Shown here piece by piece: positions 1 to 64,000 of a stretch of 64,000 nucleotides of DNA; the first letter of the stretch is position 1; every line of letters begins with the position of its first letter. Both the position numbers and the translations under genes were made by a program. Source of the DNA: a virus; the IMG/VR virus record IMGVR_UViG_3300028802_000011, positions 1 to 64,000 of that record; one strand, 5' to 3'. Under the pieces are notes generated by a model. That model was not told the DNA's origin. It worked only from the letters and a program-made list of their open reading frames with translations, and made no database searches.

Positions 1-848
1 GTGAGGGCATCATCCGCCTCGCGGTCGCGGCCGACGTACGCGCGGCGGGTCTCGTGATCCCCGTTCCCAACGCGATGGGCAAGACCATGTTCCAGTGGGA
101 AACCGCGACGGACATGGAGCCGGCTCAGATCTCGCTGTCTGGTGTGAGCCGGACCGAGGATGATCGGCAGGAGTTCACGCTGAACTCTCAGCCGATGCCC
201 ATCATCCACAAGGACTTCAACATGAACCTGCGCACTCTGGAGGCCAGCCGCAATCCTCCGGGTGAGCCGCTCGACACGATGCAGGCCGAGACCGCTGCTC
301 GCCTCGTGGCCGAGAAGATCGAGGAGGGATTCTTCCTCGGAACAAACGGCAAGACGTTCGGCGGTTCCCAGATCTATGGTCTGACGAACCATCCGAGCAT
401 CAACACGCAGGACTTCGAGAACAACGAGGAGTGGAACCACGCCAGCAAGGATGGCGCGGGGATCCTCACCGATGTGCTCGGGGCCATCACGAAGCTCGAG
501 GGTGACCGGTTCTACGGTCCCTACATGATCTACATCCCGACGGCGTACTCCGTGCCTCTCGAGAACGACTTCAAGGCGAACTCGGATCTCACGATCCGTC
601 AGCGTCTGCTGCAGATCAACGGAGTGCAGGGCATCAAGGTCGCGGATCAGTGCCCCGCGAACCAGGTCGTGATCGTGCAGATGACGCGGGACGTCATCTC
701 TCTCATCGACGGCGAGCCGATCCAGACGATTCAGTGGGATATCGAGGGCGGCATGATCCTGAAGTTCAAGGTCATGGCCATCCAGCATCCGCTGATCCGT
801 GCGGACGTCGACGGTCGATGCGGCGTCTGCGTCATCAAGCAGCTCTAA
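1..848 (+). CDS. Major capsid protein, 5'-truncated
   Basis: Shell-forming head protein, probably of the HK97-fold/encapsulin-like type. The frame is open from base 3, so the true start lies upstream of the window; 281 residues are visible. The visible part has the mixed alpha/beta character of these capsid proteins, with a stretch near residues 100-130 (KIEEGFFLGTNGKTFGG followed by a YGLTN motif) that I recognise from capsids annotated as encapsulin-like or bacteriocin-family. It is followed directly by connector and neck genes, as expected for a capsid gene. The upstream portal and MuF gene is found at the far end of the window instead. Family recognition is by eye; the capsid role is supported by both sequence and context. 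Confidence 0.8.
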   Translation, partial: EGIIRLAVAADVRAAGLVIPVPNAMGKTMFQWETATDMEPAQISLSGVSRTEDDRQEFTLNSQPMPIIHKDFNMNLRTLEASRNPPGEPLDTMQAETAARLVAEKIEEGFFLGTNGKTFGGSQIYGLTNHPSINTQDFENNEEWNHASKDGAGILTDVLGAITKLEGDRFYGPYMIYIPTAYSVPLENDFKANSDLTIRQRLLQINGVQGIKVADQCPANQVVIVQMTRDVISLIDGEPIQTIQWDIEGGMILKFKVMAIQHPLIRADVDGRCGVCVIKQL

Positions 849-875
849 GCTCAACCTGAGTGCAGGAGAGGAACG

Positions 876-1442
876 ATGGACTTCGATACGACAGTCGGCG
901 GTTCAGTGGCGACAAGCTATCCTTCCGTTGCCGAGGCCGACGACTACATCGGGACTCGACTGCACTCAGGAACGTGGTCGACACAGACGCAGGATACGAA
1001 AGAAGGCCTGCTGATGTGGGCGACGATGCTGTTGGATTCGTATCCTCGTGCGTGGACGGGGGGCGCGGTCACTGAGACTCAAGCTCTTCGATGGCCACGC
1101 ACGGGGATGTCGGATCGTGATGGCAGGGCCATCGCGGAGAACGTAATCCCCGTCGCTTTGAAGCGGGCGACCAGTGAGATGGCTCGTCAGCTTCTTGCCA
1201 CAGACCGTACCGCTGACAATTCCGTAATTAACAAGGGTATCAGCTCGATCAAAGCAGGCTCGGTGGCGCTCAGCTTTGAGAATCTGGTAACTAACAATTC
1301 GATCCTCGTGGCGCGCAGCATCCGAGAGCTGAACGCACTCTTGGCAGTACTACCAGACGCTGTCAAGTATCTCCTGGTGCCGAGCTGGTTGTTCGAAGAC
1401 CCGGAGGATTTGAGTAATGATCCTCTGTTCAGGGTGATCTGA
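876..1442 (+). CDS. Head-tail connector (DnaT-like/gp6-type adaptor)
   Basis: 188-residue protein, probably the adaptor ring that docks on the portal after packaging. An N-terminal segment of the type SYPSVAEADDYIGTRL, followed by a helical stretch with LRWPRTGM near residues 68-75, is typical of phage proteins annotated as DnaT-like ssDNA-binding or gp6-like adaptors sitting just after the capsid gene. The start is supported by an AGGAGAGG Shine-Dalgarno sequence about 6 nt upstream. It ends 1 nt into the next gene (TGATG junction). The DnaT label is a family name and not evidence of a replication role; position argues for a connector. Confidence 0.7.
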   Translation: MDFDTTVGGSVATSYPSVAEADDYIGTRLHSGTWSTQTQDTKEGLLMWATMLLDSYPRAWTGGAVTETQALRWPRTGMSDRDGRAIAENVIPVALKRATSEMARQLLATDRTADNSVINKGISSIKAGSVALSFENLVTNNSILVARSIRELNALLAVLPDAVKYLLVPSWLFEDPEDLSNDPLFRVI

Positions 1443-1831
1443 TGGGTTACGATGCAATCATCCGCGAAGGCATCGGGATTATCAACAACGAGACGTCGTC
1501 ACTTCAGACGATTGTCACTCAGTACCCGTACATCGGCGACGGTGGTTATGGCAAGATGCTCGGGAGTGGCATTCTCATCAGCGCCATTCACGAGCCGATG
1601 AACAAGATGATGCCTGGGGAAGTAGTAATCAAGGCGAAGCTCATCGTTGTGAGCGTTCTCGAGGATACACCTGCGTTCCCTGGGTTTACCAGACTCAATC
1701 CTGTGGATCCAAGGGATGAATTCGAGCTGCCGGGAGGAGTGCGAGGGGTCATCGTTGATATGCCTGGCCTCACGGACCCGACAACTACCAAACCGTACTT
1801 CTATGAGATCTTCATTGGGGAAAGCAAGTGA
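1442..1831 (+). CDS. Putative neck / head-closure protein
   Basis: 129-residue protein rich in beta-strand-like segments, located between the adaptor and the sugar block, where head-closure or tail-terminator genes normally sit. No catalytic motif, membrane segment or signal peptide. The start overlaps the previous stop by one base and the end overlaps the GTG start of the aminotransferase gene. I do not recognise the family with certainty; the neck assignment is inferred from position, size and the PGGVRGVIVDM turn-rich C-terminal half. Confidence 0.45.
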   Translation: MGYDAIIREGIGIINNETSSLQTIVTQYPYIGDGGYGKMLGSGILISAIHEPMNKMMPGEVVIKAKLIVVSVLEDTPAFPGFTRLNPVDPRDEFELPGGVRGVIVDMPGLTDPTTTKPYFYEIFIGESK

Positions 1832-2874
1832 AGACTATTAGAATCGCTGAACCGACCTTCCTTGGAAACGAAGTCGACTATGCTCTTGACGTCATGAGTT
1901 CTGGTTGGCTGACGAGGGGCAGGTTTGTCGAGCGATTCGAGGAGCTTATTGCTCAGTCGATGAGTGCAAAGCACGCGCTCGCGGTCTCGAACGGGACCGC
2001 CGCTCTCCATCTAGCCCTCCTCGGATTGGGAGTCAAGCCTGGGGATCGAGTCATTGTTCCCTCCTGCTCGTACATCGCGACGGCGAATGCCGTGAGGTAC
2101 TGCGGCGCGAAGCCGGTGTTCGTGGACGTTCGCCCTGACACCTGGACTCTTGATCCAGATGATGCCTTGATTGCAGCGAAGCGCACTGGTGCAGTCGGTA
2201 TCATCGGAGTGAACCTCTATGGGATCCCTTGCACGTTCCCTCATGCTCCGGAACTCTGGATGTTGGAGGATGCGTGCGAGTCCCACGGCACCAAACTCGC
2301 GGGCGATGTGGCAGTTCTCTCGTTTTACGGGAACAAAATCGTCACCTGTGGTGAGGGTGGAGCCGTCGTAACTAACAGATCCGATGTGTTCAAGCAGGCC
2401 TTCTTGCTCCACGGGCAGGGTACAACAGGAGCTCGGCGGTATCACCACGAGGTCCTGGGATACAACTACAGGCTCACGGATCTCCAGGCTGCGGTCGGTT
2501 GCGGTCAAATGGAGAAGCTTGACGAGCACCTGCGGCGACGTGCAGGCCTCCGTGATGCGTACTCGATGTATCTCCCGGCTGTGGACAGACAGACCTGGCC
2601 CTTGAACCATCCAAACTGGGTTATGCCTGTGATGGTTCCGAACAGGGACAACGTGATGAAGGCTCTTGCTGCTGATGGCATCGAGACGAGGCCGGTGTTC
2701 CCGCCTCTGCATCGTCAGCCGGGTTATCTCACGGATCAGCATCTGCCAGTTTCGCAAGAGATCGCACGCAGCGGACTGCTTCTGCCGCTTCACCTCAAGA
2801 TGAATGTCGAGGATGTCAAGTGGATCTGCGGAAGGTTGGCCTTGGCTATTCGTTCCTTGAGGGTCGCGGTATGA
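1828..2874 (+). CDS. DegT/DnrJ/EryC1/StrS-family sugar aminotransferase
   Basis: PLP-dependent (fold type I) aminotransferase of the kind that puts an amino group on a keto-sugar nucleotide. Motifs in order: SNGTAALHLAL at residues 54-64, the PLP-ring-stacking and pyridine-nitrogen region EDACESHG with Asp148, and the Schiff-base lysine Lys170 in SFYGNKIVTCGEGG. The Tyr-rich NYRLTDLQAAVG segment is also typical. At 348 residues it is near the usual family length (about 370). GTG start overlapping the preceding stop (GTGA). It heads a coupled run with an acyltransferase and two glycosyltransferases, implying synthesis and transfer of an N-acylated amino sugar. Finding this in the head module is unusual; the target (capsid, tail or DNA) is unknown. 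Confidence 0.85.
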   Translation: MKTIRIAEPTFLGNEVDYALDVMSSGWLTRGRFVERFEELIAQSMSAKHALAVSNGTAALHLALLGLGVKPGDRVIVPSCSYIATANAVRYCGAKPVFVDVRPDTWTLDPDDALIAAKRTGAVGIIGVNLYGIPCTFPHAPELWMLEDACESHGTKLAGDVAVLSFYGNKIVTCGEGGAVVTNRSDVFKQAFLLHGQGTTGARRYHHEVLGYNYRLTDLQAAVGCGQMEKLDEHLRRRAGLRDAYSMYLPAVDRQTWPLNHPNWVMPVMVPNRDNVMKALAADGIETRPVFPPLHRQPGYLTDQHLPVSQEIARSGLLLPLHLKMNVEDVKWICGRLALAIRSLRVAV

Positions 2875-3479
2875 GCGAAGAGAATCCGCGCAACTACTTC
2901 GACCAGATGCAGAACCTGGTGCATATGCTCGAGGAGCAGATGAACCTGGACGAGATCATGCGCCAGTCCAACCTCGAGATCGAGCGCTCTCAGCAGGGTC
3001 TTTATCAGAACCAGATCTACGAGCCTGTGGTCATGACGAACCGTGCTGCGATCCACTTCGGCAAGCTCGGAGTTCGCGTTGACAGTTTTGTCAAGATCGA
3101 AGGAGGCACCGGAGTCCATATCGGTGCCGGAACACACATTGCTAGCTTCGCCCACATCGGTATCGGTGGAGGGCAGGTCATCATCGAAGAGTTCTGTGCC
3201 GTGGCCTCTGGCGGGAAAATCATCTCTGGCAGCAATCAGCCGGATGCCATCAGCATGAGCGCGTCTTCTTTCAAGGAGATGCAGCGAGTTGCTCGTGGCG
3301 TCGTCATCATGAAGAAGTACTCGTGCGTTCTTACGAACGCAGTCGTCCTTCCTGGAGTAACACTCCACGAAGGATCCATACTCGCAGCAGGTGCAGTCGC
3401 GACGAAGGACATTCCGGCCTGGGAAATCTGGGGCGGAGTGCCGGCGAAATTCATTAGCAAACGGGAGATCAAGAGATGA
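2871..3479 (+). CDS. Left-handed beta-helix (hexapeptide) acyltransferase
   Basis: 202-residue acyltransferase-like protein, likely transferring an acetyl or formyl group to the amino sugar made by the neighbouring aminotransferase. The N-terminal ~50 residues are helical and charged; from about residue 75 onward there are hexapeptide-type repeats (VHIGAGTHIASFAHIGIG), and the C-terminus has the signature closing motif LAAGAVATKDIPAWEIWGG followed by VPAKFI, as in sugar O/N-acetyltransferases of the LbH family. The start at 2871 is chosen because it makes an ATGA overlap with the upstream stop; an in-frame ATG 51 nt earlier would run deep into that gene. The catalytic His is not assigned with confidence. 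Confidence 0.82.
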   Translation: MSEENPRNYFDQMQNLVHMLEEQMNLDEIMRQSNLEIERSQQGLYQNQIYEPVVMTNRAAIHFGKLGVRVDSFVKIEGGTGVHIGAGTHIASFAHIGIGGGQVIIEEFCAVASGGKIISGSNQPDAISMSASSFKEMQRVARGVVIMKKYSCVLTNAVVLPGVTLHEGSILAAGAVATKDIPAWEIWGGVPAKFISKREIKR

Positions 3480-4168
3480 GGATCTGCGTCACGTCAGCCT
3501 TCAGGGACTGCAGTGATGCTCAGCTTCTTCGATGGGTGGGTCAGGTTCGTCAGCTGGCTCTTAGTGCTGGGTCCTTTCACGACGTATGTGCTATCGCTGT
3601 GGAAGGTGACTCGAAGGACTACACTCACCGAAGACTGTGCATCTTCGCGAAGCAGAGAGGCATCGACCTCAAGCTCGTGAAGCAGGACCTCGGGACTCCG
3701 CGCTATGGATCTACCGAAGATCCTGCACGGATGGCCGCACTCTCGAAAGTTCTCAACGAGGCATTTGACAATCTCGAGGAAGATGTCGACATGGTTATGC
3801 ACGTTGAGAGTGACCTGATCTGGTCTCCCGAAACTGTCATTGATCTCATCGACCTCGTTGGTAGTGGCCGAGACATTGTGGCTCCACTGGTTTTTGCCGG
3901 CGAGCATTTCTACGATGTCTGGGGCTTCCGTGGAATGGATGGCAGCCGGTTTGCCCCGTTCCCTCCGTATCATGCCAGCGTTCTTGCGAACCAGGGCAAG
4001 ATGACGGAGGTCAGCAGCGTCGGGAGCTGTCTGGTAATGCGAGGTGACATTGCCAGACAGGTTCGTATCGAGAACGGTGGCGCTCTGGTAGGATGGTGCG
4101 AGAACGCCCGAAGTAAGGGACACAAGATCTGGGTCGAACCGCGTCTGGCAGTGAGGCATCCCGCATGA
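3476..4168 (+). CDS. GT-A glycosyltransferase, Anp1/GT62-like
   Basis: 230-residue probable nucleotide-sugar glycosyltransferase. The acidic metal-binding motif is in MHVESDLIWSP (Glu111-Ser-Asp113). It is followed by DIVAPLVF, a Tyr-Asp-x-Trp segment, a VSSVGSCLVMRGDI loop and a late GWCENARSKGHKIWVEP region ending in RHP. This order closely resembles Anp1-type (GT62) enzymes and their phage relatives. It is ATGA-coupled to the genes on both sides. Donor and acceptor are unknown; with the aminotransferase and acyltransferase upstream, an amino-sugar donor is a reasonable inference. Confidence 0.72.
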   Translation: MRICVTSAFRDCSDAQLLRWVGQVRQLALSAGSFHDVCAIAVEGDSKDYTHRRLCIFAKQRGIDLKLVKQDLGTPRYGSTEDPARMAALSKVLNEAFDNLEEDVDMVMHVESDLIWSPETVIDLIDLVGSGRDIVAPLVFAGEHFYDVWGFRGMDGSRFAPFPPYHASVLANQGKMTEVSSVGSCLVMRGDIARQVRIENGGALVGWCENARSKGHKIWVEPRLAVRHPA

Positions 4169-5034
4169 AGGTCTGTGTCGAAGCACCTCCGGTTATGAGC
4201 CGGGCGATGTTCCGCGTCGCCGATGCCTTGCGCGCGCACGCTCCCGCGGGAGTGCAGTGCGTGAAGACTGGCATCGAGTCTGATCTTCAAGTCCTCCATG
4301 TAATTGGGATGGAAGGAATGCCCGACGCCATCTCCAAGTCACCGGAGTACGCAGTCCTTCAATACTGCTACAGAAGCGCGAACGGATCTCCTGAGCAGTG
4401 GAATGAAGTTTGGAAGAATGCTCGGATGGTGTGGAGCTATTATGGCGATCTCCCCGTGCCCGAAGGAACAAACTTCCTCCACAGTCCTCTTGGAGTTGAC
4501 ACTTCAGTGTTCCGCTGGAACCCTGCCCCTCGCTGTCGCGCGGTCGTTACGACAGGCTTCGTTTCCGGGCCGTGTGCGGAGGCGATCGAGGAAGTTGCAG
4601 TCGCGGCTCTCAGGTCAGGGTTCGAAGTAGTCCACATCGGGCCGACTGATGTTGTCGGAATGAACCCTCGTATCTCACGGCACAAGGACTGGAACGCTCT
4701 TGGAGGAATCTCCGACGCACGTCTTGCGGAGATTTACCAGAACGCAATGTGGGTGTCGGGCCTGCGGCACGTCGAAGGCTTCGAACTGCCGGCTCTCGAG
4801 GGCCTGGCCTGCGGCGCGAGGCCCATACTCTTCGAGCGCCCCGACATGCGTCAATGGTACGACGGGATGGCAGACTTCATCCCCGAGTGTCACGGTGACG
4901 AGCTCATCCAGCACCTCCTCGAACTGTTCAAGTCGCGGCCCGTGACTGTCGATCCGGCTGTGTACGACATCATCTCGCACGAGCTCAGTTGGGATTGCTT
5001 CGCGAAGACGTTCTGGAAGGAGCTTGGAGTATGA
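4165..5034 (+). CDS. GT-B glycosyltransferase (GT4-like)
   Basis: 289-residue protein with the C-terminal signature of GT4-type enzymes: an SPLGVDTSVFRWNP linker at about residues 109-122, then GLRHVEGFELPALEGLACG around residues 194-212, which contains the E-x7-E-like nucleotide-sugar binding motif (GFELPALEGLACG). The N-terminal acceptor domain is shorter than in typical GT4 proteins (about 350-400 residues), so it may be a compact phage version. ATGA-coupled upstream and downstream. Second of two glycosyltransferases in the sugar block. Confidence 0.75.
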   Translation: MKVCVEAPPVMSRAMFRVADALRAHAPAGVQCVKTGIESDLQVLHVIGMEGMPDAISKSPEYAVLQYCYRSANGSPEQWNEVWKNARMVWSYYGDLPVPEGTNFLHSPLGVDTSVFRWNPAPRCRAVVTTGFVSGPCAEAIEEVAVAALRSGFEVVHIGPTDVVGMNPRISRHKDWNALGGISDARLAEIYQNAMWVSGLRHVEGFELPALEGLACGARPILFERPDMRQWYDGMADFIPECHGDELIQHLLELFKSRPVTVDPAVYDIISHELSWDCFAKTFWKELGV

Positions 5035-5528
5035 GCATCCTTACCAGACCGAACGGATTCCCTGGTCTGATCAAGCTGAATGATCCGAGGAAGTTCCTTG
5101 GTGAAGACGGTATGATGACAGGCCAGGAGATCACAGCTTGGGAGGTTTCTCTCAAGCTCGTTTCCATTCCATTGCCTCAGCCTCTTTTACTATCTCTTGG
5201 AGGAGAAGCCAAGAGGATTCGCTTTCATCCCGCAGGTGCGGAATCGTTGGACCGCGCTCTGCACGCGATCCACGAGGATGGGCTCTGGCACAAGATGGGA
5301 GTGTACGGCGGATGTTTCGCTGTTCGCACTCAACGAGGTAGCGCTATCAAGTGGTCTGTTCACACTTGGGGTCTTGCTCTCGACATCGATGTGCTTAACA
5401 ATCCACTTGGTGCAGTTCCAAAGATGGACGCGTCCCTCATTCAGATCTTTGAGTCCTATGACTTCGTGTGGGGAGGACGATGGGCGCGTCCTGATGGGAT
5501 GCACTTCCAGTTCTGTAGTAACTACTGA
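5031..5528 (+). CDS. Endolysin, M15-family peptidase
   Basis: 165-residue zinc peptidase likely cleaving peptidoglycan stem peptides at lysis. The zinc site is clear: SVHTWGLALDIDV supplies His111 and Asp118, and the late DGMHFQF supplies His158, the spacing expected for VanY/L-alanyl-D-glutamate peptidases. No signal peptide is visible, so it would need a holin to reach the wall. The start at 5031 gives an ATGA overlap with the glycosyltransferase stop; an upstream in-frame ATG (4989) is inside that gene. Followed at once by membrane and lipoprotein genes that fit a lysis cassette. Confidence 0.88.
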   Translation: MSILTRPNGFPGLIKLNDPRKFLGEDGMMTGQEITAWEVSLKLVSIPLPQPLLLSLGGEAKRIRFHPAGAESLDRALHAIHEDGLWHKMGVYGGCFAVRTQRGSAIKWSVHTWGLALDIDVLNNPLGAVPKMDASLIQIFESYDFVWGGRWARPDGMHFQFCSNY

Positions 5529-5537
5529 GGATTAACA

Positions 5538-6092
5538 ATGGAAATTTCAAAGCTCCTCGGTGCGGACCCGTTGACGCTGGCGCTGATCGCGCTGATCCTC
5601 CTGATTGGCGGGTTCACGGGAGTCACGAAGGTCTTTCCGATTCTGGTGAAGAGACTTGTGACGTCGGTGGAGGTACAGAGAACACAGAAGATCTCTGAGA
5701 ATGTCGAGCGCAGTGTATCCGACAAACTACTCGAGTCTTTGGGCGAACAACTTCTTTCGAAGAATGAGGAGCGGGGCAAGACGCTGCACCAGCATTCGCA
5801 AGATCTGACCGCTCTGAACCTCAAGACAGCGCGACATGATCGGGAGATCCGAGACCTGAAGGCCAGCGTGGAGGACCTCAGGGAAAGGCAGTTTGACTTG
5901 GAGAAGAATATCATACTGATCCAGGCTGCCCAGAAGTATCAGACGGAAAAGCTTGAGGAGTTGTGCGAGCGCATCGAGAAGCTCGAAGCGTGGGGAACTA
6001 CGATCGCTCGCATTGACGCTTACTTTCAAATGCGGACTCAGCGAATGCTGCCTGATATTACACCGGAGCCGCGGAATGGAGAGAAGGCATGA
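5538..6092 (+). CDS. Membrane-anchored coiled-coil protein, lysis-associated
   Basis: 184 residues: one strongly hydrophobic segment near residues 13-35 (LTLALIALILLIGGFTGVTKV), then a long charged, heptad-like helical region from about 50 to 165 with many Glu, Lys and Leu. No enzyme motif. Directly after the endolysin and ATGA-coupled to a small lipoprotein gene, an arrangement that recalls an inner-membrane spanin with its lipoprotein partner. It could equally be a holin accessory protein. The topology is read from the sequence; the spanin idea is inference from context. Confidence 0.55.
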   Translation: MEISKLLGADPLTLALIALILLIGGFTGVTKVFPILVKRLVTSVEVQRTQKISENVERSVSDKLLESLGEQLLSKNEERGKTLHQHSQDLTALNLKTARHDREIRDLKASVEDLRERQFDLEKNIILIQAAQKYQTEKLEELCERIEKLEAWGTTIARIDAYFQMRTQRMLPDITPEPRNGEKA

Positions 6093-6580
6093 AGTTCATT
6101 GTCGTTTTGCTGGCGCTCCTCTTCGTGTCGTGCGATGGTGAGTCGCCGACACAGGTGCAGCCGCCCGTCATTAATGTGACTGTCAACAATTTCCAGGACA
6201 GCCAGAACGCAGGCCAGGCTCCTGGAGGGCAGGTCACACCGAGTCCTACGTGCGGAACGCGAAGGACCAGTGATGTCGGCTGGTCAGTGATGGGAGGGTT
6301 CACAAGGTCTGGTACTCCCATCGACAGGTTCGCAACGACTGCACCCAACGGCTCTATCGTTCAGTTCGACATCACTCCGAAGGACGCAACTGGCAATCTT
6401 CCTGCGGAGTGCCACGGATCGATCTCGTATTCGACGCCTTCGGGTCCGTGTCGAGCAGTCAGTGTTCAACCTGACAACTTCAATCCGCGCGTGGAAATCA
6501 CCGGGAGCTCGGGAGTCTGTGCTCTAACAGGAAGAGTCGACGGGCTCAGCGTCACTGTCGAAATTCAGGCCGTCTCTTAA
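6089..6580 (+). CDS. Small lipoprotein
   Basis: 163 residues with a lipoprotein signal peptide: hydrophobic n/h-region MKFIVVLLALLFVSC with lipobox LFVSC and Cys15 as the predicted lipidated residue. The mature part begins with an acidic, Pro/Asn-rich linker and continues into a compact domain with four further cysteines (in pairs that could be disulphides), consistent with life outside the cytoplasm. Possible outer-membrane partner of the preceding coiled-coil protein, but it is longer than most o-spanins, so that role is tentative. No enzyme family recognised. Confidence 0.6.
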   Translation: MKFIVVLLALLFVSCDGESPTQVQPPVINVTVNNFQDSQNAGQAPGGQVTPSPTCGTRRTSDVGWSVMGGFTRSGTPIDRFATTAPNGSIVQFDITPKDATGNLPAECHGSISYSTPSGPCRAVSVQPDNFNPRVEITGSSGVCALTGRVDGLSVTVEIQAVS

Positions 6581-6590
6581 GGGAGAAGTC

Positions 6591-7229
6591 ATGAAGAGAA
6601 TCATTAGCCTCATCCTTCTGGTACTGTGCGCGCAGATGGTGCATGCACAGGAGCCCGTCTCGCCGTTTGCCTGGCGCGCCTCTACGCTGGCCGGTACGTA
6701 CATCGGCCCGGCTGGTAGGCGCGCGGTGTTTGGCGCCAGGCTGGAGGCCAGCGTAGAGGCACCGGCTGGTCTACGTCTGTACGGTAGGCTGGATGGTACG
6801 GCTCAGGGGGATGGTGGCGCGGCTGCGGCTGGCCTGGCGAACATTGACAGTTTCACCAACGGTGAAATCTACTTCTGTCTGTCCAGACCCGTCGCAGCCG
6901 GAGTGGGTCCTGCGTTGCTCTACGGATGGAGCGTGCCTCTTGAGCGGACCGAACAAGTCCTCGAGAAGACTCCTCGAACAGCGCTAGTCGGATTACTAGC
7001 AACCAATTCGAGGAGCTGGATCCTGCTTGGAGTGGGAATGCACGAGGCAGCCGGCGATGTTGATGTGCCGAACATCGATTCGCCCGGCCCATGGAGTTGG
7101 AACAAGTTTCGTGTGATCGCGAGTGGATCGATACTCATCGACGGACGCACGTCGTTCGCTGGTGAGGTAATTGCGGGCGAGCATAGTTTCGCAAGAGGCT
7201 ATGTTGTGGTCCAGGTGGGTGGACGATGA
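6591..7229 (+). CDS. Exported protein of unknown function
   Basis: 212 residues with a clear Sec signal peptide (MKRIISLILLVLCAQMVHA, cleavage likely after residue 19). The mature protein alternates small, aromatic and charged residues in beta-strand-like stretches (ARLEASVEAPAGLRLYGRLD and similar), which could form a small beta-barrel or periplasmic beta-sandwich. No cysteine motif or catalytic signature. GGGAGAAG Shine-Dalgarno precedes the ATG. Local GC is high, with repeated GGCCGG-like words, compared with the flanking genes. Function unknown; candidate envelope or superinfection-related protein by location only. Confidence 0.55.
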   Translation: MKRIISLILLVLCAQMVHAQEPVSPFAWRASTLAGTYIGPAGRRAVFGARLEASVEAPAGLRLYGRLDGTAQGDGGAAAAGLANIDSFTNGEIYFCLSRPVAAGVGPALLYGWSVPLERTEQVLEKTPRTALVGLLATNSRSWILLGVGMHEAAGDVDVPNIDSPGPWSWNKFRVIASGSILIDGRTSFAGEVIAGEHSFARGYVVVQVGGR

Positions 7230-7957
7230 GGTTCAATGTCAAGAATCTTCTCAAGTGGATTGGCACTCGGGTCCTCTTTGTACTGGCGTTCTGTGTTATT
7301 CTTGCGACTGGCGTTTGCAACTTCGGTTGCGCTCGCTTCAGGGATGATCCGTGCCGGCTCCTTCCGCCAGGAACCTGCACCCAGCCGACGCCCGAACCTA
7401 CTGCGACTCCAAGTCCTGAGCCGACAGTCACACCGACTGGGACTCCGCAGTCGCAGCCGACTTCGAGTCCTACACCGCACCCGACAGCGACGATGACACC
7501 TGTGCCTGGAGTCGAGCTTCCTGAAGTTGCTTTCTTCAAAACAGGAGGCACGAATCTCACTTGCAAGAGAGGCCAGGTTTGTTGTCAGAACGCGGAGGAT
7601 AGCCCTCGCTTCCAGAATCAGCACGTCTGTGAAGTCGGTGGAACTTTATATCTTGCGCCGAAGCATCCACCGGAAACCGATCCGAATCAGGCAGGACCGT
7701 GCGATCCGCCTCACGAGCTGAACTGGAATTCGTTTTGCTTGAGGCAGGAGTGGGATAACGAGGGAGGTCCTGTTCGCAACGTCAGTGGAGCTCGGTCGTG
7801 GCGCATCAATCCTGGAAATCCATTCCACACCGATGTCGAATGGATCGAAGGGCAGTGCTTCACGATCTGTGCGAAGCCTCCTGTTCCGTTTGTCGTGCGC
7901 GGTCTGACCTTGAGAGTTCGTGAAGGTGCCGAGCGCTGCGTCGAGCACTGTTATTAA
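7226..7957 (+). CDS. Pro/Thr-rich lipoprotein-like surface protein
   Basis: 243 residues. A hydrophobic export signal near residues 12-37 ends in NFGC, a plausible lipobox-like site. It is followed at about residues 50-90 by a low-complexity Pro/Thr/Ser linker (PTPEPTATPSPEPTVTPTG and similar), then a Cys-rich domain containing CKRGQVCC, CDPPHELNW and a CFTIC motif. The layout (anchor, extended linker, disulphide-rich head) is that of a surface-displayed protein. Overlaps the upstream gene by 4 nt. Family not recognised. It may be an envelope protein expressed during infection rather than a virion part. Confidence 0.55.
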   Translation: MRFNVKNLLKWIGTRVLFVLAFCVILATGVCNFGCARFRDDPCRLLPPGTCTQPTPEPTATPSPEPTVTPTGTPQSQPTSSPTPHPTATMTPVPGVELPEVAFFKTGGTNLTCKRGQVCCQNAEDSPRFQNQHVCEVGGTLYLAPKHPPETDPNQAGPCDPPHELNWNSFCLRQEWDNEGGPVRNVSGARSWRINPGNPFHTDVEWIEGQCFTICAKPPVPFVVRGLTLRVREGAERCVEHCY

Positions 7958-7967
7958 GGAGCGAGTC

Positions 7968-8441
7968 ATGCACAAGTTGATGATGAAGATCGGATTCGGC
8001 CTACTCGGAAAGAAGCTCAAGGACAGTTCACTCTACGAGCCTCTCAAGGGAAGGAAGCGCATCATCGGACTGATGTTCGGCATCTTGACAATCCTCCTGA
8101 TGCAGTTCCCTGACGTGCCGACGGCCGTCACTGAAGTCGTTGCTGGTTTGGCCGGTGTTTTCCTCAGCCTTGGCTGGATCGACGCGAAGTACAGGGACTC
8201 GCCATTCACCGGAGCGACGGGCTGGTACGTCTTCCTGCGCGATCACTGGACCTGGGTCACGGGCCTGGCAGCCGGCCTCGTTGGCTATCTGACAAAATGC
8301 GAAGGACTCACGGCGAAGATCATGGGAACGTTGCACCTGGAGTGCAGCGTCGGTATCACCGTCATCGGAGTTCTAGTAGCACTCCTCGGATGGGCAGTCG
8401 GTGCCGCGAAGCTCGCTACTCCTGAAGAGAAAGCCGCGTAA
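7968..8441 (+). CDS. Holin-like multi-spanning membrane protein
   Basis: 157 residues with about three hydrophobic segments: IIGLMFGILTILLMQF (about 33-48), VVAGLAGVFLSLGWI (about 56-72) and VGITVIGVLVALLGWAVGAA near residues 129-150, plus a weaker one around WVTGLAAGLVGYLT. A basic N-terminus and a short charged C-terminus suit a holin. The start at 7968 is preferred over an upstream in-frame ATG because AAGGAG lies 7 nt ahead of it. With the endolysin it would complete a lysis module; a holin role is inferred from topology and neighbourhood. Confidence 0.55.
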   Translation: MHKLMMKIGFGLLGKKLKDSSLYEPLKGRKRIIGLMFGILTILLMQFPDVPTAVTEVVAGLAGVFLSLGWIDAKYRDSPFTGATGWYVFLRDHWTWVTGLAAGLVGYLTKCEGLTAKIMGTLHLECSVGITVIGVLVALLGWAVGAAKLATPEEKAA

Positions 8442-9148
8442 TGATCCTTCCGGTTCGAGGTCTCGCTCCAGTATCAGCAGCGTCAGGGAGACGTTCGTCC
8501 CTATACGCGGATCTGTTTGGCTACTGGAAACTGGACGAGATCTCGGGCTCGCGTCTCGATTCATCTGGTAACGGATTGACACTAACAGATAACAACACTG
8601 TTACGTCGGCCGCTGGAAAACTTCACGGGTTAGCAGCACAATTCACAATTGCAACGAGTGAATCCCTCTCTCGTGCAAATGAAACTGCAATCCAGGCTGG
8701 TGATGTTGATTGGACTTGGGCCTGCTGGATCTACCCTGATTCGGTTGGTCTTGCCCATCAGTACTTCATCTCAAAGGGCGGGTTCGCAGTTGATTACGAG
8801 CTTGAACTTTCAGGGGCAGATCTGATTGGACAGTATTGGAATGGTTCGTACTCACAGGTTTTTACAATTGGATCAGCAGTACCTGCTGGAGCTTGGAGCC
8901 GAATCGTTTTCTGGCATGATTCAGTTGCGAATACTCTTAATTTGCAATTGAATAATGACACTGTCCGCTCCGCTGCAACAGTCTCTGTCGCAACGACCAC
9001 GACTGATCCTCTGTACTTCGGTCGTCGTGGATCTGGCGGGAGTTTTTACGGAGGGCGAATTGGTGACATGGCTTTTTGGAAGAAGGCCTTGACATCAGCA
9101 GAACGCCTTGAGCATTGGAACGGTGGGAGTGGATTCGCTCTCTACTAA
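8441..9148 (+). CDS. LamG/concanavalin A-like lectin domain protein
   Basis: 235 residues, most of which form one jelly-roll domain. Recognisable LamG features are GYWKLDEISG near residue 27, LDSSGNGLTL, WTWACWIYPDS in the middle and the closing GRIGDMAFWKKALTSAER. Such domains bind carbohydrate and are common in phage receptor-binding or tail-decoration proteins. No signal peptide. It starts on a TAATG overlap with the holin-like gene and precedes other appendage-type genes, so a virion surface role is likely. Codon use is AT-richer than in its neighbours, which may indicate later acquisition. Confidence 0.75.
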   Translation: MILPVRGLAPVSAASGRRSSLYADLFGYWKLDEISGSRLDSSGNGLTLTDNNTVTSAAGKLHGLAAQFTIATSESLSRANETAIQAGDVDWTWACWIYPDSVGLAHQYFISKGGFAVDYELELSGADLIGQYWNGSYSQVFTIGSAVPAGAWSRIVFWHDSVANTLNLQLNNDTVRSAATVSVATTTTDPLYFGRRGSGGSFYGGRIGDMAFWKKALTSAERLEHWNGGSGFALY

Positions 9149-9160
9149 GGAGATCAAGTC

Positions 9161-9451
9161 ATGGCACTACCTGTTGTCTTCATCAATACAAGCCGCGCTC
9201 GTATCAGTGCATTCTTAAAAGCCTATGAGGATCTCAAGAGCTTGAGTGGCGAGTTCGTGGCCATTGGAGGCACGACCTTCACGAATGGGTTCGACTTCAA
9301 TGGCGAGAACGCCAGCACATACGACATCACTCAGGCGGAGTACAACGCAGCATTGACTGCGGCGAGTCGTGCCATCACAGCAATTGACGGGGCATCCGTG
9401 ACTGCAAGTGCGACAGCCCTCGGCGATCTGTACAAGATCAAGATCGGATAA
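9161..9451 (+). CDS. Small hypothetical protein, tail/receptor region
   Basis: 96 residues; strong AAGGAG Shine-Dalgarno about 8 nt before the ATG. It starts with a beta-like MALPVVFINTS segment, then a helical YEDLKSL stretch and a Gly/Thr/Asn-rich middle, ending in alternating Ala/Thr residues. No known motif. It sits between the lectin-like protein and the repeat-bearing receptor protein, so it may be a small virion component. Family not recognised. Confidence 0.55.
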   Translation: MALPVVFINTSRARISAFLKAYEDLKSLSGEFVAIGGTTFTNGFDFNGENASTYDITQAEYNAALTAASRAITAIDGASVTASATALGDLYKIKIG

Positions 9452-9452
9452 C

Positions 9453-10589
9453 ATGGCAATCCATCAGCAGGGTAACGCACTAGTCTGCGTCGCAGGGTTT
9501 CTGAATAGCGGAGCTGCCGCTACTGGACTCACTGTTGCGGTCGACGTCTGGGAGATCGGCCTTGCAAGTGGGACTGCGACACAGATAGTCTCGTCGGGAT
9601 CAGCAACGGAGATTGCTCGAGGAGCATACTACTATCGCCTTGCTTCAAGTGGAGTAGATCTGAACGCTATCTACTTGTTCATGTTCTTCACGGCGGGGAC
9701 TGCAGACCAGAAGGTCATCATCCAGGGCTGGTCTGTTGGTATGACGTGGGTTGAGAACCTCAACGCACAACTTAGTGGGATTGCAGCCGCAGTGTGGGCC
9801 GTCGGTACAAGGACACTTACGAGTTTTGGCACACTCGTTGCAGATGTGACGACGGCTGTCTGGGCTAACGGTACACGCACCTTAAGCTCGTTTGGGACGC
9901 TCGTTGCTGACATCTGGGCAAACGGCACGCGAACACTAACAGGCTTCGGCACACTAGTTGCAGACGTTGCAGCGCAAGTATGGAACTCGGTTGCTGCAAC
10001 TTTCAACACTGCTGGCACGATGGGCCAGAAACTCAATGCTGCCGGCGGTGCTACGGATCCTTTGACAAACGCTGTCCCTGGATCCTACGGTGAAGGTACA
10101 GCCGGCGAAGCCCTTGGTGACATCCGTAGCATCAAATCAAAGACCGACCTCATCACTACTAACGGTGTGACCATCACGTCACCGTACAATCCGGTAACTG
10201 GCAGATTGGCACTTACCAGAGGCGACGACTACCCCGCAACGGATCCGTTCCCGCTTCAGTTCAGTAGCGATACCTGGCCTGATCTTACTGGAGCGACGGT
10301 TCAGTTGACAATTCGTAGGAAGCCGGTGAACCCGACGATCTCCGACGCTGCTCTGTTGACAATGACGGACACTGTTGCTTTGAGAATCGACGGTGACGGC
10401 ATCGAACAGACAGTTACGTTCGAACCTATGTCCAGTGGAAGTGCAAACGGCCAGGTCGGCAGCACTGTTGATCTCGACACAGGTGTTTCGTCCGTGAAGT
10501 TCGACGTTCAGGCCACTCTGGCAAGTGGAACCAAGAAGACCCTCGTGGCTGGCCTTGGTGATATCACCGAAGACCAGACGCGCGGCTAA
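9453..10589 (+). CDS. Repeat-bearing tail/baseplate-type receptor protein
   Basis: 378 residues. The N-terminal domain (about 1-110) is beta-rich. Residues about 113-174 hold three imperfect repeats built around (A/I)W-A-x-GTRTL-x-x-FGTLVAD, a unit seen in several phage tail and baseplate proteins. The C-terminal part has a BppU-like pattern (LTRGDDYPATDPFPLQF, then GATVQLTIRRK), suggesting a baseplate upper-protein-like domain. The start at 9453 follows the previous stop closely; an earlier in-frame ATG lies inside that gene. Likely a host-recognition structural protein; the exact subunit is uncertain. Confidence 0.65.
   Translation: MAIHQQGNALVCVAGFLNSGAAATGLTVAVDVWEIGLASGTATQIVSSGSATEIARGAYYYRLASSGVDLNAIYLFMFFTAGTADQKVIIQGWSVGMTWVENLNAQLSGIAAAVWAVGTRTLTSFGTLVADVTTAVWANGTRTLSSFGTLVADIWANGTRTLTGFGTLVADVAAQVWNSVAATFNTAGTMGQKLNAAGGATDPLTNAVPGSYGEGTAGEALGDIRSIKSKTDLITTNGVTITSPYNPVTGRLALTRGDDYPATDPFPLQFSSDTWPDLTGATVQLTIRRKPVNPTISDAALLTMTDTVALRIDGDGIEQTVTFEPMSSGSANGQVGSTVDLDTGVSSVKFDVQATLASGTKKTLVAGLGDITEDQTRG
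9789..9974 (+). repeat. Three tandem WANGTRTL-type protein-coding repeats
   Basis: Three consecutive units begin at about 9789, 9855 and 9912 (the third is shorter by three codons at its front). Each encodes a Trp-centred segment, GTRTL and FGTLVAD. Nucleotide identity is only partial and synonymous sites differ, indicating old duplication kept by protein-level selection. Confidence 0.8.
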
Positions 10590-10602
10590 GAAAGGTCAGG
10601 TC

Positions 10603-11790
10603 ATGGAGAAGAAGAGGAAGTTGCTGTGGATCGGTGATGCTGTGGTTTCGTCCGGGTTCGCACGTGCCACACATCACACGCTCGACGTCTTGAAGGAAAG
10701 TTGGGACGTGAGTGTCCTCGGCCTCAACTACATGGGCGATCCACATCAATATCCTTACGATATCTATCCGGCCTGGTCCGGAGGCGATGCATTCGGTGTC
10801 AAGCGGACTGCTGCCCTCGTGTCGAAGATCCGGCCTGATCTGGTAGTTGTGCAGAACGACCCGTGGAATGTACCGGAGTACATGAAGCGAGCCGGCGACT
10901 GCCCAACTGTCGCGACGATGCCAGTCGACGGAAAGAATTGCCGAGGCGCTGCCCTGAACGGTCTCCTCCTCGGAATCTTCTGGACGCAGTTCGGCTTGGA
11001 CGAAGCTCGCAAGGGAGGATATGCTGGTGAAGCCGCCGTCGTTCCTCTTGGTGTTGATCTCGAGCTCTACAAGCCTTCGGTCACGAAGAAGGAAGCTCGT
11101 GAGAAGATCGGCCTCCCGAACGCTGTGAAGGACGGCTTCCTCGTTGGCAATGTCAATAGGAACCAGCCGCGAAAGAGATTGGACTTGACAGTTCAGTATT
11201 TCGCCGAGTGGGTGCATTCGTTTGGCATCAAGGACGCGTATCTGTTCTTGCATGTGGCTCCCACGGGCGACCAGGGCTATGACGTGAAGCAGCTCATGAA
11301 GTACTACGGATTGCCTGGCAGGCTCATCCTGTCCGATCCTGAGATCGGCATGGGGTCGCCCGAAGCGAGCCTTCCGTACTTGTACCAGTCGTTCGATGCG
11401 CAGATCTCGACGACGCAGGGCGAGGGCTGGGGACTCACGACGATGGAGGGAATGGCCTGCGGTGTTCCGCAGATTGTTCCGGAGTGGGCGGCGCTTGGCG
11501 AATGGTGTGAGGATGGAGTCATCAAGATTCCGTGTCGCGATCAGATCGTGACGCCGAACAACATCAACGTCGTCGGCGGTGTTCCTTCCAAGACGCACTT
11601 CATGAACGCACTCGCGAACGTTTATAACAACGAAGGCGTTCGCAAGGACCTCATCGCTCGTGGCCTGGCAGTTGTGCGGAAGCCGCAGTACCGCTGGAAG
11701 GCTGTCGGCGAAGCCTTCGCGAAGGCTCTGGACGAAGTCAGGTATGTCTCCAGGAACGACGAAGTTGAAGAGGTGGAGGTCAAGGTCTAA
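10603..11790 (+). CDS. Glycosyltransferase family 4 (GT-B)
   Basis: 395-residue full-length GT-B enzyme. The N-terminal Rossmann domain begins KRKLLWIGDAVVSSGFA. The inter-domain region has VPLGVDLELYKPS at about residues 150-162, then GNVNRNQPRKRLDL (donor-domain phosphate contacts), and the C-terminal signature GEGWGLTTMEGMACGVPQI at about 273-291 contains the E-x7-E motif. The start at 10603 is preferred because it lies just after the upstream stop with an AAAGGTCAGG ribosome site. It lies between appendage and tail-completion genes, so it may glycosylate a virion or cell-surface component. Acceptor unknown. Confidence 0.88.
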   Translation: MEKKRKLLWIGDAVVSSGFARATHHTLDVLKESWDVSVLGLNYMGDPHQYPYDIYPAWSGGDAFGVKRTAALVSKIRPDLVVVQNDPWNVPEYMKRAGDCPTVATMPVDGKNCRGAALNGLLLGIFWTQFGLDEARKGGYAGEAAVVPLGVDLELYKPSVTKKEAREKIGLPNAVKDGFLVGNVNRNQPRKRLDLTVQYFAEWVHSFGIKDAYLFLHVAPTGDQGYDVKQLMKYYGLPGRLILSDPEIGMGSPEASLPYLYQSFDAQISTTQGEGWGLTTMEGMACGVPQIVPEWAALGEWCEDGVIKIPCRDQIVTPNNINVVGGVPSKTHFMNALANVYNNEGVRKDLIARGLAVVRKPQYRWKAVGEAFAKALDEVRYVSRNDEVEEVEVKV

Positions 11791-12161
11791 TGGGCTTCGA
11801 GGTTCGAGGGCTAACGGAAGCAAAGAAGAAGTTGAAGTCTTTGACTCAGAATGCCCCGAAGAAGTTTGCTCGCGGGATGCTGGCGTGGGGAGAGAAGGTG
11901 ATGACCATCAGCCGCGAGCGCTGCCCAAAGGATACTGGTGAACTGTCAAGTACTGGTGCCATCGAAACGAATGAGACGAAGCGTGGATTGTCAATGCGCT
12001 TCGTCTATGGAACAGAGTACGCAGTTCCTCAGCACGAACGCCTTGACTACGAGCACGCCGATGGTGAGGCCAAGTACCTCGAGAATCCGATGTTCGAGGA
12101 GGCCGGCAATCTTGAACCGATGATGGCAAAGTTTGGAAAGATCACGGAGGGGGACCTGTGA
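11790..12161 (+). CDS. HK97 gp10-like tail completion protein
   Basis: 123 residues matching the layout of HK97-gp10/minor tail proteins: a basic N-terminal helix (LTEAKKKLKSLTQNAPKKF), then RCPKDTGELSSTG (the CPKDTG-x-L motif is typical of this family) and a beta-rich C-terminal half. Such proteins join tail to head. TAATG overlap with the glycosyltransferase gene and GTGA overlap with the next. Confident family call from the PKDTGEL motif and position. Confidence 0.78.
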   Translation: MGFEVRGLTEAKKKLKSLTQNAPKKFARGMLAWGEKVMTISRERCPKDTGELSSTGAIETNETKRGLSMRFVYGTEYAVPQHERLDYEHADGEAKYLENPMFEEAGNLEPMMAKFGKITEGDL

Positions 12162-12583
12162 CCTGGTACCTCAGCATCAAGAACCTCGGTGAGATTGCCG
12201 ACCTCAAGCTCGACGATAACAAGAGGCAGATGGTCGGATTCAACATCATCGCCGAGAAGGCAAAATCCGGGACCTTCGTCGAGGAGATCCTTGCTCTTTT
12301 GGTTTCGGGAGGGATTGGTAGTTTTGGTTCGACGATCTTCATCGGGTCGAAAGCGATTGTGCCAATCTCCGGAGACGGGCCATTTGTCAACATCAACCCG
12401 ACAGGTGGTTTGTTCCCGATCAATACGCAGAACGTGATCGGTGTGACTTATCAGCGTCCGGCTGCCCAGATCGTCGTGCGTGCGGGAGGTGATCCTTCCA
12501 CGCAGTTCACGCGCGCGTATGCGAAAGCCTTCGACGTCTACAACATACTCACAGCAGTTAGGAACAGGGACGTTAGTCCCTAG
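12158..12583 (+). CDS. Tail terminator-like / minor capsid-type protein
   Basis: 141 residues, GTG start overlapping the previous stop. Alpha/beta protein whose C-terminal half (QRPAAQIVVRAGGDPSTQF then AYAKAFDVYNIL) looks like phage minor-capsid or tail-terminator proteins that cap the tail tube. Position between the gp10-like gene and the tail tube gene agrees. No catalytic motif. Family assigned by synteny and general resemblance. Confidence 0.6.
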   Translation: MTWYLSIKNLGEIADLKLDDNKRQMVGFNIIAEKAKSGTFVEEILALLVSGGIGSFGSTIFIGSKAIVPISGDGPFVNINPTGGLFPINTQNVIGVTYQRPAAQIVVRAGGDPSTQFTRAYAKAFDVYNILTAVRNRDVSP

Positions 12584-12594
12584 AGGAGGGAAGA

Positions 12595-13017
12595 ATGCCC
12601 GACGCAATTTCCGCACAAGGAACGTTGGTCGCGAGAGCGCCGGCGGCGACGCCCACGGTTTTCACCACGATCGCCGAGCTCCGCGATATCACGCCTCCGC
12701 CCCTCACTCGGAACCCCATCGAGACGACTTCGCACAACGAAGCGGAGGAGTCGTTCGTCGTTGGGATCCGACGCAAGGGAGAGTTCACCTTCAGCATCGG
12801 TTATGTCGGGTCGCTCGCCACGCATAACGAAGCGACGGGTCTCACGAAGGCCTGGCTCGACGGGAGCCGCGACATCTACAAGATCACGTTCCCGGACAAC
12901 ACGATCTGGTTGTTCTCCGGCTACGTCACGAACATCGCCCCGTCCGCACCGGTCGACGACGGCTTGACGGCCGACGTCACGATCCGTCCGACCGGGATCA
13001 TGACGATCACGAGCTAA
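12595..13017 (+). CDS. Major tail tube protein
   Basis: 140-residue beta-rich protein in the canonical tail-tube position, just upstream of the frameshifted chaperone pair and tape measure gene. Features include a conserved-looking TSHNEAEESFVVGIRRKGE and a C-terminal SGYVTNIAPSAPVDDGLTADV with IRPTG (lambda gpV-like domain end). GAGGAGGGAAG ribosome site. Its GC-rich, highly regular codon use is typical of a very highly expressed structural gene. Length is somewhat short but within range for tube proteins lacking an Ig domain. Confidence 0.82.
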   Translation: MPDAISAQGTLVARAPAATPTVFTTIAELRDITPPPLTRNPIETTSHNEAEESFVVGIRRKGEFTFSIGYVGSLATHNEATGLTKAWLDGSRDIYKITFPDNTIWLFSGYVTNIAPSAPVDDGLTADVTIRPTGIMTITS

Positions 13018-13033
13018 ACAAGGAGGACATGAC

Positions 13034-13396
13034 GTGCCCAAAATTCTCTCCGCCGCAGACATCGTCGCCGCCAAGGACCTCAGTCACATTGACGTCGAGG
13101 TCCCTGAGTGGGGAGGCAGCGTTCGCCTTCGTACTCTCGACGGCGACCAGTTCGTTCAGTTCGTCGAGGCCAGCAAAGGACGTGTGAACACCGCACAGGC
13201 CCTGAAGCTGATCGCGATGTCTCTGGTTGACGAAGAGGGGAACACTCTCTTCAAGACGGAGGAGGACTTCGCAGCCTTCGCCAAGAAAAACATGCAGGCG
13301 ATTCTCAAACTTCAGGACGCTGCGATGAAGCTGAACGGAATCGAGGTCATCAAGGAAAAGGCGGAGAAGAATGAGGCCGAGGTAAAAAACGCCTGA
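13034..13396 (+). CDS. Tail assembly chaperone (G-like, zero frame)
   Basis: 120-residue acidic, helical protein equivalent to lambda gpG: it sits between the tube and tape measure genes and ends in a slippery heptamer that allows a -1 shift into the following T-like frame. GTG start with AGGAGG 7 nt upstream; a nearby ATG at 13029 is in another frame. The C-terminal third is Lys/Glu rich (EKAEKNEAEVKNA). It presumably coats the tape measure protein during tail assembly, both alone and as the longer fusion. Confidence 0.82.
   Translation: MPKILSAADIVAAKDLSHIDVEVPEWGGSVRLRTLDGDQFVQFVEASKGRVNTAQALKLIAMSLVDEEGNTLFKTEEDFAAFAKKNMQAILKLQDAAMKLNGIEVIKEKAEKNEAEVKNA
13384..13390 (+). promoter_or_regulatory. 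-1 programmed ribosomal frameshift site (A AAA AAC)
   Basis: Seven bases AAAAAAC read as A-AAA-AAC in the frame of the upstream chaperone gene, three codons before its stop. A -1 slip here continues directly, without a stop, into the T-like frame, giving a fusion of about 237 residues (119 from the first frame and 118 from the second). This is the canonical slippery heptamer at the expected place in siphovirus tail modules. No strong downstream stem-loop was verified by eye. Confidence 0.85.
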
Positions 13397-13746
13397 GGCG
13401 AGGGAGTGTGCGCCGGTTCGCATACTCCCTTGCCTTACGCCTTGGATATCCAAACGTGGATCACATGCTCCGGCAGATGTCGTCGCTTCAGTTGCAAGAG
13501 TGGATGGTCTACAACGAACTTGACCCGATAGGAGAGGAACGTAAGGACCAGAGGGCAGGTGCAATCGTCTCGGCAGTCTACAACGTGAATCGCAGCAAGA
13601 AACGCAGGGCTTCGCCATTCACTATCCAAGAGTGTTCTCCGATGTTCGGGGATGCAGTCAGAACTCACGGAGACGGAAAGAAGATGCCCTGGCAGATGAT
13701 GAAGCAAATCGCGATGGCCTTGACGGCTTCTTCTAGGGGAAAGTAA
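13390..13746 (+). CDS. Tail assembly chaperone extension (T-like, -1 frame)
   Basis: Frame entered by the -1 slip at the heptamer just upstream. It encodes about 118 residues after the junction, including MLRQMSSLQLQEWMVYNEL and the ERKDQRAGAIVSAVYNVNR segment, characteristic of phage tail protein T (the second half of lambda gpGT). The first possible independent start in the frame is GTG at 13408, with no obvious ribosome site, so expression by frameshift is preferred. The C-terminal part is basic (KKRRASPF). Confidence 0.8.
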   Translation, partial: RLRRGSVRRFAYSLALRLGYPNVDHMLRQMSSLQLQEWMVYNELDPIGEERKDQRAGAIVSAVYNVNRSKKRRASPFTIQECSPMFGDAVRTHGDGKKMPWQMMKQIAMALTASSRGK

Positions 13747-13749
13747 CAG

Positions 13750-16698
13750 ATGGCTCTCAGCATTGCCGAACTCGTAGGAACAGTCGAGCTCGAGGACAAG
13801 TTCACACCTGGTCTCGACAAACTGACCGGGAGTATGGTCAGTGCTGGAGCCGTCATCGGTGTTGCAATCGCTGCCGTTACGGGTTTGACAGTTGCAATTG
13901 TCAAGCTCGGCGAGCGCGGTGCCGAGATCGAGGACGTTGCAAGGAACTTCGAGGGCCTTTCCATGAGGGTCAACGAAACAGCAGACGCGATGCTGGGAGC
14001 CTTGCGCAAGGGTACAGCCGGTGTCGTGAGCGACTTCGAGCTCATGAAGATGTCGAACAAAGCGATGGGCGCCGGCTTCCAGGGCTCTGCGAAAGACATG
14101 GAGACTCTGGCAGCCGGCGCACGTGAGCTCGCCAATCGCGTCGGGCTCGAGGGAGGTACTGCCGCCGCGTTCGACTTGCTCACCTCCTCGATGGCGAAGG
14201 GCAAAGCTCAGGGCCTGGCGCAGCTCGGCCTCATGGTCGATCAGAAGGCTGCTCTCGAGAACTACGCTGCGTCCATTGGCAAGAGTGCTAGTGAACTTAG
14301 TGGCCTCGAGAAGAAGCAGGCCACACAGAAAGCAGTGCTCGAGGCTTTGGCAGGTACTCTGAAGGACGCAGGAACACAGAGCCTGGACTTCAGCGAGAAG
14401 ATAGGCCGAGTAGTTACCTTCGTTCAAAACTTCGTAGACAAACTGGCGCTAGCAATTAGCAAATCGCCAGTGCTGAACGCCGCACTTGACTCGATGGCGA
14501 AGGCCTTCGAGACTGCGTTTGGTGATGACCAGAGTGCTGCGATTTCGTTCATCGTTGGCCTGGTCGAAGACTTCGCCATCATCATGGTGAAAGTTGCTGA
14601 AGCAACTGTCACTGGAGTGAAGTTCATCTCTGACGCTTGGATGTTGTTCGACGTCGCTTTCAACTTGATCATGACGGGAGTCTTCGCGATCTCGGCGAAA
14701 TTCATCACGACACTCGAGTCGATGTTGCAGGCCTCCCTCAAACTGGCGCAGTCTGTTCTGGCAATTGCACAGGCAGGACAGGCCATCCCTGGAATCGGCG
14801 GGGCGATGACCGTCGCCGCCGCTGGATTGTCAGTTGCAATCGGTGGGATCAAGAGCGATCTTGGATCCATCAAGGGAATGGGTGCTGATCTCGAGGGGAT
14901 GGCGGATGGTTTCGCAAAGAACGTAGATAAGGCTTTTGCTGATTCAGACAAACGTGCAGAAGGTCTTGACAATCTCAGCAAGGGGCTCAAAGGTTTCCGT
15001 GAAGGAATGGAAGCCGCGAAGGGAACTGCTGAGAAGGCGACTGCTCCAACAAAGGCCTTCGCCGCTGCTGTTGACACGCTTGGTGAAACGACAGCTCAAA
15101 CTGCCGAGAAGCAAAAGAAGCTTCTCGAGGTGATGAATCGTCTTGGCCCGAGCACGATGAGCATCGAGAAGGACTTCGATGACCTCATTGAATCCTTCAA
15201 TGCTTTGGGTGGGGATCTTACCAAACTAACAGACAAGCAACTGGTCACTTTCATCCAGAAGTTGCAGGTCATGGCCGAGAGTGGATCAGCCACAGAGCCC
15301 GTCTTCATGTCCTTGGCCGCTGCCATGGACGAGATGGGAGGACGCAGTGACTTCGCTGCTAAGCAAGTTGGATTGCTCGGCAGCGAAATGAAGAAGACTG
15401 AGACTAAGACGAAGGCTGTCGCGGATCAAACTCTCACTCTTGGGATGGCCTTCGACACAGTTGCTGACATCGTTGGCGCTCTCGGATTCAGCACCGATTC
15501 GTTCCTTGGGAGCTTGGCGAATGGTCTCAAGCAGGCCATCGGCCTTGCTGGCAATCTCGGCAAGACATTCGCCGTGATGGAGAACGGCGTCCAAGTAGGA
15601 ACGAAGGGCTTCGGCGCGTTGAGTATGGGCGATAAGCTCGGCGTTGGAACACAAGTCCTCGGCGCTGGCATTGACATATTCAAGGGAGGCCAGCAACAGG
15701 GAGCAGTGAAGGGAGCTCTCGGCGGTGCCATGAAGGGAGCCATGATCGGCTCTGCCATTCCTGGAGTTGGAACTCTACTTGGAGCAGGAGCAGGTGCCCT
15801 CCTCGGAGGGATCGGCGGATTGTTCGGTGGAGGCGAAGGCAAGAAAGTCAAGGAAGGACGAAATCAGTTTATCGAGGAGCAGGGGGGACTTGAGCAACTT
15901 CAAAGACGTGCAGAGGCTGCCAACGTTAGTCTGACTGCTCTCTTTGATGCAAAGAAAACTGCTCAACTGAAACAGGCCATCACGGATATCAACTCACAGT
16001 TGAGTACATCTGAGGGCGCTCATGCTGCCCTTGCCGATGCAGTTGAACGATACGGGTTCACGGTCGAGGAGCTTGGCCCAAAGTGGCAGGCTCAGCAACT
16101 TGACTCGATGGCCGGTAGTCTGCTTCAGGACTATCAACTCCTCATTGCGAGCGGCATCGAGAACGAAACTGTCATCAATCGGATGGGACCGGCGTTCAAC
16201 GAGTACGTCCAGACTGTACTCGCATCCGGAGCTGCTATTCCCGAAGCGATGCGTCCCATTCTCGAAGACATGGTCGAGATGGGAACTCTTACTGATGCTG
16301 CTGGCAACAAGATCGAGTCCTTGGAAGGCATCAAGTTCGCCGAGTCGATGAGTGATCAGCTGTCCAAGATTGTCGAAGGCATTCAGCAGATGGTTGCTGC
16401 ACTCACTGGGATCCCCAACGTTGAGAGAACAGTAACTGTCAGAACTGTCCACGACGATGGTGGAGCAAACGGGAACATGAAGGTTCCTGGAATGGCAACG
16501 GGAGGCCTCGTCACTAGGCCGACTCTGGCAGTTGTTGGTGAGGCAGGCCCTGAGGCTGTGATCCCATTGGACAAGCTTCACGAGATGCAGGGTTCAGGCG
16601 GAGGAGGTATCACGAGGGCGGACATGCAATCTATGATGACGGCGCAGCGCCGTCAGCTCACACTCGCCATCAGAGACGCACTGATCCAGAGTAGGTGA
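13750..16698 (+). CDS. Tail tape measure protein
   Basis: 982 residues, the longest gene here; its length sets tail length (roughly 0.15 nm per residue by the usual rule, so near 150 nm). The N-terminus has a hydrophobic stretch (VIGVAIAAVTGLTVAIVKLG), the body is long helix with many Lys/Glu/Ala, and there are hydrophobic segments near residues 300-380. A Gly-rich LGAGAGALLGGIGGLFGGG lies near residues 675-695. The C-terminal GGLVTRPTLAVVGEAGPEAV then IPLDKL is a strong tape-measure signature. Follows the chaperones immediately. Confidence 0.93.
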   Translation: MALSIAELVGTVELEDKFTPGLDKLTGSMVSAGAVIGVAIAAVTGLTVAIVKLGERGAEIEDVARNFEGLSMRVNETADAMLGALRKGTAGVVSDFELMKMSNKAMGAGFQGSAKDMETLAAGARELANRVGLEGGTAAAFDLLTSSMAKGKAQGLAQLGLMVDQKAALENYAASIGKSASELSGLEKKQATQKAVLEALAGTLKDAGTQSLDFSEKIGRVVTFVQNFVDKLALAISKSPVLNAALDSMAKAFETAFGDDQSAAISFIVGLVEDFAIIMVKVAEATVTGVKFISDAWMLFDVAFNLIMTGVFAISAKFITTLESMLQASLKLAQSVLAIAQAGQAIPGIGGAMTVAAAGLSVAIGGIKSDLGSIKGMGADLEGMADGFAKNVDKAFADSDKRAEGLDNLSKGLKGFREGMEAAKGTAEKATAPTKAFAAAVDTLGETTAQTAEKQKKLLEVMNRLGPSTMSIEKDFDDLIESFNALGGDLTKLTDKQLVTFIQKLQVMAESGSATEPVFMSLAAAMDEMGGRSDFAAKQVGLLGSEMKKTETKTKAVADQTLTLGMAFDTVADIVGALGFSTDSFLGSLANGLKQAIGLAGNLGKTFAVMENGVQVGTKGFGALSMGDKLGVGTQVLGAGIDIFKGGQQQGAVKGALGGAMKGAMIGSAIPGVGTLLGAGAGALLGGIGGLFGGGEGKKVKEGRNQFIEEQGGLEQLQRRAEAANVSLTALFDAKKTAQLKQAITDINSQLSTSEGAHAALADAVERYGFTVEELGPKWQAQQLDSMAGSLLQDYQLLIASGIENETVINRMGPAFNEYVQTVLASGAAIPEAMRPILEDMVEMGTLTDAAGNKIESLEGIKFAESMSDQLSKIVEGIQQMVAALTGIPNVERTVTVRTVHDDGGANGNMKVPGMATGGLVTRPTLAVVGEAGPEAVIPLDKLHEMQGSGGGGITRADMQSMMTAQRRQLTLAIRDALIQSR

Positions 16699-16699
16699 C

Positions 16700-18334
16700 A
16701 TGTTCGACCCTGTCTTTCCTGAAGATGTCAAGGTCTGGGCGGATCTTGGATCCGGTTTTGTCCAGATCCCTGATGTAGATCTCAGTTCGCCGATAAGTAT
16801 TCAACGAGGGAACCAAGGAACATCTCTTGTTGACATCATGGCAACTACAGGGTCAGCCTCTTTTGACCTTGACAATAGTACTGACAATAGCGCCGGCCTG
16901 CTCGGACTATACTCGATCAACAATATCAACACCCTCCCGGGATGGCATCCAGGAATCCCGATTAAGCTCACTGTCAGATTCTTGGCGGTTGACGAGCCCA
17001 TCTTTTTCGGCAAGATGGTTTCGGCTGAGCCGCAGTCAGGAAAATATGGGAACCGGAAGGTCACTGTCAACTGCGTTGACTGGATGGAAGAAGCGGCGAC
17101 AGCGAAGGCATCGGGAATCCCGGTCCAAATCAACAAGAGGTCGGACGAGATCTTTGCGCTCCTTCTTGAAGTCATCGAGCGGCAGCCGGTAGCAACACAG
17201 ATCGGCATCGGCGCCGATACTTACCCGTACGCTCTTGATAATGCGCTTGACGGTGACATCAACGTGATGTCTGAGTGGCAGCGGCTGCTCGACTCCGAAC
17301 GGGGATACGCTTTCGTGAAGAGGAACGGAACCCTGGTATACCAGGGCCGGCATCGTCGCACGAATCTGTTCTCTCTTTCGGCCACAATAACAGACGAAGA
17401 CATCATGAACGTTGACACTTCTCGGGGGATCGAGGAGGTCTATAACAAGGCACAGGTACAATCTCATCCGCGGCGTGTTGACGCACTCGCAACGTCCATC
17501 TTGTTCAGCCTGGCGTCAAAGCCGCGTATCGAGAGGAACACCTCCTCGAACTTTAACGCTCCGTATCGGGATCCTTCCGCGCGTGCTACGCGCGCGGGCG
17601 GTCTCAACATGGTCACGCCAGTCATCACGACGGACTACACTTTCAACTCTCTAGAAGATGGAAGTGGCACAGACCTCACGCATCAACTTGATGTTACGAT
17701 CCCGAATGGATTCGGAGGTAACAGTGCAGACGTTCTAGTCTTTAACAACGGTCCTCAAGACGGATTCCTGACGAAGCTTCAACTTCGTGGGCGCGGTGTC
17801 TACGACTACGAGACGGTTCTGTCCGAAGCCGAGAGCATGGCTTCGCGAGTGAAGTATGGCCTGCGTGAGTTCACGTTGGATCAACCTTACCAGAGTGATC
17901 CGCTTGTCTCCGAGGACACTGCGCATTTCATCGTTGCGCAAACTAAGCACCTCATCACTCAGGTTCGTGGAGTTTCGTTCATCGGAAACAGGGAAGAGCG
18001 CCTCATGCGCTATGCCCTGCAAGTCGACATCGGTGACCGGGTCCATGTTGAAGAGACAATGGTTGGCACTGTACCTGTCACTCCTGTCGATGAACCTCAA
18101 GCTGTGAGTGCTCTCGAGTTCTTTGTCAACGCGGTGACGTTGACAATTGTCGAAGGCCCGATGGTCTACTGTACTTGGGGACTGGTGCCGGCCGATCCAT
18201 TCAACTACTGGATCTTGGAGCGCACTGGATTCACCGAACTGGACTTTACGACGAGGTTGGCCTATGGCTCCTTCGTCGCCGGCTGGGTCCTTGATGAGAG
18301 TGAGCTTGGAAGTGGAACGCGGGTCAACCCGTAA
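16700..18334 (+). CDS. Tail tip / distal tail protein
   Basis: 544 residues following the tape measure gene by one base, where distal tail or tail-associated (gpK/gp37-like) proteins lie. The N-terminal ~130 residues have a beta-sandwich look (VDLSSPISIQRGNQG, SASFDLDNSTDNS), and the middle has the VNCVDWMEEAATAKASG and EWQRLLDSERGYAFVKRNG segments that I associate with tail-tip hub proteins. The C-terminus is beta-rich and ends in a Tyr/Trp-bearing domain. No enzymatic motif. Likely connects the tube to the appendage proteins encoded next. Confidence 0.7.
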   Translation: MFDPVFPEDVKVWADLGSGFVQIPDVDLSSPISIQRGNQGTSLVDIMATTGSASFDLDNSTDNSAGLLGLYSINNINTLPGWHPGIPIKLTVRFLAVDEPIFFGKMVSAEPQSGKYGNRKVTVNCVDWMEEAATAKASGIPVQINKRSDEIFALLLEVIERQPVATQIGIGADTYPYALDNALDGDINVMSEWQRLLDSERGYAFVKRNGTLVYQGRHRRTNLFSLSATITDEDIMNVDTSRGIEEVYNKAQVQSHPRRVDALATSILFSLASKPRIERNTSSNFNAPYRDPSARATRAGGLNMVTPVITTDYTFNSLEDGSGTDLTHQLDVTIPNGFGGNSADVLVFNNGPQDGFLTKLQLRGRGVYDYETVLSEAESMASRVKYGLREFTLDQPYQSDPLVSEDTAHFIVAQTKHLITQVRGVSFIGNREERLMRYALQVDIGDRVHVEETMVGTVPVTPVDEPQAVSALEFFVNAVTLTIVEGPMVYCTWGLVPADPFNYWILERTGFTELDFTTRLAYGSFVAGWVLDESELGSGTRVNP

Positions 18335-18346
18335 GGAGATGTACTG

Positions 18347-18634
18347 ATGGCCTGGACTACTCCACGAACGTGGCTGGCAGGTGAGCTCGTCAAGGAAGGC
18401 GATCTCAACGCACAGATCCGTGACAACCAAACTATCTTGAAGACGCCCATCACTGATGCTGGAAAGATCGTGGCGTTGAGCTCGACCTACTTGGCAGATC
18501 TCAGTGGTTCGAACTTGACCGGCGTCGCGAAGCTTGCGGCGGCGAACACGCATACCGCAGGTGTGAACACCTTCAACGGAGGCGCTGGCGTCCGCGTGAT
18601 CCTTCCTGTAGGTGCGGATAAGTGGGCGACCTAA
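18347..18634 (+). CDS. Tail appendage protein, MAWTTPRTW paralogue 1 (short)
   Basis: 95 residues. Starts with MAWTTPRTWLAGELVKEGD, then an IRDNQTIL segment, a motif shared with the next gene and with the gene at 23441; this N-terminal module is widespread in phage tail proteins and probably attaches an appendage. The second half (NTHTAGVNTFNGGAGVRVIL) is also conserved in the next gene, so this copy looks like that protein cut short before its C-terminal domain. GGAGAT ribosome site. It ends exactly where the next ATG begins. Confidence 0.7.
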   Translation: MAWTTPRTWLAGELVKEGDLNAQIRDNQTILKTPITDAGKIVALSSTYLADLSGSNLTGVAKLAAANTHTAGVNTFNGGAGVRVILPVGADKWAT

Positions 18635-19606
18635 ATGGCTTGGACCACTCCTAGAACGTGGGTCGACGGGGAAATCGTAACTGCCGCGATGATGAATGCA
18701 CACATTCGCGACAACTACGGTATCCTCAAACTACCTATCAACGACGACGGCCGGTTCCTTGGGCTGAGCTCTGCCACTCTTGCTGACTTGGACGGCACGA
18801 ACCTCACCGGTCTGGTAAAGCCCGGCTCCTCGAACTCTCACACTGCCGGTGTCAATGACTTCAACGGAGGAAGTGCCACCAGATTCGTTCTGCCAGTTGG
18901 CACAGACAAGTTCGACGGTACTGGTGGGAACAAAACGGCTGGCTCTAAGTGGGTAGAAGGTGACTACCTACATCACGTAGCTAGCAATCAGAACGAGTGG
19001 CGCTATCCTGGCGTTTTCGTTAGCACTCCCGGGGGAGCTGTCATTGGAAGTTACTGGATCGAATCCAACGAAGAGCATTACATAGACGCTGACGGTGACG
19101 AGCGCAAGATTACTGGCACTGCGACGGGGATGCACAACGACGTCCTTGCGCGCGCTGGTAGTGTGTGGGTCGAAACTTATCAGCACTTCGTTGGATCTGC
19201 AGGAGTTCAAGAGTACCAGAGTCACGATGATCTTCATGGGGATTCTGCACCGAGTCACAACGATGCACATTCCGACGGTCATGATGATACTCACGGCGAT
19301 GGTGGTGCAGGCCACGATGACTCCCACTCTGATGGGCACGATGACAATCATGGTGACACTCACGACGATGTTGCTCATGACGACTTCCATCAGGATCACG
19401 ACGACGAAGTAATCCATGATGACAATCACACTGACACACATGACGACGATCACAGTGACACTCACGACGATAACCACGGTGACAGTCATGGGGACTCCGT
19501 GGATCACGACGACGCGCACAACGATGACCACAGTGACAGTCACGGCGACGGGATTGTAGGACACATTGACACGCACGGCGACGCTCCTGAAAGTATTGGC
19601 ACATGA
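18635..19606 (+). CDS. Tail appendage protein with His/Asp-rich C-terminal tail; candidate modification substrate
   Basis: 323 residues in three parts: the MAWTTPRTW attachment module (1-90, parallel to the preceding gene), a middle domain (about 91-195) and a striking low-complexity tail (about 197-315) with roughly 27 His and 41 Asp, built from short words such as HDDxHGD, HSDGHDD and HDDNH. It ends in an ordinary DAPESIGT. The tail should bind divalent metal ions, like the HxH-type iron sites of some phage fibre tips, but over a far longer stretch. The stop overlaps the ATG of a radical SAM gene (ATGA), so the two are translationally coupled and the tail is the obvious candidate substrate. 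That substrate role is inference. Confidence 0.75.
   Translation: MAWTTPRTWVDGEIVTAAMMNAHIRDNYGILKLPINDDGRFLGLSSATLADLDGTNLTGLVKPGSSNSHTAGVNDFNGGSATRFVLPVGTDKFDGTGGNKTAGSKWVEGDYLHHVASNQNEWRYPGVFVSTPGGAVIGSYWIESNEEHYIDADGDERKITGTATGMHNDVLARAGSVWVETYQHFVGSAGVQEYQSHDDLHGDSAPSHNDAHSDGHDDTHGDGGAGHDDSHSDGHDDNHGDTHDDVAHDDFHQDHDDEVIHDDNHTDTHDDDHSDTHDDNHGDSHGDSVDHDDAHNDDHSDSHGDGIVGHIDTHGDAPESIGT
19223..19579 (+). repeat. His/Asp-rich degenerate coding repeat
   Basis: About 360 bp of imperfect repeats of codons for His, Asp, Gly, Ser, Thr and Asn (words such as CACGATGAC and CATGATGAC). The wobble bases vary between units, so the repeat is held at protein level rather than being a recent DNA slippage product. 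The complementary strand therefore shows long spurious open frames rich in Val and Met, which are not genes. Confidence 0.85.
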
Positions 19607-20832
19607 CATATGAATTGATGCCGTTGAACACACAGTGCAACATCAAGTGCGAGTACTGTTATCAGGAGGGCCTGCGCGAGAACGAGGAAGACAAGCCCTA
19701 CTCAATGGAGCGGATGCGGGAAGCTCTGCTGCGCCAGGGCCAGAAGTTTATGGTCTTCGGCGGTGAGCCTCTGCTAGTTCCCATCGGAGACCTCGAGGAG
19801 ATCTTCAAGTTGGGCCTCGAGAAGTATGGATCGAACGGCATACAAACTAACGGGTCGCTCATCACGGACGCACACATCGCTCTGTTCAAGAGATACAGTG
19901 TCTCGGTTGGAATCTCTCTTGACGGTCCTGGTGAGTTGAACGATGCGCGTCGCATCGGTGATCTGGAATCCACACGACGAACCACCGAACGCTCTGAAGC
20001 GAATCTTCTCCGCTGTATGGAAGAGAAGGTTTGCCGTGGAGTCATCGTCACCCTTCACAAGTTGAACGCCAGACCTGACCGGCTGCCTCGTCTGGTTGAG
20101 TGGATCAAGTTCCTGTGCGACAAAGGCATGACGAGCGTTCGCTTCCATGCGCTCGAGATCGACAGTGCAGTTGCAGAGATGCTCGCCCTCAGTGAAGACG
20201 ATGCAGTCGCAGCAATGTTGACACTGCGAGAACTGTGCATTGAAAAAGATCTCATCGTGCATGAGTTCGCCGACATCGCGGCTTTACTGAGAGGCCAGGA
20301 CAAAGGCGCATCCTGCATCTGGAACGGCTGCGATCCTTGGACGACTCCTGCAGTGAGCGCGCTTGATGGCCAGGGCGAACGAAAGAACTGCGGCCGCACA
20401 AACAAAGATGGCAAGAGCTGGATGAAGGCCTCCAGCCCTGGTCATATGAGACAGTTGATTCTATACAACACTCCTTACGAAGACGGCGGATGTAAGGGAT
20501 GCAGGTTCTTTGTGATGTGCAAGGGAAACTGTCCAGGCCACGGTATCGATGGCGACTGGCGCAGCCGGCCTCGTGACTGCCGTGTTTGGATGAGGCTCTT
20601 CGAAGAGACTGAAGCGACGATGCTTCGTCTTGGACAGAAGCCTGTGTCCAAATGGACGAACCTCGCGAAGCTCGAGGAGGTTATGCTCAAGGAGTGGGCG
20701 GCTGGACGTCAGCCGATAGTTGAGGACGGGATCGCCATTCTAAACGGCAAGAAACCAGCCTATTCGTCTGGGCCTGGCGGTCATATTGATTGGCACAAGG
20801 ATCACAACGACGCTTCAGGAGCAAATCAATGA
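19603..20832 (+). CDS. Radical SAM/SPASM peptide-modifying enzyme
   Basis: 409 residues. The radical SAM cluster motif is NTQCNIKCEYCY (Cys12, Cys16, Cys19, a CxxxCxxC), followed by FGGEPLL (GGEP, residues 53-56) and a GISLDGPGELND strand that is typical of anSME/SPASM enzymes. The C-terminal SPASM-type region carries CIWNGCDPW, NCGRTN, CKGCRFFVMCKGNCPG and RDCRVW, enough cysteines for two auxiliary [4Fe-4S] clusters. Enzymes of this layout modify ribosomally made peptides or proteins (C-C, C-S or C-O bonds, epimerisation). ATG overlaps the stop of the His/Asp-rich gene and its stop overlaps the next ATG. The substrate is not proven. Confidence 0.88.
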   Translation: MTYELMPLNTQCNIKCEYCYQEGLRENEEDKPYSMERMREALLRQGQKFMVFGGEPLLVPIGDLEEIFKLGLEKYGSNGIQTNGSLITDAHIALFKRYSVSVGISLDGPGELNDARRIGDLESTRRTTERSEANLLRCMEEKVCRGVIVTLHKLNARPDRLPRLVEWIKFLCDKGMTSVRFHALEIDSAVAEMLALSEDDAVAAMLTLRELCIEKDLIVHEFADIAALLRGQDKGASCIWNGCDPWTTPAVSALDGQGERKNCGRTNKDGKSWMKASSPGHMRQLILYNTPYEDGGCKGCRFFVMCKGNCPGHGIDGDWRSRPRDCRVWMRLFEETEATMLRLGQKPVSKWTNLAKLEEVMLKEWAAGRQPIVEDGIAILNGKKPAYSSGPGGHIDWHKDHNDASGANQ

Positions 20833-22145
20833 TTCCCGAATTCTTCCGTGGGCCGATCTGGGTATCCGGTGATGCACAGAAGGCCTGGGAGCCGAAGATC
20901 AAAACGGCCAGTGCTCTCTGGAACGTTCTCGAGCGCGCGAGCGTGGTTCATAACATTCGCCGCAGCGCTCTCCTGTCCATATCTGTTAGTGAACTACCAG
21001 ACCTCGTGAAGGACGTTGACAAGTGTGGACTTGAAGTGACAGTCCTGAACACTACTCACATGTCTGGTTCGTACGCGTCCAGTCAAGCAACGTCCGGGCC
21101 TCTTGGCCTGAGGGTCGCCCTTCACGGGCCAGGTGATGCGCACGACTGGGTCGAAGCGTTTCATTCCTCCGACAACGACGCCATCGGTCACCTCCTCGGA
21201 TTCCCATCTTGCTGCCGGGAGTTCTTCGAGGAGACTTGGGGGAAGGGAGCCAAGGACTCAACTCTGCAGATGGCCGGCAGCGACGGACCGAACGCGATCA
21301 ACATCATGCTGCGCTGGTTGAACGTTCGGCTGGTCCCGCATCTTCCGTGCTCCTTCGATTGTCGCAAGTCGTTGGACTTCGCCGCCGATATGGTGCAGCT
21401 TGCACACAGTCTTGATCTCATTGATCAAGTGGAAACTTCCCTGTCTCTGCTGGGCCTGCCGATGCAGTACAGCGCTCTTCACGGTGCGATGCAGTTGGTC
21501 ACACCTGTGTTCAAGTTCGCGGCATCAACGGACTACACTGCCAAGAAGATTACTAAGGAACGGAAAGGTAAGTTCACAGAGCTTACGCCGATCGTTCTTA
21601 GTGACGAGGAACTTGAGGCCAGAGTCAACGGGTTTACTTCAAAGGATGTAATGAATGATTGTCACGATCTCGTACTGGGTGGAGCGAGATGTGTGGAGAA
21701 CAGTGACCCTGTTCTGGACCTCGGCTGCGGTGACGGGACACTCGCGGGTATGGTTGCAGGCTACTCGGCTGTCCCCGTCTACGGAGTAGACCTCAGCGCT
21801 GATGCGATCCTCGCTGCGCACAAGAAGTTCCCCGGCGCGAAGGATAACTTCTGGGTTGACAAGTTCCAGTACGCATTTGACAGGAACGACGTGATGTATG
21901 GCATCACTCTGTTGATGCCAGGCAGGCTCGTTGAGATGAAGGACAGTAACAAGACCAAGCGGTTCTTGGATGTCCTGTTCGCGCGTTCCAAAGTCGTCAT
22001 CGCCTATGCGTACTCGGATTGGCTCAAGGATCAAAGCATCGAGGAGCTCTGCAAGAAAGCGGGGATCAGTCGCCCTCCGGACTTCGTCCTTCAAAACACT
22101 GCACCGAAGGCCGGCGTCGCGGTCTACAAGCGGAGGCAGGTATGA
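20829..22145 (+). CDS. DUF483-like domain fused to class I SAM methyltransferase
   Basis: 438 residues. The N-terminal ~230 residues contain HLLGFPSCCREFFEETW (Cys128-Cys129) and HLPCSFDCRKS (Cys174, Cys178), a cysteine pattern I associate with DUF483-type proteins. The C-terminal part has methyltransferase motif I VLDLGCGDGTLAGMV (about residues 295-309) and an acidic strand end VYGVDLSADAI (motif II). A methyltransferase acting on the same substrate as the radical SAM enzyme is the simplest reading. The start at 20829 gives an ATGA overlap; an earlier in-frame ATG is inside the upstream gene. I have not seen this fusion described. Confidence 0.7.
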   Translation: MIPEFFRGPIWVSGDAQKAWEPKIKTASALWNVLERASVVHNIRRSALLSISVSELPDLVKDVDKCGLEVTVLNTTHMSGSYASSQATSGPLGLRVALHGPGDAHDWVEAFHSSDNDAIGHLLGFPSCCREFFEETWGKGAKDSTLQMAGSDGPNAINIMLRWLNVRLVPHLPCSFDCRKSLDFAADMVQLAHSLDLIDQVETSLSLLGLPMQYSALHGAMQLVTPVFKFAASTDYTAKKITKERKGKFTELTPIVLSDEELEARVNGFTSKDVMNDCHDLVLGGARCVENSDPVLDLGCGDGTLAGMVAGYSAVPVYGVDLSADAILAAHKKFPGAKDNFWVDKFQYAFDRNDVMYGITLLMPGRLVEMKDSNKTKRFLDVLFARSKVVIAYAYSDWLKDQSIEELCKKAGISRPPDFVLQNTAPKAGVAVYKRRQV

Positions 22146-22927
22146 CGGAGTGGGCCAGGATCGCGAAGCCGCAGCCTGACGACTACGACACAGTCAAGCT
22201 CCTCGAGCAAGCATATCGTCGATGGGGATACGGAAGCATTTACTCCGGAGGTCCTCGCTTCTGTAAGTTCATGGAGTTGACAAACACAGACAAGACGAGC
22301 TCAGGTGAATTCGCTGCGATCAACGACCCACGACTAACTGCTGTCGAAGATATCATCCGAAGTTGGCAGCACTCTGACAGTCTTCGTCTGCTGGACTTCT
22401 TCAGCCCGATGAAGTTCGACAGACCAGTTGGAAGAGGATGCACGTCGGGGCACAGCAAGCCTTCAGAGAGAGGACGCATAGGATGCTACGTGACGATCGA
22501 TGATCCTACCGGCTGCGCTGAAGGGATTGTGCACGAGCTTGCACATCAGCGACTTCATTGCTTAGGGATGGATCTTGATAGTCACGATCGTACTCTAATC
22601 CTGAATGACAACGAACTGAAGTGGTTCAGTCCTATTCGGCGGGATTGCCTTCGCCCCATGACAGCGTTGATCCACGGGATCTATGCCTATACGTTCGTGT
22701 TGAGCATCGACCTCATTGCTTCAGACGGGATTGAGTACTTGAAAAACAATGTCCCGAAAGTACGTCGAGGTCTCGAAGAGATTAGCAAGGGAGTCGAAGT
22801 AACAGACGAAGGTGTCGAGTTCATGAAAGGCTTCCTGGAATGGGCCTATTCACTCGTTCATGAAGGCGAGGCTACTCTGTTGAATGCTGGTGTCGCCGAA
22901 GTTTACTGGGAGGGGTATCGTGGCTGA
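22142..22927 (+). CDS. Stand-alone HExxH putative peptide-modification protein
   Basis: 261 residues. The motif IVHELAHQRLHCLG (HELAH at residues 131-135) is followed by a WFSPIRRDCLRPMTALIHG and IYAY segment. This order (VHE-x-x-H, then a P-W/I-R-x-D-x-RP-x-x-x-L-x-HG-x-YA block) is the signature of the mod_HExxH family found in RiPP clusters, often fused to FxsB-type radical SAM/SPASM enzymes. Fused members of that group have been reported to be iron/2-oxoglutarate-dependent beta-hydroxylases. Here the domain is separate. It is not a typical metallopeptidase: the residues after HExxH fit the RiPP family. ATGA overlap upstream. Confidence 0.72.
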   Translation: MTEWARIAKPQPDDYDTVKLLEQAYRRWGYGSIYSGGPRFCKFMELTNTDKTSSGEFAAINDPRLTAVEDIIRSWQHSDSLRLLDFFSPMKFDRPVGRGCTSGHSKPSERGRIGCYVTIDDPTGCAEGIVHELAHQRLHCLGMDLDSHDRTLILNDNELKWFSPIRRDCLRPMTALIHGIYAYTFVLSIDLIASDGIEYLKNNVPKVRRGLEEISKGVEVTDEGVEFMKGFLEWAYSLVHEGEATLLNAGVAEVYWEGYRG

Positions 22928-23441
22928 AGAGCTGACGACTGGTGAATGGCCGTGGGTCGTGATGCACGGGGAACATCCTGCCTGGTACCAGCGCTCGTTG
23001 ATAGTTGGCGACTTCGCACCTGGCAGGATCCCGGCTTCTAATTACGCTGTCTCTCTTGATGGAGATATATTCGGCCCTGATGAGCGCCCGTTCTGTGGCA
23101 CTTGTCTTGCTGAACCTCTAACTGATGAGCTCGATGTGATGGAGCGCAGCACTGGCAACTCAAGCTTCTTGTCGCTCTACAGGAATCCTAATCATCGCCT
23201 GCCGTGGCCTCCTCCTACGAATCCCGCGACCTGCTGGTACTGCAACGACAACAGTGTTCGGGTGAAGAAGGAAGTGAAGATCGAGGACATCGCCAAAGCG
23301 GCGTTCGGGAAAGATCGCAAGACCAAGTCCAGAGCGAAGGTGCTCGTGTGTTCGAAGTGCTCGGACTTCGTTGACAAGCGCAGAGAACAGAAGGATCGCG
23401 TGAGGGATCCGAGAAACAATGACGACCGAGGAGGTAGATAG
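22920..23441 (+). CDS. Zinc-ribbon protein of the modification cassette
   Basis: 173 residues, GTG start with a GGGAGGGG ribosome site; a more distant ATG would lie inside the upstream gene. It has PFCGTCLAEPL, TCWYCNDNS and VLVCSKCSDFVD, three CxxC knuckles that could form zinc or iron-sulphur sites. An upstream segment (LYRNPNHRLPWPPPTNPATC) is Pro-rich and the C-terminus is highly charged. It sits between the HExxH gene and the third MAWTTPRTW appendage gene and shares single-base overlaps with both, so it probably belongs to the cassette, perhaps as a substrate-recognition or delivery subunit. Function unknown. Confidence 0.6.
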   Translation: MAEELTTGEWPWVVMHGEHPAWYQRSLIVGDFAPGRIPASNYAVSLDGDIFGPDERPFCGTCLAEPLTDELDVMERSTGNSSFLSLYRNPNHRLPWPPPTNPATCWYCNDNSVRVKKEVKIEDIAKAAFGKDRKTKSRAKVLVCSKCSDFVDKRREQKDRVRDPRNNDDRGGR

Positions 23442-23896
23442 TGGCCTGGACAACTCCTAGAACGTGGAGTGCCGGCGAGACCGTCACCGCCACGATCATG
23501 AACACCCACGTTCGCGATCAGTTCAACGCACTCGCGAACAAGGCTATCATCGTTTCAATTGGTAGTGCTGGCGGAGGTGTCATTCCTAACGGTCACAAGA
23601 TGTACGTCGAGATCCCTGTCAATCTCCGTGCGACAGGCTGGACAGTTGTGTCCGACGCTTCCGGCACTATTGTCTTTGACATCTACAAGGATTCTTACGC
23701 TAACTTCCCGCCGACAGTTGGGGACAGTATGACTGGTACGGAGAAGCCCACTCTCAGCGGCCAGCAGAAGAACCAGGATCTGACGCTGTCCTCGTGGAGC
23801 ACGGACATCCTCGCCGGTGATGTACTCGCCGTCGTCGTGTCGAACGTTGCAACAGTGCAGCAAGTGACACTGTCAATCAGGTGTGAGCCACTCTGA
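23441..23896 (+). CDS. Tail appendage protein, MAWTTPRTW paralogue 3
   Basis: 151 residues, GTG start overlapping the preceding TAG by one base, with GAGGTAG upstream. The N-terminal 25 residues (MAWTTPRTWSAGETVTATIM then NTHVRDQF) match the genes at 18347 and 18635. The rest is a beta-rich domain with no similarity to them, ending in VSNVATVQQVTLSIRCEPL. It probably displays a different module at the same attachment point. No His/Asp-rich region. Confidence 0.7.
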   Translation: MAWTTPRTWSAGETVTATIMNTHVRDQFNALANKAIIVSIGSAGGGVIPNGHKMYVEIPVNLRATGWTVVSDASGTIVFDIYKDSYANFPPTVGDSMTGTEKPTLSGQQKNQDLTLSSWSTDILAGDVLAVVVSNVATVQQVTLSIRCEPL

Positions 23897-24579
23897 TGCC
23901 GGTCCTCAATCTTCGGCCGGTGTCTGTTGGCACATACAACATGACCATCAGCACATTCGGAGCAGGTACGAAGTGGGAGGCAGTAGATCCTGGACCTGAT
24001 CCAATCGTCCACACGGACGGCTCTGGTATTGCTTGGGGTTCGGGCACCTCCGGCTTCATCGACTCGTTCAACCTGCAGGATCTTCCTGGGTCAGCTACTC
24101 AAGTTGACAGTGTCACCATGACAGCCAGAGTAGCAAACACTGATGTTTCTCCTACAACTTTAGTCGTGTTCACGAGACTGAGCGGAGTCAACAGTGGTAT
24201 TCAGAATATCTCCAAAGCTGCTGGATCTGGCCTGACTAACGAGACTAAGACTGCCGACAGACCGGGAGGCGGAACGTTCTCAGTGGCAGATGTCAACGGA
24301 CTAGAGATAGCAATCTACAACACTAGTGATCCTAGTGTGTCAGCGGTTATCTGCACGAGCTACTGGGCCACTGTTGAATACAAAGTCGCCGGCGGTGACT
24401 TCGCGTACTTGATCTTGTCAATGCTCCCAGGAATGATTGGCGCAGGATTGAGCATCCTGGACTTTACCAGAATGCTGTCAATGATAAGACGGCGACACTT
24501 GACAGTGTTCACTGTCAATGAAATTACTCAGGCGTTCGCAGAGCTCAAGGCGCACAAGTACAGGAGGATCTTCGCGTGA
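23896..24579 (+). CDS. Putative tail appendage protein with C-terminal hydrophobic segment
   Basis: 227 residues. Residues 1-165 are beta-rich and resemble phage fibre/adhesin modules (GTYNMTISTFGAGTKWEAVD near the start). Residues about 170-195 are hydrophobic (FAYLILSMLPGMIGAGLSIL) and are followed by a basic RRRH stretch, odd for a virion protein and suggesting membrane interaction or a chaperone-like tail. Starts at the last base of the previous stop. Family not recognised. Confidence 0.55.
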   Translation: MPVLNLRPVSVGTYNMTISTFGAGTKWEAVDPGPDPIVHTDGSGIAWGSGTSGFIDSFNLQDLPGSATQVDSVTMTARVANTDVSPTTLVVFTRLSGVNSGIQNISKAAGSGLTNETKTADRPGGGTFSVADVNGLEIAIYNTSDPSVSAVICTSYWATVEYKVAGGDFAYLILSMLPGMIGAGLSILDFTRMLSMIRRRHLTVFTVNEITQAFAELKAHKYRRIFA

Positions 24580-24905
24580 TTGTCCAGTTCGATACGAATG
24601 AAGCCTACGAGCACTTCCAGTTCTACTGGTATGCTGTGAAGACGGGCCTGTATAACGGAGGCCTGCGTTTTGCCGAGTGCCAGTCCCTCCTCGAGCTGAG
24701 GCTTCACGCGGTCAGCCGCGACAACGACCAGAAGGACGGCGGACGAGTTCTGCTCGAGGAGTGCTCGATGGAGTTCACGGACGAGGAGCGTGTCGTGCTC
24801 GCACGTCTACTGTCGACTGCACCTTGGAAGGATGATGCGATCAGAGCCGCGCAGGCAGCTCTTCGCTATCTCGGAGTCGAGGTCGAATTTAAGTTGACAG
24901 TTTAG
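24576..24905 (+). CDS. Hypothetical protein
   Basis: 109 residues, GTG start overlapping the upstream stop (GTGA). Mostly helical; aromatic N-terminus (YEHFQFYWYAVKTG), charged centre with DNDQKDGGR and EFTDEERVVLARLL. No known motif. Last gene of the late rightward unit before the opposing minus-strand gene, whose 3' end overlaps it by 4 nt. Confidence 0.5.
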   Translation: MIVQFDTNEAYEHFQFYWYAVKTGLYNGGLRFAECQSLLELRLHAVSRDNDQKDGGRVLLEECSMEFTDEERVVLARLLSTAPWKDDAIRAAQAALRYLGVEVEFKLTV

Positions 24906-25342
24906 TCGACTTCAACCGGCGTCGTGCTCAACAGTATCCCGCGGGACGCATGCTCAGCCATGAGCCCGTGTCCCCAGTGACCTCGCTCGGGATAGAGCAC
25001 GTGAAGCACCTCGTGCGCGATCACTCGGCCCATCGCCTTGTGAAACTTCGGCGACTCGCGGCTCACCTCGAGATACTTCTCGAGGTTGACGATGAAGACC
25101 ACGATGAGCCTCTTGTCCGGGTGAGGGTTCGTGACTCCAAGCAGGTGTTCGGCGCCGGCTGGCACTGGGTTCAGCACGCGAAGCTGAATGGGTGCAGTCT
25201 TCATCGACACGCTGAGTGCAGGCTCGTTGCGAAGGATTCGCTCCGCTTCTTGCCAGGCTTCGTTCGTAACCTGCGGCGGCTGAGCCAAGATACTACTCAG
25301 GGCCGCGATAGCTATCATCATGCTACTCGCCTCCGGAATCAC
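24902..25342 (-). CDS. Exported zinc metallopeptidase-like protein
   Basis: 146 residues and the only convincing minus-strand gene. The N-terminus is a short signal peptide (MMIAIAALSSILAQ from an alternative start at 25321, or seven residues longer from 25342). The C-terminal motif VIAHEVLHVLYPERGHWGHG then LM is an extended HExxH-x(n)-H with a following Leu-Met turn, as in zincin-type peptidases; similar HEhxH...HGLM proteins occur in soil bacteria. Small size implies little beyond the zincin core. Its convergent end overlaps the preceding gene by 4 nt and its promoter must lie in 25343-25600. It could have been acquired from a host. Confidence 0.68.
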   Translation of the reverse strand: MIPEASSMMIAIAALSSILAQPPQVTNEAWQEAERILRNEPALSVSMKTAPIQLRVLNPVPAGAEHLLGVTNPHPDKRLIVVFIVNLEKYLEVSRESPKFHKAMGRVIAHEVLHVLYPERGHWGHGLMAEHASRGILLSTTPVEVD

Positions 25343-25598
25343 AGGGTAGCACCACTCGCCCGCAGGTGCAACCGAATTCGGCCGTGGACCTATTTACCTT
25401 TGGCTAGGACGCGACCGCGCCACCTTATTAATAGGCGCATGGGTGCCAGCCGGCGCCGGTCGCCCTGGCAGCCTCCTAGGCGTTCCTAGTCTAACCTGTT
25501 GAAACAACGTCACTTACAGGGACGTCTGGCCGGCTCCTCGCGGTAAGTCTATTAGACTGAGGGTCTTATAAAAATCTTCAACATTCATCACTTTTCGC
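25343..25598. promoter_or_regulatory. Divergent intergenic control region
   Basis: Gene-free stretch between the minus-strand peptidase and the first early gene. It holds short inverted repeats: the 10-bp palindrome CCGGCGCCGG (25450-25459), CTAGG-cgtt-CCTAG (25476-25489) and AGTCT-att-AGACT (25546-25558), then an AT-rich run leading to the rightward early promoter. Leftward promoter elements for the peptidase are not obvious. It could hold operator sites. Confidence 0.5.
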
Positions 25599-25627
25599 TT
25601 GCACCAGTTGTTAACTGGACCTATCAT
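25599..25627 (+). promoter_or_regulatory. Early promoter with embedded CAGTTGTTAACTG operator
   Basis: -35 TTGCAC (25599-25604), 17-bp spacer, -10 TATCAT (25622-25627). The spacer contains the inverted repeat CAGTT-gtt-AACTG (25605-25617), which recurs near three other promoters in the window. Expected transcription start is within a base or two of the ATG at 25634. Confidence 0.75.
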
Positions 25628-25633
25628 TCGTGT

Positions 25634-25870
25634 ATGGAAAGCGCGATGCAGCCTGGCAACGGCGAAACGGTGGTGAGGCTCAACGGACGGCGAGGTCGGG
25701 TGCGGTGCTACATGTACGTTGTTTCGGTGCGCTTCGGCGACCGGGACCAGGTCAAGAGCATCCAGTTCACCGACGACCGCAGTAAGGCCCACGCTTTTCG
25801 GTCAGCCAATGTTGCACAGCAGGTGGCAAACGCCTACGCCCATGCGGGCGCAACTGTGGAGGCTAAGTAG
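25634..25870 (+). CDS. First early gene, hypothetical
   Basis: 78 residues with a basic N-terminal half (RLNGRRGRVRCYMYVVSVRFG) and an Ala-rich helical C-terminus. The ATG falls where transcription from the promoter just upstream should begin, so the message may be leaderless; the alternative is an internal ATG at 25646. No family recognised. The small basic character would suit a nucleic-acid binding or host take-over protein. Confidence 0.55.
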   Translation: MESAMQPGNGETVVRLNGRRGRVRCYMYVVSVRFGDRDQVKSIQFTDDRSKAHAFRSANVAQQVANAYAHAGATVEAK

Positions 25871-25872
25871 TC

Positions 25873-26085
25873 ATGGCAAAGCAGGCCACTCACCGCAAGC
25901 TCCGTCAGCGCGAGGCCCTGTGTGGTGCCTACGAAACCACCATCGGTGACCAGGTCATCTACGGCTCGGGTCTGACCTTCTGCCGCAAGACGTCGCGGCC
26001 GACCTGCACCCCATGCGCCAAGATCGAGGACGAACGGGATGAGGCCCGCATGGTGCAGGCCTTCAGCCACACGGACCGGAGCTAA
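25873..26085 (+). CDS. Small zinc-finger-like protein
   Basis: 70 residues with Cys17 and later CRKTSRPTCTPCAK, giving a possible four-cysteine zinc site. A basic N-terminus (KQATHRKLRQREALCG) and an acidic middle region (KIEDERDEARM). Separated from its neighbours by 2-3 nt in the early operon. Function not recognised. Confidence 0.55.
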   Translation: MAKQATHRKLRQREALCGAYETTIGDQVIYGSGLTFCRKTSRPTCTPCAKIEDERDEARMVQAFSHTDRS

Positions 26086-26088
26086 GCC

Positions 26089-26373
26089 ATGGCGCGCTAC
26101 CTGGCACAGTGCGGCGAGCCGGTCAACTTCGAACACGACAACGAGCCGGTCATCGCCATTCGCAACGAGTTCTACGTGCGCGAGGACCTGGTCGGGTCGC
26201 ACTCGGAGATGACCATCAAGATCCTGTGCCTCCTCGGAACCCTCATGAACTTCGCAGTGCGCCAGTGCTCGTACTGCAAAATCGTACTCGGCATCAAACC
26301 CTGCGTGAAGGGCGGGATGACTCACGGCGTCTGTCCTGCCTGCATCGCTACACTTATGGAGACCCGACAGTGA
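26089..26373 (+). CDS. Zinc-ribbon protein
   Basis: 94 residues. The C-terminal half CSYCKIVLGIKPCVKGGMTH then GVCPACIATLME is a CxxC...CxxC ribbon resembling the CSxCGxxLG...THGICPxC domain common in phage and signalling proteins. The N-terminal half is acidic with no motif. Its stop overlaps the GTG start of the MoxR-like ATPase gene. Confidence 0.6.
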   Translation: MARYLAQCGEPVNFEHDNEPVIAIRNEFYVREDLVGSHSEMTIKILCLLGTLMNFAVRQCSYCKIVLGIKPCVKGGMTHGVCPACIATLMETRQ

Positions 26374-27674
26374 AGGGGAAACCCGTCGCCCACGACTCGA
26401 ACACCTGCAACTGGGACAAGACCAAGATCAGGCACTTCATCACCTGCAAGACGTGCCGCACTCAGTCACTCGTTTGGCATACGTGCAACATCGTCGGGGG
26501 TCAGGATCGCTACGCTCTCTACGAGTCCGTCGTCGGCACGAAGGTCATCGCTGATACGATGAAGCCTCACGTGTGCCGTGACCGGTTCGCGGTGAACAAT
26601 CTCCCTGCACCTGGTGCAGCGGCGACGCCGGCGCCGGCTGCCAGCGCGAACATCGGTGGCGAATCGCTGAGCGCTGAGCAGATCAAGGAAATCTTCGACG
26701 AGGTCGTCGCTCGCAGTGGTGCAGTAACCAGCGAGGACGTCATGCGTCAGATCGACGAAACGATTGGGAGGCTCGCGATTCCTATTCGTCCGATTCGCAT
26801 CGAGCTCCGTGCAGGTGGCGAAGTGCGCTCCATCGAAGGCGCTCATCGCCAGGTGCCTGAGCTCCTGTACTGGGCGAACGCGAAGGACCTCCAGGGTCAT
26901 CGCTTCCCGGTGATGTTGTACGGGAAACCTGGCGTCTCGAAGAGCTACTCGGCGCACCAGGTGGCGAACCTCATGGGCCTGTCGTTCGGGCTCATCAGCC
27001 TCAATCCCCAAACTCCCGAGTCGCGGCTCTTCGGGTTCATCGATGCGAGCGGCCGGTATCACCGAACCATGTTTCGTGAGGCCTTCGAGAACGGTGGCCT
27101 CTACCTCATCGACGAGATCGACAACGCGAGCGATGCTCTCTTGACAAGCTTGAACTCCTGCCTGGCAAACGGACACGGAGCCTTCCCGGATGGCCTCGTC
27201 AACCGGCATCCCGACTTCGTGTGCGTTGCGACTGCGAACACTCCTGGCAGAGGAGGCGATGCGAATCACTCGGGTCGTCGTCAGTTGGATGCAGCAACTA
27301 TCAATCGCTTCGCGGTGGTCGACTGGCAGAATGACGACGAGCTCGAGATGCGGCTGGCCCGGGCGACGAACCCCAAGTGCGGCGAGGTCTGGCTCAACTG
27401 GATCCGTCGCGTTCGTGAGTACTGCGGCAAGCATCACCCGAAGGTCATCGTCAGTCCGCGCTCCACAATGATGGGAGCGAAGGCCATCCTGGATTCACAG
27501 TTCACTCTCGAGCAGATCGCCGACATGACGCTCTTCAAGGGTCTTGACAAAGACACGAAGGCGAAGATCATCGCGGCCTGCCCGATGCCCGTGGTTGTGC
27601 GGGTGAAGGAACACCTGGCCGAATGCGAAGAGCCTGGCATCACGTGCGAATGCCCGGAGGTGATCAATGCGTAG
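26370..27674 (+). CDS. MoxR/CobS-type AAA+ ATPase
   Basis: 434 residues. The N-terminus has a Cys/His cluster (CNWDKTKIRHFITCKTC), then a flexible Ala/Pro linker (about 78-95). The AAA+ core follows: Walker A MLYGKPGVSKSY (185-192), Walker B LYLIDEIDNA (245-250), sensor-1 ATANTPG (287-293) and an arginine-containing GRRQLDAATINRFAV loop. This matches MoxR/CbbQ/CobS ATPases, which remodel partner proteins together with VWA proteins. The GTG start overlaps the preceding stop. A longer in-frame reading back to 26109 would overlap the zinc-ribbon gene and is rejected. The next gene looks like its partner. Confidence 0.85.
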   Translation: MKGKPVAHDSNTCNWDKTKIRHFITCKTCRTQSLVWHTCNIVGGQDRYALYESVVGTKVIADTMKPHVCRDRFAVNNLPAPGAAATPAPAASANIGGESLSAEQIKEIFDEVVARSGAVTSEDVMRQIDETIGRLAIPIRPIRIELRAGGEVRSIEGAHRQVPELLYWANAKDLQGHRFPVMLYGKPGVSKSYSAHQVANLMGLSFGLISLNPQTPESRLFGFIDASGRYHRTMFREAFENGGLYLIDEIDNASDALLTSLNSCLANGHGAFPDGLVNRHPDFVCVATANTPGRGGDANHSGRRQLDAATINRFAVVDWQNDDELEMRLARATNPKCGEVWLNWIRRVREYCGKHHPKVIVSPRSTMMGAKAILDSQFTLEQIADMTLFKGLDKDTKAKIIAACPMPVVVRVKEHLAECEEPGITCECPEVINA

Positions 27675-28602
27675 GCGTCGCCGGCAGTACGGATACGGTT
27701 CGGTGCCTTCGACGTCTTATGCTGCACCTGTGCAGCCTTCGTCCGCTCCCGCTTACATCCCGCCGCAGGCCAAGAAGCATATCGTTCATTTCTCGTGGGG
27801 TGAGTACATCGAGGAGGCGGAGAAGCAGACGCCAGGCCGAAGCCGAACTTCACGAAACGCCGACGCGAATCAGTACTGGGACCTGGGATGCGGCTTTGAC
27901 AATGCTATCAAGATGGCTCGTGAAGGCTGGGACGAGGGTGAGCAGTTTACCAAACGCTACTCGGCCGGCCTGTTCGAGTCACTGAGCACAGTCGTCGAGC
28001 GTGAGTATCCCGTCTACGATGTCGAAGGGACCGAGATCGACATCGCGCGCTTCATGGACGGTGAGCCCGAGTGCTGGCAGCGGATGGAGACGCGCGTCAC
28101 GGAAGGCACCGGGCGCAAGCTCATCCGCATCGTCCTCAACATGGCGACGTCGGGTGGAGTGAGCGGAGCGACGATGTTAGCCAAGGGTGCAGCGATCGCC
28201 GCCCTTGCAGAGCTCCTCGAGTTCGCCGGTCACGGCGTCCAGATCGACCTCGTCGACGGGACTTCAGCCGGTGGGATGCTGCACATCGAGACTTGGATCC
28301 GCATCAAGGACTTCGATCAGCCCATCGATCTTCCGCGCGTCGCGTTCGCCCTCGCACATCCCGCCACACAGCGGCGTCTGTGGTTTGCGATGGCCGAGAA
28401 TTTCCCGGCCGACATCTACCAGGCCGTCGTCGCAGACCAGTCGTACGGACGGCCTGCGGACATCAACGAACAAGACCGTGGGGATGTGTACATCGGTCGC
28501 AGCATGTATCCCGCAATCGAGTGGAGCAACGAAGGCATCGCTCAGCAGTGGGTGCTCGAACAGCTCCGTCGTCAAGGCGTCGTACTCAAGGAACAGGAGT
28601 AA
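27667..28602 (+). CDS. VWA-like partner of the MoxR ATPase (DUF7192-like)
   Basis: 311 residues. A basic N-terminus (MRRRRRQYGYG), Pro-rich linker, then WDLGCGFDNAIKMAREGWDE, a segment I associate with phage DUF7192-type proteins. Residues about 155-205 (RKLIRIVLNMATSGGVSG followed by a helix) look like the first strand of a VWA fold, but the classic MIDAS DxSxS is degenerate (NMATSGG). Overlaps the ATPase gene by 8 nt. MoxR-VWA pairs act as chaperone-like machines; what this one acts on is unknown. It may be a head or DNA-processing helper. Confidence 0.55.
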   Translation: MRRRRRQYGYGSVPSTSYAAPVQPSSAPAYIPPQAKKHIVHFSWGEYIEEAEKQTPGRSRTSRNADANQYWDLGCGFDNAIKMAREGWDEGEQFTKRYSAGLFESLSTVVEREYPVYDVEGTEIDIARFMDGEPECWQRMETRVTEGTGRKLIRIVLNMATSGGVSGATMLAKGAAIAALAELLEFAGHGVQIDLVDGTSAGGMLHIETWIRIKDFDQPIDLPRVAFALAHPATQRRLWFAMAENFPADIYQAVVADQSYGRPADINEQDRGDVYIGRSMYPAIEWSNEGIAQQWVLEQLRRQGVVLKEQE

Positions 28603-28605
28603 GTG

Positions 28606-29088
28606 ATGACCACGAAGGAAGCGAAGGCACTGAAGGCCGGCGATGTCGTCTATGTCAGGCCAGGGTACCAGCATCAGGACGACGGTCCTCTGTATAAGGC
28701 GACCGTGCTACTCCCGAGCCTCGATGGCAGGAAGATCGAGCTCAAGATCGAGCGCGATGACAAGGGCTCTCGTTCGTGTGCCACTCAGGGAACGTACCTG
28801 GCCCGCGTCAACATCAACGCCATCTACTTGGATTCCGAGGAGGTGCGCGAGTGCTTCCGTATCCAACGCGAGCTCGTCGCGGAGCAACAGCGCGAAGGTG
28901 TGATCGGCTATGCTCAGGAAGAAGCCATCTCTTACGACAGGCAGTGGGACATCAAGACGCTGCTCGCGGACATCTTCACCCGTGCAGGTGTCACCGACAA
29001 GGAGCGTGAGCTCCTCCGCAAGGTCTTCGTGGATCCCTATGGCTCACCTTCGACTTGGGCCAGCCTGCTACTCGGAAGGTCCAAGTAG
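28606..29088 (+). CDS. Hypothetical early protein
   Basis: 160 residues. N-terminal beta-rich part (KAGDVVYVRPGYQHQDDG, ATVLLPSLDGRKIELKI) resembling small SH3/KOW-like folds, then a helical C-terminal half. The start at 28606 is preferred to the GTG one codon earlier because AGGAG (28595-28599) is better spaced. No motif recognised. Confidence 0.55.
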   Translation: MTTKEAKALKAGDVVYVRPGYQHQDDGPLYKATVLLPSLDGRKIELKIERDDKGSRSCATQGTYLARVNINAIYLDSEEVRECFRIQRELVAEQQREGVIGYAQEEAISYDRQWDIKTLLADIFTRAGVTDKERELLRKVFVDPYGSPSTWASLLLGRSK

Positions 29089-29090
29089 TT

Positions 29091-29300
29091 ATGCACACAG
29101 TGTTCGCACTGCTCATCGGAGCCTCGGTCCTCGCTGCCGGTTTCTTGGCAGTGTGGATTGTCGGCAGGCTTCTGGTAGGACCTGCACCTGAGGATCGTGG
29201 CGATATCATCCCCACAGGTGTCTTCGCCTTCGTGCTCGTATCTCTGGTTTGTGGCCTGATGTACTACATCGGGTCGCTCGTCATGGAGCACATCAAGTGA
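29091..29300 (+). CDS. Small two-helix membrane protein
   Basis: 69 residues with two hydrophobic segments (about 3-28 and 44-66) separated by a short polar loop GPAPEDRGD. Start chosen at 29091, just after the upstream stop. Might be an early membrane protein affecting host envelope physiology or superinfection. No family recognised. Confidence 0.5.
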   Translation: MHTVFALLIGASVLAAGFLAVWIVGRLLVGPAPEDRGDIIPTGVFAFVLVSLVCGLMYYIGSLVMEHIK

Positions 29301-29431
29301 AGTGGCTCTGGTCGCAGATCATGTGCATGTTCTGGATCCGCAGGTGCCAACAGTGCCAGGTCCTCATTGACGCTGCGAGCAACGGAACTATCGCGCGCGA
29401 ACGTGCTCGTGCGCAAAGGAGTCAGCGATGA
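29297..29431 (+). CDS. Tiny early protein
   Basis: 44 residues, GTG start overlapping the previous stop. The first part is hydrophobic/aromatic with a CxxC pair (MCMFWIRRCQQCQVLID), the end strongly basic (ARERARAQRSQR). Coupled on both sides, which supports it despite its size. Confidence 0.4.
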   Translation: MKWLWSQIMCMFWIRRCQQCQVLIDAASNGTIARERARAQRSQR

Positions 29432-29628
29432 GTGTGAGCTTCGTGGTGAAGGACTGGATGGTCATCGAGGTGATGAAGACGCGCGGCGGCTCGTTCGTCC
29501 AAAATCTTGGGAAGGCCGCAGCCGTCGCCGATGAGAAGAACCTCACTCGTCTCAAGACTGCGTTCCCCGAGATGTGGGAGCAGTACTCCGAGATGGCGAA
29601 GGTGGCCTATGCCGAAGACCAGCAGTGA
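29428..29628 (+). CDS. Hypothetical early protein
   Basis: 66 residues, ATGA overlap with the upstream stop. A compact alpha/beta sequence with FVVKDWMVIEVMKTRGGSFV at the front and a helical, charged C-terminus. No motif. Confidence 0.45.
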   Translation: MSVSFVVKDWMVIEVMKTRGGSFVQNLGKAAAVADEKNLTRLKTAFPEMWEQYSEMAKVAYAEDQQ

Positions 29629-29959
29629 ACACAGTATTCTCAAGGACCGCAGGTTCATGAGTCATTACGGGATGACCAAGGAGAAGTTAATGACGGCGAT
29701 GGAAGTGCCAAACACCCTTGATGAGAACGGCCATCAGCATCCGTACGTCGCCCTTGAAGTCCTCCGTCGTGTCCGTACTGTCTACGTGGACGTGCCAGGT
29801 GCCAGCGACGTGACCGTTCTCAAGATCGCGAAGCAGGAAGTCCGCGCACTCATCTGTTCCCCGCGATGGATGAAGGGTTATCATCTGATGTTGCGCCCTG
29901 ATCTCGGACGTGCCGCTCTTCTCTCTGCGTGCAACAATCACAAGGAGTGTGGACGATGA
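29609..29959 (+). CDS. Hypothetical early protein
   Basis: 116 residues if it starts at ATG 29609, which overlaps the preceding gene by 20 nt; a later ATG at 29657 gives 100 residues. It has KEVRAL-like beta/alpha segments (TVYVDVPGASDVTVLKIAKQ) and a basic RSPRWMKGYH-type turn. No known motif. Ends in an ATGA overlap. Confidence 0.45.
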   Translation: MPKTSSEHSILKDRRFMSHYGMTKEKLMTAMEVPNTLDENGHQHPYVALEVLRRVRTVYVDVPGASDVTVLKIAKQEVRALICSPRWMKGYHLMLRPDLGRAALLSACNNHKECGR

Positions 29960-30147
29960 CCCGAGTGCGCTTGAAGAACCTGCGCGACGATGCCGATTGG
30001 ATCGAGGCTGAGACCGGTCACGCCGGCATCCAGGCAGGCCTCCTCGGAACTCTCGTTAGTAAGGAAGGGAGTATGTACGAAGTCGAGCTGGATCGCAACG
30101 GTGAGCGCATTCTGTTTGACTTCGAGGAGCTGGAGGTGCTGTCGTGA
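29956..30147 (+). CDS. Small hypothetical protein
   Basis: 63 residues. Start at 29956 selected for the ATGA overlap. Beta-rich sequence (QAGLLGTLVSKEGSMYEVEL) resembling a small barrel, ending in an acidic FDFEELEVLS. The GTG of the next gene overlaps its stop. Confidence 0.45.
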   Translation: MTRVRLKNLRDDADWIEAETGHAGIQAGLLGTLVSKEGSMYEVELDRNGERILFDFEELEVLS

Positions 30148-30341
30148 AAGTGAAATGTCCGGCCTGTGGGAAGAGCGTCGACGGTGATTACATGGTGCGA
30201 TGTCTCACAGTGACGGCAGGCGAACGATGTTCGACGGTGATGTGTTCGGATGAGTGCATGAAGTTCCACGTGTGCGTGATGAAGATCGGCAGTAACGTTG
30301 CAGCCACGACGGACATCGTGGAGAAGCGGAGGATCAAGTGA
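30144..30341 (+). CDS. Zinc-ribbon protein
   Basis: 65 residues with CPACGKS at residues 5-11 and a second site MCSDECMKFHVC, giving a CxxC...CxxxC/H zinc-binding pattern. Basic C-terminus (EKRRIK). GTG start in a GTGA overlap. One of many small cysteine-rich proteins in this region; role unknown. Confidence 0.5.
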   Translation: MKVKCPACGKSVDGDYMVRCLTVTAGERCSTVMCSDECMKFHVCVMKIGSNVAATTDIVEKRRIK

Positions 30342-30778
30342 GTGTGCGATTGAGTGTGCGATTGAGTGTGCTTGGAGTGGGCGTCGCCGGCCTAGTGTCG
30401 GTGGGCCTGTGGACGAGGGGAGCGTCGGGGAAGTCCGAACAGACTCCGACTCAGACCCCTCGTCCACCGAAGGTCTTCGTGATCGATTCGGTGAATATGC
30501 GTAGATCGGATCAGTACGTGAAGGCGCTCGAGGGATACTACATCCCTGCGAAGCATAAGGCGCAGGAGACGGGTCAGTGGTACATCGCGTACGAGGTTGT
30601 TCGCAGCATCAGTCGTGCGTGTGATTGGAAGGATCCATGGGACCCGACGGCGGCGACCATCGATCTGTCTTCGGTTCCGGAATCGGTTCTCAAGAGTGAA
30701 AACTGGGAACACAAGACTATCCTTGCTGCACGCGATGCGGTCTTCTGCATCCAGCTCGTTCGTTCGGAAGGCCAGTAA
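30338..30778 (+). CDS. Membrane-anchored or exported hypothetical protein
   Basis: 146 residues. A 25-residue hydrophobic leader (VRLSVLGVGVAGLVSVGLW) followed by a Thr/Pro/Gln linker (EQTPTQTPRPPK) and an alpha/beta domain with MRRSDQYVKALEGYYIPAKH. The DNA encoding the leader contains 12-bp direct repeats (SVRL repeated in protein). GTG start overlapping the upstream stop. Function unknown. Confidence 0.5.
   Translation: MSVRLSVRLSVLGVGVAGLVSVGLWTRGASGKSEQTPTQTPRPPKVFVIDSVNMRRSDQYVKALEGYYIPAKHKAQETGQWYIAYEVVRSISRACDWKDPWDPTAATIDLSSVPESVLKSENWEHKTILAARDAVFCIQLVRSEGQ
30341..30376 (+). repeat. Three 12-bp direct repeats in a leader sequence
   Basis: AGTGTGCGATTG at 30341-30352 and 30353-30364, then a diverged third copy (AGTGTGCTTGGA). 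It encodes repeated SVRL in the signal anchor of the gene at 30338. Exact length of 12 nt keeps the frame. Copy number could vary between relatives. Confidence 0.75.
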
Positions 30779-30792
30779 CGGGTTGAACCCAG

Positions 30793-30823
30793 GTGGGAGG
30801 TCGCCGTTCGCAGCGACGCCCAC
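30793..30823 (+). terminator. Intercistronic hairpin, possible attenuator/processing site
   Basis: Stem GTGGG (30793-30797) with CCCAC (30819-30823), plus an inner GTCGC/GCGAC pair, in the 65-nt gap before the next gene. No uridine run follows, so it is not a clear intrinsic terminator; mRNA processing or protection is as likely. Confidence 0.4.
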
Positions 30824-30843
30824 TGTCCTAGAAGGAGAAAGAC

Positions 30844-31125
30844 ATGACTGACAGAGTGTACGAGCCGCGCGAAGGTGAAGCGAATCCCAAGCCCGAAGTC
30901 ACAGACTGGATGCTGATCCTGTACTTCCGTGATCCCACCTGGTTAGACAGGATGCGAAGCGTCGTGGCACAGAAGCAGGTCAGCCGTGAAGTGTGCATCG
31001 GGCTGGCAGGTGTCTACTCGAGGAGTGGCTACTGGGAGCGCGCTGATAACCTTGGCGCGTCGCGCTGGTATGCCGTCGAGCACTGCGTCATTCGTCCCTA
31101 CGATGCGGACCTGGCAGGACGATGA
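30844..31125 (+). CDS. Hypothetical early protein
   Basis: 93 residues with a good GAAGGAG ribosome site. An acidic N-terminus (EPREGEANPKPEVTDW) and then a helical domain with FRDPTWLDRMRSVVAQKQ. No motif recognised. First gene after the intercistronic hairpin, ATGA-coupled to the next. Confidence 0.5.
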   Translation: MTDRVYEPREGEANPKPEVTDWMLILYFRDPTWLDRMRSVVAQKQVSREVCIGLAGVYSRSGYWERADNLGASRWYAVEHCVIRPYDADLAGR

Positions 31126-31340
31126 GTGTCGTCAAGGCGACGAATCATCAGGCGACCAAGATCCCGAACAAGCCTCCTTGCGAATGCGGGAAGCGCGACA
31201 GTAGCTTGGATGAGTGCATGATCCACCCTGGTCGCGCTGTGCCGGCGGATGGGAAGTTTAGGATTGAGGGGGTCGGCGAAGTGTGGATGTGCCGACCTTG
31301 CCTTGATAACTCGTTCATCAGTTACGTGAGGCTCGAGTAG
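31122..31340 (+). CDS. Small zinc-binding-like protein
   Basis: 72 residues with PPCECGKRDSS and a later MCRPCLDNS, a possible CxC...CxxC zinc site, plus Cys32. No fold recognised. ATGA overlap with the previous gene. Confidence 0.45.
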   Translation: MSVVKATNHQATKIPNKPPCECGKRDSSLDECMIHPGRAVPADGKFRIEGVGEVWMCRPCLDNSFISYVRLE

Positions 31341-31342
31341 TC

Positions 31343-31747
31343 ATGCAAGTTAAGATGTTTGAAGTTCTCGATCGGGCGACGTTGATCCCTGTCGTGGCTG
31401 TGTTGATGGAACCCAGCTCGTCGTGCGGATGCGTCTGCAGTGAGCATGGAGTTGGATGCGTGAAGTGCGATTGCTTCCAGCATCCAGTTGGCTCATCGAG
31501 TGAAGCCTGGCTCCTTCGTCGAAGCGGCTTCAATGATCACAACGGATTAGTTACTATGTTCAAAGCAAGTAGCAGATCCGTTGATTCGGTGACGTATGAC
31601 CCATACGACTGGACTAACAGAACGCTCAAGACTGCGCACCACTACATCCAACACAACTGGGACAAGCTACGAACAGGCCAGGTCATCGACGTGCAGTACG
31701 TGCTAGGCGAATACCCTACGCCACGCCGCAGCGAAAGAGGCCTGTAA
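31343..31747 (+). CDS. Cys-rich hypothetical protein
   Basis: 134 residues. N-terminal half begins with a beta strand followed by a cysteine cluster (CGCVCSEHGVGCVKCDC), then a loop resembling phage proteins with a 'GSSSEAWLLRRSGFNDHNG' segment. Last gene before a 350-bp non-coding gap. Function unknown. Confidence 0.5.
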   Translation: MQVKMFEVLDRATLIPVVAVLMEPSSSCGCVCSEHGVGCVKCDCFQHPVGSSSEAWLLRRSGFNDHNGLVTMFKASSRSVDSVTYDPYDWTNRTLKTAHHYIQHNWDKLRTGQVIDVQYVLGEYPTPRRSERGL

Positions 31748-32005
31748 CCGTGTGCAGGCCAGGACGCGGCCGGATGCCTCAAAAACCTGATGCGCCACGC
31801 GTCCCAGGATGCGACTTGGTGGGTCGGTCAATAGGCAAGTATGGGCACATCCCCGGTCGCGTCCTGGGACCGTACGCAGAGCCGCAAAACTCTAACTCCT
31901 TTGTTATCAACAGATTACGGGCTCATCGTGAAGCGTCGCAGCGATGGTCGGTGCCAGGTGCAGGCCCAGCGGCGAAGAATTTTGGACCTGGTCATCACTT
32001 TTCGC
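31748..32005 (+). other. Non-coding region with long inverted repeat
   Basis: No convincing gene. A 15-bp inverted repeat (GTCCCAGGATGCGAC at 31801-31815, complementary with one mismatch to 31856-31870) with a 40-bp loop could form a stable RNA stem or a protein site. A TTATCAACA word near 31905 differs from a DnaA box by one base. An open frame crossing this region continues over two real genes in a different frame and is not supported. Confidence 0.5.
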
Positions 32006-32056
32006 TTGCGCTTCCTACTGGTATGCCCTATCTTGTCATCAGTTGGTTGTTAACAG
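32006..32056 (+). promoter_or_regulatory. Early promoter with downstream GGTTGTTAACAG element
   Basis: -35 TTGCGC (32006-32011), 17-bp spacer, -10 TATCTT (32029-32034). GGTTGTTAACAG follows at 32045-32056, overlapping the expected transcript start. The upstream context ATCACTTTTCGCTTGC is identical to that of the promoter at 25599. It drives the small basic-protein gene at 32099. Confidence 0.72.
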
Positions 32057-32098
32057 TCGCTGGTCAGAAAGGCCAGCCACTAACAAAGGAGAAAGCAA

Positions 32099-32464
32099 AT
32101 GTCCGAGACTCCCGTCGCCGCCACGGTCGCCCCCAAGGTCAAGCGTTCGCGTTTCGTCAGCCGGGTCGTGGACGGCGCCGGCGGGAACATCCTGTTCATC
32201 GCCGAAGAGCGCAAGTCGGGCAACTTCATCACGTTCGCGAAGCACGAGTACCGCGACGCGACCACGAAGAAGGTCGTGAAGGAGAAGTCGAAGGGACGCG
32301 GTGCCACGTCGGAGCACACGTCGTTCGAGGACGCCAAGAAGGCCGCGCAGGCCGGTATCACGGCCGCGACGAAGGCCGGCTGGCAGCTCCGCGCGACCGG
32401 TGGCGGAGGCCAGGTCAAGGACTCCTTCGACCTCAACTCCCTGCCGAAGCCTGGCAAAAAGTAA
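32099..32464 (+). CDS. Small basic protein with DSFDLNSLP C-terminal tip
   Basis: 121 residues, Lys/Arg rich overall, alternating beta and helical segments (GGNILFIAEERKSGNFITFA, then a helix ending AATKAGWQL), a Gly-rich linker and a C-terminal tip DSFDLNSLPKPGKK. The related gene at 32597 ends in DAFDLTSLPAPASF and shares the AGW-x-L motif, so the two are paralogues joined by a conserved tail. Highly biased, GC-rich codons, its own promoter and a following terminator suggest very high early expression. A DNA-binding or replication-accessory protein is plausible; not proven. Confidence 0.6.
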   Translation: MSETPVAATVAPKVKRSRFVSRVVDGAGGNILFIAEERKSGNFITFAKHEYRDATTKKVVKEKSKGRGATSEHTSFEDAKKAAQAGITAATKAGWQLRATGGGGQVKDSFDLNSLPKPGKK

Positions 32465-32486
32465 CCCCTCAGGCGTTCCCACCTGC

Positions 32487-32524
32487 GAGCCCGTGGCCGA
32501 AAGGCCCGGGCTCAATTTCTTTTT
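32487..32524 (+). terminator. Rho-independent terminator
   Basis: Stem arms GAGCCCG (32487-32493) and CGGGCTC (32507-32513) with an inner GGCC/GGCC pairing and GAAA tetraloop, followed by AATTTCTTTTT. Clear intrinsic terminator isolating the gene at 32099 as a one-gene unit. Confidence 0.85.
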
Positions 32525-32543
32525 GGCGACGTGAAGATTTCGC

Positions 32544-32572
32544 TTGCATTCGGTTAACAACTGGCCTATCAT
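32544..32572 (+). promoter_or_regulatory. Early promoter with inverted GTTAACAACTG operator
   Basis: -35 TTGCAT (32544-32549), 17-bp spacer, -10 TATCAT (32567-32572). The spacer carries GTTAACAACTG (32553-32563), the reverse complement of the operator half found at 25605. Starts transcription of the gene at 32597 right after the terminator. Confidence 0.75.
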
Positions 32573-32596
32573 GTGTGCAGTATTGGAGGCTGATCG

Positions 32597-32941
32597 ATGA
32601 TCGAGCTGATCGACGATGCCGGCGCCAAGATGATCCTTCAGGATCTCGGGGCAAGTACCGCCGTGTTCCACCTGCCAGCGTCGGCAGGTATGTCGAAGGC
32701 TGTCGTGCCGCATGCGTGCCAGGCCGTCCTGGATCGCGCCATTGCTGCCGGCTGGCACCTGGCGCCGGCTGCGCCGGACGTCGCGGCACAGCGCGAAGCA
32801 CAGCGTCGGGCCGATATGGCCTACGTCCCGCAGGTGCGCCCGCAGGTGCAGGCCGAACCCAAGCGTCCGCCTGTGGCTGCATCTACGCCCCGCAGGGACG
32901 CGTTCGACCTCACGTCGCTGCCGGCGCCGGCATCTTTCTAG
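32597..32941 (+). CDS. Paralogue of the 32099 protein, DAFDLTSLP tip
   Basis: 114 residues. N-terminal alpha/beta domain (MIELIDDAGAKMILQDLG, then RAIAAGWHLAP), a Pro/Gln/Val-rich linker and the tip DAFDLTSLPAPASF. It shares the AGW-x-L segment and tip with the gene at 32099 but otherwise diverges. Start supported by GGAGG 7 nt upstream. The shared tips suggest docking to the same partner, like SSB tails. Own promoter. Confidence 0.6.
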   Translation: MIELIDDAGAKMILQDLGASTAVFHLPASAGMSKAVVPHACQAVLDRAIAAGWHLAPAAPDVAAQREAQRRADMAYVPQVRPQVQAEPKRPPVAASTPRRDAFDLTSLPAPASF

Positions 32942-32951
32942 GAGACCTGTG

Positions 32952-33215
32952 ATGCCCGTCACAAACTACGATCCATCTCTCGTTTGGGCCTGTCTGGCCT
33001 GCAACTGGACCGGTCATCACCCCGATGACCACGTCGAGGACCACAGTCACTTCGAGTACGCATCCAACGAAGGTGACCACATCAGTTATCACCTGCACTG
33101 GGCCAAGGACGAAGACGCTGGCACTTGGTGCGGGCGCAGCAACGAACGTCACGCGTTCATCGCTGACCGTGTCGACCTGGTCACGTGCGACGAGTGCATC
33201 GAGGCGAGGGGCTGA
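32952..33215 (+). CDS. His/Cys-rich small protein
   Basis: 87 residues with WACLACNWTGHHPDDH near the front, a run of histidines spread over the middle (DHSHFEYASNEGDHISYHLH) and a C-terminal TCDECIEARG. A CxxC...CxxC zinc ribbon with a His-rich loop is likely. The ATG at 32952 is preceded by GGAGA. Overlaps the next ATG by one base. Confidence 0.5.
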   Translation: MPVTNYDPSLVWACLACNWTGHHPDDHVEDHSHFEYASNEGDHISYHLHWAKDEDAGTWCGRSNERHAFIADRVDLVTCDECIEARG

Positions 33216-33415
33216 TGTACTGCGCACTGTGCCATCACAAGCTCGTCTTCGCTGCGCCGGCAGTGTGCGAAACCGGCTGCCGTCACAAGTGCGAACCCTG
33301 CGAGACGTGCGAAGAGGACGTGAAGCCTTCGCATCGCGGTTCGCGCAACTGTCAATCGGGGTCCGTCAATAGTGGCGGGAAGGAGTCGCACTGTTCGTGT
33401 GACACGTGTTTCTAA
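33215..33415 (+). CDS. Cysteine-rich zinc-binding-like protein
   Basis: 66 residues with about 11 cysteines: CALCHHK, CETGCRHKCEPCETC and the end SHCSCDTCF. The pattern suggests two or three zinc sites. Start at 33215 chosen for its TGATG overlap. Unknown function. Confidence 0.5.
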   Translation: MYCALCHHKLVFAAPAVCETGCRHKCEPCETCEEDVKPSHRGSRNCQSGSVNSGGKESHCSCDTCF

Positions 33416-33426
33416 GTGAGGCCTCG

Positions 33427-34275
33427 ATGAGCTTCGTTGCACCTGCACTCGCGTCGCCATTGAAGGACCATCTCATCACTCCCAATCTTTGGAGTGCTGA
33501 AGAGAAGTTCGATGGACATCGATTGATAGTCCGTGTCGGCGACAAAACTAGCAGAACTCTCTTTGAAGCCGCGAATGACGAGACTGGCATCCGGGCCTGG
33601 TCCCGTGACGAGAAGGACCGGATCCTGCCGCCACATCTTCGTGAGTCACTCCGTCGCCTCCCTGATGGCATCTACGACGGCGAACTCCTCGTCCCCGGCC
33701 GTCGTAGCTTCGACGTGACTGTACTCGAGAACGTCAACAAGCTCGTCTTCATGGTCTTCGACGTAGTTCAGCTCCTCGGAAGGGACCTCACGTTCCAGGC
33801 TCCTGTGATGGCGTCGTACGACGAGCGCCGCAGTCTGCTCGAGGAGATCTTCCGCGACGAGCGACCAGGAGTGAAACTGGCCTGGAGTAAGATCATCAAG
33901 TCACGTGACGAGATATCGGTGCTCGCGAAGGAAGTTTGGGCCAGAGACGGTGAAGGCCTCATCCTGAAGCGACGGGCCTCGCCGTATGCGCCAGGCAAGC
34001 GAACGAAGGACTGGCTCAAGATCAAGCAGCTCAGGTCAGCGGTCTTGACAGTCATAGGCTTCACGGCTGGCACCATGGGTCAGCACTCGGTGACACTCCT
34101 GCGTGACGAGGAGGGATACGAGACGTCGGTGAAGTGGAAGAACCTGGATCTGCTCAGGCAAGTCGAAAGCGATCCGGACAAGTTCGTCGGGCGTCGTTTG
34201 ATGATTGAATATCAAGAGCGCACTCCCGACGGAGGCTATCGTCATCCCAGGTGGGATCGATGGGAGACCGAATGA
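33427..34275 (+). CDS. ATP-dependent DNA ligase
   Basis: 282 residues. Motif I EEKFDGHR (nucleophilic Lys27), motif III YDGELL, motif IIIa MVFDVV, motif IV EGLILKR and motif V KDWLKIK are all in order, followed by a compact OB domain (LTVIGFTAG). Seals nicks in phage DNA during replication and repair. Small size matches other phage single-protein ligases lacking the extra N-terminal domain. Start at 33427 is preferred over an ATG 21 nt earlier that lies in the preceding gene. GAGG ribosome site. Confidence 0.92.
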   Translation: MSFVAPALASPLKDHLITPNLWSAEEKFDGHRLIVRVGDKTSRTLFEAANDETGIRAWSRDEKDRILPPHLRESLRRLPDGIYDGELLVPGRRSFDVTVLENVNKLVFMVFDVVQLLGRDLTFQAPVMASYDERRSLLEEIFRDERPGVKLAWSKIIKSRDEISVLAKEVWARDGEGLILKRRASPYAPGKRTKDWLKIKQLRSAVLTVIGFTAGTMGQHSVTLLRDEEGYETSVKWKNLDLLRQVESDPDKFVGRRLMIEYQERTPDGGYRHPRWDRWETE

Positions 34276-34448
34276 AAATCACAGGCTCGTGCTATCTGTC
34301 GCAGTGGGCAGTCGGGTTCGGGTGGGTGCGGCTCCATCATCAGCTCCTGTCTGTTAGCTTGCACCTGCTATGTTTCACTGTCTCACTCGAGACTAAATAC
34401 TACCAGAGGATGAAGAAGGCTTCGGCACAGCGTAGGAGTAACGGATGA
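34272..34448 (+). CDS. Small hypothetical protein
   Basis: 58 residues, ATGA overlap with the ligase stop. Hydrophobic/aromatic N-terminal half (WAVGFGWVRLHHQLLSVSLH) and a basic C-terminus (MKKASAQRRSNG). Coupled with the next gene by GGATGA. No family recognised. Confidence 0.4.
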   Translation: MKITGSCYLSQWAVGFGWVRLHHQLLSVSLHLLCFTVSLETKYYQRMKKASAQRRSNG

Positions 34449-34636
34449 CCATAACTGTCAAGTGCCTGATGTGCAAAATGGAGTTTCCTGCGAACGTAGC
34501 ATCCTTCGTTTGCTTCGCATGCTGGGCTGAAGGAGATCCATTCGAGCTCTGCAGCCAGGAGTGCGCCGACGATCACGCCGCCTATCACACTAACAGAACA
34601 CTGCGCGACATGCCGTGTTCACCGATGGTGATGTGA
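34445..34636 (+). CDS. Zinc-finger-like protein
   Basis: 63 residues with CLMCKMEFPAN, FVCFACWAEG and LCSQECADDH, resembling an MYND/ribbon-type zinc binding arrangement. Ends at the ATG of the next gene. Role unknown. Confidence 0.5.
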   Translation: MTITVKCLMCKMEFPANVASFVCFACWAEGDPFELCSQECADDHAAYHTNRTLRDMPCSPMVM

Positions 34637-34905
34637 TGATCGAGCCTAGAGACGCTCGCCACGAAGTCCTGTTAGATGATCTTCAGACCATGATCCTGAT
34701 GGAGATGACCTTCAAGAACTGCACTGGCGCGATATCCATCTGCCACAACGATCACGCGTTCTATCACGCGCGCCTCCTTGGAACCCTCGGTCTTGGGATT
34801 CTGGGACGAGATCTGGATCCCTTTGACAGTTGTCGTTGCACGTACAACTTCACGTGCGGATTCTGTCTTCGTGCCGCAACGTGGAGGGATACCAGATGCA
34901 AGTGA
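34636..34905 (+). CDS. Cys/His-containing small protein
   Basis: 89 residues. Starts on the last base of the previous stop (TGATG). Has an acidic front (EPRDARHEVLLDDLQT), then a CHNDHAFYHA segment and CRCTYNFTCGFC. Possible metal site. Overlaps the next gene by 10 nt. Confidence 0.45.
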   Translation: MIEPRDARHEVLLDDLQTMILMEMTFKNCTGAISICHNDHAFYHARLLGTLGLGILGRDLDPFDSCRCTYNFTCGFCLRAATWRDTRCK

Positions 34906-35249
34906 AGTGTCATCTCATCTGCCACGACTACAATCACAACGGGCCAGGTGGATGCGGGAATATCTACTGCTGGAAGTATCACCCCGATGAGCCTCGTGAG
35001 TACCAGCCGGTTCGTTCGATGGGATGCCAGTGCGTCAGCGCTGAAGGAATGCGGAAGACTGACGAGGCCTGGGGAAGGAGCCAGGTCAACATGAGGAGTG
35101 ACTCAGCAATCAAGATCGAGCTCAAGGTCAAAGGTGAAGTGAAGAACGAGAAGGAGCTGGACTCTGTGGTTCAGTTCATCCAAGATGCCGGGTTTGACGT
35201 GTTCATCGAAAAGAAGGAGACAAGTGATGGAGGACGAAGCAGTGAGTGA
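34896..35249 (+). CDS. Hypothetical protein with Cys/His N-terminal module
   Basis: 117 residues from ATG 34896. The first ~45 residues contain CHLICHDYNHNGPGGCGN, possibly metal-binding; the C-terminal half is an alpha/beta segment (IKIELKVKGEVKNEKELDS) like a small ferredoxin-like fold. Unknown function. Confidence 0.45.
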   Translation: MQVKCHLICHDYNHNGPGGCGNIYCWKYHPDEPREYQPVRSMGCQCVSAEGMRKTDEAWGRSQVNMRSDSAIKIELKVKGEVKNEKELDSVVQFIQDAGFDVFIEKKETSDGGRSSE

Positions 35250-35412
35250 CCAGTTGAGCCGCATGAGCGAACGCATTTCAAAGCTGGAGCTTCAGGCCCT
35301 GCGCCAAAAGAGGATCAACAAGTACATCCTCGTCTTGCTCGGCCTGCTCCTTCGTCGTTCGGGCAAACTGACTTTCACTTACGAGGCCCTCCAGAAAGTT
35401 GTCAACGAGTGA
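35227..35412 (+). CDS. Small helical, possibly membrane-associated protein
   Basis: 61 residues with a coiled-coil-like front (SRMSERISKLELQALRQKR) and a short hydrophobic core (YILVLLGLLL) flanked by Arg. Overlaps its neighbours. Could be a peripheral membrane or oligomeric helical protein. Confidence 0.4.
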   Translation: MEDEAVSDQLSRMSERISKLELQALRQKRINKYILVLLGLLLRRSGKLTFTYEALQKVVNE

Positions 35413-35657
35413 ACTGGCGATTCTTCGTTCCCACCTTCGCCATCGCTCTGGTGTTCTTTGTATCTCTTCTGTCGTGCGACGACGAGAAGATGCGCCCGAT
35501 GAAGTCTTACTGTGTCAACGGGAAGACAGTCAACGCGATCTACTATGTTCCTCGCGGGGCCTGTGTGACGTTCTACGACAGGAAGAACTTCTTCTCTGAC
35601 AGAGAGATCCTCGTTCTGTGTGGTGAGGTTCGAATTGAAGGAGGACCCTGTAAGTGA
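35409..35657 (+). CDS. Small lipoprotein
   Basis: 82 residues, GTG start. Signal FVPTFAIALVFFVSLLSC ends in a lipobox SLLSC at residue 22, and the mature part has three more cysteines (CVNG, CVTF, CGEV), implying a disulphide-bonded envelope protein. A candidate superinfection-exclusion or envelope-modifying factor; that role is inference. Confidence 0.5.
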   Translation: MNWRFFVPTFAIALVFFVSLLSCDDEKMRPMKSYCVNGKTVNAIYYVPRGACVTFYDRKNFFSDREILVLCGEVRIEGGPCK

Positions 35658-36514
35658 TCCTTGACGACATGATCGCGGCTGCACCGTACCTGCGGCCCTG
35701 GTTCCAGGATGCGCACGTCGTCCGCGTTCCGTTCGAGGTGTTCCCTTTGAACGTGAGTGACGAGACCATCTACTGGACAGACTCGGCGAAGATCCAATCG
35801 ATTGTCCCAAAGACGATTGACGATGAGTGGACTCGTTCGCCATATCCATGTTTTATCATGGTCAGCCAGAATCGCGAGCCGTCGTGTGTTCATGTCATCG
35901 AACATGAAGGCCAGTACGCAGCGACGACGTTCATCTTGTACAAGAACGCCGTGATGATCTGCAACGTTGTCAGAGTGTTCCTTGAGAAGGAACCGAACGC
36001 CATTCGCTGTGAAGTCCCAATCACCGGTGACGCGATGTTTGAGAAGATCGATAGCCTCGAGCGGATGTTCCGCGGTCTCAACGACAGTGAAGCCTATGCT
36101 TCACTAGGACTCGAGCGCATCCGCGAAGGCTTCAACCGTGAGCACACGGAGTTCGACGCTCAACACATCAGCGTCCGCCTGCTGGCAACCCTGGCCCTGT
36201 TCAACTGCCGCAACATAACCAGTGAGGAAGTGCGCCCTCCTGCGCGCCTACAGAAGGCCAGGCAGCGACAGGGCAGGCTCCCCTTACTGCGGCACCATGT
36301 GCTCACGGTGCATCGCGTAGGGAAAGCCTGGCGCGTCGGTGAAAGCACTGGCAAGGGTGAGCCGCTTGCTCTGCACTGGGTTCGCGGTCACTTCAAGTCG
36401 TACACATCAGCGAAGCCACTCCTCGGAAGGCACGTCGGTCGATTCTGGTTCTCGCCGCACCTGGCAGGGAAAGCAGACAGAGCAGTGACCAAAGAGTACA
36501 GACTGGAGGAGTAG
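35654..36514 (+). CDS. Phage hypothetical with HWVRGHF C-terminal motif
   Basis: 286 residues, GTG start overlapping the preceding stop. N-terminal ~190 residues alpha/beta without known motif. The C-terminal region RLPLLRHHVLTV, then ALHWVRGHFKSY and HVGRFWFSPHLAGKA is a motif set I have seen at the end of many uncharacterised phage proteins (RHxVRGHFR...LFGRHxG-x-W-W-x-P-H). It may be a nucleic-acid-binding tail. Function unknown. Confidence 0.55.
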   Translation: MILDDMIAAAPYLRPWFQDAHVVRVPFEVFPLNVSDETIYWTDSAKIQSIVPKTIDDEWTRSPYPCFIMVSQNREPSCVHVIEHEGQYAATTFILYKNAVMICNVVRVFLEKEPNAIRCEVPITGDAMFEKIDSLERMFRGLNDSEAYASLGLERIREGFNREHTEFDAQHISVRLLATLALFNCRNITSEEVRPPARLQKARQRQGRLPLLRHHVLTVHRVGKAWRVGESTGKGEPLALHWVRGHFKSYTSAKPLLGRHVGRFWFSPHLAGKADRAVTKEYRLEE

Positions 36515-36679
36515 ATGAAGCACGAGGATGAGTTCGAGGAGGTGCAGAAAGTCCCCGAGCCGGAAGAGAAACCAAAGCGATCCAAGAAGGATGACTCCGA
36601 GAAGTGGGATCGTGAGGCCGGCGTCTACAAGAACTGGCGTCCTCCCAACTGGGCTTCAGAGAATTCGAGGAGGTTGTGA
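36515..36679 (+). CDS. Small charged protein
   Basis: 54 residues: an acidic half (HEDEFEEVQKVPEPEE) then a basic patch KPKRSKKDD and a tryptophan-bearing end (KNWRPPNWASENS). ATG one base after the preceding TAG, GGAGGAG ribosome site; stop overlaps the next start. Likely disordered. Confidence 0.45.
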   Translation: MKHEDEFEEVQKVPEPEEKPKRSKKDDSEKWDREAGVYKNWRPPNWASENSRRL

Positions 36680-36894
36680 TGGATACGTCTGGACAGATCA
36701 AGATGATCGCTAAGAACTTTCGTCAGCAAGCGGAGGTCGCAGAGCAGATGGAGCTGATCTTCGTCATGCGTCAGCGATTGAGCCACTACTTTCTGATGAC
36801 TGAGCTTCAAGATCTTTCATATGAGGATCTCAGGGATCTCTACATCCTTTGCCTCAGAGAAATTGCACAGGACCCAGAACAGGAAATCCAGTAA
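36679..36894 (+). CDS. Small helical protein
   Basis: 71 residues, mainly helical (KMIAKNFRQQAEVAEQMEL, SHYFLMTELQDLSYEDLRDL). Start at 36679 (GTGATG, second codon) is favoured by the GGAGG 5 nt ahead. No motif. Confidence 0.45.
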   Translation: MDTSGQIKMIAKNFRQQAEVAEQMELIFVMRQRLSHYFLMTELQDLSYEDLRDLYILCLREIAQDPEQEIQ

Positions 36895-36895
36895 C

Positions 36896-37297
36896 GTGGG
36901 CTGCGATATCCATCTTCACATCGAGGTCATGTTGGGAGGAGTGTGGCATCACTGGTCTACACCACACATCTCTCGTTACTATGACTTGTTTGAGAAGATG
37001 GCCGGAGTGCGCGGCAAGACATCGAATGCCCTTGCGCCTCCTCGCGGACTTCCACACGACGTCACTGTTCTCACGATGTATTGTTACGAGCAAGAGAACG
37101 GCGATGCTCACACAATGAGCTGGCTCGGGGCCAAAGAAATCGCTGACCTCTACGACTGGTTCGAACAGAAGTATGGAGAACCGTTCGAGAGTATACTCCA
37201 CTGCTATCTGCTTGGCAGTGGTCTTGAAAGTGTTTGGAAGTATCCCGAAGACCGCGAGTTCGATGACGTGAGATTCATCTTCTGGTTTGACAATTAA
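36896..37297 (+). CDS. MGCDIH-family phage protein
   Basis: 133 residues. It opens with VGCDIHLHIEVMLGGVWHHW (GTG start), the hallmark of a small family common in phages and some bacteria (MGCDIH-x-x-h-E). Its His/Asp at the immediate N-terminus hint at a metal site formed by the processed terminus. It also has a SRYYDLFEKMAGVRG segment typical of the family. Biochemical role unknown. Confidence 0.6.
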   Translation: MGCDIHLHIEVMLGGVWHHWSTPHISRYYDLFEKMAGVRGKTSNALAPPRGLPHDVTVLTMYCYEQENGDAHTMSWLGAKEIADLYDWFEQKYGEPFESILHCYLLGSGLESVWKYPEDREFDDVRFIFWFDN

Positions 37298-37305
37298 GGA
37301 GTGAC

Positions 37306-37608
37306 ATGACAACACTCAAGATCGGCCCTCGTGAAGTTCGTCTGTCGGAGATCGATCCAGGTGAGATGGCGATAACACCTGGTGGTGACTCGAAGCTCGA
37401 GACGAGGCTTGACTTCAGGTGCAACTTGTCGATGCCTCAGATCCTTCACTTCTCCAAGCTCATGGCGAATCGATGGAGTGAGAAGATGGAGTACGCAGAC
37501 GAGACAGGCCGGCGATTCGTATTCAGGGCCAAGATCTGTGGAGTCACGTGGAGCAGTGTCGTGATGCTGGTCGAAGGCGGGATTACCGATCTCGGTCATG
37601 CCCAGTAA
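37306..37608 (+). CDS. Hypothetical protein upstream of DNA polymerase
   Basis: 100 residues, AAGGAG ribosome site. Beta-rich sequence with an LDFRCNLSMPQILHF segment. Overlaps the start of the polymerase gene by 11 nt, implying coupled translation. No known motif. Confidence 0.5.
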   Translation: MTTLKIGPREVRLSEIDPGEMAITPGGDSKLETRLDFRCNLSMPQILHFSKLMANRWSEKMEYADETGRRFVFRAKICGVTWSSVVMLVEGGITDLGHAQ

Positions 37609-39502
37609 CTCCAAGTACGGGAAGACTCAGAGCATGAGCCTCATGGATAGCATGCGCCATCCTGTGAGGCACTCATGGAGACCTGATGAGCCTCCGTCTG
37701 TCATCGACGCCGATACGGTCTACATCGACTTCGAGACAACAGGCCTGCGCTGGTGGGACAACGACATTCCAATAGGCCTGGCGGTAGCATGGGGTTCCAA
37801 GGAGACCGGCTATAACAGCCGCTATTTGCCCTGGGGACACGCGGGCGGGAACCTCAGCGAGGATGCTGTGCGCCGCTGGGCTAAGACCGTCCTGGCTGGC
37901 AAGCGGCTCGTAGGCTCGAAGATTCAATTCGACTGTCACATGGGGTTCAAGTGGGGAGTGGACTTCGAGGCGATGGGTTGCCTCCTCGGAGACGTCGGAC
38001 TCCAGGCAGCCCTCCTCGATGACCATCGCCGTAGGTTTGGCCTTGAGTACATCTCGCAGGAACACCTGGGACGCGGCAAGAGGCAGATGCCGTTCATCAA
38101 GGACATGCGGCACACTCACGCCGGCGAAGTCCACGAGTATGCCGAGGATGACGTGCTCCTCTGTCTCTGGCTCGAGGAGAAGTTCTTCCCCATGCTCGAG
38201 GAGCAAGAGCTCCATGAAGTTCGGGAGCTTGAGGAGGAGGTCATCTACTCCACATGCGAGATGGAGCGCAACGGAGTCTATCTCGACGTTGAGAAGCTTG
38301 AGCTGTGGTCGAACCAGATTCAGCACATCATCCAGAAGCTTCTGTGGGAGCTCACTCGTGAAGTGGGATTCAAGGTTGAGCCTGGTGACCGTGACTGTCT
38401 GAGTAGGATCTTCAAGAAGCTGGGCATCACGAATCCCTACCGGACTGCAGTCAAGGACGAAGAGAGCTTCACCGATGCAGTGCTTGAACGCTTCGATCAC
38501 CCGACTATCATGAAGCTCCGCCTGGTGCGGGAGTACATCAGCCTCGACAACAAATTCATTAAGAACTACAAAGCGAAAGTTGATAGGAACGGTCTCCTTC
38601 GTTATGCTCTTCACCAAGTAGCAACAGATGATGGAGGTACAGTCTCCGGGAGATACTCGAGCTCGGGGCTCAATCGCACAGAGGGTGTCAACATCCAACA
38701 AGTCGCGAAGCCCTCTAAGCAAAAGATCACTCTCAAGAAACTCGAGAAGAGTGGGCTCCTCAAGATTTATCCGTGGCTCAAGGAGTTCATCGTTCGTGAT
38801 CTGTTCATCCCAGAGCCAGGCCAGGTCTGGGGGAAAGCAGACGCGAAGCAAATCGAGTATCGTCTGTTCGGACACTTCAGTGAGGCTCCCAAAGTTCTGG
38901 CAGCCTACGCCAAAGATCCGGAGACTGACTTCCATAACTTCGTGATGACCATGATCCAGGCGACGAAGCCTGACATCACGAGAGACCGCACTAAGGATCT
39001 GAACTTCGCCAAGATCTACGGCGCCGGCCTGAAGAAGATCGCGGTGATGCTGGGCTATCGCAGCCCAACGGAGCCGATGACGAGTGACGTTGGAGTAGCT
39101 GAAGTCAAGCCGTTCGTCGAGGCTTATGACGCCGAGTTCCCCGAAGCGAAGAAGCTCCTCAACAAAGCTAGCAAGCTCGCCGAAGCCCGTGGCTATGTCA
39201 AGACCATCATGGGCCGACGGGCTAGGTTCATTCGCGGGGAGTTCAGTCACGCGGCGCTGAACCGCGTCATCCAAGGAAGCGCAGCCGACATCCAGAAGCA
39301 GAAGTCGGTCGAGCTCTATCGCACAAGGAAGCAGACTGGCATCAAGCTCCGCTACTGTGTGCATGACGAGTTTGATTTTGACGCACCTAACAAAGAAGCC
39401 GTCGAGCACGTGAAGCAGATCCTCGACAAGCAGAGCTTCGACTTGAAAGTTCCAATCCTGTGGGACGTGAACTACGGGGTGAACTGGGGAGCATGCAAGT
39501 GA
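37598..39502 (+). CDS. Family A DNA polymerase with 3'-5' exonuclease
   Basis: 634 residues, phage-type Pol I lacking a 5' nuclease. Exo I motif VYIDFETTG (Asp44, Glu46) and the later exo motif EYAEDDVLLCLWL. Polymerase motif A GKADAKQIEYRLFGH (Asp415), motif B RDRTKDLNFAKIYGAG (around 461-476) and motif C YCVHDEFDFD (around 587), with the GRYSSSGLNRTEGVNIQQ template-binding region before them. The replicative polymerase of this phage. The aromatic residue in motif B is Phe. Start at ATG 37598 overlaps the previous gene. Confidence 0.95.
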   Translation: MPSNSKYGKTQSMSLMDSMRHPVRHSWRPDEPPSVIDADTVYIDFETTGLRWWDNDIPIGLAVAWGSKETGYNSRYLPWGHAGGNLSEDAVRRWAKTVLAGKRLVGSKIQFDCHMGFKWGVDFEAMGCLLGDVGLQAALLDDHRRRFGLEYISQEHLGRGKRQMPFIKDMRHTHAGEVHEYAEDDVLLCLWLEEKFFPMLEEQELHEVRELEEEVIYSTCEMERNGVYLDVEKLELWSNQIQHIIQKLLWELTREVGFKVEPGDRDCLSRIFKKLGITNPYRTAVKDEESFTDAVLERFDHPTIMKLRLVREYISLDNKFIKNYKAKVDRNGLLRYALHQVATDDGGTVSGRYSSSGLNRTEGVNIQQVAKPSKQKITLKKLEKSGLLKIYPWLKEFIVRDLFIPEPGQVWGKADAKQIEYRLFGHFSEAPKVLAAYAKDPETDFHNFVMTMIQATKPDITRDRTKDLNFAKIYGAGLKKIAVMLGYRSPTEPMTSDVGVAEVKPFVEAYDAEFPEAKKLLNKASKLAEARGYVKTIMGRRARFIRGEFSHAALNRVIQGSAADIQKQKSVELYRTRKQTGIKLRYCVHDEFDFDAPNKEAVEHVKQILDKQSFDLKVPILWDVNYGVNWGACK

Positions 39503-40065
39503 AGAGACCACACGAAGTCAAGCTCGGTCATCTCATCACGGATGGCGATACGATGCGCGACGCGATCCACATCGCCGTTGCTCCATGCAAGAACGGCGAA
39601 GGCGAGCCTCTCTACCCTGGTCAGCGTGTTGGCCTGCGGCCGAACTCCTCGGACCGAGCCTGTTCCAGCGACAACCCGATCGGCATCGTTGATCCGTACC
39701 TCGACGAGTACGTCAAGCCAGGTGAATGGTTCTGGGTGCTTCTGTTCCCTCAGACAATCACGAGCCTTCGCCATCAGTGGGCACATCCTGCTTTCGATGG
39801 AGGGCAGGAACAAGACGAAGACGTGAGAGTCGGTAAGAAAGCCAAGTCGCTCGAGTGGCTGAAAGCTCACGAAGAAACATTCGGGTTCAAGTCTGAAGAT
39901 CTTATAGCTGAAGTGGAAGGGAGTGATGAGCACTTCAGCTTCGGAACAACATCAGGACCCGACTGGGCTCAGACGAAAGAATTCTGGGATCACATGGAGA
40001 ACATCACAGGCAAGGCGTTTGATGACGAACACCGCGAGAACACGTATTTCAGTTGTGGGTGTTAA
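39493..40065 (+). CDS. Hypothetical protein (phage DUF6011-like?)
   Basis: 190 residues from ATG 39493, overlapping the polymerase stop by 10 nt. It contains IHIAVAPCKNGEGEPLYPGQ and GIVDPYLDEYVKPGEWFWVL, with LFPQTITSLRHQWAHPAF, segments I recognise from a conserved phage protein of unknown function often near replication genes. The family number is uncertain. C-terminus ends in YFSCGC. Confidence 0.5.
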   Translation: MQVKRPHEVKLGHLITDGDTMRDAIHIAVAPCKNGEGEPLYPGQRVGLRPNSSDRACSSDNPIGIVDPYLDEYVKPGEWFWVLLFPQTITSLRHQWAHPAFDGGQEQDEDVRVGKKAKSLEWLKAHEETFGFKSEDLIAEVEGSDEHFSFGTTSGPDWAQTKEFWDHMENITGKAFDDEHRENTYFSCGC

Positions 40066-40076
40066 GGAGGAAGTCA

Positions 40077-40556
40077 GTGCGAACGAAACAGGAAGTACTC
40101 GAGAAGTTGAAAGAGCCGCCCAGCAGTATGTTCGGCTTCGACTATGAGATCTACACGACTTACGTCAGCTTCGAGGAGTGCAAAGCTGCCGGCCTCACGA
40201 AGGAAGGAGCCACTGGCGCGGAGTGGGGAGTGCCTCACCCACTCACACGTGAACGTGTGTTGTCCGACATGGCCGATTACATGATGGGCTATGGATGGCC
40301 GAAGGCGCGCGATCATCGTGGGCTCAGCGCTGGCCGTACAATCGACAAGATGCGCGCGTGGATGTGGCTGTTGAAGGACGACTACATCGCAGTGAAGATT
40401 GACTCTGATGAGCTCAGTCACTTGAATTATGGATGCCCTATCCTCGAGGCCATCTGTAAGAGGTACGACTTCCCTATCCCTCAAGACGAGGACATTGCCC
40501 GTATGATCCGCGGCGAATCCTGTCAACCCAACTGTCAAGAAGGATGTGGACAATGA
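40077..40556 (+). CDS. Hypothetical protein
   Basis: 159 residues, GTG start with AAGGAGG 6 nt upstream; a further upstream in-frame ATG lies in the previous gene. Helical; contains MADYMMGYGWPKARD and a Cys-rich end ESCQPNCQEGCGQ that may bind metal. Function unknown. Overlaps the next gene by 4 nt. Confidence 0.5.
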   Translation: MRTKQEVLEKLKEPPSSMFGFDYEIYTTYVSFEECKAAGLTKEGATGAEWGVPHPLTRERVLSDMADYMMGYGWPKARDHRGLSAGRTIDKMRAWMWLLKDDYIAVKIDSDELSHLNYGCPILEAICKRYDFPIPQDEDIARMIRGESCQPNCQEGCGQ

Positions 40557-41392
40557 TCAGTTCTGACATGACCGTCTTCATTCCAACCCTCAAACGAATC
40601 GGCATCAACAAGCAGATCACTCTGCGTGAGCTATTGACAAAGTCAAGCATCAAGCCTATCATCGTGTGCCCCGAAGACGAAGTGATGAAGCACGCCGCTT
40701 ATCATCCTTCGGGATCCGCCGGCGTCTGGGGATGCCCTGTACCTGGGATTGGACCGACGAGGCAGTGGATCCTCGAACAGTCTGAAACCGAGGGCGTCGT
40801 GATGCTGGACGATGATCTGTACTTCAGCCAGCGTCAAGACCCGAACGCTCCAAGGCCTCTCATCAGATCCGAGAAATTGGATCCGATGTTCGACTGGATC
40901 CAAGCTCAACTCGACGCCGGCTTCGTTCACGGCGGCATCAGTGCTCGCCAGGGAAACCAGAACATCATGGTCGGCTGGACAGACTGCATCCGTGTCAACA
41001 ACGCGCATTTCTTTAACGCCGAGAGATACCTCAATGAGAAGATGCGCTTCGACAATCTTCCGGTGATGGAGGACTTCGACGTGACTCTCAGTCTGTTGTT
41101 GAGAGGCTACCCGAATCGCGTTGCGTATCATTACTGCTGGTCTCAAAGAGGAAGTGGCCTTGAAGGAGGCTGCTCGGGCTATCGCACAAAGGAGGTGCAG
41201 GCCCAGGCCGCGATGATGCTCCAGAACAAGTTTCCGGAGTTCGTGAAGCAGGTCACGAAGACGAGCATCTCCGGCGGGGAGCTCTTCGCCGGCGAGAGAC
41301 AGGACGTGAACATCCAGTGGCTCAAGGCCTGGAACGCCAGGTCAACCGAAGACAACCTCCCTCGAACTGAACTCCAACTCAAACGAAAGTGA
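40553..41392 (+). CDS. GT-A glycosyltransferase, TAGT-like
   Basis: 279 residues. A DxD motif in EGVVMLDDDLYFSQR (about residues 80-94), the SARQGNQNIMVGW segment and a conserved late VMEDFDVTLSLLLRGYPNR match the TET-associated glycosyltransferase (TAGT) group of phage proteins linked to modified bases. Start at 40553 (ATGA overlap). It is coupled to a FlbD-like gene, a radical SAM enzyme and a GT-B protein. No TET/JBP dioxygenase is seen nearby. Acceptor could be a modified base in DNA; inference. Confidence 0.68.
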   Translation: MISSDMTVFIPTLKRIGINKQITLRELLTKSSIKPIIVCPEDEVMKHAAYHPSGSAGVWGCPVPGIGPTRQWILEQSETEGVVMLDDDLYFSQRQDPNAPRPLIRSEKLDPMFDWIQAQLDAGFVHGGISARQGNQNIMVGWTDCIRVNNAHFFNAERYLNEKMRFDNLPVMEDFDVTLSLLLRGYPNRVAYHYCWSQRGSGLEGGCSGYRTKEVQAQAAMMLQNKFPEFVKQVTKTSISGGELFAGERQDVNIQWLKAWNARSTEDNLPRTELQLKRK

Positions 41393-41589
41393 GGCTGATT
41401 CAAATGCTCCGGCTAACCCACAAGGACGGTCATGACGTATGGCTCAGTGTCCTGCACGTCCTGTTCATTCGTTCCTATTCCGAGGAGGGTGGCTCGGTCA
41501 TTGAGCTGACTTCGGGATCACACGTTTTCGTTCGTGAGAATCCCACCCAAGTTGCGGCTCTCGTGAACAGCAAGATGAGGGACCAGTGA
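41389..41589 (+). CDS. FlbD-like small protein
   Basis: 66 residues from GTG 41389 (GTGA overlap), or 61 from ATG 41404. The sequence MLRLTHKDGHDVWLSVLHV, then SVIELTSGSHVFVRENPTQV resembles FlbD-type small proteins (strand, turn, ITLxxGxxxxVxEsxxEV). In bacteria such proteins regulate flagellar gene expression; in phages they are of unknown role. Coupled to the radical SAM gene downstream. Confidence 0.5.
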   Translation: MRLIQMLRLTHKDGHDVWLSVLHVLFIRSYSEEGGSVIELTSGSHVFVRENPTQVAALVNSKMRDQ

Positions 41590-42629
41590 CCCAGACACCT
41601 CCGTTCTCAGTCCAAGTGGAACTCGTGGAAGGCTGCACCTTGGCCTGCGAGTTCTGTGGCATCAACGGCATTCGGGAGAAGCCTGGGAACTTCAAGCACA
41701 TGAAGGCGGCGACAGCCGTGCGGATTGCCATGGAGTTGAAGAGGCTCAAGGCCGACGGCTGGAATCCGCGCATCGAATTCGCCATGCACGGTGAGCCGTC
41801 GATGCACGAGTATCTCGATGTCGTCGTGAATGCTTTCCGTGAAGCCCTCGGCCCAAAGACTTCGCTCGTGATGTTCAGCAACGGCAGCGGCTTCCTGTCG
41901 AACCCGACGAAGAAGATCAACTCCCTCCTCGAAGCTGGCCTCAACACTCTTGGGCTTGACAACTACGAACACGTGAGCATCGTGCCTCGCGTCATCGGAA
42001 GCTATCAAGGCCCGTATCCTGTGTACCACTACCCAGAGCAGGAGGAGCATAACCTGCACTCTGGCAGACGCGTCGGCCACAAGGATATAGTAGTGATCCG
42101 CGATATCACTACTGCGGCATTCGGCAATCACTCAACACTCAATACGCACTGCGGCGGCGGGACGGAAGTGCCGGAGAGTATGCCCCTCAAGCAGCGATGC
42201 GCGAAACCGTTCCGCGAGATGTCGTTTCGCTGGGACGGCAACGTTGCAATCTGCTGCAATGACTTCCGAGGAGTCTACAAGTGTGGCAACATCTTGGAGC
42301 TCCCGATGGATGCACTGTGGAATAACCAGGCCTTCCACTCGGCTCGCAAGAAGCTCTATCACTCAGATCGAGGCTTTGATCCGTGTGACAAGTGCAACGC
42401 GAAGTCTATGCGCGTTGGCCTGCTGCCTGATCACAGAGGGAACGAAGTCCTGCAGTACGCAGATGCAACCGATGCAGCCGTGATTGCTGAGGCCACAGCC
42501 GGCGCTTCGTACACTTCCATCATCCTACGGCGATGGGAAAAGAAGACGCATCCCGACCAGACGTATAACCTGGTCCCCGATAGAACCAAAGCTCTGAAGG
42601 ACGCAATGAAGAACGGGCACAAGTCATGA
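41586..42629 (+). CDS. Radical SAM enzyme with SPASM-like C-terminus
   Basis: 347 residues, GTG start in a GTGA overlap. Radical SAM motif EGCTLACEFCGI (CxxxCxxC, about residues 17-24), MHGEPSMHEY as the GGEP equivalent, and C-terminal CAKPFREMSFRWDGNVAICC followed by YKCGNILE and DPCDKCNAKSM, a typical SPASM/twitch auxiliary-cluster arrangement. It is not closely similar to the enzyme at 19603. Flanked by glycosyltransferases, so it may act on a sugar, modified base or peptide; the substrate cannot be told from sequence. Confidence 0.85.
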   Translation: MTQTPPFSVQVELVEGCTLACEFCGINGIREKPGNFKHMKAATAVRIAMELKRLKADGWNPRIEFAMHGEPSMHEYLDVVVNAFREALGPKTSLVMFSNGSGFLSNPTKKINSLLEAGLNTLGLDNYEHVSIVPRVIGSYQGPYPVYHYPEQEEHNLHSGRRVGHKDIVVIRDITTAAFGNHSTLNTHCGGGTEVPESMPLKQRCAKPFREMSFRWDGNVAICCNDFRGVYKCGNILELPMDALWNNQAFHSARKKLYHSDRGFDPCDKCNAKSMRVGLLPDHRGNEVLQYADATDAAVIAEATAGASYTSIILRRWEKKTHPDQTYNLVPDRTKALKDAMKNGHKS

Positions 42630-43555
42630 TTCGTATGGCAGTGCTCCACGTGAACACAGCGAAGATCGATTCGACAAGTCCAACGATGCGCATTGCTAGA
42701 TTCGCTGCCGAGCAACTGGAGATACCTCTTGCTCACGACGTCGAGTCTGCGAAGAAGATCCTGCAGACTGGCAGGCCGGACGTTCTCTTCGTGAAGCACG
42801 GACTCCTCCGGTTCAGTGAGCATCGCGAGGAGGCGCTCGCTCTGTACGCGTCGGCCGGCAAGATCGTCAATCTCGAGAACGATTGTATGTTCGAGCGCGA
42901 CGTGCGGTTCCGCAAGATCTACCCGACGGAGATCATGTGGAGCACTGTGCCCAGTCGGCTGTTGAAGCCGGTGGACTCGTACATCAACTGGAACGTTCTC
43001 ACCTGGCACCCTCCGTCGCAGTGGCGCGAGCCTCTTCCATTTTCAACGCCAGCGGTCACGAATCGGATACTATACTACGGAGCATACAAAGAAATCCGGG
43101 CAGCCTCGTTCAAGAAGTTCTTCTCCGGAGCTTTGGGTGTTGACGTCTCCAGTTACAGAGGAGGCCAGCGGTTCACACCTTACGGGCAGAACGTTCGCAT
43201 GATCAGCGGGAAGTTGAGGAAGATCATCAAGGCCTACGCCTCGACACTCTACATCGAAGACGACTACTCACACGAGACGTACTCCTCCCCCGCGAACAGG
43301 TTCTACGAATCCCTGCAGGAAGGCCTCGCCATCATCTTCGACGAGGCTTGCCACTCGACGTTCAACAAAGCCGGCATCGGCATCAAGCAGTACTCGGCGT
43401 CAACTCCGGAGGAAGTCGTTGCGAAGATGAAGCACTGGCAGGACATCAGGCAAGAACAGAGGGACCACTGGCTCAGGGACTACTCCCTCGAGCTGCGGGA
43501 GCAGATCAAATCGGCGAGGGTGAAGCTGATTCGCCACGTCGCCGGAGGACTCTAG
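42626..43555 (+). CDS. GT-B-like glycosyltransferase
   Basis: 309 residues. The C-terminal region SSPANRFYESLQEGLAIIFD followed by FNKAGIGIKQY has the donor-site pattern (NR-x-YE-x-L-x-EG) of GT-B enzymes seen in phage and lipopolysaccharide clusters; the N-terminal part contains a Rossmann-like strand near DVLFVKHGLLRF. Start at 42626 gives an ATGA overlap. Member of the coupled 40553-43555 run. Confidence 0.62.
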   Translation: MIRMAVLHVNTAKIDSTSPTMRIARFAAEQLEIPLAHDVESAKKILQTGRPDVLFVKHGLLRFSEHREEALALYASAGKIVNLENDCMFERDVRFRKIYPTEIMWSTVPSRLLKPVDSYINWNVLTWHPPSQWREPLPFSTPAVTNRILYYGAYKEIRAASFKKFFSGALGVDVSSYRGGQRFTPYGQNVRMISGKLRKIIKAYASTLYIEDDYSHETYSSPANRFYESLQEGLAIIFDEACHSTFNKAGIGIKQYSASTPEEVVAKMKHWQDIRQEQRDHWLRDYSLELREQIKSARVKLIRHVAGGL

Positions 43556-43557
43556 AC

Positions 43558-44133
43558 ATGAAGTCGATTATGACAACGTTCACAGGCAAGAAGATCGATC
43601 CTCTGAATCTCACAGATAAAGACATCGACATCGTGGACATCGCGCATCACCTTGCCTGTGTCAACCGATTCGCCGGAGCCGCCCGAGTTCCCGTGAATGT
43701 TGCCCATCATTCAATCTTCGTCAGCATTCTCGTGCCTCCGTATCTCAGGTTGAAAGCCCTGCTCCACGACGGCAGTGAAGCTTATCTTGGGGACATTGTC
43801 AAGTGGCTGAAGAGCAGCCCTCCCTTCGCTGAGTATCGTCGTGTTGAGCACGGGGTTCAGCAGAAGATCTGGACAAAGTTCGGCTGCACCGCAGACCATG
43901 AGGATCACATCGAGACGGCCGACAGACTCGCCGTTCGCTACGAAGCAGCACAGGTGATGCCGCGCATTGACACTCCTGTCGAGTCAACAAAACTGTATGG
44001 AGCCCTCACTGAGAGCGAGGTCGCACATATTGACGTGGCCTGCAAGAAGCACTTCGGGATGCCGTGGAGGCCGATGAACTGGCACGACAGTGAACAACTG
44101 TTCATGCTCGTCTTCAAGCAACTCGCGAAGTGA
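43558..44133 (+). CDS. HD-domain phosphohydrolase (YfbR-like)
   Basis: 191 residues. HD-superfamily metal ligands are visible: VNVAHHSIFVS (His50/51), then LLHDGSEAYLGDI (His70, Asp71), with a later ETADRLAVRYE segment. The layout matches phage HD proteins related to 5'-deoxynucleotidases such as YfbR. Probable role: hydrolysis of (d)NMPs or other nucleotides, adjusting the pool for modified-base synthesis. The start at ATG 43558 follows the GT stop closely; a much earlier in-frame start is inside that gene. Confidence 0.78.
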   Translation: MKSIMTTFTGKKIDPLNLTDKDIDIVDIAHHLACVNRFAGAARVPVNVAHHSIFVSILVPPYLRLKALLHDGSEAYLGDIVKWLKSSPPFAEYRRVEHGVQQKIWTKFGCTADHEDHIETADRLAVRYEAAQVMPRIDTPVESTKLYGALTESEVAHIDVACKKHFGMPWRPMNWHDSEQLFMLVFKQLAK

Positions 44134-44142
44134 CAATTTCCA

Positions 44143-44172
44143 TTGCTCCAAGTTGTTAACTTGTGGTATAGT
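44143..44172 (+). promoter_or_regulatory. Promoter with AAGTTGTTAACTT operator
   Basis: -35 TTGCTC (44143-44148), 18-bp spacer, -10 TATAGT (44167-44172). The spacer includes the inverted repeat AAGTT-gtt-AACTT (44150-44162), matching the operator at 25605 in core. Starts the second modification/repair operon. Confidence 0.72.
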
Positions 44173-44189
44173 GAGGCTCGCTAACAGTT

Positions 44190-45062
44190 ATGCAATACAT
44201 CGATGAGTACTTCGCGACGGCGCGTGAGCGTTACGAGATCATGCTCAAGAAGAGCAGACTTGAACCGAGGCCGTGGACGAGTGATACTATCTTCCAGAAC
44301 TTCAGGTTCTGCAATGTTCACCGCGAGCACGACAAGACTACTCAATGGCTCAGGGATCACATACGCCAGCCGCTCATCAGGGAATTTCAACGAGTCACGG
44401 AGCCCGAGCTCAATGCCGTCAAGCTCGAGATCGTTCTTGCTACTCTTGCATTCCGCTGGTTCAACAAGATCGAGACCGGAGTAACCCTCCTCGATCTGCT
44501 GCTCGGGAAGTGGGATTCCGAGGAGGCTATGAGGCGGCTTCGTGGGGTGAGCCCAGTTGTGAGCGGAGCGTACATCATCCTCGGGAAACAGGGAATGGAG
44601 AAGGCAGAAGGAGTACTGTGGTGCATCGACACTGCCAGACGTCTTGTTCCTACGATGCAGCCGTGGAACTGGAAGTCACTCCAAGACGCTCACGCTGATC
44701 TGAAGGAGCTCCCTTACATGGGGAGGTTCATGGCGTATGAAGTAGTCACGGATCTGCGACACACTCCTGTGCTCAGTGACGCCCCTGACATCACGACGTG
44801 GGCCTCGGCCGGACCCGGCTGCGCACGGGGACTGGGATGGGCGAACTCTGGTAACTCTGCTGAGTTCAGCTACGGATCTCAGTGGGACCAGAACGTGATG
44901 AACAACATGATGTACGAAATCGTCGAGGCTTCCAAGAAGACGGAGTACTGGCCGAAGGAGTGGCAGGCCTGGGAAATGCGCGAGGCCGAACACTGGGCCT
45001 GTGAGTACGACAAGTATAAGAGAGCGCAGGCCGGTGACAAGCTGAAGAGGAGGTACCAGTGA
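44190..45062 (+). CDS. HMUDK-helical / aGPT-PPlase-like thymine modification protein
   Basis: 290 residues. The N-terminal part ARERYEIMLKKSRLEPRPWT, SDTIFQNFRFCNVHREHDKTT and QWLRDHI is the hallmark of the alpha-glutamyl/putrescinyl thymine pyrophosphorylase and 5-hmdU DNA kinase helical domain family, whose members replace a phosphorylated 5-hydroxymethyl-uracil group in phage DNA. The C-terminal YMGRFMAYEVVTDLRHTP helix-hairpin-like segment fits the DNA-glycosylase-type fold. The P-loop kinase that normally works with it is not recognised here. First gene after the operator-bearing promoter. Good family match; activity is inferred. Confidence 0.75.
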   Translation: MQYIDEYFATARERYEIMLKKSRLEPRPWTSDTIFQNFRFCNVHREHDKTTQWLRDHIRQPLIREFQRVTEPELNAVKLEIVLATLAFRWFNKIETGVTLLDLLLGKWDSEEAMRRLRGVSPVVSGAYIILGKQGMEKAEGVLWCIDTARRLVPTMQPWNWKSLQDAHADLKELPYMGRFMAYEVVTDLRHTPVLSDAPDITTWASAGPGCARGLGWANSGNSAEFSYGSQWDQNVMNNMMYEIVEASKKTEYWPKEWQAWEMREAEHWACEYDKYKRAQAGDKLKRRYQ

Positions 45063-45772
45063 GCGCAGCCAAGAAATTACTCGATGCGCTGAAGGGGAGG
45101 CAGCCGGCGCCAGGCTCTTCCAGCGACCCGCCAGGCGACCCGCCGCCGGCTGACATGCCAATACCTGAGCCGGCTGGCACGGTCGCGCTGGAGCCTATTT
45201 CCCCGGGTCCTGCCGACGGCCTGGCGCGGGCCATACAGGCTATAAACGCACTGGGCGTCGCTGTCGGGCGCATCGATATCGTGGAGCGTGTTGAACAACT
45301 TCGCATTCTTCTTGAAGATGGAAAGCCTCCGGTCCTTCCTGACATGATCGTGAATCAGATCGTTGTCACACCACCTCCGTCGCCACGGTTCACTTGTGAG
45401 ATCCTGTTCAACCCGGAGACTTATGTTCCGGAGAGCATCGCACATCCTTCACTCTACGAACCTCCGGTTCGACAGGACTGTCTGTGGATCGCGGCGAATA
45501 ATCTCCCCAACACGACGGATCATTTCTGTGTTGGAAGGTGTGGTCGAGATCGTGAACGTGAAGTCTACGGGTCTCGTGGAAGACCAGTGAACGTCACGTC
45601 AATGGGCGATTCGTATGAAGTCCATGCAACTGTGGTTCCTGAGACAAAGCCTATGCCTCCTCGGCCGGACTATCAGACTCCTGACCCAGACGACTTCGAT
45701 GAAGACAATTACGAAAACACTCGAGACGATACACTTGACGAGCGAGATATCGAAGACGAGGACGAGGAGTGA
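45059..45772 (+). CDS. Hypothetical protein with acidic C-terminus
   Basis: 237 residues, GTG start overlapping the previous stop. N-terminal Pro-rich linker (GRQPAPGSSSDPPGDPPPAD), a central beta-rich domain with NNLPNTTDHFC and CGRD, and an extremely acidic tail of Asp, Glu and Asn from about residue 195. Such tails often recruit ssDNA-binding or replication proteins. Not recognised. The first 160 nt are notably GC-rich. Confidence 0.5.
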   Translation: MSAAKKLLDALKGRQPAPGSSSDPPGDPPPADMPIPEPAGTVALEPISPGPADGLARAIQAINALGVAVGRIDIVERVEQLRILLEDGKPPVLPDMIVNQIVVTPPPSPRFTCEILFNPETYVPESIAHPSLYEPPVRQDCLWIAANNLPNTTDHFCVGRCGRDREREVYGSRGRPVNVTSMGDSYEVHATVVPETKPMPPRPDYQTPDPDDFDEDNYENTRDDTLDERDIEDEDEE

Positions 45773-46368
45773 AACAACGTTCGCTGTTCGATTCACCCGA
45801 TGTCGAGCGTGTGGGGATGGGGGATGTTCAACTCATCCTCGGTGACTGCCAGCGCTGTCGCCTGTCGAAGTCTCGCAACAAGATCGTCTTCGGCTCTGGC
45901 AATCAACACGCGAAGCTGATGTTCATCGGCGAGGCACCGGGTGAATTCGAGGATGTGACTGGCCTGCCGTTCGTGGGCAAAGCCGGTGTCCTTCTCGCTG
46001 AGATCTTCACTGCTAACAAGATCACAAGGGACGAAGTCTACATTGCGAACGTCTTGAAGTGCCGGCCTCCTGGCAACAGGAATCCGGCTGATGATGAAGT
46101 TGCTGAGTGCCGTCCGTTCTTGGAACTTCAGATCAAGGCCATCGAGCCGCGAGTCATCGTTGCTCTTGGCAAGTTTGCATCGGCCATCCTCACAGGGCAC
46201 AGCGAGTCTGTTCACAAGCTTCGTGGGAAGGTCTATCCGTATAAGCCGCTGCCAGGTGTTCGCGTCATCACTACTTTCCATCCGGCTTATGTTCTTAGGA
46301 ATGGAGTGATGCGCAAGGAACTCGAAGCCGACATCTGGCTGGCAATCGAGGAGGCTCGTCGTGGTTAG
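45769..46368 (+). CDS. Family 4 uracil-DNA glycosylase
   Basis: 199 residues. Four cysteines for a [4Fe-4S] cluster: DCQRCRLSKSRNK (Cys27, Cys30), NVLKCRPPGNRNP and DDEVAECRPF. Catalytic/active-site motif 1 is GEAPGEFEDVTGLPFVGKAG, and motif 2 is TFHPAYVLRN. It excises uracil (and perhaps oxidised or modified pyrimidines) from DNA. GTG start. In a phage with probable thymine modification it could act on unwanted bases or on host DNA. Confidence 0.9.
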   Translation: MKQRSLFDSPDVERVGMGDVQLILGDCQRCRLSKSRNKIVFGSGNQHAKLMFIGEAPGEFEDVTGLPFVGKAGVLLAEIFTANKITRDEVYIANVLKCRPPGNRNPADDEVAECRPFLELQIKAIEPRVIVALGKFASAILTGHSESVHKLRGKVYPYKPLPGVRVITTFHPAYVLRNGVMRKELEADIWLAIEEARRG

Positions 46369-46645
46369 AACTTGGAAGGAAGCTCTTCTTCCGGCGTGGG
46401 AATACTACAACGATCGCAGGGCTCCTAATGGCGCTGGTGGATGGCTGCACATCGCACTCGATGACGGAAACCTGGAGCGAGGGAACATCCAGTTCTGTCA
46501 CGATCAAGCCGTCGAGAACAATGACCCAGCCGGCGCAAGCCTCGCGCGTCTGCTACTTGACATGAGCTACACTCAGCGAGCCAAGCTCTACGCGAACTAC
46601 GATCTCTATTGTCTTGGAGCTGATAGACCGGAGGAGAAGTCTTGA
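46361..46645 (+). CDS. Hypothetical protein
   Basis: 94 residues, GTG start overlapping the UDG gene by 8 nt with GAGGAGG ahead. Contains HIALDDGNLERGNIQFCHDQ and a helical DPAGASLARLLLDMS; I have seen this kind of protein in other phages without known function. Ends in a TTGA overlap with the thymidylate synthase-like gene. Confidence 0.5.
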   Translation: MVRTWKEALLPAWEYYNDRRAPNGAGGWLHIALDDGNLERGNIQFCHDQAVENNDPAGASLARLLLDMSYTQRAKLYANYDLYCLGADRPEEKS

Positions 46646-47748
46646 GAGTACTGGAAGTTCGTAACGTCCACGCCGCACTGCCGCAGGGACTGGACCTCAT
46701 CGCGAAGCACTCTGTTAGTCGCGATAGCCGGTTTGGCAAGGTCCTCGTCCTGCCCTGGCCTGTCGCAACTGTGTATTCCCATCCGTTGGAGCGCGTCATC
46801 TTTTGGGAGGAGCGCGATGCCAATCCGTTCTTTCACTTGTATGAAGCCCTGTGGATGCTCGCAGGTCGTAACGACGTCGAGCCGTTACTCCGTTATGTTA
46901 AGACCTTCAATCAGTTCAGTGACGACGGTGAGACAATTCACGACGCATATGGACATCGCTGGCGGAAGCGATTTCACGGGGTCGACCAGATCCGAGAGAT
47001 TGTCTATGCACTCAAGCAGAACCGGGATGACCGTCGCTGCGTGTTACAGATGTGGTCTCCAGAGAGTGATCTCGGACGCGTAGGCAAAGCGTTCCCGTGC
47101 AACCTGACGGCGACGTTTCAAGTCGGGGTGCAGGGCAAACTCGACATGACCGTCTTCTGCCGCTCCAATGACATGATCCTCGGGGCGTACGGCGCGAACG
47201 CGTTTCACTTCAGCATGCTCCTCGAGTATATGGCAGCTCGCATCGGCGTCGAGCCCGGTGTCTATACTCAGATCTCTACGAACATGCACATCTACGATCA
47301 CGCTCTCAACAAGGGCATGACCCGGATGCTTCACAACTTGGACTATTACTTGGATCAACTTGGACCGTACCCTCCGAGGAGTGTCGAAGTAACTAGCATG
47401 AGCGACGCGGCTCCGGTCTATCTCAAGACTGCTGGTGTTCGTCCTGCGTTGATGCCGACGGAGAACTGCGATCTTGATGTGCTGATCAAGACGTTGCTCT
47501 ACGACGCAGACTCCGGTTTCATCTCCGAGCGCTGTCGAGATGACTACATGGAGTGGTTCAACGTCTGCTCGGCAGTACTCAAGTCGCATCACGTCTACAA
47601 GAGCATCCCGGCTGGCCCGAGTCCTCTGCGTTTCCAGAAGGCCTACGAGGTTCTTCAGGATGCGCCGCAGGATGTCGATCTCGTTCAGGCAGCTTATCAG
47701 TGGTTCCAGCGCCGTGAAGTGATGCACTGGGGGAAGGAATACAAGTGA
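46642..47748 (+). CDS. Thymidylate synthase-family protein (possible dUMP hydroxymethylase)
   Basis: 368 residues, TTG start coupled to the upstream stop with GGAGGAG ahead. Family motifs: catalytic Cys153 in KAFPCNLT, FCRSNDMILGAYGANAFHF with Asn186 (dUMP rather than dCMP recognition), and STNMHIYDH. It would add a one-carbon unit from methylene-tetrahydrofolate to dUMP. Ordinary ThyA would give dTMP; phages with hypermodified thymine use homologues making 5-hydroxymethyl-dUMP. With the aGPT-PPlase-like gene upstream the latter is plausible. It is longer than classic ThyA (about 264 residues) by an extra C-terminal domain, as in phage hydroxymethylases. Confidence 0.82.
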   Translation: MRVLEVRNVHAALPQGLDLIAKHSVSRDSRFGKVLVLPWPVATVYSHPLERVIFWEERDANPFFHLYEALWMLAGRNDVEPLLRYVKTFNQFSDDGETIHDAYGHRWRKRFHGVDQIREIVYALKQNRDDRRCVLQMWSPESDLGRVGKAFPCNLTATFQVGVQGKLDMTVFCRSNDMILGAYGANAFHFSMLLEYMAARIGVEPGVYTQISTNMHIYDHALNKGMTRMLHNLDYYLDQLGPYPPRSVEVTSMSDAAPVYLKTAGVRPALMPTENCDLDVLIKTLLYDADSGFISERCRDDYMEWFNVCSAVLKSHHVYKSIPAGPSPLRFQKAYEVLQDAPQDVDLVQAAYQWFQRREVMHWGKEYK

Positions 47749-48260
47749 TGCTCGTGTGGATGTGCGGCTTCGACAGGAACTCCTGCATCGTGTGCAGGGA
47801 GCAACATGGAACTATCGTCGACGGCCCTCACGAGTGCCTCAGCCCTCTTGGGTGCAGGTGCCTCGAGATCTCCGTGGATGAGAAACATAACGGAGTCTGG
47901 GGCATCATCAGCAACGGCATCTGGGAAAAAGGCCAGCCGGCTGCTCCATCGTACAATCACACCCGTGAAGACTCTGCCCTTACTCCATGTGAAATCTGCA
48001 AGGTCTGCCCAGAATCCGCCGTAGAGAATCCATCCCATTACGGCGGAGCACACGATCCGTATGAACACGTCAAGGTCGCAGAGGCCAAGGGTTGGGACAG
48101 CGACGCATTCATCTACAACACGACGAAGTATCTCTGGCGATTCGGCAAGAAAGCAGGAGCGAGCATCCTGCAAGATCTGAAGAAGGCCAGGTGGTACCTC
48201 GACAGGAAGATCAAGAACCTGGAGAAAGAAGAGAGTCATGGCGATCACCAGCAATCGTGA
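47748..48260 (+). CDS. DUF3310 protein with Cys-rich N-terminus
   Basis: 170 residues from ATG 47748. The C-terminal half PSHYGGAHDPYEHVKVAEAK, then NTTKYLWRFGKKAG and ILQDLKKARWYLDRKI is the SaV-like/DUF3310 signature, widespread in phages and sometimes annotated as a nucleotide kinase, though no P-loop is present. The N-terminal half carries cysteine motifs (CIVCREQHG, CEICKVCP) that look like an added zinc module. Function unproven. Confidence 0.72.
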   Translation: MLVWMCGFDRNSCIVCREQHGTIVDGPHECLSPLGCRCLEISVDEKHNGVWGIISNGIWEKGQPAAPSYNHTREDSALTPCEICKVCPESAVENPSHYGGAHDPYEHVKVAEAKGWDSDAFIYNTTKYLWRFGKKAGASILQDLKKARWYLDRKIKNLEKEESHGDHQQS

Positions 48261-48435
48261 CCGTTACGTTCCGTTTCACACGACCCCTGATGTTCAGGAG
48301 GCATTGAAGGAGCACACAGAGAAGACCGGCGAGAAGCGCTCGAAGATCATCCACGACATCATCGTCAGTGCTTTACAGAAGATGGGCTATGACGTGACGG
48401 GCTACGAGTTGAGGAAGGAGGAAGACAAGTCGTGA
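48238..48435 (+). CDS. Ribbon-helix-helix-like small protein
   Basis: 65 residues: short N-terminal strand region RYVPFHTTPDVQEALKEHTE, then a helix-turn-helix-like KTGEKRSKIIHDIIVSALQK. The pattern is consistent with an RHH-type DNA-binding protein (strand, helix, helix) and could be the regulator of the repeated operator. Starts 23 nt inside the DUF3310 gene. Confidence 0.5.
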   Translation: MAITSNRDRYVPFHTTPDVQEALKEHTEKTGEKRSKIIHDIIVSALQKMGYDVTGYELRKEEDKS

Positions 48436-48872
48436 AAGAGATTGATCTTAGCAGAGGCCTGGTGAAGGAACTGCGCACAGGGATCTGTCTTCCTAACTCT
48501 GTGGTCTTCAAGCACACAGACGCGTATACGTCGGGAGTACTGGACATCAGTGTCACGTGGCTGCGGCATACGTCATGGTTGGAAGCGAAGGTCGCACGAG
48601 GTGGCAAGGTCGAAGGCCGTGGGATCCAGCATCAGACTGCTATCAAGCTCGCAGCCGTCAGCGACTGCTGGTATGTCATCTACGAATTCAAAGAGAAGCA
48701 GCGCAACACCCACATCGTTCATCCTCTCAAGATCTTCCCTGACGGAACTTGGGATCCAACTGAAATCTTCCCTGGTCTCAATCATCAGGCTGTCGCAACG
48801 TTTGTTAGCAAGAGGCATAGCTCCCTCTGGGACCGGTCTGCTTGTCAGTACTGTGGAAGAGACCCGCGATGA
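48432..48872 (+). CDS. PD-(D/E)xK-like nuclease, VRR-NUC type
   Basis: 146 residues, GTG start overlapping the previous stop. The segment SGVLDISVTWLRHTSWLEAK reads as the D-x(n)-E-x-K active site of restriction-like/VRR-NUC nucleases (Asp in LDIS, Glu-Ala-Lys). A later HQTAIKLAAVSDCWYVIYE resembles the following helix and strand. C-terminal CQYCGRD. Probable structure-specific nuclease in replication or recombination; moderate certainty. Confidence 0.55.
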   Translation: MKEIDLSRGLVKELRTGICLPNSVVFKHTDAYTSGVLDISVTWLRHTSWLEAKVARGGKVEGRGIQHQTAIKLAAVSDCWYVIYEFKEKQRNTHIVHPLKIFPDGTWDPTEIFPGLNHQAVATFVSKRHSSLWDRSACQYCGRDPR

Positions 48873-49669
48873 CCCTGGTGACCCTCCTCGGAGGCCTCGA
48901 GTGCCCTCTGGTTCTCATCGACACTGAAACCACCGGCACTCACCATGAAGTCGATCGTATTGTGCAGATCGGGATCATGAAACTTTATCCTGATGGACGG
49001 GAGACTGAGTATCAGACTTATGTCAACCCTCAGCAGCCTATCCCTCCGGAGATCACTGCTATCCATGGCATCAACGATGACACTGTCAAAGACGCACCCA
49101 CGTTCGCACAGTTGGCAGAGAACCTCGCAAAAGGATTTTCTAAGTGTGACTTCGCCGGTCATAATGTTGAATTCGATCTCGACTTCCTGAAGTCCGAGTT
49201 CAAACGAGTAGGATCACGAGACGTCATCAACGGCCGCATACTCTGTTCGCAAAAGATCTTCTTCTCTTATCACAAGCGCACTCTTTCTGACGCTGCTCGT
49301 CTCTATCTTGGAGAAGAGCACACTGACGCTCACGACGCCATGGCCGACATCCGTATGACGAAGAGGGTGCTCGAGGCGCAGCTCGCCAAGCACAATGACC
49401 TTCCTAAGGATATGGGCCAGCTCTACAGGAAGTACTTCGAGGAGGGGAGGGACACCGGCTTCCTGGATCCTCGCGGTCTCCTGGCCTGGCGGTTCGGTGA
49501 GGCCTGTATCAACTTCGGGAACAAACACGTCAACGTTCCTCTTCGAACAGTGGCAAAGAGGGACCCAGGGTATCTTCACTGGATGCTGAAGTCAGACTTC
49601 CCTTGGAAGGTGCAGGAGATTGTCAGACAAGCGCTCGCGGGTAAGTTCCCGCAGAAGGAGACGAAGTGA
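48869..49669 (+). CDS. DnaQ-like DEDDh 3'-5' exonuclease
   Basis: 266 residues. Exo I LVLIDTETTGTHHE (Asp18, Glu20), Exo II FAGHNVEFDLDFL, and Exo III HTDAHDAMADIRMT (His and Asp near 154-159). The C-terminal ~80 residues add a region with FLDPRGLLAWRFGEACINFG (sometimes seen in phage exonucleases with a DUF3820-like end, K-x-P-x-Y-L-x-W-x-L pattern). Proofreading or DNA degradation role. Start at 48869 chosen for the ATGA overlap. Confidence 0.85.
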   Translation: MTLVTLLGGLECPLVLIDTETTGTHHEVDRIVQIGIMKLYPDGRETEYQTYVNPQQPIPPEITAIHGINDDTVKDAPTFAQLAENLAKGFSKCDFAGHNVEFDLDFLKSEFKRVGSRDVINGRILCSQKIFFSYHKRTLSDAARLYLGEEHTDAHDAMADIRMTKRVLEAQLAKHNDLPKDMGQLYRKYFEEGRDTGFLDPRGLLAWRFGEACINFGNKHVNVPLRTVAKRDPGYLHWMLKSDFPWKVQEIVRQALAGKFPQKETK

Positions 49670-49953
49670 TCAGCAAGGAACAGATTGATAGCATCGTTGG
49701 GCTCGTAAGATCAATGCTCGAAGCCTACAATGAGCCTGAGGATATCATCGATATCAAACTGTCAAGTGGGTACGATGAACGCATCGAAGGTGATTGGATC
49801 CTCTCTGATCTGAACAGGACCAAGACCATTCTCATTCAACTCAACGGTGGCGCTCAAGAGAATCGCATCGACAAGTGTTCTGCCTGTAAGAATCCCGCAG
49901 GCCACGAGCCGGGGGACTTCAACTGCTATCACCCGCAGGAGCGGGTGAGGTGA
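49666..49953 (+). CDS. Hypothetical protein
   Basis: 95 residues, GTG start in GTGA overlap. Helical N-terminus (SIVGLVRSMLEAYNEPEDII) and a C-terminal zinc-like CSACKNPAGHEPGDFNCYH. Coupled to the helicase gene. Function unknown. Confidence 0.48.
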   Translation: MISKEQIDSIVGLVRSMLEAYNEPEDIIDIKLSSGYDERIEGDWILSDLNRTKTILIQLNGGAQENRIDKCSACKNPAGHEPGDFNCYHPQERVR

Positions 49954-51569
49954 AGCTCGAGACAACTTGTGCGATGATCGAAGCTCGGGCACCTCTAAAG
50001 CCCTTCGACCATCAACTCATCGGGAGCCATGCGCTAGTTCAAAGAAGTAATCCTGCTGTTGGCCGTGAACTGCCAAACTGTTTCGCCCTGTTCGATGAGA
50101 TGGGTGCAGGGAAAACTAAGCAAGTCTGTGACGCTGTGCAGGTGCTCTTCGAGCTGGGCCTCCTGCAGAACGTCATAGTAATTGGGCCGAATCCTATCAA
50201 GTCTGTATGGTTTGACCAGGAGATAGGCGAGATCCTCAAACACCGCTGGCCCGACATGCCCGTTAATGTCACTGAGTTCCACGGCCGAGTACGAAACTGG
50301 CATCGCGGTAGACAAGGCCTTCGCATCAACTGGATTGTAACTAACCTGGAGTTCATCAGAGGCTCCAAGGACAAGATTGACGAGATCATCCATCGCTGGG
50401 CCGGCAAGTCAACTCTGTTAGTAGTTGACGAGTCCTGGGCTGTCAAGTGCTGGACGGCCAAACAAACTAAAGCTGTCATCAAACTACGTAAGCGCTGTGG
50501 CCGAGTAGTCTTGCTCAACGGCACTCCTCAGTCGAATAATCTAGAGGACCTGTTCTCGCAGGCCTACATCATGAACCCCGACATCCTGGGTTACAAGAAC
50601 CAGAAGGTCTTTCGTAGTCAGCACGCAATCATGGGTGGCTGGCAAAACAAACAGATCGTAGGTTGGCGTGATGTTGAGGTGATCCAGAACAAGCTCAAGC
50701 CTTATGTACTGCGCCGGCTGAAGAATGACTGTCTGGACCTGCCAGAGAAGATGCCACCTGTAACTCTCACTGCGGCTCTTACTCCGAGTACGTGGAAGAT
50801 CTATAAGCAAATGCGCGACGATGCTGTGGCCTGGCTTAGCAGTAACGTCAGCGCTTCGCCTCAACAGGCCGGCGTGAAGGTCATGCGCCTTGCGCAGATC
50901 ACCTCCGGTTTTCTGGGAGGCCTCCTCGAACAGAGCCTGTGCAGTAGTTGCGAGGGAGCGGGCCAGGTGGAAGATGATCTGTGCCTCACATGTGGAGGTG
51001 CAGGCTACGAGACACGTTCGCTGGAGCCTGAGACAGTTGGCACTGAGAAGCTTGAGGTATTCGAGGAGTGGGCTAAGACTCTTCTCGAGGGGAAGCCAAC
51101 TGTCAAGGCGATTGTGTGGTGCAGGTTCCGCCGGGAGCTGTTCGCAGTGCAGGCCATCGCACAGAAACTTGGGTTTGAAGTTGGTTTGTTGTGTGGAGGT
51201 CAGAAGAAAGTCGACCGTGAGCACACTCTCCGGCTGCTACATCCTCAGACTTCCCCGAAGGACCGTCCAGTGATGGGCATCGGCATTCCTGCCAGCGGCG
51301 CAGTCGGTCTCAATTTCGCCGCCGCAGATCATACTCTCTGGATGTCACATGAATCGTCCCTCAAGAACAGACTCCAGGCAGATGATCGAGTGCATCGCTC
51401 AGGCCAGGTAAACAAAGTCTGGTATGGGGACGTCATCGCGACTGGTCCCGAAGGACAGAAGACAATTGATCATCACGTGATCAAGGCTCTTCGTAACAAG
51501 GAGGACGCTGCAACTTTCACTTGCTCAAAGTGGATCAGTGTCCTTACGGAGGACGCACATGATAATTGA
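49950..51569 (+). CDS. SNF2-like SF2 helicase with DnaJ-type zinc finger insert
   Basis: 539 residues, GTG start. Motif I DEMGAGKTKQ (49-58), motif II region LLVVDESWAVK (DESW instead of DExH), motif III LLNGTPQSN, motif V GAVGLNFAAADHTLWM and motif VI RLQADDRVHRSGQVN. This is the SWI2/SNF2 layout found in phage replication modules. Between the two RecA lobes, near residues 330-355, it has CSSCEGAGQ and CLTCGGAGY, two CxxCxGxG repeats as in DnaJ. Likely DNA translocase or remodeller. The zinc insert is unusual. Confidence 0.85.
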   Translation: MKLETTCAMIEARAPLKPFDHQLIGSHALVQRSNPAVGRELPNCFALFDEMGAGKTKQVCDAVQVLFELGLLQNVIVIGPNPIKSVWFDQEIGEILKHRWPDMPVNVTEFHGRVRNWHRGRQGLRINWIVTNLEFIRGSKDKIDEIIHRWAGKSTLLVVDESWAVKCWTAKQTKAVIKLRKRCGRVVLLNGTPQSNNLEDLFSQAYIMNPDILGYKNQKVFRSQHAIMGGWQNKQIVGWRDVEVIQNKLKPYVLRRLKNDCLDLPEKMPPVTLTAALTPSTWKIYKQMRDDAVAWLSSNVSASPQQAGVKVMRLAQITSGFLGGLLEQSLCSSCEGAGQVEDDLCLTCGGAGYETRSLEPETVGTEKLEVFEEWAKTLLEGKPTVKAIVWCRFRRELFAVQAIAQKLGFEVGLLCGGQKKVDREHTLRLLHPQTSPKDRPVMGIGIPASGAVGLNFAAADHTLWMSHESSLKNRLQADDRVHRSGQVNKVWYGDVIATGPEGQKTIDHHVIKALRNKEDAATFTCSKWISVLTEDAHDN

Positions 51570-52590
51570 TCCGCACTCTCACGGGGCACAGGGGGACGGC
51601 GTCGCAGATGACACGTCTGCTATTCAGGCTGCCATCGACATCTGCCGTGACGAAGACATTGTTCAGCTTCATCACGGAGCAACTTACAAAATCAACCCGA
51701 ATGTCGGCATCCGTATGGGTAGTTTCAAAACCCTCGAGATGACGGACGCCGTCATGACTCAAGGTGGAACTAACCAGCCGGCCACTAGAGCAAGGATGAT
51801 CTACACTGTTCCTGGTTCGAACAACATCAAAATCTTTGGCGGTGCTCTTATCGGTTCGCGTCTTCCTCACGCCGGCCTCCAGTGGGGGAAGGGTATCTGG
51901 GTTGACAGTTCCATGACTGTCGAGATCGAAGGCGTCGAGATCAGTGACCAGTACTTTGATGGCATCGGCATTGGAGGCAACACTCCCTCGAGCTTCGTCA
52001 GCATCAGAGACTGCCACATCACGAACTGCCGGCGCAATGCGTTGACAATGACGAACGCCGAGCATGTGCGTGTGAGTCGCACGAGTCTGATGAACTCCAA
52101 CGGCCAAGAGCCCGCAGCCGGCTGCGATATCGAAGCGAACAAGGATGAGCGCGTCCATGACGTCATCCTTCAAGACTGCATCTTCTTTGAAAACTCGCGG
52201 ACTGGCCTGCACATCCACAAAGGTCACGGCCTCCCGCCGTCAGACATCTGGGTCCAGAAGTGTACATTCCAAAACAACGGTCTGATCCCCAATGCGGTTC
52301 CGGCGCAATATAACTTCATTGGAAACGCTTGCAACGGCCTCCGCTTCGTTGACAACATCATCAAGAGTAATACTCCAGGCCAGCGAGGTGCAGTGTTCGG
52401 CGAAGGCACTGACAGATTCGTGTGCTTCGGGAATGACATCAACGTCGGCCCTGCTGGTTATGCTCTCGTCTTCGCCGGCGTCCACAGTCCCAAAGTCTTC
52501 GAGAATAACTTGAGAGGAGGCAATCTGGTAATCCTCCCGAATGCTGGTCTTCAGGGAGTGTTCGGCAAATCAATCATTGAGGATGAGTAA
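51559..52590 (+). CDS. Right-handed beta-helix protein, pectate lyase-like
   Basis: 343 residues starting at ATG 51559 (11-nt overlap with the helicase gene). N-terminal DPHSHGAQGDGVADDTSAIQ is the characteristic cap of pectate lyase/GH28-type beta-helices, followed by rungs with repeated short beta strands (FVSIRDCHITNC, VILQDCIFFENS, DIWVQKCTFQNN). Usually a tailspike depolymerase or receptor protein. It lacks a head-binding domain and lies in the replication region, which is odd. It may be a free polysaccharide-degrading enzyme or a late gene that has moved. Confidence 0.8.
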   Translation: MIIDPHSHGAQGDGVADDTSAIQAAIDICRDEDIVQLHHGATYKINPNVGIRMGSFKTLEMTDAVMTQGGTNQPATRARMIYTVPGSNNIKIFGGALIGSRLPHAGLQWGKGIWVDSSMTVEIEGVEISDQYFDGIGIGGNTPSSFVSIRDCHITNCRRNALTMTNAEHVRVSRTSLMNSNGQEPAAGCDIEANKDERVHDVILQDCIFFENSRTGLHIHKGHGLPPSDIWVQKCTFQNNGLIPNAVPAQYNFIGNACNGLRFVDNIIKSNTPGQRGAVFGEGTDRFVCFGNDINVGPAGYALVFAGVHSPKVFENNLRGGNLVILPNAGLQGVFGKSIIEDE

Positions 52591-53156
52591 TGGGAAAGTA
52601 TGAGGAAGTACTGAAAGACCTGCTGCGTCTTCCAACAGAAGACAAGAACAGGCAGTATCAACTCGATCAGATCAAGAAGCTCCTCGCGAGGCAGGCTGAA
52701 GAGGAAGCCGAAGGCGAAGTTGACAACAAGACAATAGACCTTCAAGAGACGCCAGGCTTCGAGATCAGGCTCAACGGCAAAGAGCCGCAGGACCTGGCTC
52801 GTCTCTATCGTGACCTCCGTGCCTACAAGACTGCGTTCGAGGAGCGGGAGTCCAAGCTGAATTTGGTCATTGAGGCCGTTGCCCAGATGATCGAAATGGT
52901 ATACGAGTCCCAGGGTATCTCGAGCCTGAAGCTCACTGATGGAGGGAGCGTCTCGTCTCAGCCTGAACCCTGCGGAGTCGTGAAGGATAAGGAGGCCTTC
53001 AGGAAATGGTGTCTCGAAAACGGATACGAACACTCCATGACGCTTCCGTACCAAACGATGAACTCCCTCGTCAAGGAGATGCTCCTCGAGGGACAGGAGC
53101 TGCCGGCAGGCATCGAGGCGTTCTTCAGACCAAAGCTCGTGCTGCGATCGAAGTAA
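52590..53156 (+). CDS. Phage hypothetical with recombination/replication context
   Basis: 188 residues. Helical acidic N-terminus with a coiled-coil-like RAYKTAFEERESKLNLVIEA, then a conserved C-terminal domain KDKEAFRKWCLENGYEHSMT, LPYQTMNSLVKEMLLEGQEL and GIEAF. This end is common in phage proteins found beside recombination and replication genes. Start on the last base of the preceding stop. Function not established. Confidence 0.6.
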   Translation: MGKYEEVLKDLLRLPTEDKNRQYQLDQIKKLLARQAEEEAEGEVDNKTIDLQETPGFEIRLNGKEPQDLARLYRDLRAYKTAFEERESKLNLVIEAVAQMIEMVYESQGISSLKLTDGGSVSSQPEPCGVVKDKEAFRKWCLENGYEHSMTLPYQTMNSLVKEMLLEGQELPAGIEAFFRPKLVLRSK

Positions 53157-53335
53157 TACTCGCATGGCTGCGCAGCAAGATAACTTACAGAGACGAGCAC
53201 TGTGCAGTTGAAGGATGCTATCGCTACGTCATGCTCAAGACTTTCAGCATCACGATGTTCCGCGCGCGGCTGTGTTCCAGCCACGCACTTGACAGGCCCG
53301 GTGTCCTGTTCATGAGTGGAGACATTCGCTGCTAG
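53156..53335 (+). CDS. Possible small zinc-finger protein, start uncertain
   Basis: Open frame of about 59 codons just after the previous stop. It has a Cys/His layout EHCAVEGCYRYVMLKTF then RLCSSHALD that looks like a real CxxxxC...CxxH zinc site, but there is no ATG/GTG near its front; ATA at 53156 or CTG at 53168 would be needed, or ATG 53231 giving 34 residues that lose half the zinc site. It might instead be read through from an upstream frame. Confidence 0.35.
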   Translation: MLAWLRSKITYRDEHCAVEGCYRYVMLKTFSITMFRARLCSSHALDRPGVLFMSGDIRC

Positions 53336-53410
53336 ATCTCATCCGGCCCTCGACTACGGGCATCGTAGGCTGGTCGTAACCGCGCCCGATATAAACTGGA
53401 GACTTAACAA

Positions 53411-54178
53411 GTGGCAAAGAAGACTGAAACTGCAATCGCGAAGACTGAAGAGAATGCTCTGACATCGATTCCCGAGGACTTCAAGACTCACGCCGGATTT
53501 GGTACGGAGAAGCTGACCGGTGAGGATGTTCGCCCTCCCCGTCTCATGCTGGCTCAGGCGATGAGCCCTCACGTGAAGAAGCTCGACCCGAAGTACATCG
53601 AGGGGCTCAGCGAAAGCGACGCGTTCAACGATCTCACCGGCGAGATCTACGAGACGCCTATCCAGGTTTGCATCATCACGTTCCTGGGCAGCCGTTTCGT
53701 GGAGTTCGATGAGGCCGGCAAGGTCAGTGACGGTAACGTCGCCGCCAATGATCCCCGCACGAAGTGGACCAAGGACGACGAGGGCCAGTCGGTCAAGCCC
53801 TTGGCTTCCAAGTTCTACGATTACCTCATCTGGCTCCCCAATTCGTTGGAGGTCATGACTTTCAGTCTCAAGAACAAGCAGGCTGAAGGTGTCGGCAAGA
53901 CGATCAACTCGATGATCAAGCTCCCCGCGAAGATCAACGGTCAACTGGCAATGGACCCGCCGGCCTGCGCTCGTCTGTTCGAGCTCAAGACGGCGATGGA
54001 GAAGAACGAGAAAGGGAGCTGGGCGGTGTGGACGCTTCGCAACGCAGGGTTCACCGACGAAGATACTCGCAAGGCTTGCTATCAGTTGGGCAAGAGCTTC
54101 GCCGGCAAGAACATCGTCATCGAACGTGAGGCGGGTGAAGACGAAGACGTGCCCGATCTCACGAACTCCGGGATGTAA
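53411..54178 (+). CDS. Putative phage ssDNA-binding/recombination protein
   Basis: 255 residues, GTG start. N-terminal acidic helical leader, a core with VRPPRLMLAQAMSPHVKKLD, DLTGEIYETPIQVCIITFLG and FSLKNKQAEGVGKTINSMIK, and an acidic C-terminus (EAGEDEDVPDLTNSGM). This domain order matches abundant uncharacterised phage proteins thought to bind ssDNA, and the acidic tip is SSB-like. GC-rich, regular codon use suggests high expression. Located before the primase-helicase, in line with a replication role. Confidence 0.6.
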   Translation: MAKKTETAIAKTEENALTSIPEDFKTHAGFGTEKLTGEDVRPPRLMLAQAMSPHVKKLDPKYIEGLSESDAFNDLTGEIYETPIQVCIITFLGSRFVEFDEAGKVSDGNVAANDPRTKWTKDDEGQSVKPLASKFYDYLIWLPNSLEVMTFSLKNKQAEGVGKTINSMIKLPAKINGQLAMDPPACARLFELKTAMEKNEKGSWAVWTLRNAGFTDEDTRKACYQLGKSFAGKNIVIEREAGEDEDVPDLTNSGM

Positions 54179-54196
54179 TTAGTTAGGATCACAGCC

Positions 54197-54222
54197 GCCC
54201 CTCCTGTGTGACGTAGAGGGGC
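54197..54222 (+). terminator. Hairpin between ssDNA-binding-like gene and primase
   Basis: Inverted repeat GCCCCTC (54197-54203) / GAGGGGC (54216-54222) with a 12-nt loop, followed by TCATCATAATCTTC, not a clean uridine run. Placed directly after a highly expressed gene, it may act as a weak terminator. Confidence 0.5.
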
Positions 54223-54279
54223 TCATCATAATCTTCAGCGGACCGGGAAGCCTGCTGATCACTGGGAGCTGCCGGCGAG

Positions 54280-56325
54280 ATGTCATCAGAGATTAAGGAC
54301 GTCCGAGAGGCTGCCGAACTCTACATCAACTTGGGATGGTATCCCATCCCGTTGGTTAGCAAAACTAAAGAGTGTAGAGACTCCGATTGGCGCGAACGCG
54401 TCTATGACTCCACAGAGTTCAACACCGATGACAACATAGGCATTCGCCTCGTTAAGGAGTCTGACTCTAGATCCAAGAAACTAGTAGGCGTAGACTTTGA
54501 CTGCCCTGAGGCAGTAGAAGGCGCGAGCCTCCTGCCTGATAGTGAAGCGTCGTGGGGGCGAGCTTCGAAGTCCACGTCGCAGGTCCTGTTCATCTCGAAG
54601 TTCGAACGTGGAGTTGCATACAAGGATCTCAATCCGAGGAGTGACAAGAAGCCTACTCTGGTAGAGATTCGCGTCGACCACCAGAGCATGTGCCCTCCCT
54701 CGATTTGGACCGACAAGGACAACCCAGATCACCAGGAGCAGCTCCACTGGCACCATGAGAAGCTACATGCGCCAGAGATCGACGCCAAAGTACTGAAGAG
54801 AACAGTTCAGCTTATCGCCACAGCCGCTTTAACCGGCCGGTACTACGCTGCACCAGGCAACCGGCATGACTGGTCCCTGGCGGTCTGTGGCGCGCTTAAA
54901 CAGAGTGCCCTAACAGAGGACGAGGTATACTCCGTCTTTGAAGTTGCGGGTCGCATCGCGGGCGAAACTAAACCCAAGGATCGTAAGCTCGAGGTCCGTT
55001 CGACATTCCAAAAAGCTGACGATGACCCCGTCGCTGGCACAGGCAAGCTCGTCGAGATCATGGGTGAGGAAGTTGGCAAGCCCTTCGTTGAAAGCCTGCG
55101 CAAGATCTGGGCCGAGCGCAGTCCGTTCCGTCTGGATGAGCGTGGCAAGAAGATCCTTGCCAATGATCAAAGCAATGTTCGAAGAGCCCTCGAGAAGATG
55201 GAAGTTCGTGTGTGCAAAGACATCTTCAACTTGAGGCTGATTGTCAAGAACGGCCACGGTGACTTCGAGTTCTACAACGACGACGTTCGCAATCGTCTTT
55301 GGTTGGAAATGGATTCCAGGTTTCACTTCCGACCCTCCCTCGAGTTCTTCGAGATCGTGCTCAAGAACTATGCTGACGGGAACCAAGTCCATCCGGTGCG
55401 AGAGTATCTGTCGACTTTGAAATGGGACGGCGTCCCTCGCATTGACACCTGGCTCACTGAGTACGGGGGAGCAACCAACAACGAGTATACCAGCGCTGTT
55501 GGCGCACTCGTGCTCACGGCTGCCGTTCGTCGCATCATGCAGCCTGGTTGCAAGTTCGATGAGATGATGGTGCTTGAGTCCCAACAGGGCAAGAACAAAT
55601 CAACTATGCTCAGAGCTCTCTGCCCAAAGGACGATTGGTTCTCTGATGATCTTCCTCTGGGTGTTGACTCCAAGCAAACTATCGAACGAACTTCAGGGAA
55701 GTGGATCGTCGAAGCGCAAGAGTTGATGAACATGCGCAAGGCTCAGATCGAAAGTCTCAAGGGCTTTCTGTCACGTCAGATCGACGGGCCTGTTCGCCTC
55801 GCTTACGAGCGTAATGCTGATATCGTGCCGCGGCAGTTCGTAATCGTCGGCACAACTAACTCCTCAGCGTATCTCAAGGACATGACAGGCAATCGACGTT
55901 TCTGGCCTGTTCGTGTCAAGATCTTTGACATCACTAAGATCAACAGAGACCGAGATCAACTGTGGGCTGAAGCGAAGACTCGTGAAGAGGAAGGAGGCCC
56001 TGATATTATCAGACTGCCTCAGAAACTTTGGCACGAAGCCGGTAAACATCAAGAGTCTAGGACTGTCGAAGACCCGTGGGAGTTTACTCTTCGTAAGCAC
56101 TTCGACAAGTCCAATGAAGAGAAGCAGCGCCTCGACCCAGAGGAAGTCTGGGAAGTTCTCAAGATCCCTGTCGAGAGGCGCGACGAGCGCAGTGCTGAGC
56201 GCGTCGCAAATATCCTCCAGAAGATGGGGTTCCGTCGCATGAGCCTGCGCAGGGATGGGATGATCACACGTGGTTGGGGTCGAGATCTTCAAGACGGCAT
56301 CTGGCGTCCAGCAGGCTGGGAGTAG
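54280..56325 (+). CDS. Primase-polymerase/VapE-type SF3 helicase
   Basis: 681 residues. N-terminal ~200 residues resemble an AEP primase-polymerase domain: AELYINLGWYPIPLVSKTKE at the start and VGVDFDCPEAVEGA (acidic metal motif). The C-terminal half is a virulence-associated E/D5-like ATPase: VREYLSTLKWDGVPRIDTWL, Walker A LESQQGKNKSTMLRAL (around residue 432), SGKWIVEAQEL (Walker B region), and VGTTNSSAYLKDMTGNRRFW with arginine finger. Primer synthesis and DNA unwinding at the fork. A GAGATG start. Confidence 0.88.
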   Translation: MSSEIKDVREAAELYINLGWYPIPLVSKTKECRDSDWRERVYDSTEFNTDDNIGIRLVKESDSRSKKLVGVDFDCPEAVEGASLLPDSEASWGRASKSTSQVLFISKFERGVAYKDLNPRSDKKPTLVEIRVDHQSMCPPSIWTDKDNPDHQEQLHWHHEKLHAPEIDAKVLKRTVQLIATAALTGRYYAAPGNRHDWSLAVCGALKQSALTEDEVYSVFEVAGRIAGETKPKDRKLEVRSTFQKADDDPVAGTGKLVEIMGEEVGKPFVESLRKIWAERSPFRLDERGKKILANDQSNVRRALEKMEVRVCKDIFNLRLIVKNGHGDFEFYNDDVRNRLWLEMDSRFHFRPSLEFFEIVLKNYADGNQVHPVREYLSTLKWDGVPRIDTWLTEYGGATNNEYTSAVGALVLTAAVRRIMQPGCKFDEMMVLESQQGKNKSTMLRALCPKDDWFSDDLPLGVDSKQTIERTSGKWIVEAQELMNMRKAQIESLKGFLSRQIDGPVRLAYERNADIVPRQFVIVGTTNSSAYLKDMTGNRRFWPVRVKIFDITKINRDRDQLWAEAKTREEEGGPDIIRLPQKLWHEAGKHQESRTVEDPWEFTLRKHFDKSNEEKQRLDPEEVWEVLKIPVERRDERSAERVANILQKMGFRRMSLRRDGMITRGWGRDLQDGIWRPAGWE

Positions 56326-56344
56326 AGCATGGTGTGGAGTGATC

Positions 56345-56545
56345 ATGTTAGACGTGGGAACGGGGCTCATATGGGAATCGGGGGACAGGGCAAGCCGCAG
56401 GTTCGGGTGCATAGTAGCGAGGAACATCTCCGAGGGAAAATATCTAGTCCGCTTCTACGGCGATGGGTACTCCGCCTGGCCCATGCACTTCAATCAGGTC
56501 GAGATCTGCGTGAAAAGAGCGCAGCAATACGAGGTGAGCTTATGA
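56345..56545 (+). CDS. Small hypothetical protein
   Basis: 66 residues from ATG 56345; a beta-rich sequence with GCIVARNISEGKYLVRFYGD followed by YSAWPMHFNQVE, compatible with a small SH3-like or PUA-like fold. Its stop overlaps the next ATG (ATGA). A longer in-frame start inside the primase gene is not used. Confidence 0.45.
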   Translation: MLDVGTGLIWESGDRASRRFGCIVARNISEGKYLVRFYGDGYSAWPMHFNQVEICVKRAQQYEVSL

Positions 56546-56679
56546 CAGGGCTTTTCGGACTGGTATCCTTGGTGCATCTGGTACTTAGCCTGTTACACCG
56601 GGATCTGCCTCATCAGCACGTGGAGCTCGCCCTCGCTTGGGGATTGCTTCACGTCTTGTCCAAGTGGAGCGACAAGTGA
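56542..56679 (+). CDS. Tiny hydrophobic protein
   Basis: 45 residues, mostly hydrophobic with a possible membrane segment LFGLVSLVHLVLSLLH and a second near LALAWGLLHVL. Coupled by ATGA and GTGA overlaps to its neighbours, which supports it. Role unknown. Confidence 0.4.
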   Translation: MTGLFGLVSLVHLVLSLLHRDLPHQHVELALAWGLLHVLSKWSDK

Positions 56680-56864
56680 GTGAGGAGAAGCAGGATCTAC
56701 AAGACAAAGTAGCAAAGGCTGTCACAGCCATCAACGAAGCCGGCTCTTCTGTGGCAGATCTTCGCGCCGCACTCAAGAAGATGGGAGTCAAGTTCCATCT
56801 GCCTAAAGTGAAGAGACGCAAGATGAAGATGCAGAAAGACTCACGAAGGAAGAACAGACGATGA
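56676..56864 (+). CDS. Small basic protein
   Basis: 62 residues, GTG start overlapping the preceding stop. A helical first half (SEEKQDLQDKVAKAVTAINE) and a strongly basic end (KVKRRKMKMQKDSRRKNRR) that would bind nucleic acid. ATGA overlap with the next gene. Confidence 0.45.
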   Translation: MSEEKQDLQDKVAKAVTAINEAGSSVADLRAALKKMGVKFHLPKVKRRKMKMQKDSRRKNRR

Positions 56865-57256
56865 AGCGCCGACGTCGTCTTGCTCGAGCTCTAGACATCG
56901 AGGAGGTGAAGCTGTATTCTCCTGAATGTGGCAGCCAGAACCGTCGACCTCGCTTAGTTGGCCCAGTCGCCGACATTATCGCTCCCTCCTCGAGGGGAGG
57001 CTGGCATAGGGATGGACGAGGCTTTATCGGATCGATGCCTCAGCCCGACTACAGCATTGTGATGCGCCGAGTACTTGGTTGCACCCATAAGACAATGATT
57101 GCCAGGTGGGACATCCAGGTTCTATGTGACTACGTCCTCGCGTTCCCTGACGACACGTCCATGTTCTTCAGAGCTTTCCTGAAGCATTACTCTATCCTCG
57201 GCCAAGGGAACGCACAGTACGTCCTTCGCATCTCTGGTCCAGTGAGGTTCGAATGA
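56861..57256 (+). CDS. Hypothetical protein
   Basis: 131 residues beginning with a basic MKRRRRLARALDIEEVKLYS. Middle region includes RRVLGCTHKTMIARWDIQVL, with no recognisable fold. Coupled by overlaps at both ends. Possibly a DNA-binding accessory protein by charge alone. Confidence 0.45.
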   Translation: MKRRRRLARALDIEEVKLYSPECGSQNRRPRLVGPVADIIAPSSRGGWHRDGRGFIGSMPQPDYSIVMRRVLGCTHKTMIARWDIQVLCDYVLAFPDDTSMFFRAFLKHYSILGQGNAQYVLRISGPVRFE

Positions 57257-57453
57257 GTGAAGACGATGACGTGATGGCATTCATCTTCAAAGTTCTGGGA
57301 TTCGTGTTGAGCTTCGCCCTCATCACGAATGCCTGGTTCTATTTCTTGAGCGTCGAGTGCTCCTGGGCTCCTCGAGCTGCCTGGTCATTCATTGGTATGA
57401 TCTACGGAGTGGCCTGTCTTCTGTACCTCAACAGGAAGAACTTCGGTGTCTAG
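57253..57453 (+). CDS. Two-helix membrane protein
   Basis: 66 residues with hydrophobic segments at about 8-31 (VMAFIFKVLGFVLSFALITN) and 41-58 (AWSFIGMIYGVACLLYL), an acidic N-terminus (SEDDD) and a basic end (NRKNFGV). Likely inserts in the inner membrane. Overlaps the next GTG by 8 nt. Confidence 0.45.
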   Translation: MSEDDDVMAFIFKVLGFVLSFALITNAWFYFLSVECSWAPRAAWSFIGMIYGVACLLYLNRKNFGV

Positions 57454-57742
57454 GAACTCCGGCGACTTCAGCATTCGCGGAGCTACTGTCTGGCCAGGCC
57501 TGTCCAAACTAATCGAGGAGTGTGGCGAGTTAGTGCAGGTCGCGGGCAAGCTCATCGAGACTCACGGCGAAGTCCGGCACTGGGATGGCTCAAATCTGAG
57601 GGACCGTATCACTGAAGAGATTGGCGATGTCATGGCTGCCTGTTACTTCGTGATGCGTCACTGCAAGATTGATCCCACTGTTGTTGCACGTAGATGTAAT
57701 GACAAGTTGAGTCAGTACGAGAAGTGGAAGGAGGGGCGATGA
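57446..57742 (+). CDS. MazG-like NTP pyrophosphohydrolase
   Basis: 98 residues, GTG start. Metal-binding acidic motifs KLIEECGELVQVAGK (EExxE type) and RITEEIGDVMAACYF (ExxD) are in the expected order, with a C-terminal CNDKLSQYEKW typical of phage MazG. Hydrolyses NTPs or dNTPs to monophosphates, altering the nucleotide or alarmone pool. In a thymine-modifying phage it may deplete unwanted dNTPs. Confidence 0.82.
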   Translation: MSRNSGDFSIRGATVWPGLSKLIEECGELVQVAGKLIETHGEVRHWDGSNLRDRITEEIGDVMAACYFVMRHCKIDPTVVARRCNDKLSQYEKWKEGR

Positions 57743-57798
57743 AGCTCAATCTTTGGAAGCTTGACAATATCACCTGTGAGGCAGGTTACGACCAGTGA
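57739..57798 (+). CDS. Possible 19-residue coupling peptide
   Basis: ATG overlapping the MazG stop (ATGA) opens a 19-codon frame that ends in GTGA overlapping the next gene. The peptide has no motif; its likely value is to carry ribosomes from the MazG gene to the gene at 57795. May not be functional as a protein. Confidence 0.3.
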   Translation: MKLNLWKLDNITCEAGYDQ

Positions 57799-57971
57799 AA
57801 GCCTACGAAGTATACTCACACATCTGGGGTCCTCAAGAGGCTCTGACAGTTGGCTGGTGCCGTGGTGGATTCGGCACTGGTGAACTGGTTGCGTATCTGT
57901 ACGCCAGTGGCTTTCCCAAAGACCAATGGCGTGCTCGCTTCGATGAAGCCCTACAGGAGATGATCCTGTGA
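57795..57971 (+). CDS. Small hypothetical protein
   Basis: 58 residues, GTG start. Aromatic and mixed alpha/beta sequence (AYEVYSHIWGPQEALTVGWC, then a helical RARFDEALQEM). Overlaps by 4 nt with both the short upstream frame and the SLOG gene. No family recognised. Confidence 0.42.
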   Translation: MKAYEVYSHIWGPQEALTVGWCRGGFGTGELVAYLYASGFPKDQWRARFDEALQEMIL

Positions 57972-58363
57972 AGCTCCTCGTCACCGGCTCGCGTCACTGG
58001 TTGAGCCAGGCCATGGAAGGCAAGACCAAGATTCTGTCAGAGCTGATGCTAATCCGTGAGAAGCATTCGCTTGTCACCCTCATCCATGGCGGCGCACCTG
58101 GTGCTGACTCCTTCGCTGCGCACATCGCTCTTAGGTGGAAGTGGGGAGTTCGTCCTTATCCTGCCAACTGGGCACAGTACCAGAAGAAGGCCGGTCCAAT
58201 CAGGAATCGTTTGATGCTGCTCGAGGAGCACAAGCCTGACATGCAAGATCCCATTGACTTGTGCCTCGCTTTCCCACTGCCAGGAGGCAAAGGAACACAA
58301 GACATGATGGGCCTGTGTGTCGAGGCCCGCATCCCTGTCAAGGAGGTCTTGTGGTGGCCTTAG
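57968..58363 (+). CDS. SLOG-superfamily protein (DUF2493/YpsA-like)
   Basis: 131 residues, GTG start. Rossmann-like start KLLVTGSRHW, nucleotide-binding loop LIHGGAPGADSFAAHIA, then GVRPYPANWAQYQKKAGPIR and RNRLML, followed by CLAFPLPGGKGTQDM. This is the standard DUF2493 signature of phage and bacterial SLOG proteins, proposed to bind or cleave nucleotide derivatives. May join MazG in nucleotide surveillance or anti-signalling. Confidence 0.82.
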   Translation: MKLLVTGSRHWLSQAMEGKTKILSELMLIREKHSLVTLIHGGAPGADSFAAHIALRWKWGVRPYPANWAQYQKKAGPIRNRLMLLEEHKPDMQDPIDLCLAFPLPGGKGTQDMMGLCVEARIPVKEVLWWP

Positions 58364-58530
58364 AAGAAAAGAAGCATTCTGATCTGAAAGAGTTCCTTTC
58401 CGTGTTCTGTATCCTAGTCTGTCTGGTAGTTGTTCTGTATGGCTGCTGGACAATCTGGTTCGATTCGTTCTTCGCGGATCTTCCTGGTACTGATGGCGAG
58501 TATCTACCGCGAGACTGGAGGTATCGATGA
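58354..58530 (+). CDS. Small single-span membrane protein
   Basis: 58 residues, GTG 58354 (a GTG three bases earlier is possible) with AGGAGG 7 nt upstream. Charged N-terminus (LEEKKHSDLKE), one hydrophobic segment (FCILVCLVVVLYGCWTIW), then an acidic exposed C-terminus. Overlaps the next ATG. Confidence 0.45.
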   Translation: MALEEKKHSDLKEFLSVFCILVCLVVVLYGCWTIWFDSFFADLPGTDGEYLPRDWRYR

Positions 58531-58838
58531 ACGTCTGTTACTGTGGTCACGGGGCAAGTGCTCACGGTGAGTTTGCCTGTGGATTCGCCGGCTGCCAGTG
58601 CAACATCAAAGACGGTAGCCTGGTTCGTGTGAATGAGAAGTACAAAGGAATGATGGATCATCCGTTGAATGCAGTCGAATTCAATGAAGACAAGACGCAG
58701 CTGATTTTCACATTCGAGGAGGGTCTGGTCGTCAAATTCGAAACTGTCGGAGACTGCTGCTCCCAGTCATGGTTCGAGAGCTTGGAACTGGATCCAGACT
58801 GCATTGGTGAGAAAGATTGTCGAGATCGTTGCGTTTGA
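58527..58838 (+). CDS. Zinc-module plus DUF7448-like protein, apparently 3'-disrupted
   Basis: 103 residues. The N-terminal part CYCGHGASAHGEFACGFAGC QC is a metal-binding-looking module seen in other phages, followed by AVEFNEDKTQLIFTFEEGLV and VKFETVGDCCSQSWFESLEL, the core of the DUF7448-type domain. The family's C-terminal half (a strand then EFRNSSNGYYGG) is missing; instead the frame ends in DCRDRCV. A one-base shift at about 58820 would continue as KIVEIVAFDVSRTDDDE. The missing C-terminus seems to lie inverted in the next 140 bp (see that entry). Confidence 0.5.
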   Translation: MNVCYCGHGASAHGEFACGFAGCQCNIKDGSLVRVNEKYKGMMDHPLNAVEFNEDKTQLIFTFEEGLVVKFETVGDCCSQSWFESLELDPDCIGEKDCRDRCV

Positions 58839-58979
58839 TGTCTCGAGAACGGATGACGATGAAATAGCCATTCGACTGATTCCTGAACTCCACTTCGATG
58901 CTGCCCTTTGAAAGTACGGAACGCAGTCTTGTAGACTTGCAGGCATTCACAACGCTCGGCGGTTGGATGGAGCGCGTCG
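58839..58979 (-). pseudogene. Inverted fragment resembling the DUF7448 C-terminus
   Basis: Read on the minus strand this gap encodes LQVYKTAFRTFKG and, after removing one G of a GGG, SIEVEFRNQSNGYF. The joined segment closely resembles the end expected for the plus-strand gene just upstream. The simplest reading is a local inversion of about 120 bp with one indel, leaving a broken gene. No ribosome site or start precedes it, so it is probably not expressed. Assembly error is possible. Confidence 0.45.
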
Positions 58980-59309
58980 ATGACTAAGTGGGGTCCTCCT
59001 AAGAACTGGCGCCCGTGGAAGCATTCGCACGGCACAGACTTGATCAAGGTCATTGCTGTTGTCAAGACCTGTGGCTCGTGTCCTTCACAATGGAGTGGCC
59101 TCACTGATCACGGCGATTCTGTATATGTTCGCTTTCGCTGGGGACATCTATCTGTGAATGTAGGATATAACGACGCTGTCAGTGACGGCGAAGAGGTGTT
59201 CTCGTGGGACGAGGAGGGTGACGGGTATAACGGTCATCTTACTTACCAGAAGCTGAAGGAGCTTACTTCACACAGATTTGAGTGGCCTGAGAAGGATCTG
59301 GAGAAGTAG
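58980..59309 (+). CDS. Hypothetical protein
   Basis: 109 residues. Basic N-terminus (MTKWGPPKNWRPWKHSHG), a VVKTCGSCPSQWSG segment with a CxxC, then beta-rich VYVRFRWGHLSVNVGYND and an acidic turn region. Coherent small phage protein of unknown function. The next ATG follows its stop directly. Confidence 0.48.
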   Translation: MTKWGPPKNWRPWKHSHGTDLIKVIAVVKTCGSCPSQWSGLTDHGDSVYVRFRWGHLSVNVGYNDAVSDGEEVFSWDEEGDGYNGHLTYQKLKELTSHRFEWPEKDLEK

Positions 59310-59684
59310 ATGCGCGTCGGTGGCGGATGCGGACACGATCTCTGCCGGCCTAACAGAATCTGCTACGTTGATGAACTGAAGATGCGGCAGCAGGAACGCA
59401 GATACATGAGCGAGGCGCACAAGGTTCGGCTTGATAACGAGGACTTTGAGCTTGAATTCAAGTATAGATTCTCTCCTTGGAGGGAATGGACCTGGTTCAC
59501 CGGCATTGAAGACTATCCGAGGATAGAATATCCGTCGCACGGGTTTAGCATTGGGTACTTCTTTCATATGCGTCCGCATCTGTTCTTCAGGATGCAGCAC
59601 TACCAGAATCTTACGTGGCGTGTGCTCTGGATTCTGTGGTTCAAGTTCGAGTGGAATACTACGTGGGGCGAGGATCCTCTGTGA
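59310..59684 (+). CDS. Hypothetical protein with aromatic C-terminus
   Basis: 124 residues with an N-terminal CGHDLCRPNRIC cluster and a C-terminal half unusually rich in Phe, Trp and Tyr (FSIGYFFHMRPHLFF, LTWRVLWILWFKFEW). Could associate with a membrane. Not recognised. GTGA overlap with the next gene. Confidence 0.45.
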   Translation: MRVGGGCGHDLCRPNRICYVDELKMRQQERRYMSEAHKVRLDNEDFELEFKYRFSPWREWTWFTGIEDYPRIEYPSHGFSIGYFFHMRPHLFFRMQHYQNLTWRVLWILWFKFEWNTTWGEDPL

Positions 59685-59881
59685 GGTGCAGGTACTGCAA
59701 GGAAACTATCGAGGAGCCTTACATCGGCTTCGAAGTCTTCGGGCAGAGGGAGTACGCGCACATCTGGTGCTATTTCGTTGCAACGGGAAGGCCGGTCGCG
59801 AGGTTATTCTATGAAGAAGCAGAAGACCAAGGAAGAACTCGAAGAGATTTACATGCAGATGAAGAGGGCGAAAAGAGCTAG
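59681..59881 (+). CDS. Small zinc-ribbon-like protein
   Basis: 66 residues, GTG start overlapping the upstream stop. CRYCKETIEEPYIGFEVFG and a later HIWCYF could bind zinc. C-terminus acidic. It overlaps the following gene by 71 nt in another frame, so either this or the next start may be misassigned. Confidence 0.4.
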   Translation: MRCRYCKETIEEPYIGFEVFGQREYAHIWCYFVATGRPVARLFYEEAEDQGRTRRDLHADEEGEKS

Positions 59882-60002
59882 GCTCATGGGGATGCGAGTC
59901 TGCATGTGGTGCAAGGAGTTCTACAAGCTGCACCAGAGGAAGAGATTTTGCAGTGAAGCATGTAGAATCACATTCGAATCTGGGATTGCTCCGCAAATCT
60001 AG
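59811..60002 (+). CDS. Small zinc-finger protein
   Basis: 63 residues from ATG 59811. A charged helical first half (KTKEELEEIYMQMKRAKRAR), then VCMWCKEFYKLHQRKRFCSE followed by AC, a CxxC...CxxxC zinc finger resembling those that close bacterial transcription-factor or HNH-like domains. Last gene before the repeat-rich non-coding region. The 71-nt overlap with the previous gene is unusual for this genome. Confidence 0.48.
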   Translation: MKKQKTKEELEEIYMQMKRAKRARLMGMRVCMWCKEFYKLHQRKRFCSEACRITFESGIAPQI

Positions 60003-60439
60003 GTGAGTGGTTATAACCAGTTAGTTGTGAAACTGTCAATGTTGTCCATCCCGGTTACAGTCCACTCAAAGGAACTGTCCGAGGAGGCCAGTCGTAGGCG
60101 ACGGCGACTTTCCGGGTTTTTTCCCGGTGACCCATCACATTTCTTTCGTTGTAACGCGTTGTAACGCGACCGCATGCTGGCCTAAACTACTCAAAATAAG
60201 CAGTGTAACGAGTGTACCACGTGTAACGGCATTTCCCTACAGTACTCCCGAATGTCGGTTAACACCCACTCTCTTTGAGTCTGACCCCCCTGTTACAACT
60301 GATACATCTATTACATCTAGTATTATCAATAGATTAGTTAGTTACAAGGTAGTAGTACAGAGCCGTTACAGGCCCTAACTTATATACTGTCATTTTTCCC
60401 TTGCCTCTCGAATAGTCTAGCGTGTTAGTAAGGTGCTCA
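60003..60439 (+). promoter_or_regulatory. Repeat-rich non-coding region with TGTAAC/GTTACA sites
   Basis: Longest non-coding gap. It contains about nine TGTAAC or GTTACA hexamers: near 60054, 60151, 60161, 60204, 60222, 60292, 60341 and 60365, plus variants at 60213 and 60302-60318. Several are 9-10 bp apart. Other features are the CCGGG-t6-CCCGG hairpin (60112-60127), an AT-rich block (60320-60345) and a TATACT word near 60384 before the terminase genes. It could be a replication origin, a packaging site or the operator cluster of the late promoter. Confidence 0.65.
60147..60166 (+). repeat. Tandem CGTTGTAACG direct repeats
   Basis: Two perfect adjacent copies of CGTTGTAACG (60147-60156 and 60157-60166), followed by CG. 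They carry the TGTAAC core found across the gap, and further copies spaced 9 bp apart occur at 60203-60228. Iteron-like arrangement. Confidence 0.75.
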
Positions 60440-60745
60440 ATGCCAAGCGCACCAAAGCCGACGGGCGAAGCATTGGAGTCCATCGGCCTCACTGCGATCG
60501 AGCCTGGCATGTCGGGACACGACGTAGCGGAGAAGCTCCTCTCGAGCAAGCGCTACGTGACGAACCTTCGCATTCGTCTCGATGAAGGTACTCTTCATCC
60601 CTCCCTCGAGACGCTGCTGTGGCACCATCGCTTCGGCAAGCCTGCCGATAAGTTGGAGCTGACGGGCAAGGATGGCGGACCCATCAAACTGATTAGGCGG
60701 GTCATCGTTCGACGCGATGACAAGAAGGATGATCCCAAGGGTTAA
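60440..60745 (+). CDS. Terminase small subunit-like protein
   Basis: 101 residues immediately upstream of the large terminase. It is basic, with helical ESIGLTAIEPGMSGHDVAEK and an end LHPSLETLLWHHRFGKPADK then LELTGKDGGPIKLI, which resembles the tail (HP-x-x-x-L...YGKP-x-x-x-x-LTG-x-GGP) of phage small terminases and terminase-associated proteins. Recognises the packaging site and hands DNA to the large subunit. Shorter than most small terminases. Start at 60440 chosen over an ATG 18 nt upstream because AAGG precedes it. Confidence 0.6.
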   Translation: MPSAPKPTGEALESIGLTAIEPGMSGHDVAEKLLSSKRYVTNLRIRLDEGTLHPSLETLLWHHRFGKPADKLELTGKDGGPIKLIRRVIVRRDDKKDDPKG

Positions 60746-62049
60746 TGTCATCGACGATCTCGGAGATCAGAGAAGCACCAGATCGGTCGTGCCTTGAGAT
60801 CCAGACGTCTGAAGTCTTCGAGCCCCTCCTAACAGAATCCCGCTACAAGGCAATCTTCGGTGGTCGTGGATCTGGTAAATCCCACGAGCGCGCGGAAGCC
60901 CTCATAGAGCGATGCCTCCTCGAGCCTGGCACACGTGCCGTCTGCGTGCGCGAAATCCAGAAGTCGTTGGAGCAGTCAGTCAAGCGCCTCCTCGAGGACA
61001 AGATTACCAGATTTGGAGTTGGTAGTTATTTCCGGATCCTTGAGACGCACATAGAAACACCTGGAGATGGGATCATCATCTTCCAGGGTATGCAGAATCA
61101 CACTGCCGAGAGCATCAAGTCTCTTGAAGGCTATGATGTGGCCTGGGTCGAGGAGGCACAGACTCTCAGCGATAAGAGCCTCACGATGCTGCGGCCAACT
61201 CTTCGCAAAGAAACCAGCGAGCTCTGGTTCACATGGAATCCCCGGCTCAAGACGGATCCTGTTGACGTCTTCTTTCGCGGACCGAACGGATCTCCTCCCG
61301 ACACGATCCTTGTCGAGGCCAACTACAAAGACAATGCCTGGTTCCCCAACGTCCTTCGCCGAGAGATGGAGTGGGACAAGAGGACTAGCCTCGAGAAGTA
61401 CGCTCACATCTGGCTGGGCAAGTACCTCACGAACAGCGAGGCTCGGGTCTTCAAGAACTGGCGCGTCGAGGAGTTCGATACTCCTACGGTCGTCACTTTC
61501 TACTACGGAGGCGACTGGGGATTCAGCGTCGATCCTACTGTGGGAGTGCGATGCTTCTTCAATCACGAGCTCCGCACCATGTATGTCGACAGTGAAGTCT
61601 ACTCCGTGGCCTGCGAGATCGACGACACTCCGGTCTTGTTCGATGGCCTTGGATGTGAAGCCGTGATGCACGGCCGTCCGTGTGATGCTTCGTGTAAGGA
61701 ATACGGTCACGGCACTGCACGCCGATGGACGATGACGGCAGACTCGGCCAGGCCCGAAACGATTTCTTACATGAACCATCATGGGTATCCCAAGATCCAG
61801 GGAGCCCGCAAAGGAGCCGGCTCTGTTGAGGAAGGCATCAAGTTCCTCCAGAACTATCACATCGTTGTCCATCCTCGCTGCATCCATGCAATTGATGAGC
61901 TCACTCTCTACTCCTACAAGACGGATGAAATGACTGGGCAGATCATGCCTGTGCTCGAGGACCGAAAGAACCACGTGATCGATTCACTGCGCTATGCCGT
62001 CGAGGATCTCAGAAAGCCTCGGCCGGAGCGTGGAGGACTACTCCGGTGA
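60745..62049 (+). CDS. terL: Terminase large subunit
   Basis: 434 residues, PBSX/Terminase_3-like. ATPase domain: Walker A KAIFGGRGSGKSHERA (39-46), Walker B YDVAWVEEAQTLSD (about 128-141) and coupling motif LWFTWNPR. Nuclease domain: acidic residues in YYGGDWGFSVDPTVG, TADSARPE and DRKNHVIDSLRYAVED. It packages concatemeric DNA into the prohead through the portal. TAATG overlap with the small subunit gene. Confidence 0.95.
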   Translation: MSSTISEIREAPDRSCLEIQTSEVFEPLLTESRYKAIFGGRGSGKSHERAEALIERCLLEPGTRAVCVREIQKSLEQSVKRLLEDKITRFGVGSYFRILETHIETPGDGIIIFQGMQNHTAESIKSLEGYDVAWVEEAQTLSDKSLTMLRPTLRKETSELWFTWNPRLKTDPVDVFFRGPNGSPPDTILVEANYKDNAWFPNVLRREMEWDKRTSLEKYAHIWLGKYLTNSEARVFKNWRVEEFDTPTVVTFYYGGDWGFSVDPTVGVRCFFNHELRTMYVDSEVYSVACEIDDTPVLFDGLGCEAVMHGRPCDASCKEYGHGTARRWTMTADSARPETISYMNHHGYPKIQGARKGAGSVEEGIKFLQNYHIVVHPRCIHAIDELTLYSYKTDEMTGQIMPVLEDRKNHVIDSLRYAVEDLRKPRPERGGLLR

Positions 62050-64000
62050 AGACTCGGTCCAAGAAGCCCATCAAGACAACGAGCAAGCCTCGTCCGACGA
62101 TGCTCTCTCGTATCAAGACCCTCACATCAGAGCTCCTCGAGCGTGCTCAGTTGGCTGCCAGGGCAGGGATGACGTTCGGCGGTGATCGTGACCTGTATCA
62201 AGTCCTTGGTTACGACCGAGTCTTGACAGTCAAGAAGTACAGGGAACGCTTCAAGAGAAACGGCATCGCAGCCCGAGTAGTTGATGCACTACCAAAAGCC
62301 ACTTGGCGCGGCGGAGTCGAGCTCGCCGAGGACGAGGACCCTGAGGTCATCACTCCTTTTGAAGAAGCCTGGAATGACCTCGCCGAAAGACTGAAGATCT
62401 GGTCTGTTCTGCAGAGGGCCGACGTCCTTGCCGGTCTCGGGCGCTACTCAATCATTCTCGTTGGAGTGCCAGGGGATATGAGCACACCGATCCCCGACAT
62501 GTTCCCTCCCGAAGCGATTGCTTATCTGGCTCCTTATGCTGAGGACGAGGCTCAGATCCTGGAATGGGATCAAGACGCAACGAGTGAGCGCTTCGGGCAG
62601 CCGAACATGTACCAGGTCACACGAAGGACTGTCAACACTGGTCTCGTGGGACGAAGCTCTGTTAGTTTCAAGGTGCATTATTCAAGAGTGATCCACATCG
62701 CCGACGGCTCCCTCGACGACGCCGTATTTGGGCAGCCTCGTTTGGAACGAGTGTGGAACTTCTTGGATGACATGGACAAGGTCAGCGGCGGTGGAGCCGA
62801 GGCCTTCTGGCTGCGCGCGAACCAAGGTATGGTCGTCGACGTTGACAAAGAGCTGAGCCTTGGTGATTCGGCCGATGAGCGCGAGGCTGCGATTGATAGT
62901 TTGCAGGACGCAGCCGAAGAGCTTAGCCACAAGATGCGCAGGGCGATGGTCACGCGCGGAACTACTGTGAGCATGCTGGGCAGCGATGTTGCGGACTACT
63001 CAAAGCCTCTGGACTCGTGCCTCACTCTCATCTCTGGGAGCACAGGCATTCCCAAGCGCATCTTGATGGGCTCCGAACGAGGTGAGCTGGCCTCAACCCA
63101 AGACCGGGAGAACTGGAACGAGCGCGTAGTTGACCGGCGCAAGGATTTTGCTGAACCTTATATACTGCGCCCGCTCGCGGACATGTTCATCGAGCACGGT
63201 GCTCTGCCTGAGCCCGAGTCGTATGACGTGTTCTGGCCGGAGATCAGCGTCCTCAACGACGAGCAGAGGGCGAACGTCGCAGCGAAGTGGGCTGGTCTCA
63301 ACTCCAAAGAGACTGTCGTCACTCGCAACGAGATCCGCGATCATGTGCTGCTTCTTCCTCCCATTGAAGAAGTGATGTCGCCTGAGGAGCTCGAGGCAGA
63401 ACAGCTCGCGAAAGACTCTGCTGCCATGATGCATCAGAGCATCGTCGACGGCACTGCGGACATCGACCCTCAGGAAGAGGACGACGCCCCGCAAAAGAAG
63501 AAGCCTTCGCCCTTCGCACCCAAAGCAGCGGCTCGCAATCTGAAGAGCATGGATCGTACTGCCAAGCTCGTCAACAGATTCCGTGGACGACTGGCGCGGG
63601 AATTGGAGAAGGCCGTCGCATTCGCACGAGAGTCAATGCCTGAGGTCGAGCTGATCAGGGTTGTGGCAGCATTCGATAAGAACGGTCTCGAGCGCATTCT
63701 CAACGACGCCTTCAATCAGATGAGCGCGAAGTTCAAGCCTCGTGTGCGGGATGCGATGCTGACCGCGCTCAATGCCAGCGGCGCATCCGAGGCGCGAGCC
63801 GTCAGAAACAAGGGCAGGTTCCGCGGCGCGAAGGATTCCACGGCGACTTTCAAGGGGGGATCGCCGAGGGCCATGACCTGGGCCGATGTGAGGGCCACCG
63901 AGTTGATCAGCGGGATTGACCGGGATGCACGACGATCCATCCGCGAGATTGTTGCTCGTACCTTCAACGAGCAGAAGTCTGCGACGTCGGCAGCTCGAGA
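62046..64000 (+). CDS. Portal protein fused to MuF-like head morphogenesis domain, 3'-truncated
   Basis: Open frame of 651 complete codons to the window edge, starting at GTG 62046 overlapping the terminase stop. The first ~400 residues are a DUF1073-type portal: KYRERFKRNGIAARVVDALP, ADVLAGLGRYSIILVGVPGD, a HYSRVIHIADG strand and ISGSTGIPKRILMGSERGE. After a Lys/Pro-rich linker at about residue 480 (DDAPQKKKPSPFAPK) it continues into a helical domain with LISGIDRDARRSIREIVART at the edge, typical of MuF/SPP1 gp7 proteins. Portal and MuF genes are normally separate, so this is a fusion. DUF1073 proteins are sometimes misnamed anti-CBASS proteins; here the portal role is clear. Confidence 0.88.
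   Translation, partial: MKTRSKKPIKTTSKPRPTMLSRIKTLTSELLERAQLAARAGMTFGGDRDLYQVLGYDRVLTVKKYRERFKRNGIAARVVDALPKATWRGGVELAEDEDPEVITPFEEAWNDLAERLKIWSVLQRADVLAGLGRYSIILVGVPGDMSTPIPDMFPPEAIAYLAPYAEDEAQILEWDQDATSERFGQPNMYQVTRRTVNTGLVGRSSVSFKVHYSRVIHIADGSLDDAVFGQPRLERVWNFLDDMDKVSGGGAEAFWLRANQGMVVDVDKELSLGDSADEREAAIDSLQDAAEELSHKMRRAMVTRGTTVSMLGSDVADYSKPLDSCLTLISGSTGIPKRILMGSERGELASTQDRENWNERVVDRRKDFAEPYILRPLADMFIEHGALPEPESYDVFWPEISVLNDEQRANVAAKWAGLNSKETVVTRNEIRDHVLLLPPIEEVMSPEELEAEQLAKDSAAMMHQSIVDGTADIDPQEEDDAPQKKKPSPFAPKAAARNLKSMDRTAKLVNRFRGRLARELEKAVAFARESMPEVELIRVVAAFDKNGLERILNDAFNQMSAKFKPRVRDAMLTALNASGASEARAVRNKGRFRGAKDSTATFKGGSPRAMTWADVRATELISGIDRDARRSIREIVARTFNEQKSATSAAR

Follow-up and report, generated by a model that had tools for sequence, protein, structure and literature searches.

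A phage tail-locus cassette that probably cross-links and hydroxylates a His-x-Asp array of its own tail appendage

The window analysed here, a 64,000-nt stretch of a 66.9-kb virus record, contains a cassette at positions 18635–23441 that we read, with a probability of roughly 70%, as a phage-encoded RiPP-like maturation system that cross-links and hydroxylates the phage's own tail appendage. The chemistry would be of a known kind, used in a place that appears to be undescribed in any virus. No account of a virion protein being modified by enzymes of the RiPP type was found in the literature searched, which did not extend to most subscription papers, in agreement with an earlier, sequence-only reading of this DNA, which knew of no description of such a system.

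The cassette and its His-x-Asp array

Five overlapping genes make up the region 18635–23441, which is flanked by tail genes inside the late structural region. The stop/start overlaps are unbroken from the appendage gene (18635) to position 23896, with ATGA overlaps at the appendage/radical SAM (rSAM), rSAM/DUF483-methyltransferase, and DUF483-methyltransferase/HExxH junctions. Both the coordinates and the overlaps thus bear out the sequence-only reading, in which four coupled genes follow a tail appendage gene among tail genes. The features identified are as follows.

start 54: head protein (phrog_771)
start 11790: neck-type protein (phrog_5 and phrog_556)
start 13408: tail protein (phrog_337)
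13750..16698, + strand: tape measure protein (context), 982 aa; weak PHROG tape-measure matches, best E 1.7e-5
18347..18634, + strand: small protein with the N-terminus MAWTTPRTW, as in the appendage (translation read directly)
18635..19606, + strand: tail appendage protein, proposed substrate, 323 aa; MAWTTPRTW N-terminus, three GSxW[VI] modules, and C-terminal HxD array
19220..19603, + strand: H-x-D array, appendage residues 196–323; 27 His, each with Asp at +2
19603..20832, + strand: radical SAM/SPASM enzyme, proposed cross-linking enzyme; Pfam Radical_SAM, invariant SPASM Cys
20779..20829, + strand: rSAM C-terminal tail with three HxD units (HID, HKD, and HND), from the translation
20829..22145, + strand: DUF483-like domain fused to a SAM-dependent methyltransferase domain (profiles, AlphaFold model, and homologues)
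22142..22927, + strand: predicted aKG-HExxH-type peptide beta-hydroxylase (TIGR04267 and structure match)
22920..23441, + strand: putative zinc binder with three CxxC pairs; GTG start; homologues in loci L034, L039, L071, and L271 only
23441..23896, + strand: virion structural protein with MAWTTPRTW N-terminus, overlapping the cassette end; GTG start; phrog_10330, E 1e-14

The MAWTTPRTW N-terminus is common to the genes at 18347, 18635, and 23441, and the enzymes therefore sit between copies of one appendage type. A recent foreign acquisition of the cassette is disfavoured, as its GC and GC3 contents match those of the flanks.

The C-terminal part of the appendage had been described as a His/Asp-rich tail. 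The enrichment is real and beyond chance, but the segment is an ordered H-x-D array and not a generic His/Asp tail: all 27 His residues carry Asp at +2, whereas 20,000 shuffles of the array residues placed Asp there for 8.6 His on average and for no more than 19. The middle residue of the units varies (D, G, S, N, Q, T, and I), both His codons and both Asp codons are used, and the DNA is hardly tandem-repetitive, containing one 2.9-copy stretch of a 24-bp unit. This combination indicates that the pattern is maintained at the protein level, and a DNA-repeat artefact as the origin of the array was ruled out on the same grounds of low copy number and mixed codons.

Enzymes of the cassette and known peptide-modifying systems

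The rSAM assignment at 19603 was confirmed by Pfam Radical_SAM (49.4 bits; cut-off, 29.5) and by the CxxxCxxC motif and the SPASM pattern Cx2Cx5Cx3C...C, which are invariant across homologues. Among the matches listed, the enzyme does not reach the cut-off of any named NCBIfam peptide-maturase family. Its best sub-threshold models include YhhB (64.8 bits; cut-off, 445), AmcB (64.2; 425), and GrrM/OscB (53.9; 310), all of which represent cyclophane-forming enzymes, and its profile also matches the rSAM domain of ChlB (E 1.7e-10). The HxD units at its own C-terminus had been overlooked in the sequence-only reading; at least two such units are present in the C-terminal tails of 57 viral and 8 bacterial enzymes out of 151 rSAMs examined, and they may possibly serve in substrate handling or be targets of self-modification.

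The protein at 22142, previously assigned to the mod_HExxH type, passes TIGR04267 (aKG-HExxH peptide beta-hydroxylase; 46 bits, cut-off 40), and 25 of 25 HExxH homologues match this model at E<=0.001. H131, E132, and H135 are invariant. In a Foldseek search with the AlphaFold model (pLDDT 87), the only matches below E 0.001 were the aKG oxygenases ChlB-HExxH (crystal structure 8s5f, E 3.9e-7) and SjiH (22ob, E 1.1e-5), with no proteases in this range and the next match at E 0.77.

The proposed DUF483/methyltransferase fusion was upheld for its methyltransferase half, which just exceeds the Pfam cut-off and whose AlphaFold model matches methyltransferase structures. The DUF483 half is sub-threshold (18.3 bits; cut-off, 25), yet it carries invariant CC and CxxxC motifs, and a homologue of this region occurs together with the rSAM at 70 of the 76 viral loci and 76 of the 78 bacterial ones (see below). 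The best 50 rows of the structure search were methyltransferases, with no match among them accounting for the DUF483 half. As for the protein at 22920, which had been called a zinc-ribbon protein, the three CxxC pairs and the four relatives are the features from which zinc binding is proposed.

The closest parallels in chemistry are the triceptide enzymes (XncB, OscB, MscB, YxdB, HaaB, and YhhB). Three-residue cyclophane-forming enzymes (3-CyFEs) bond an aromatic ring, including the C2 of His, to the beta-carbon of the residue at i+2, and His and Asn/Asp are known at the motif positions in single triceptide members (PMC11002830). The cassette shares with these systems the rSAM plus SPASM architecture and an aromatic-x-acceptor motif in the proposed substrate, with H/F/Y/W at position 1 and D/N at +2 across the viral arrays. 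It differs from them in that the rSAM falls below the curated cut-offs and in that the motif occurs in long arrays on a phage virion-type protein instead of a small peptide; no known triceptide precursor approaches these arrays in size, and the modified segment would probably not be released. The short leader-core precursor of classical RiPPs is likewise not represented by the 323-aa appendage but is found in the bacterial relatives described below.

For the HExxH protein, the nearest known counterpart is ChlH, a hydroxylase of His and Asp in a peptide that already carries a cyclophane (PMC12636437). In the ChlB/ChlH system of Chlorogloeopsis, to which the fold and profile matches given above point, the rSAM and aKG-HExxH parts are fused, whereas in the window they are two separate proteins, the identity is low (17–19%), and the proposed substrate is a phage virion-type protein. 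The cassette had earlier been compared with FxsB-type RiPP clusters, with which it shares an rSAM/SPASM enzyme and a mod_HExxH protein, but this assignment did not hold: the FxsB model gives 41.2 bits against a cut-off of 370, there is no FxS precursor, and the third motif position is D/N. His-Xaa-Ser (Hxs) systems also combine a His-x-residue motif with an rSAM enzyme (PMC9062424) but have S at position 3, where the arrays described here have D/N, and Hxs models were not among the best 25 rSAM matches.

Linkage of enzyme and array in related loci

Viral and genome contigs scanned with one rSAM or one HExxH sequence as the query gave almost no matches, and the sole match of the HExxH viral scan (L001) was dropped because it lay inside a terminase-like frame. 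An alignment of five rSAMs used as the query yielded 72 viral and 78 bacterial loci, and a search of a phage collection identified the Thermus phages phiMa, Cumys, and phiLo, whose rSAMs share ~47–48% identity with that of the window and have a DUF483 neighbour in each case. The viral set comprises 76 loci including the window and the Thermus phages, i.e. 75 relatives of the window. HExxH was found in 8 of the 76 viral and 35 of the 78 bacterial loci, indicating that hydroxylation would not be universal.

The assessable viral loci, in which 2.5 kb or more of sequence precedes the rSAM gene, number 64. An [HF]-x-[DN] array gene is present within 4 kb upstream in 60 of them, and within 10 bp of the rSAM gene in 38, whereas arrays were detected in only 2 of 589 distant ORFs. 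Of the four exceptions, phiLo (L005) and L066 (HxN) have an array elsewhere in the locus, with two large HxD proteins near the rSAM in phiLo, and the remaining two come from stretches that are short or truncated. In the reverse direction, a scan with the HxD DNA pattern alone returned 119 loci, 22 of which have an ORF holding at least 15 HxD units; five of these were rejected as noise, being shadow frames of other repeats. This rSAM is present beside 15 of the 17 remaining genuine arrays, compared with 0 of the 97 other HxD-pattern loci, and the two genuine arrays that lack it are both on short contigs. The same gene order thus recurs in other phages, and homologous enzymes located far from any appendage gene, which would have spoken against the sequence-only reading, are not the rule, as the array usually touches the rSAM gene.

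The genes upstream of the arrays encode proteins whose matches are mainly to tail fibre, tape measure, spike, and baseplate families. For the array proteins themselves, PHROG profiles gave weak virion matches only, so their assignment to the tail follows from neighbours and gene order. The GSxW[VI] module is present in 39 of 55 viral array proteins, compared with 14 of 811 background ORFs, and 36 of the 55 viral arrays end in HxDxP. In the rSAM tree (unrooted, with a long window branch), a single branch (support 88) separates the phage from the bacterial enzymes, suggesting that the phage rSAM is long established and not a recent capture.

Fifty-one viral arrays together contain 1,939 His residues; D stands at +2 for 88% of them and N for 5%, and the residue at +1 is free. 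In viral arrays selected on HxD alone, the probability of D/N at +2 is 0.98 for H, 0.40 for F, 0.30 for Y, and 0.24 for W, with no other residue exceeding 0.10 (odds ratio 7.7, p 4e-67). Gln, Asn, and Arg, which are one-step codon neighbours of His, show no such preference, an argument against simple mutation as the cause. When close relatives are compared, 4.5% of the residues at motif position 1 and 4.9% of those at position 3 differ, as against 36% for the middle position; although alignment scoring favours conserved residues, near-identical pairs give the same contrast. Approximately half of the position-1 changes are swaps among H/F/Y/W, and most position-3 changes are D/N swaps. Whole arrays depart from HxD in the same manner: that of L025 is almost wholly FxN, those of L043, L057, L061, and L066 are largely HxN, and some others are partly YxD. 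As far as sequence can tell, the array pattern follows the same aromatic-x-acceptor rule as the substrates of three-residue cyclophane enzymes.

Among bacteria, Bradyrhizobium, Sphingomonas, Tahibacter, and others encode the same rSAM, often together with HExxH, near peptides of ~75–110 aa ending in HID, and in Nannocystis the rSAM is near proteins of ~1,100 residues with terminal HxD. The bacterial members, with their HID-ending peptides and large HxD proteins, would represent an unnamed RiPP-like class.

Proposed modification and alternative explanations

The presence of one enzyme of each kind, i.e. a triceptide-type rSAM and a ChlH-type HExxH protein, beside an exact His-x-Asp array strongly suggests that the array is their substrate, and we regard this part of the proposal as very likely. 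The earlier suggestion that RiPP-type enzymes modify a virion protein, with the repeat protein in the precursor position, accordingly gains support from the enzyme–array linkage at 60 of 64 loci. In the proposed pathway, the appendage would be synthesised with its C-terminal H-x-D array, and the rSAM/SPASM enzyme would most likely form a bond between the ring of His and the beta-carbon of Asp at +2, turning the array into a series of three-residue cyclophanes. The aKG-HExxH enzyme would then most likely hydroxylate the beta-carbons of His and/or Asp, and the DUF483-methyltransferase protein may assist or methylate. Hydroxylation by the HExxH enzyme is considered likely and a cyclophane as the rSAM product only slightly less so. 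The outcome could be a stiff, protease-resistant, perhaps metal-binding tail fibre; this biological role is speculative.

A broader reading, which we hold somewhat more cautiously but still think probable, is that tailed phages possess a lineage of RiPP-type enzymes of their own that acts on aromatic-x-Asp/Asn arrays of tail appendages, cross-linking them and in some phages also hydroxylating them as a covalent maturation of the virion, the bacterial family being the unnamed class noted above. If true, viruses would build part of the virion with natural-product chemistry, an unexplained phage module would gain a function, and an unnamed rSAM family with 76 viral and 78 bacterial loci would gain a likely substrate, with enzymes acting repeatedly on long protein arrays. 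The idea would be directly testable in the cultivable Thermus phages Cumys and phiMa, which have an HxD protein beside the enzyme.

The rSAM–DUF483 module of the Thermus phages was noticed previously and proposed to act in DNA modification, on the basis of homologues in cyanobacteria that lie close to genes for deazapurine DNA modification (PMC11437467); the passages of that paper considered here do not mention HxD repeats. The window has the same arrangement of a homologous rSAM beside a DUF483 protein. In Cumys and phiMa, an rSAM with ~47% identity is followed by the DUF483 protein and an HxD array gene (53–54 units) lies just upstream, as in the window (in Cumys, the 54-unit protein Cumys_13 is directly upstream), but HExxH was not found and the DUF483 protein has no methyltransferase fusion. 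As DUF483 has no known function, the rSAM and its DUF483 partner could instead target DNA (or RNA) and adjoin the HxD tail protein by coincidence. This explanation is nevertheless very unlikely, given the linkage to arrays in 60 of 64 viral loci and in 15 of 17 in reverse, the HxD tail carried by the rSAM itself, the predicted peptide-oxygenase fold of the companion HExxH protein, and the HID-ending peptides adjoining the bacterial relatives.

If the array is indeed the substrate, the rSAM reaction could be another than an i,i+2 C–C cross-link, e.g. epimerisation, an ether or thioether link, desaturation, or Asp decarboxylation, since SPASM enzymes are chemically diverse and the window family falls below every curated model listed. 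We consider this unlikely, though worth keeping in view: an aromatic residue at position 1, D/N at position 3, and a free middle constitute the grammar of triceptides (PMC11002830), and cyclophane-forming families (YhhB, AmcB, and GrrM/OscB) are among the best sub-threshold models. It is also conceivable that the arrays are unmodified metal-binding segments and that the linked enzymes modify another protein. Spaced His and Asp residues are good metal ligands, and the arrays lie in tail regions. Phe, Tyr, and Trp, however, are poor stand-ins for His as ligands and still keep D/N at +2, the arrays co-occur tightly with the rSAM, and one array is built almost wholly of FxN units, which makes this explanation highly improbable.

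Arrays of HxD and FxN units in related loci

Proteins carrying many His-x-Asp (HxD) or Phe-x-Asn (FxN) units, in which x is variable, are encoded in related viral and bacterial loci:

L025:2896-3942, phage relative, array with 37 FxN and 6 HxD units
L005:13807-16935, strand opposite the radical SAM/SPASM enzyme (rSAM), two proteins of Thermus phage phiLo with HxD units almost throughout
L092:1815-10001, bacterial frame of 2,729 aa with 41 HxD units

The predominantly FxN array of L025 is a swap found in nature, with Phe in the place of His and Asn in that of Asp. The phiLo proteins (474 and 560 aa) are encoded a few kb from rSAM. The L092 frame extends to the rSAM start and is the longest among the array-bearing frames seen.

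Short bacterial peptides adjoining rSAM

Four short bacterial peptides that adjoin rSAM end in the HxD unit His-Ile-Asp:

L121:8633-8887
L125:6667-6930
L141:6643-6924
L155:6532-6834

These peptides, for which no NCBIfam family reached the cut-off, look like precursors of a RiPP class without a name.

Other genes in the window

24902-25342, minus strand, small ORF whose translation has a hydrophobic N-terminal start and an HEVLH...H motif
1828-5034 and 10525-11790, DegT-type aminotransferase, hexapeptide-transferase-like protein, CAP59 mannosyltransferase-like protein and glycosyltransferases

The small ORF, which had zero matches in a Pfam search, resembles a zinc metallopeptidase. The sugar-related genes are interspersed among the head and neck genes, suggesting virion glycosylation or sugar synthesis.
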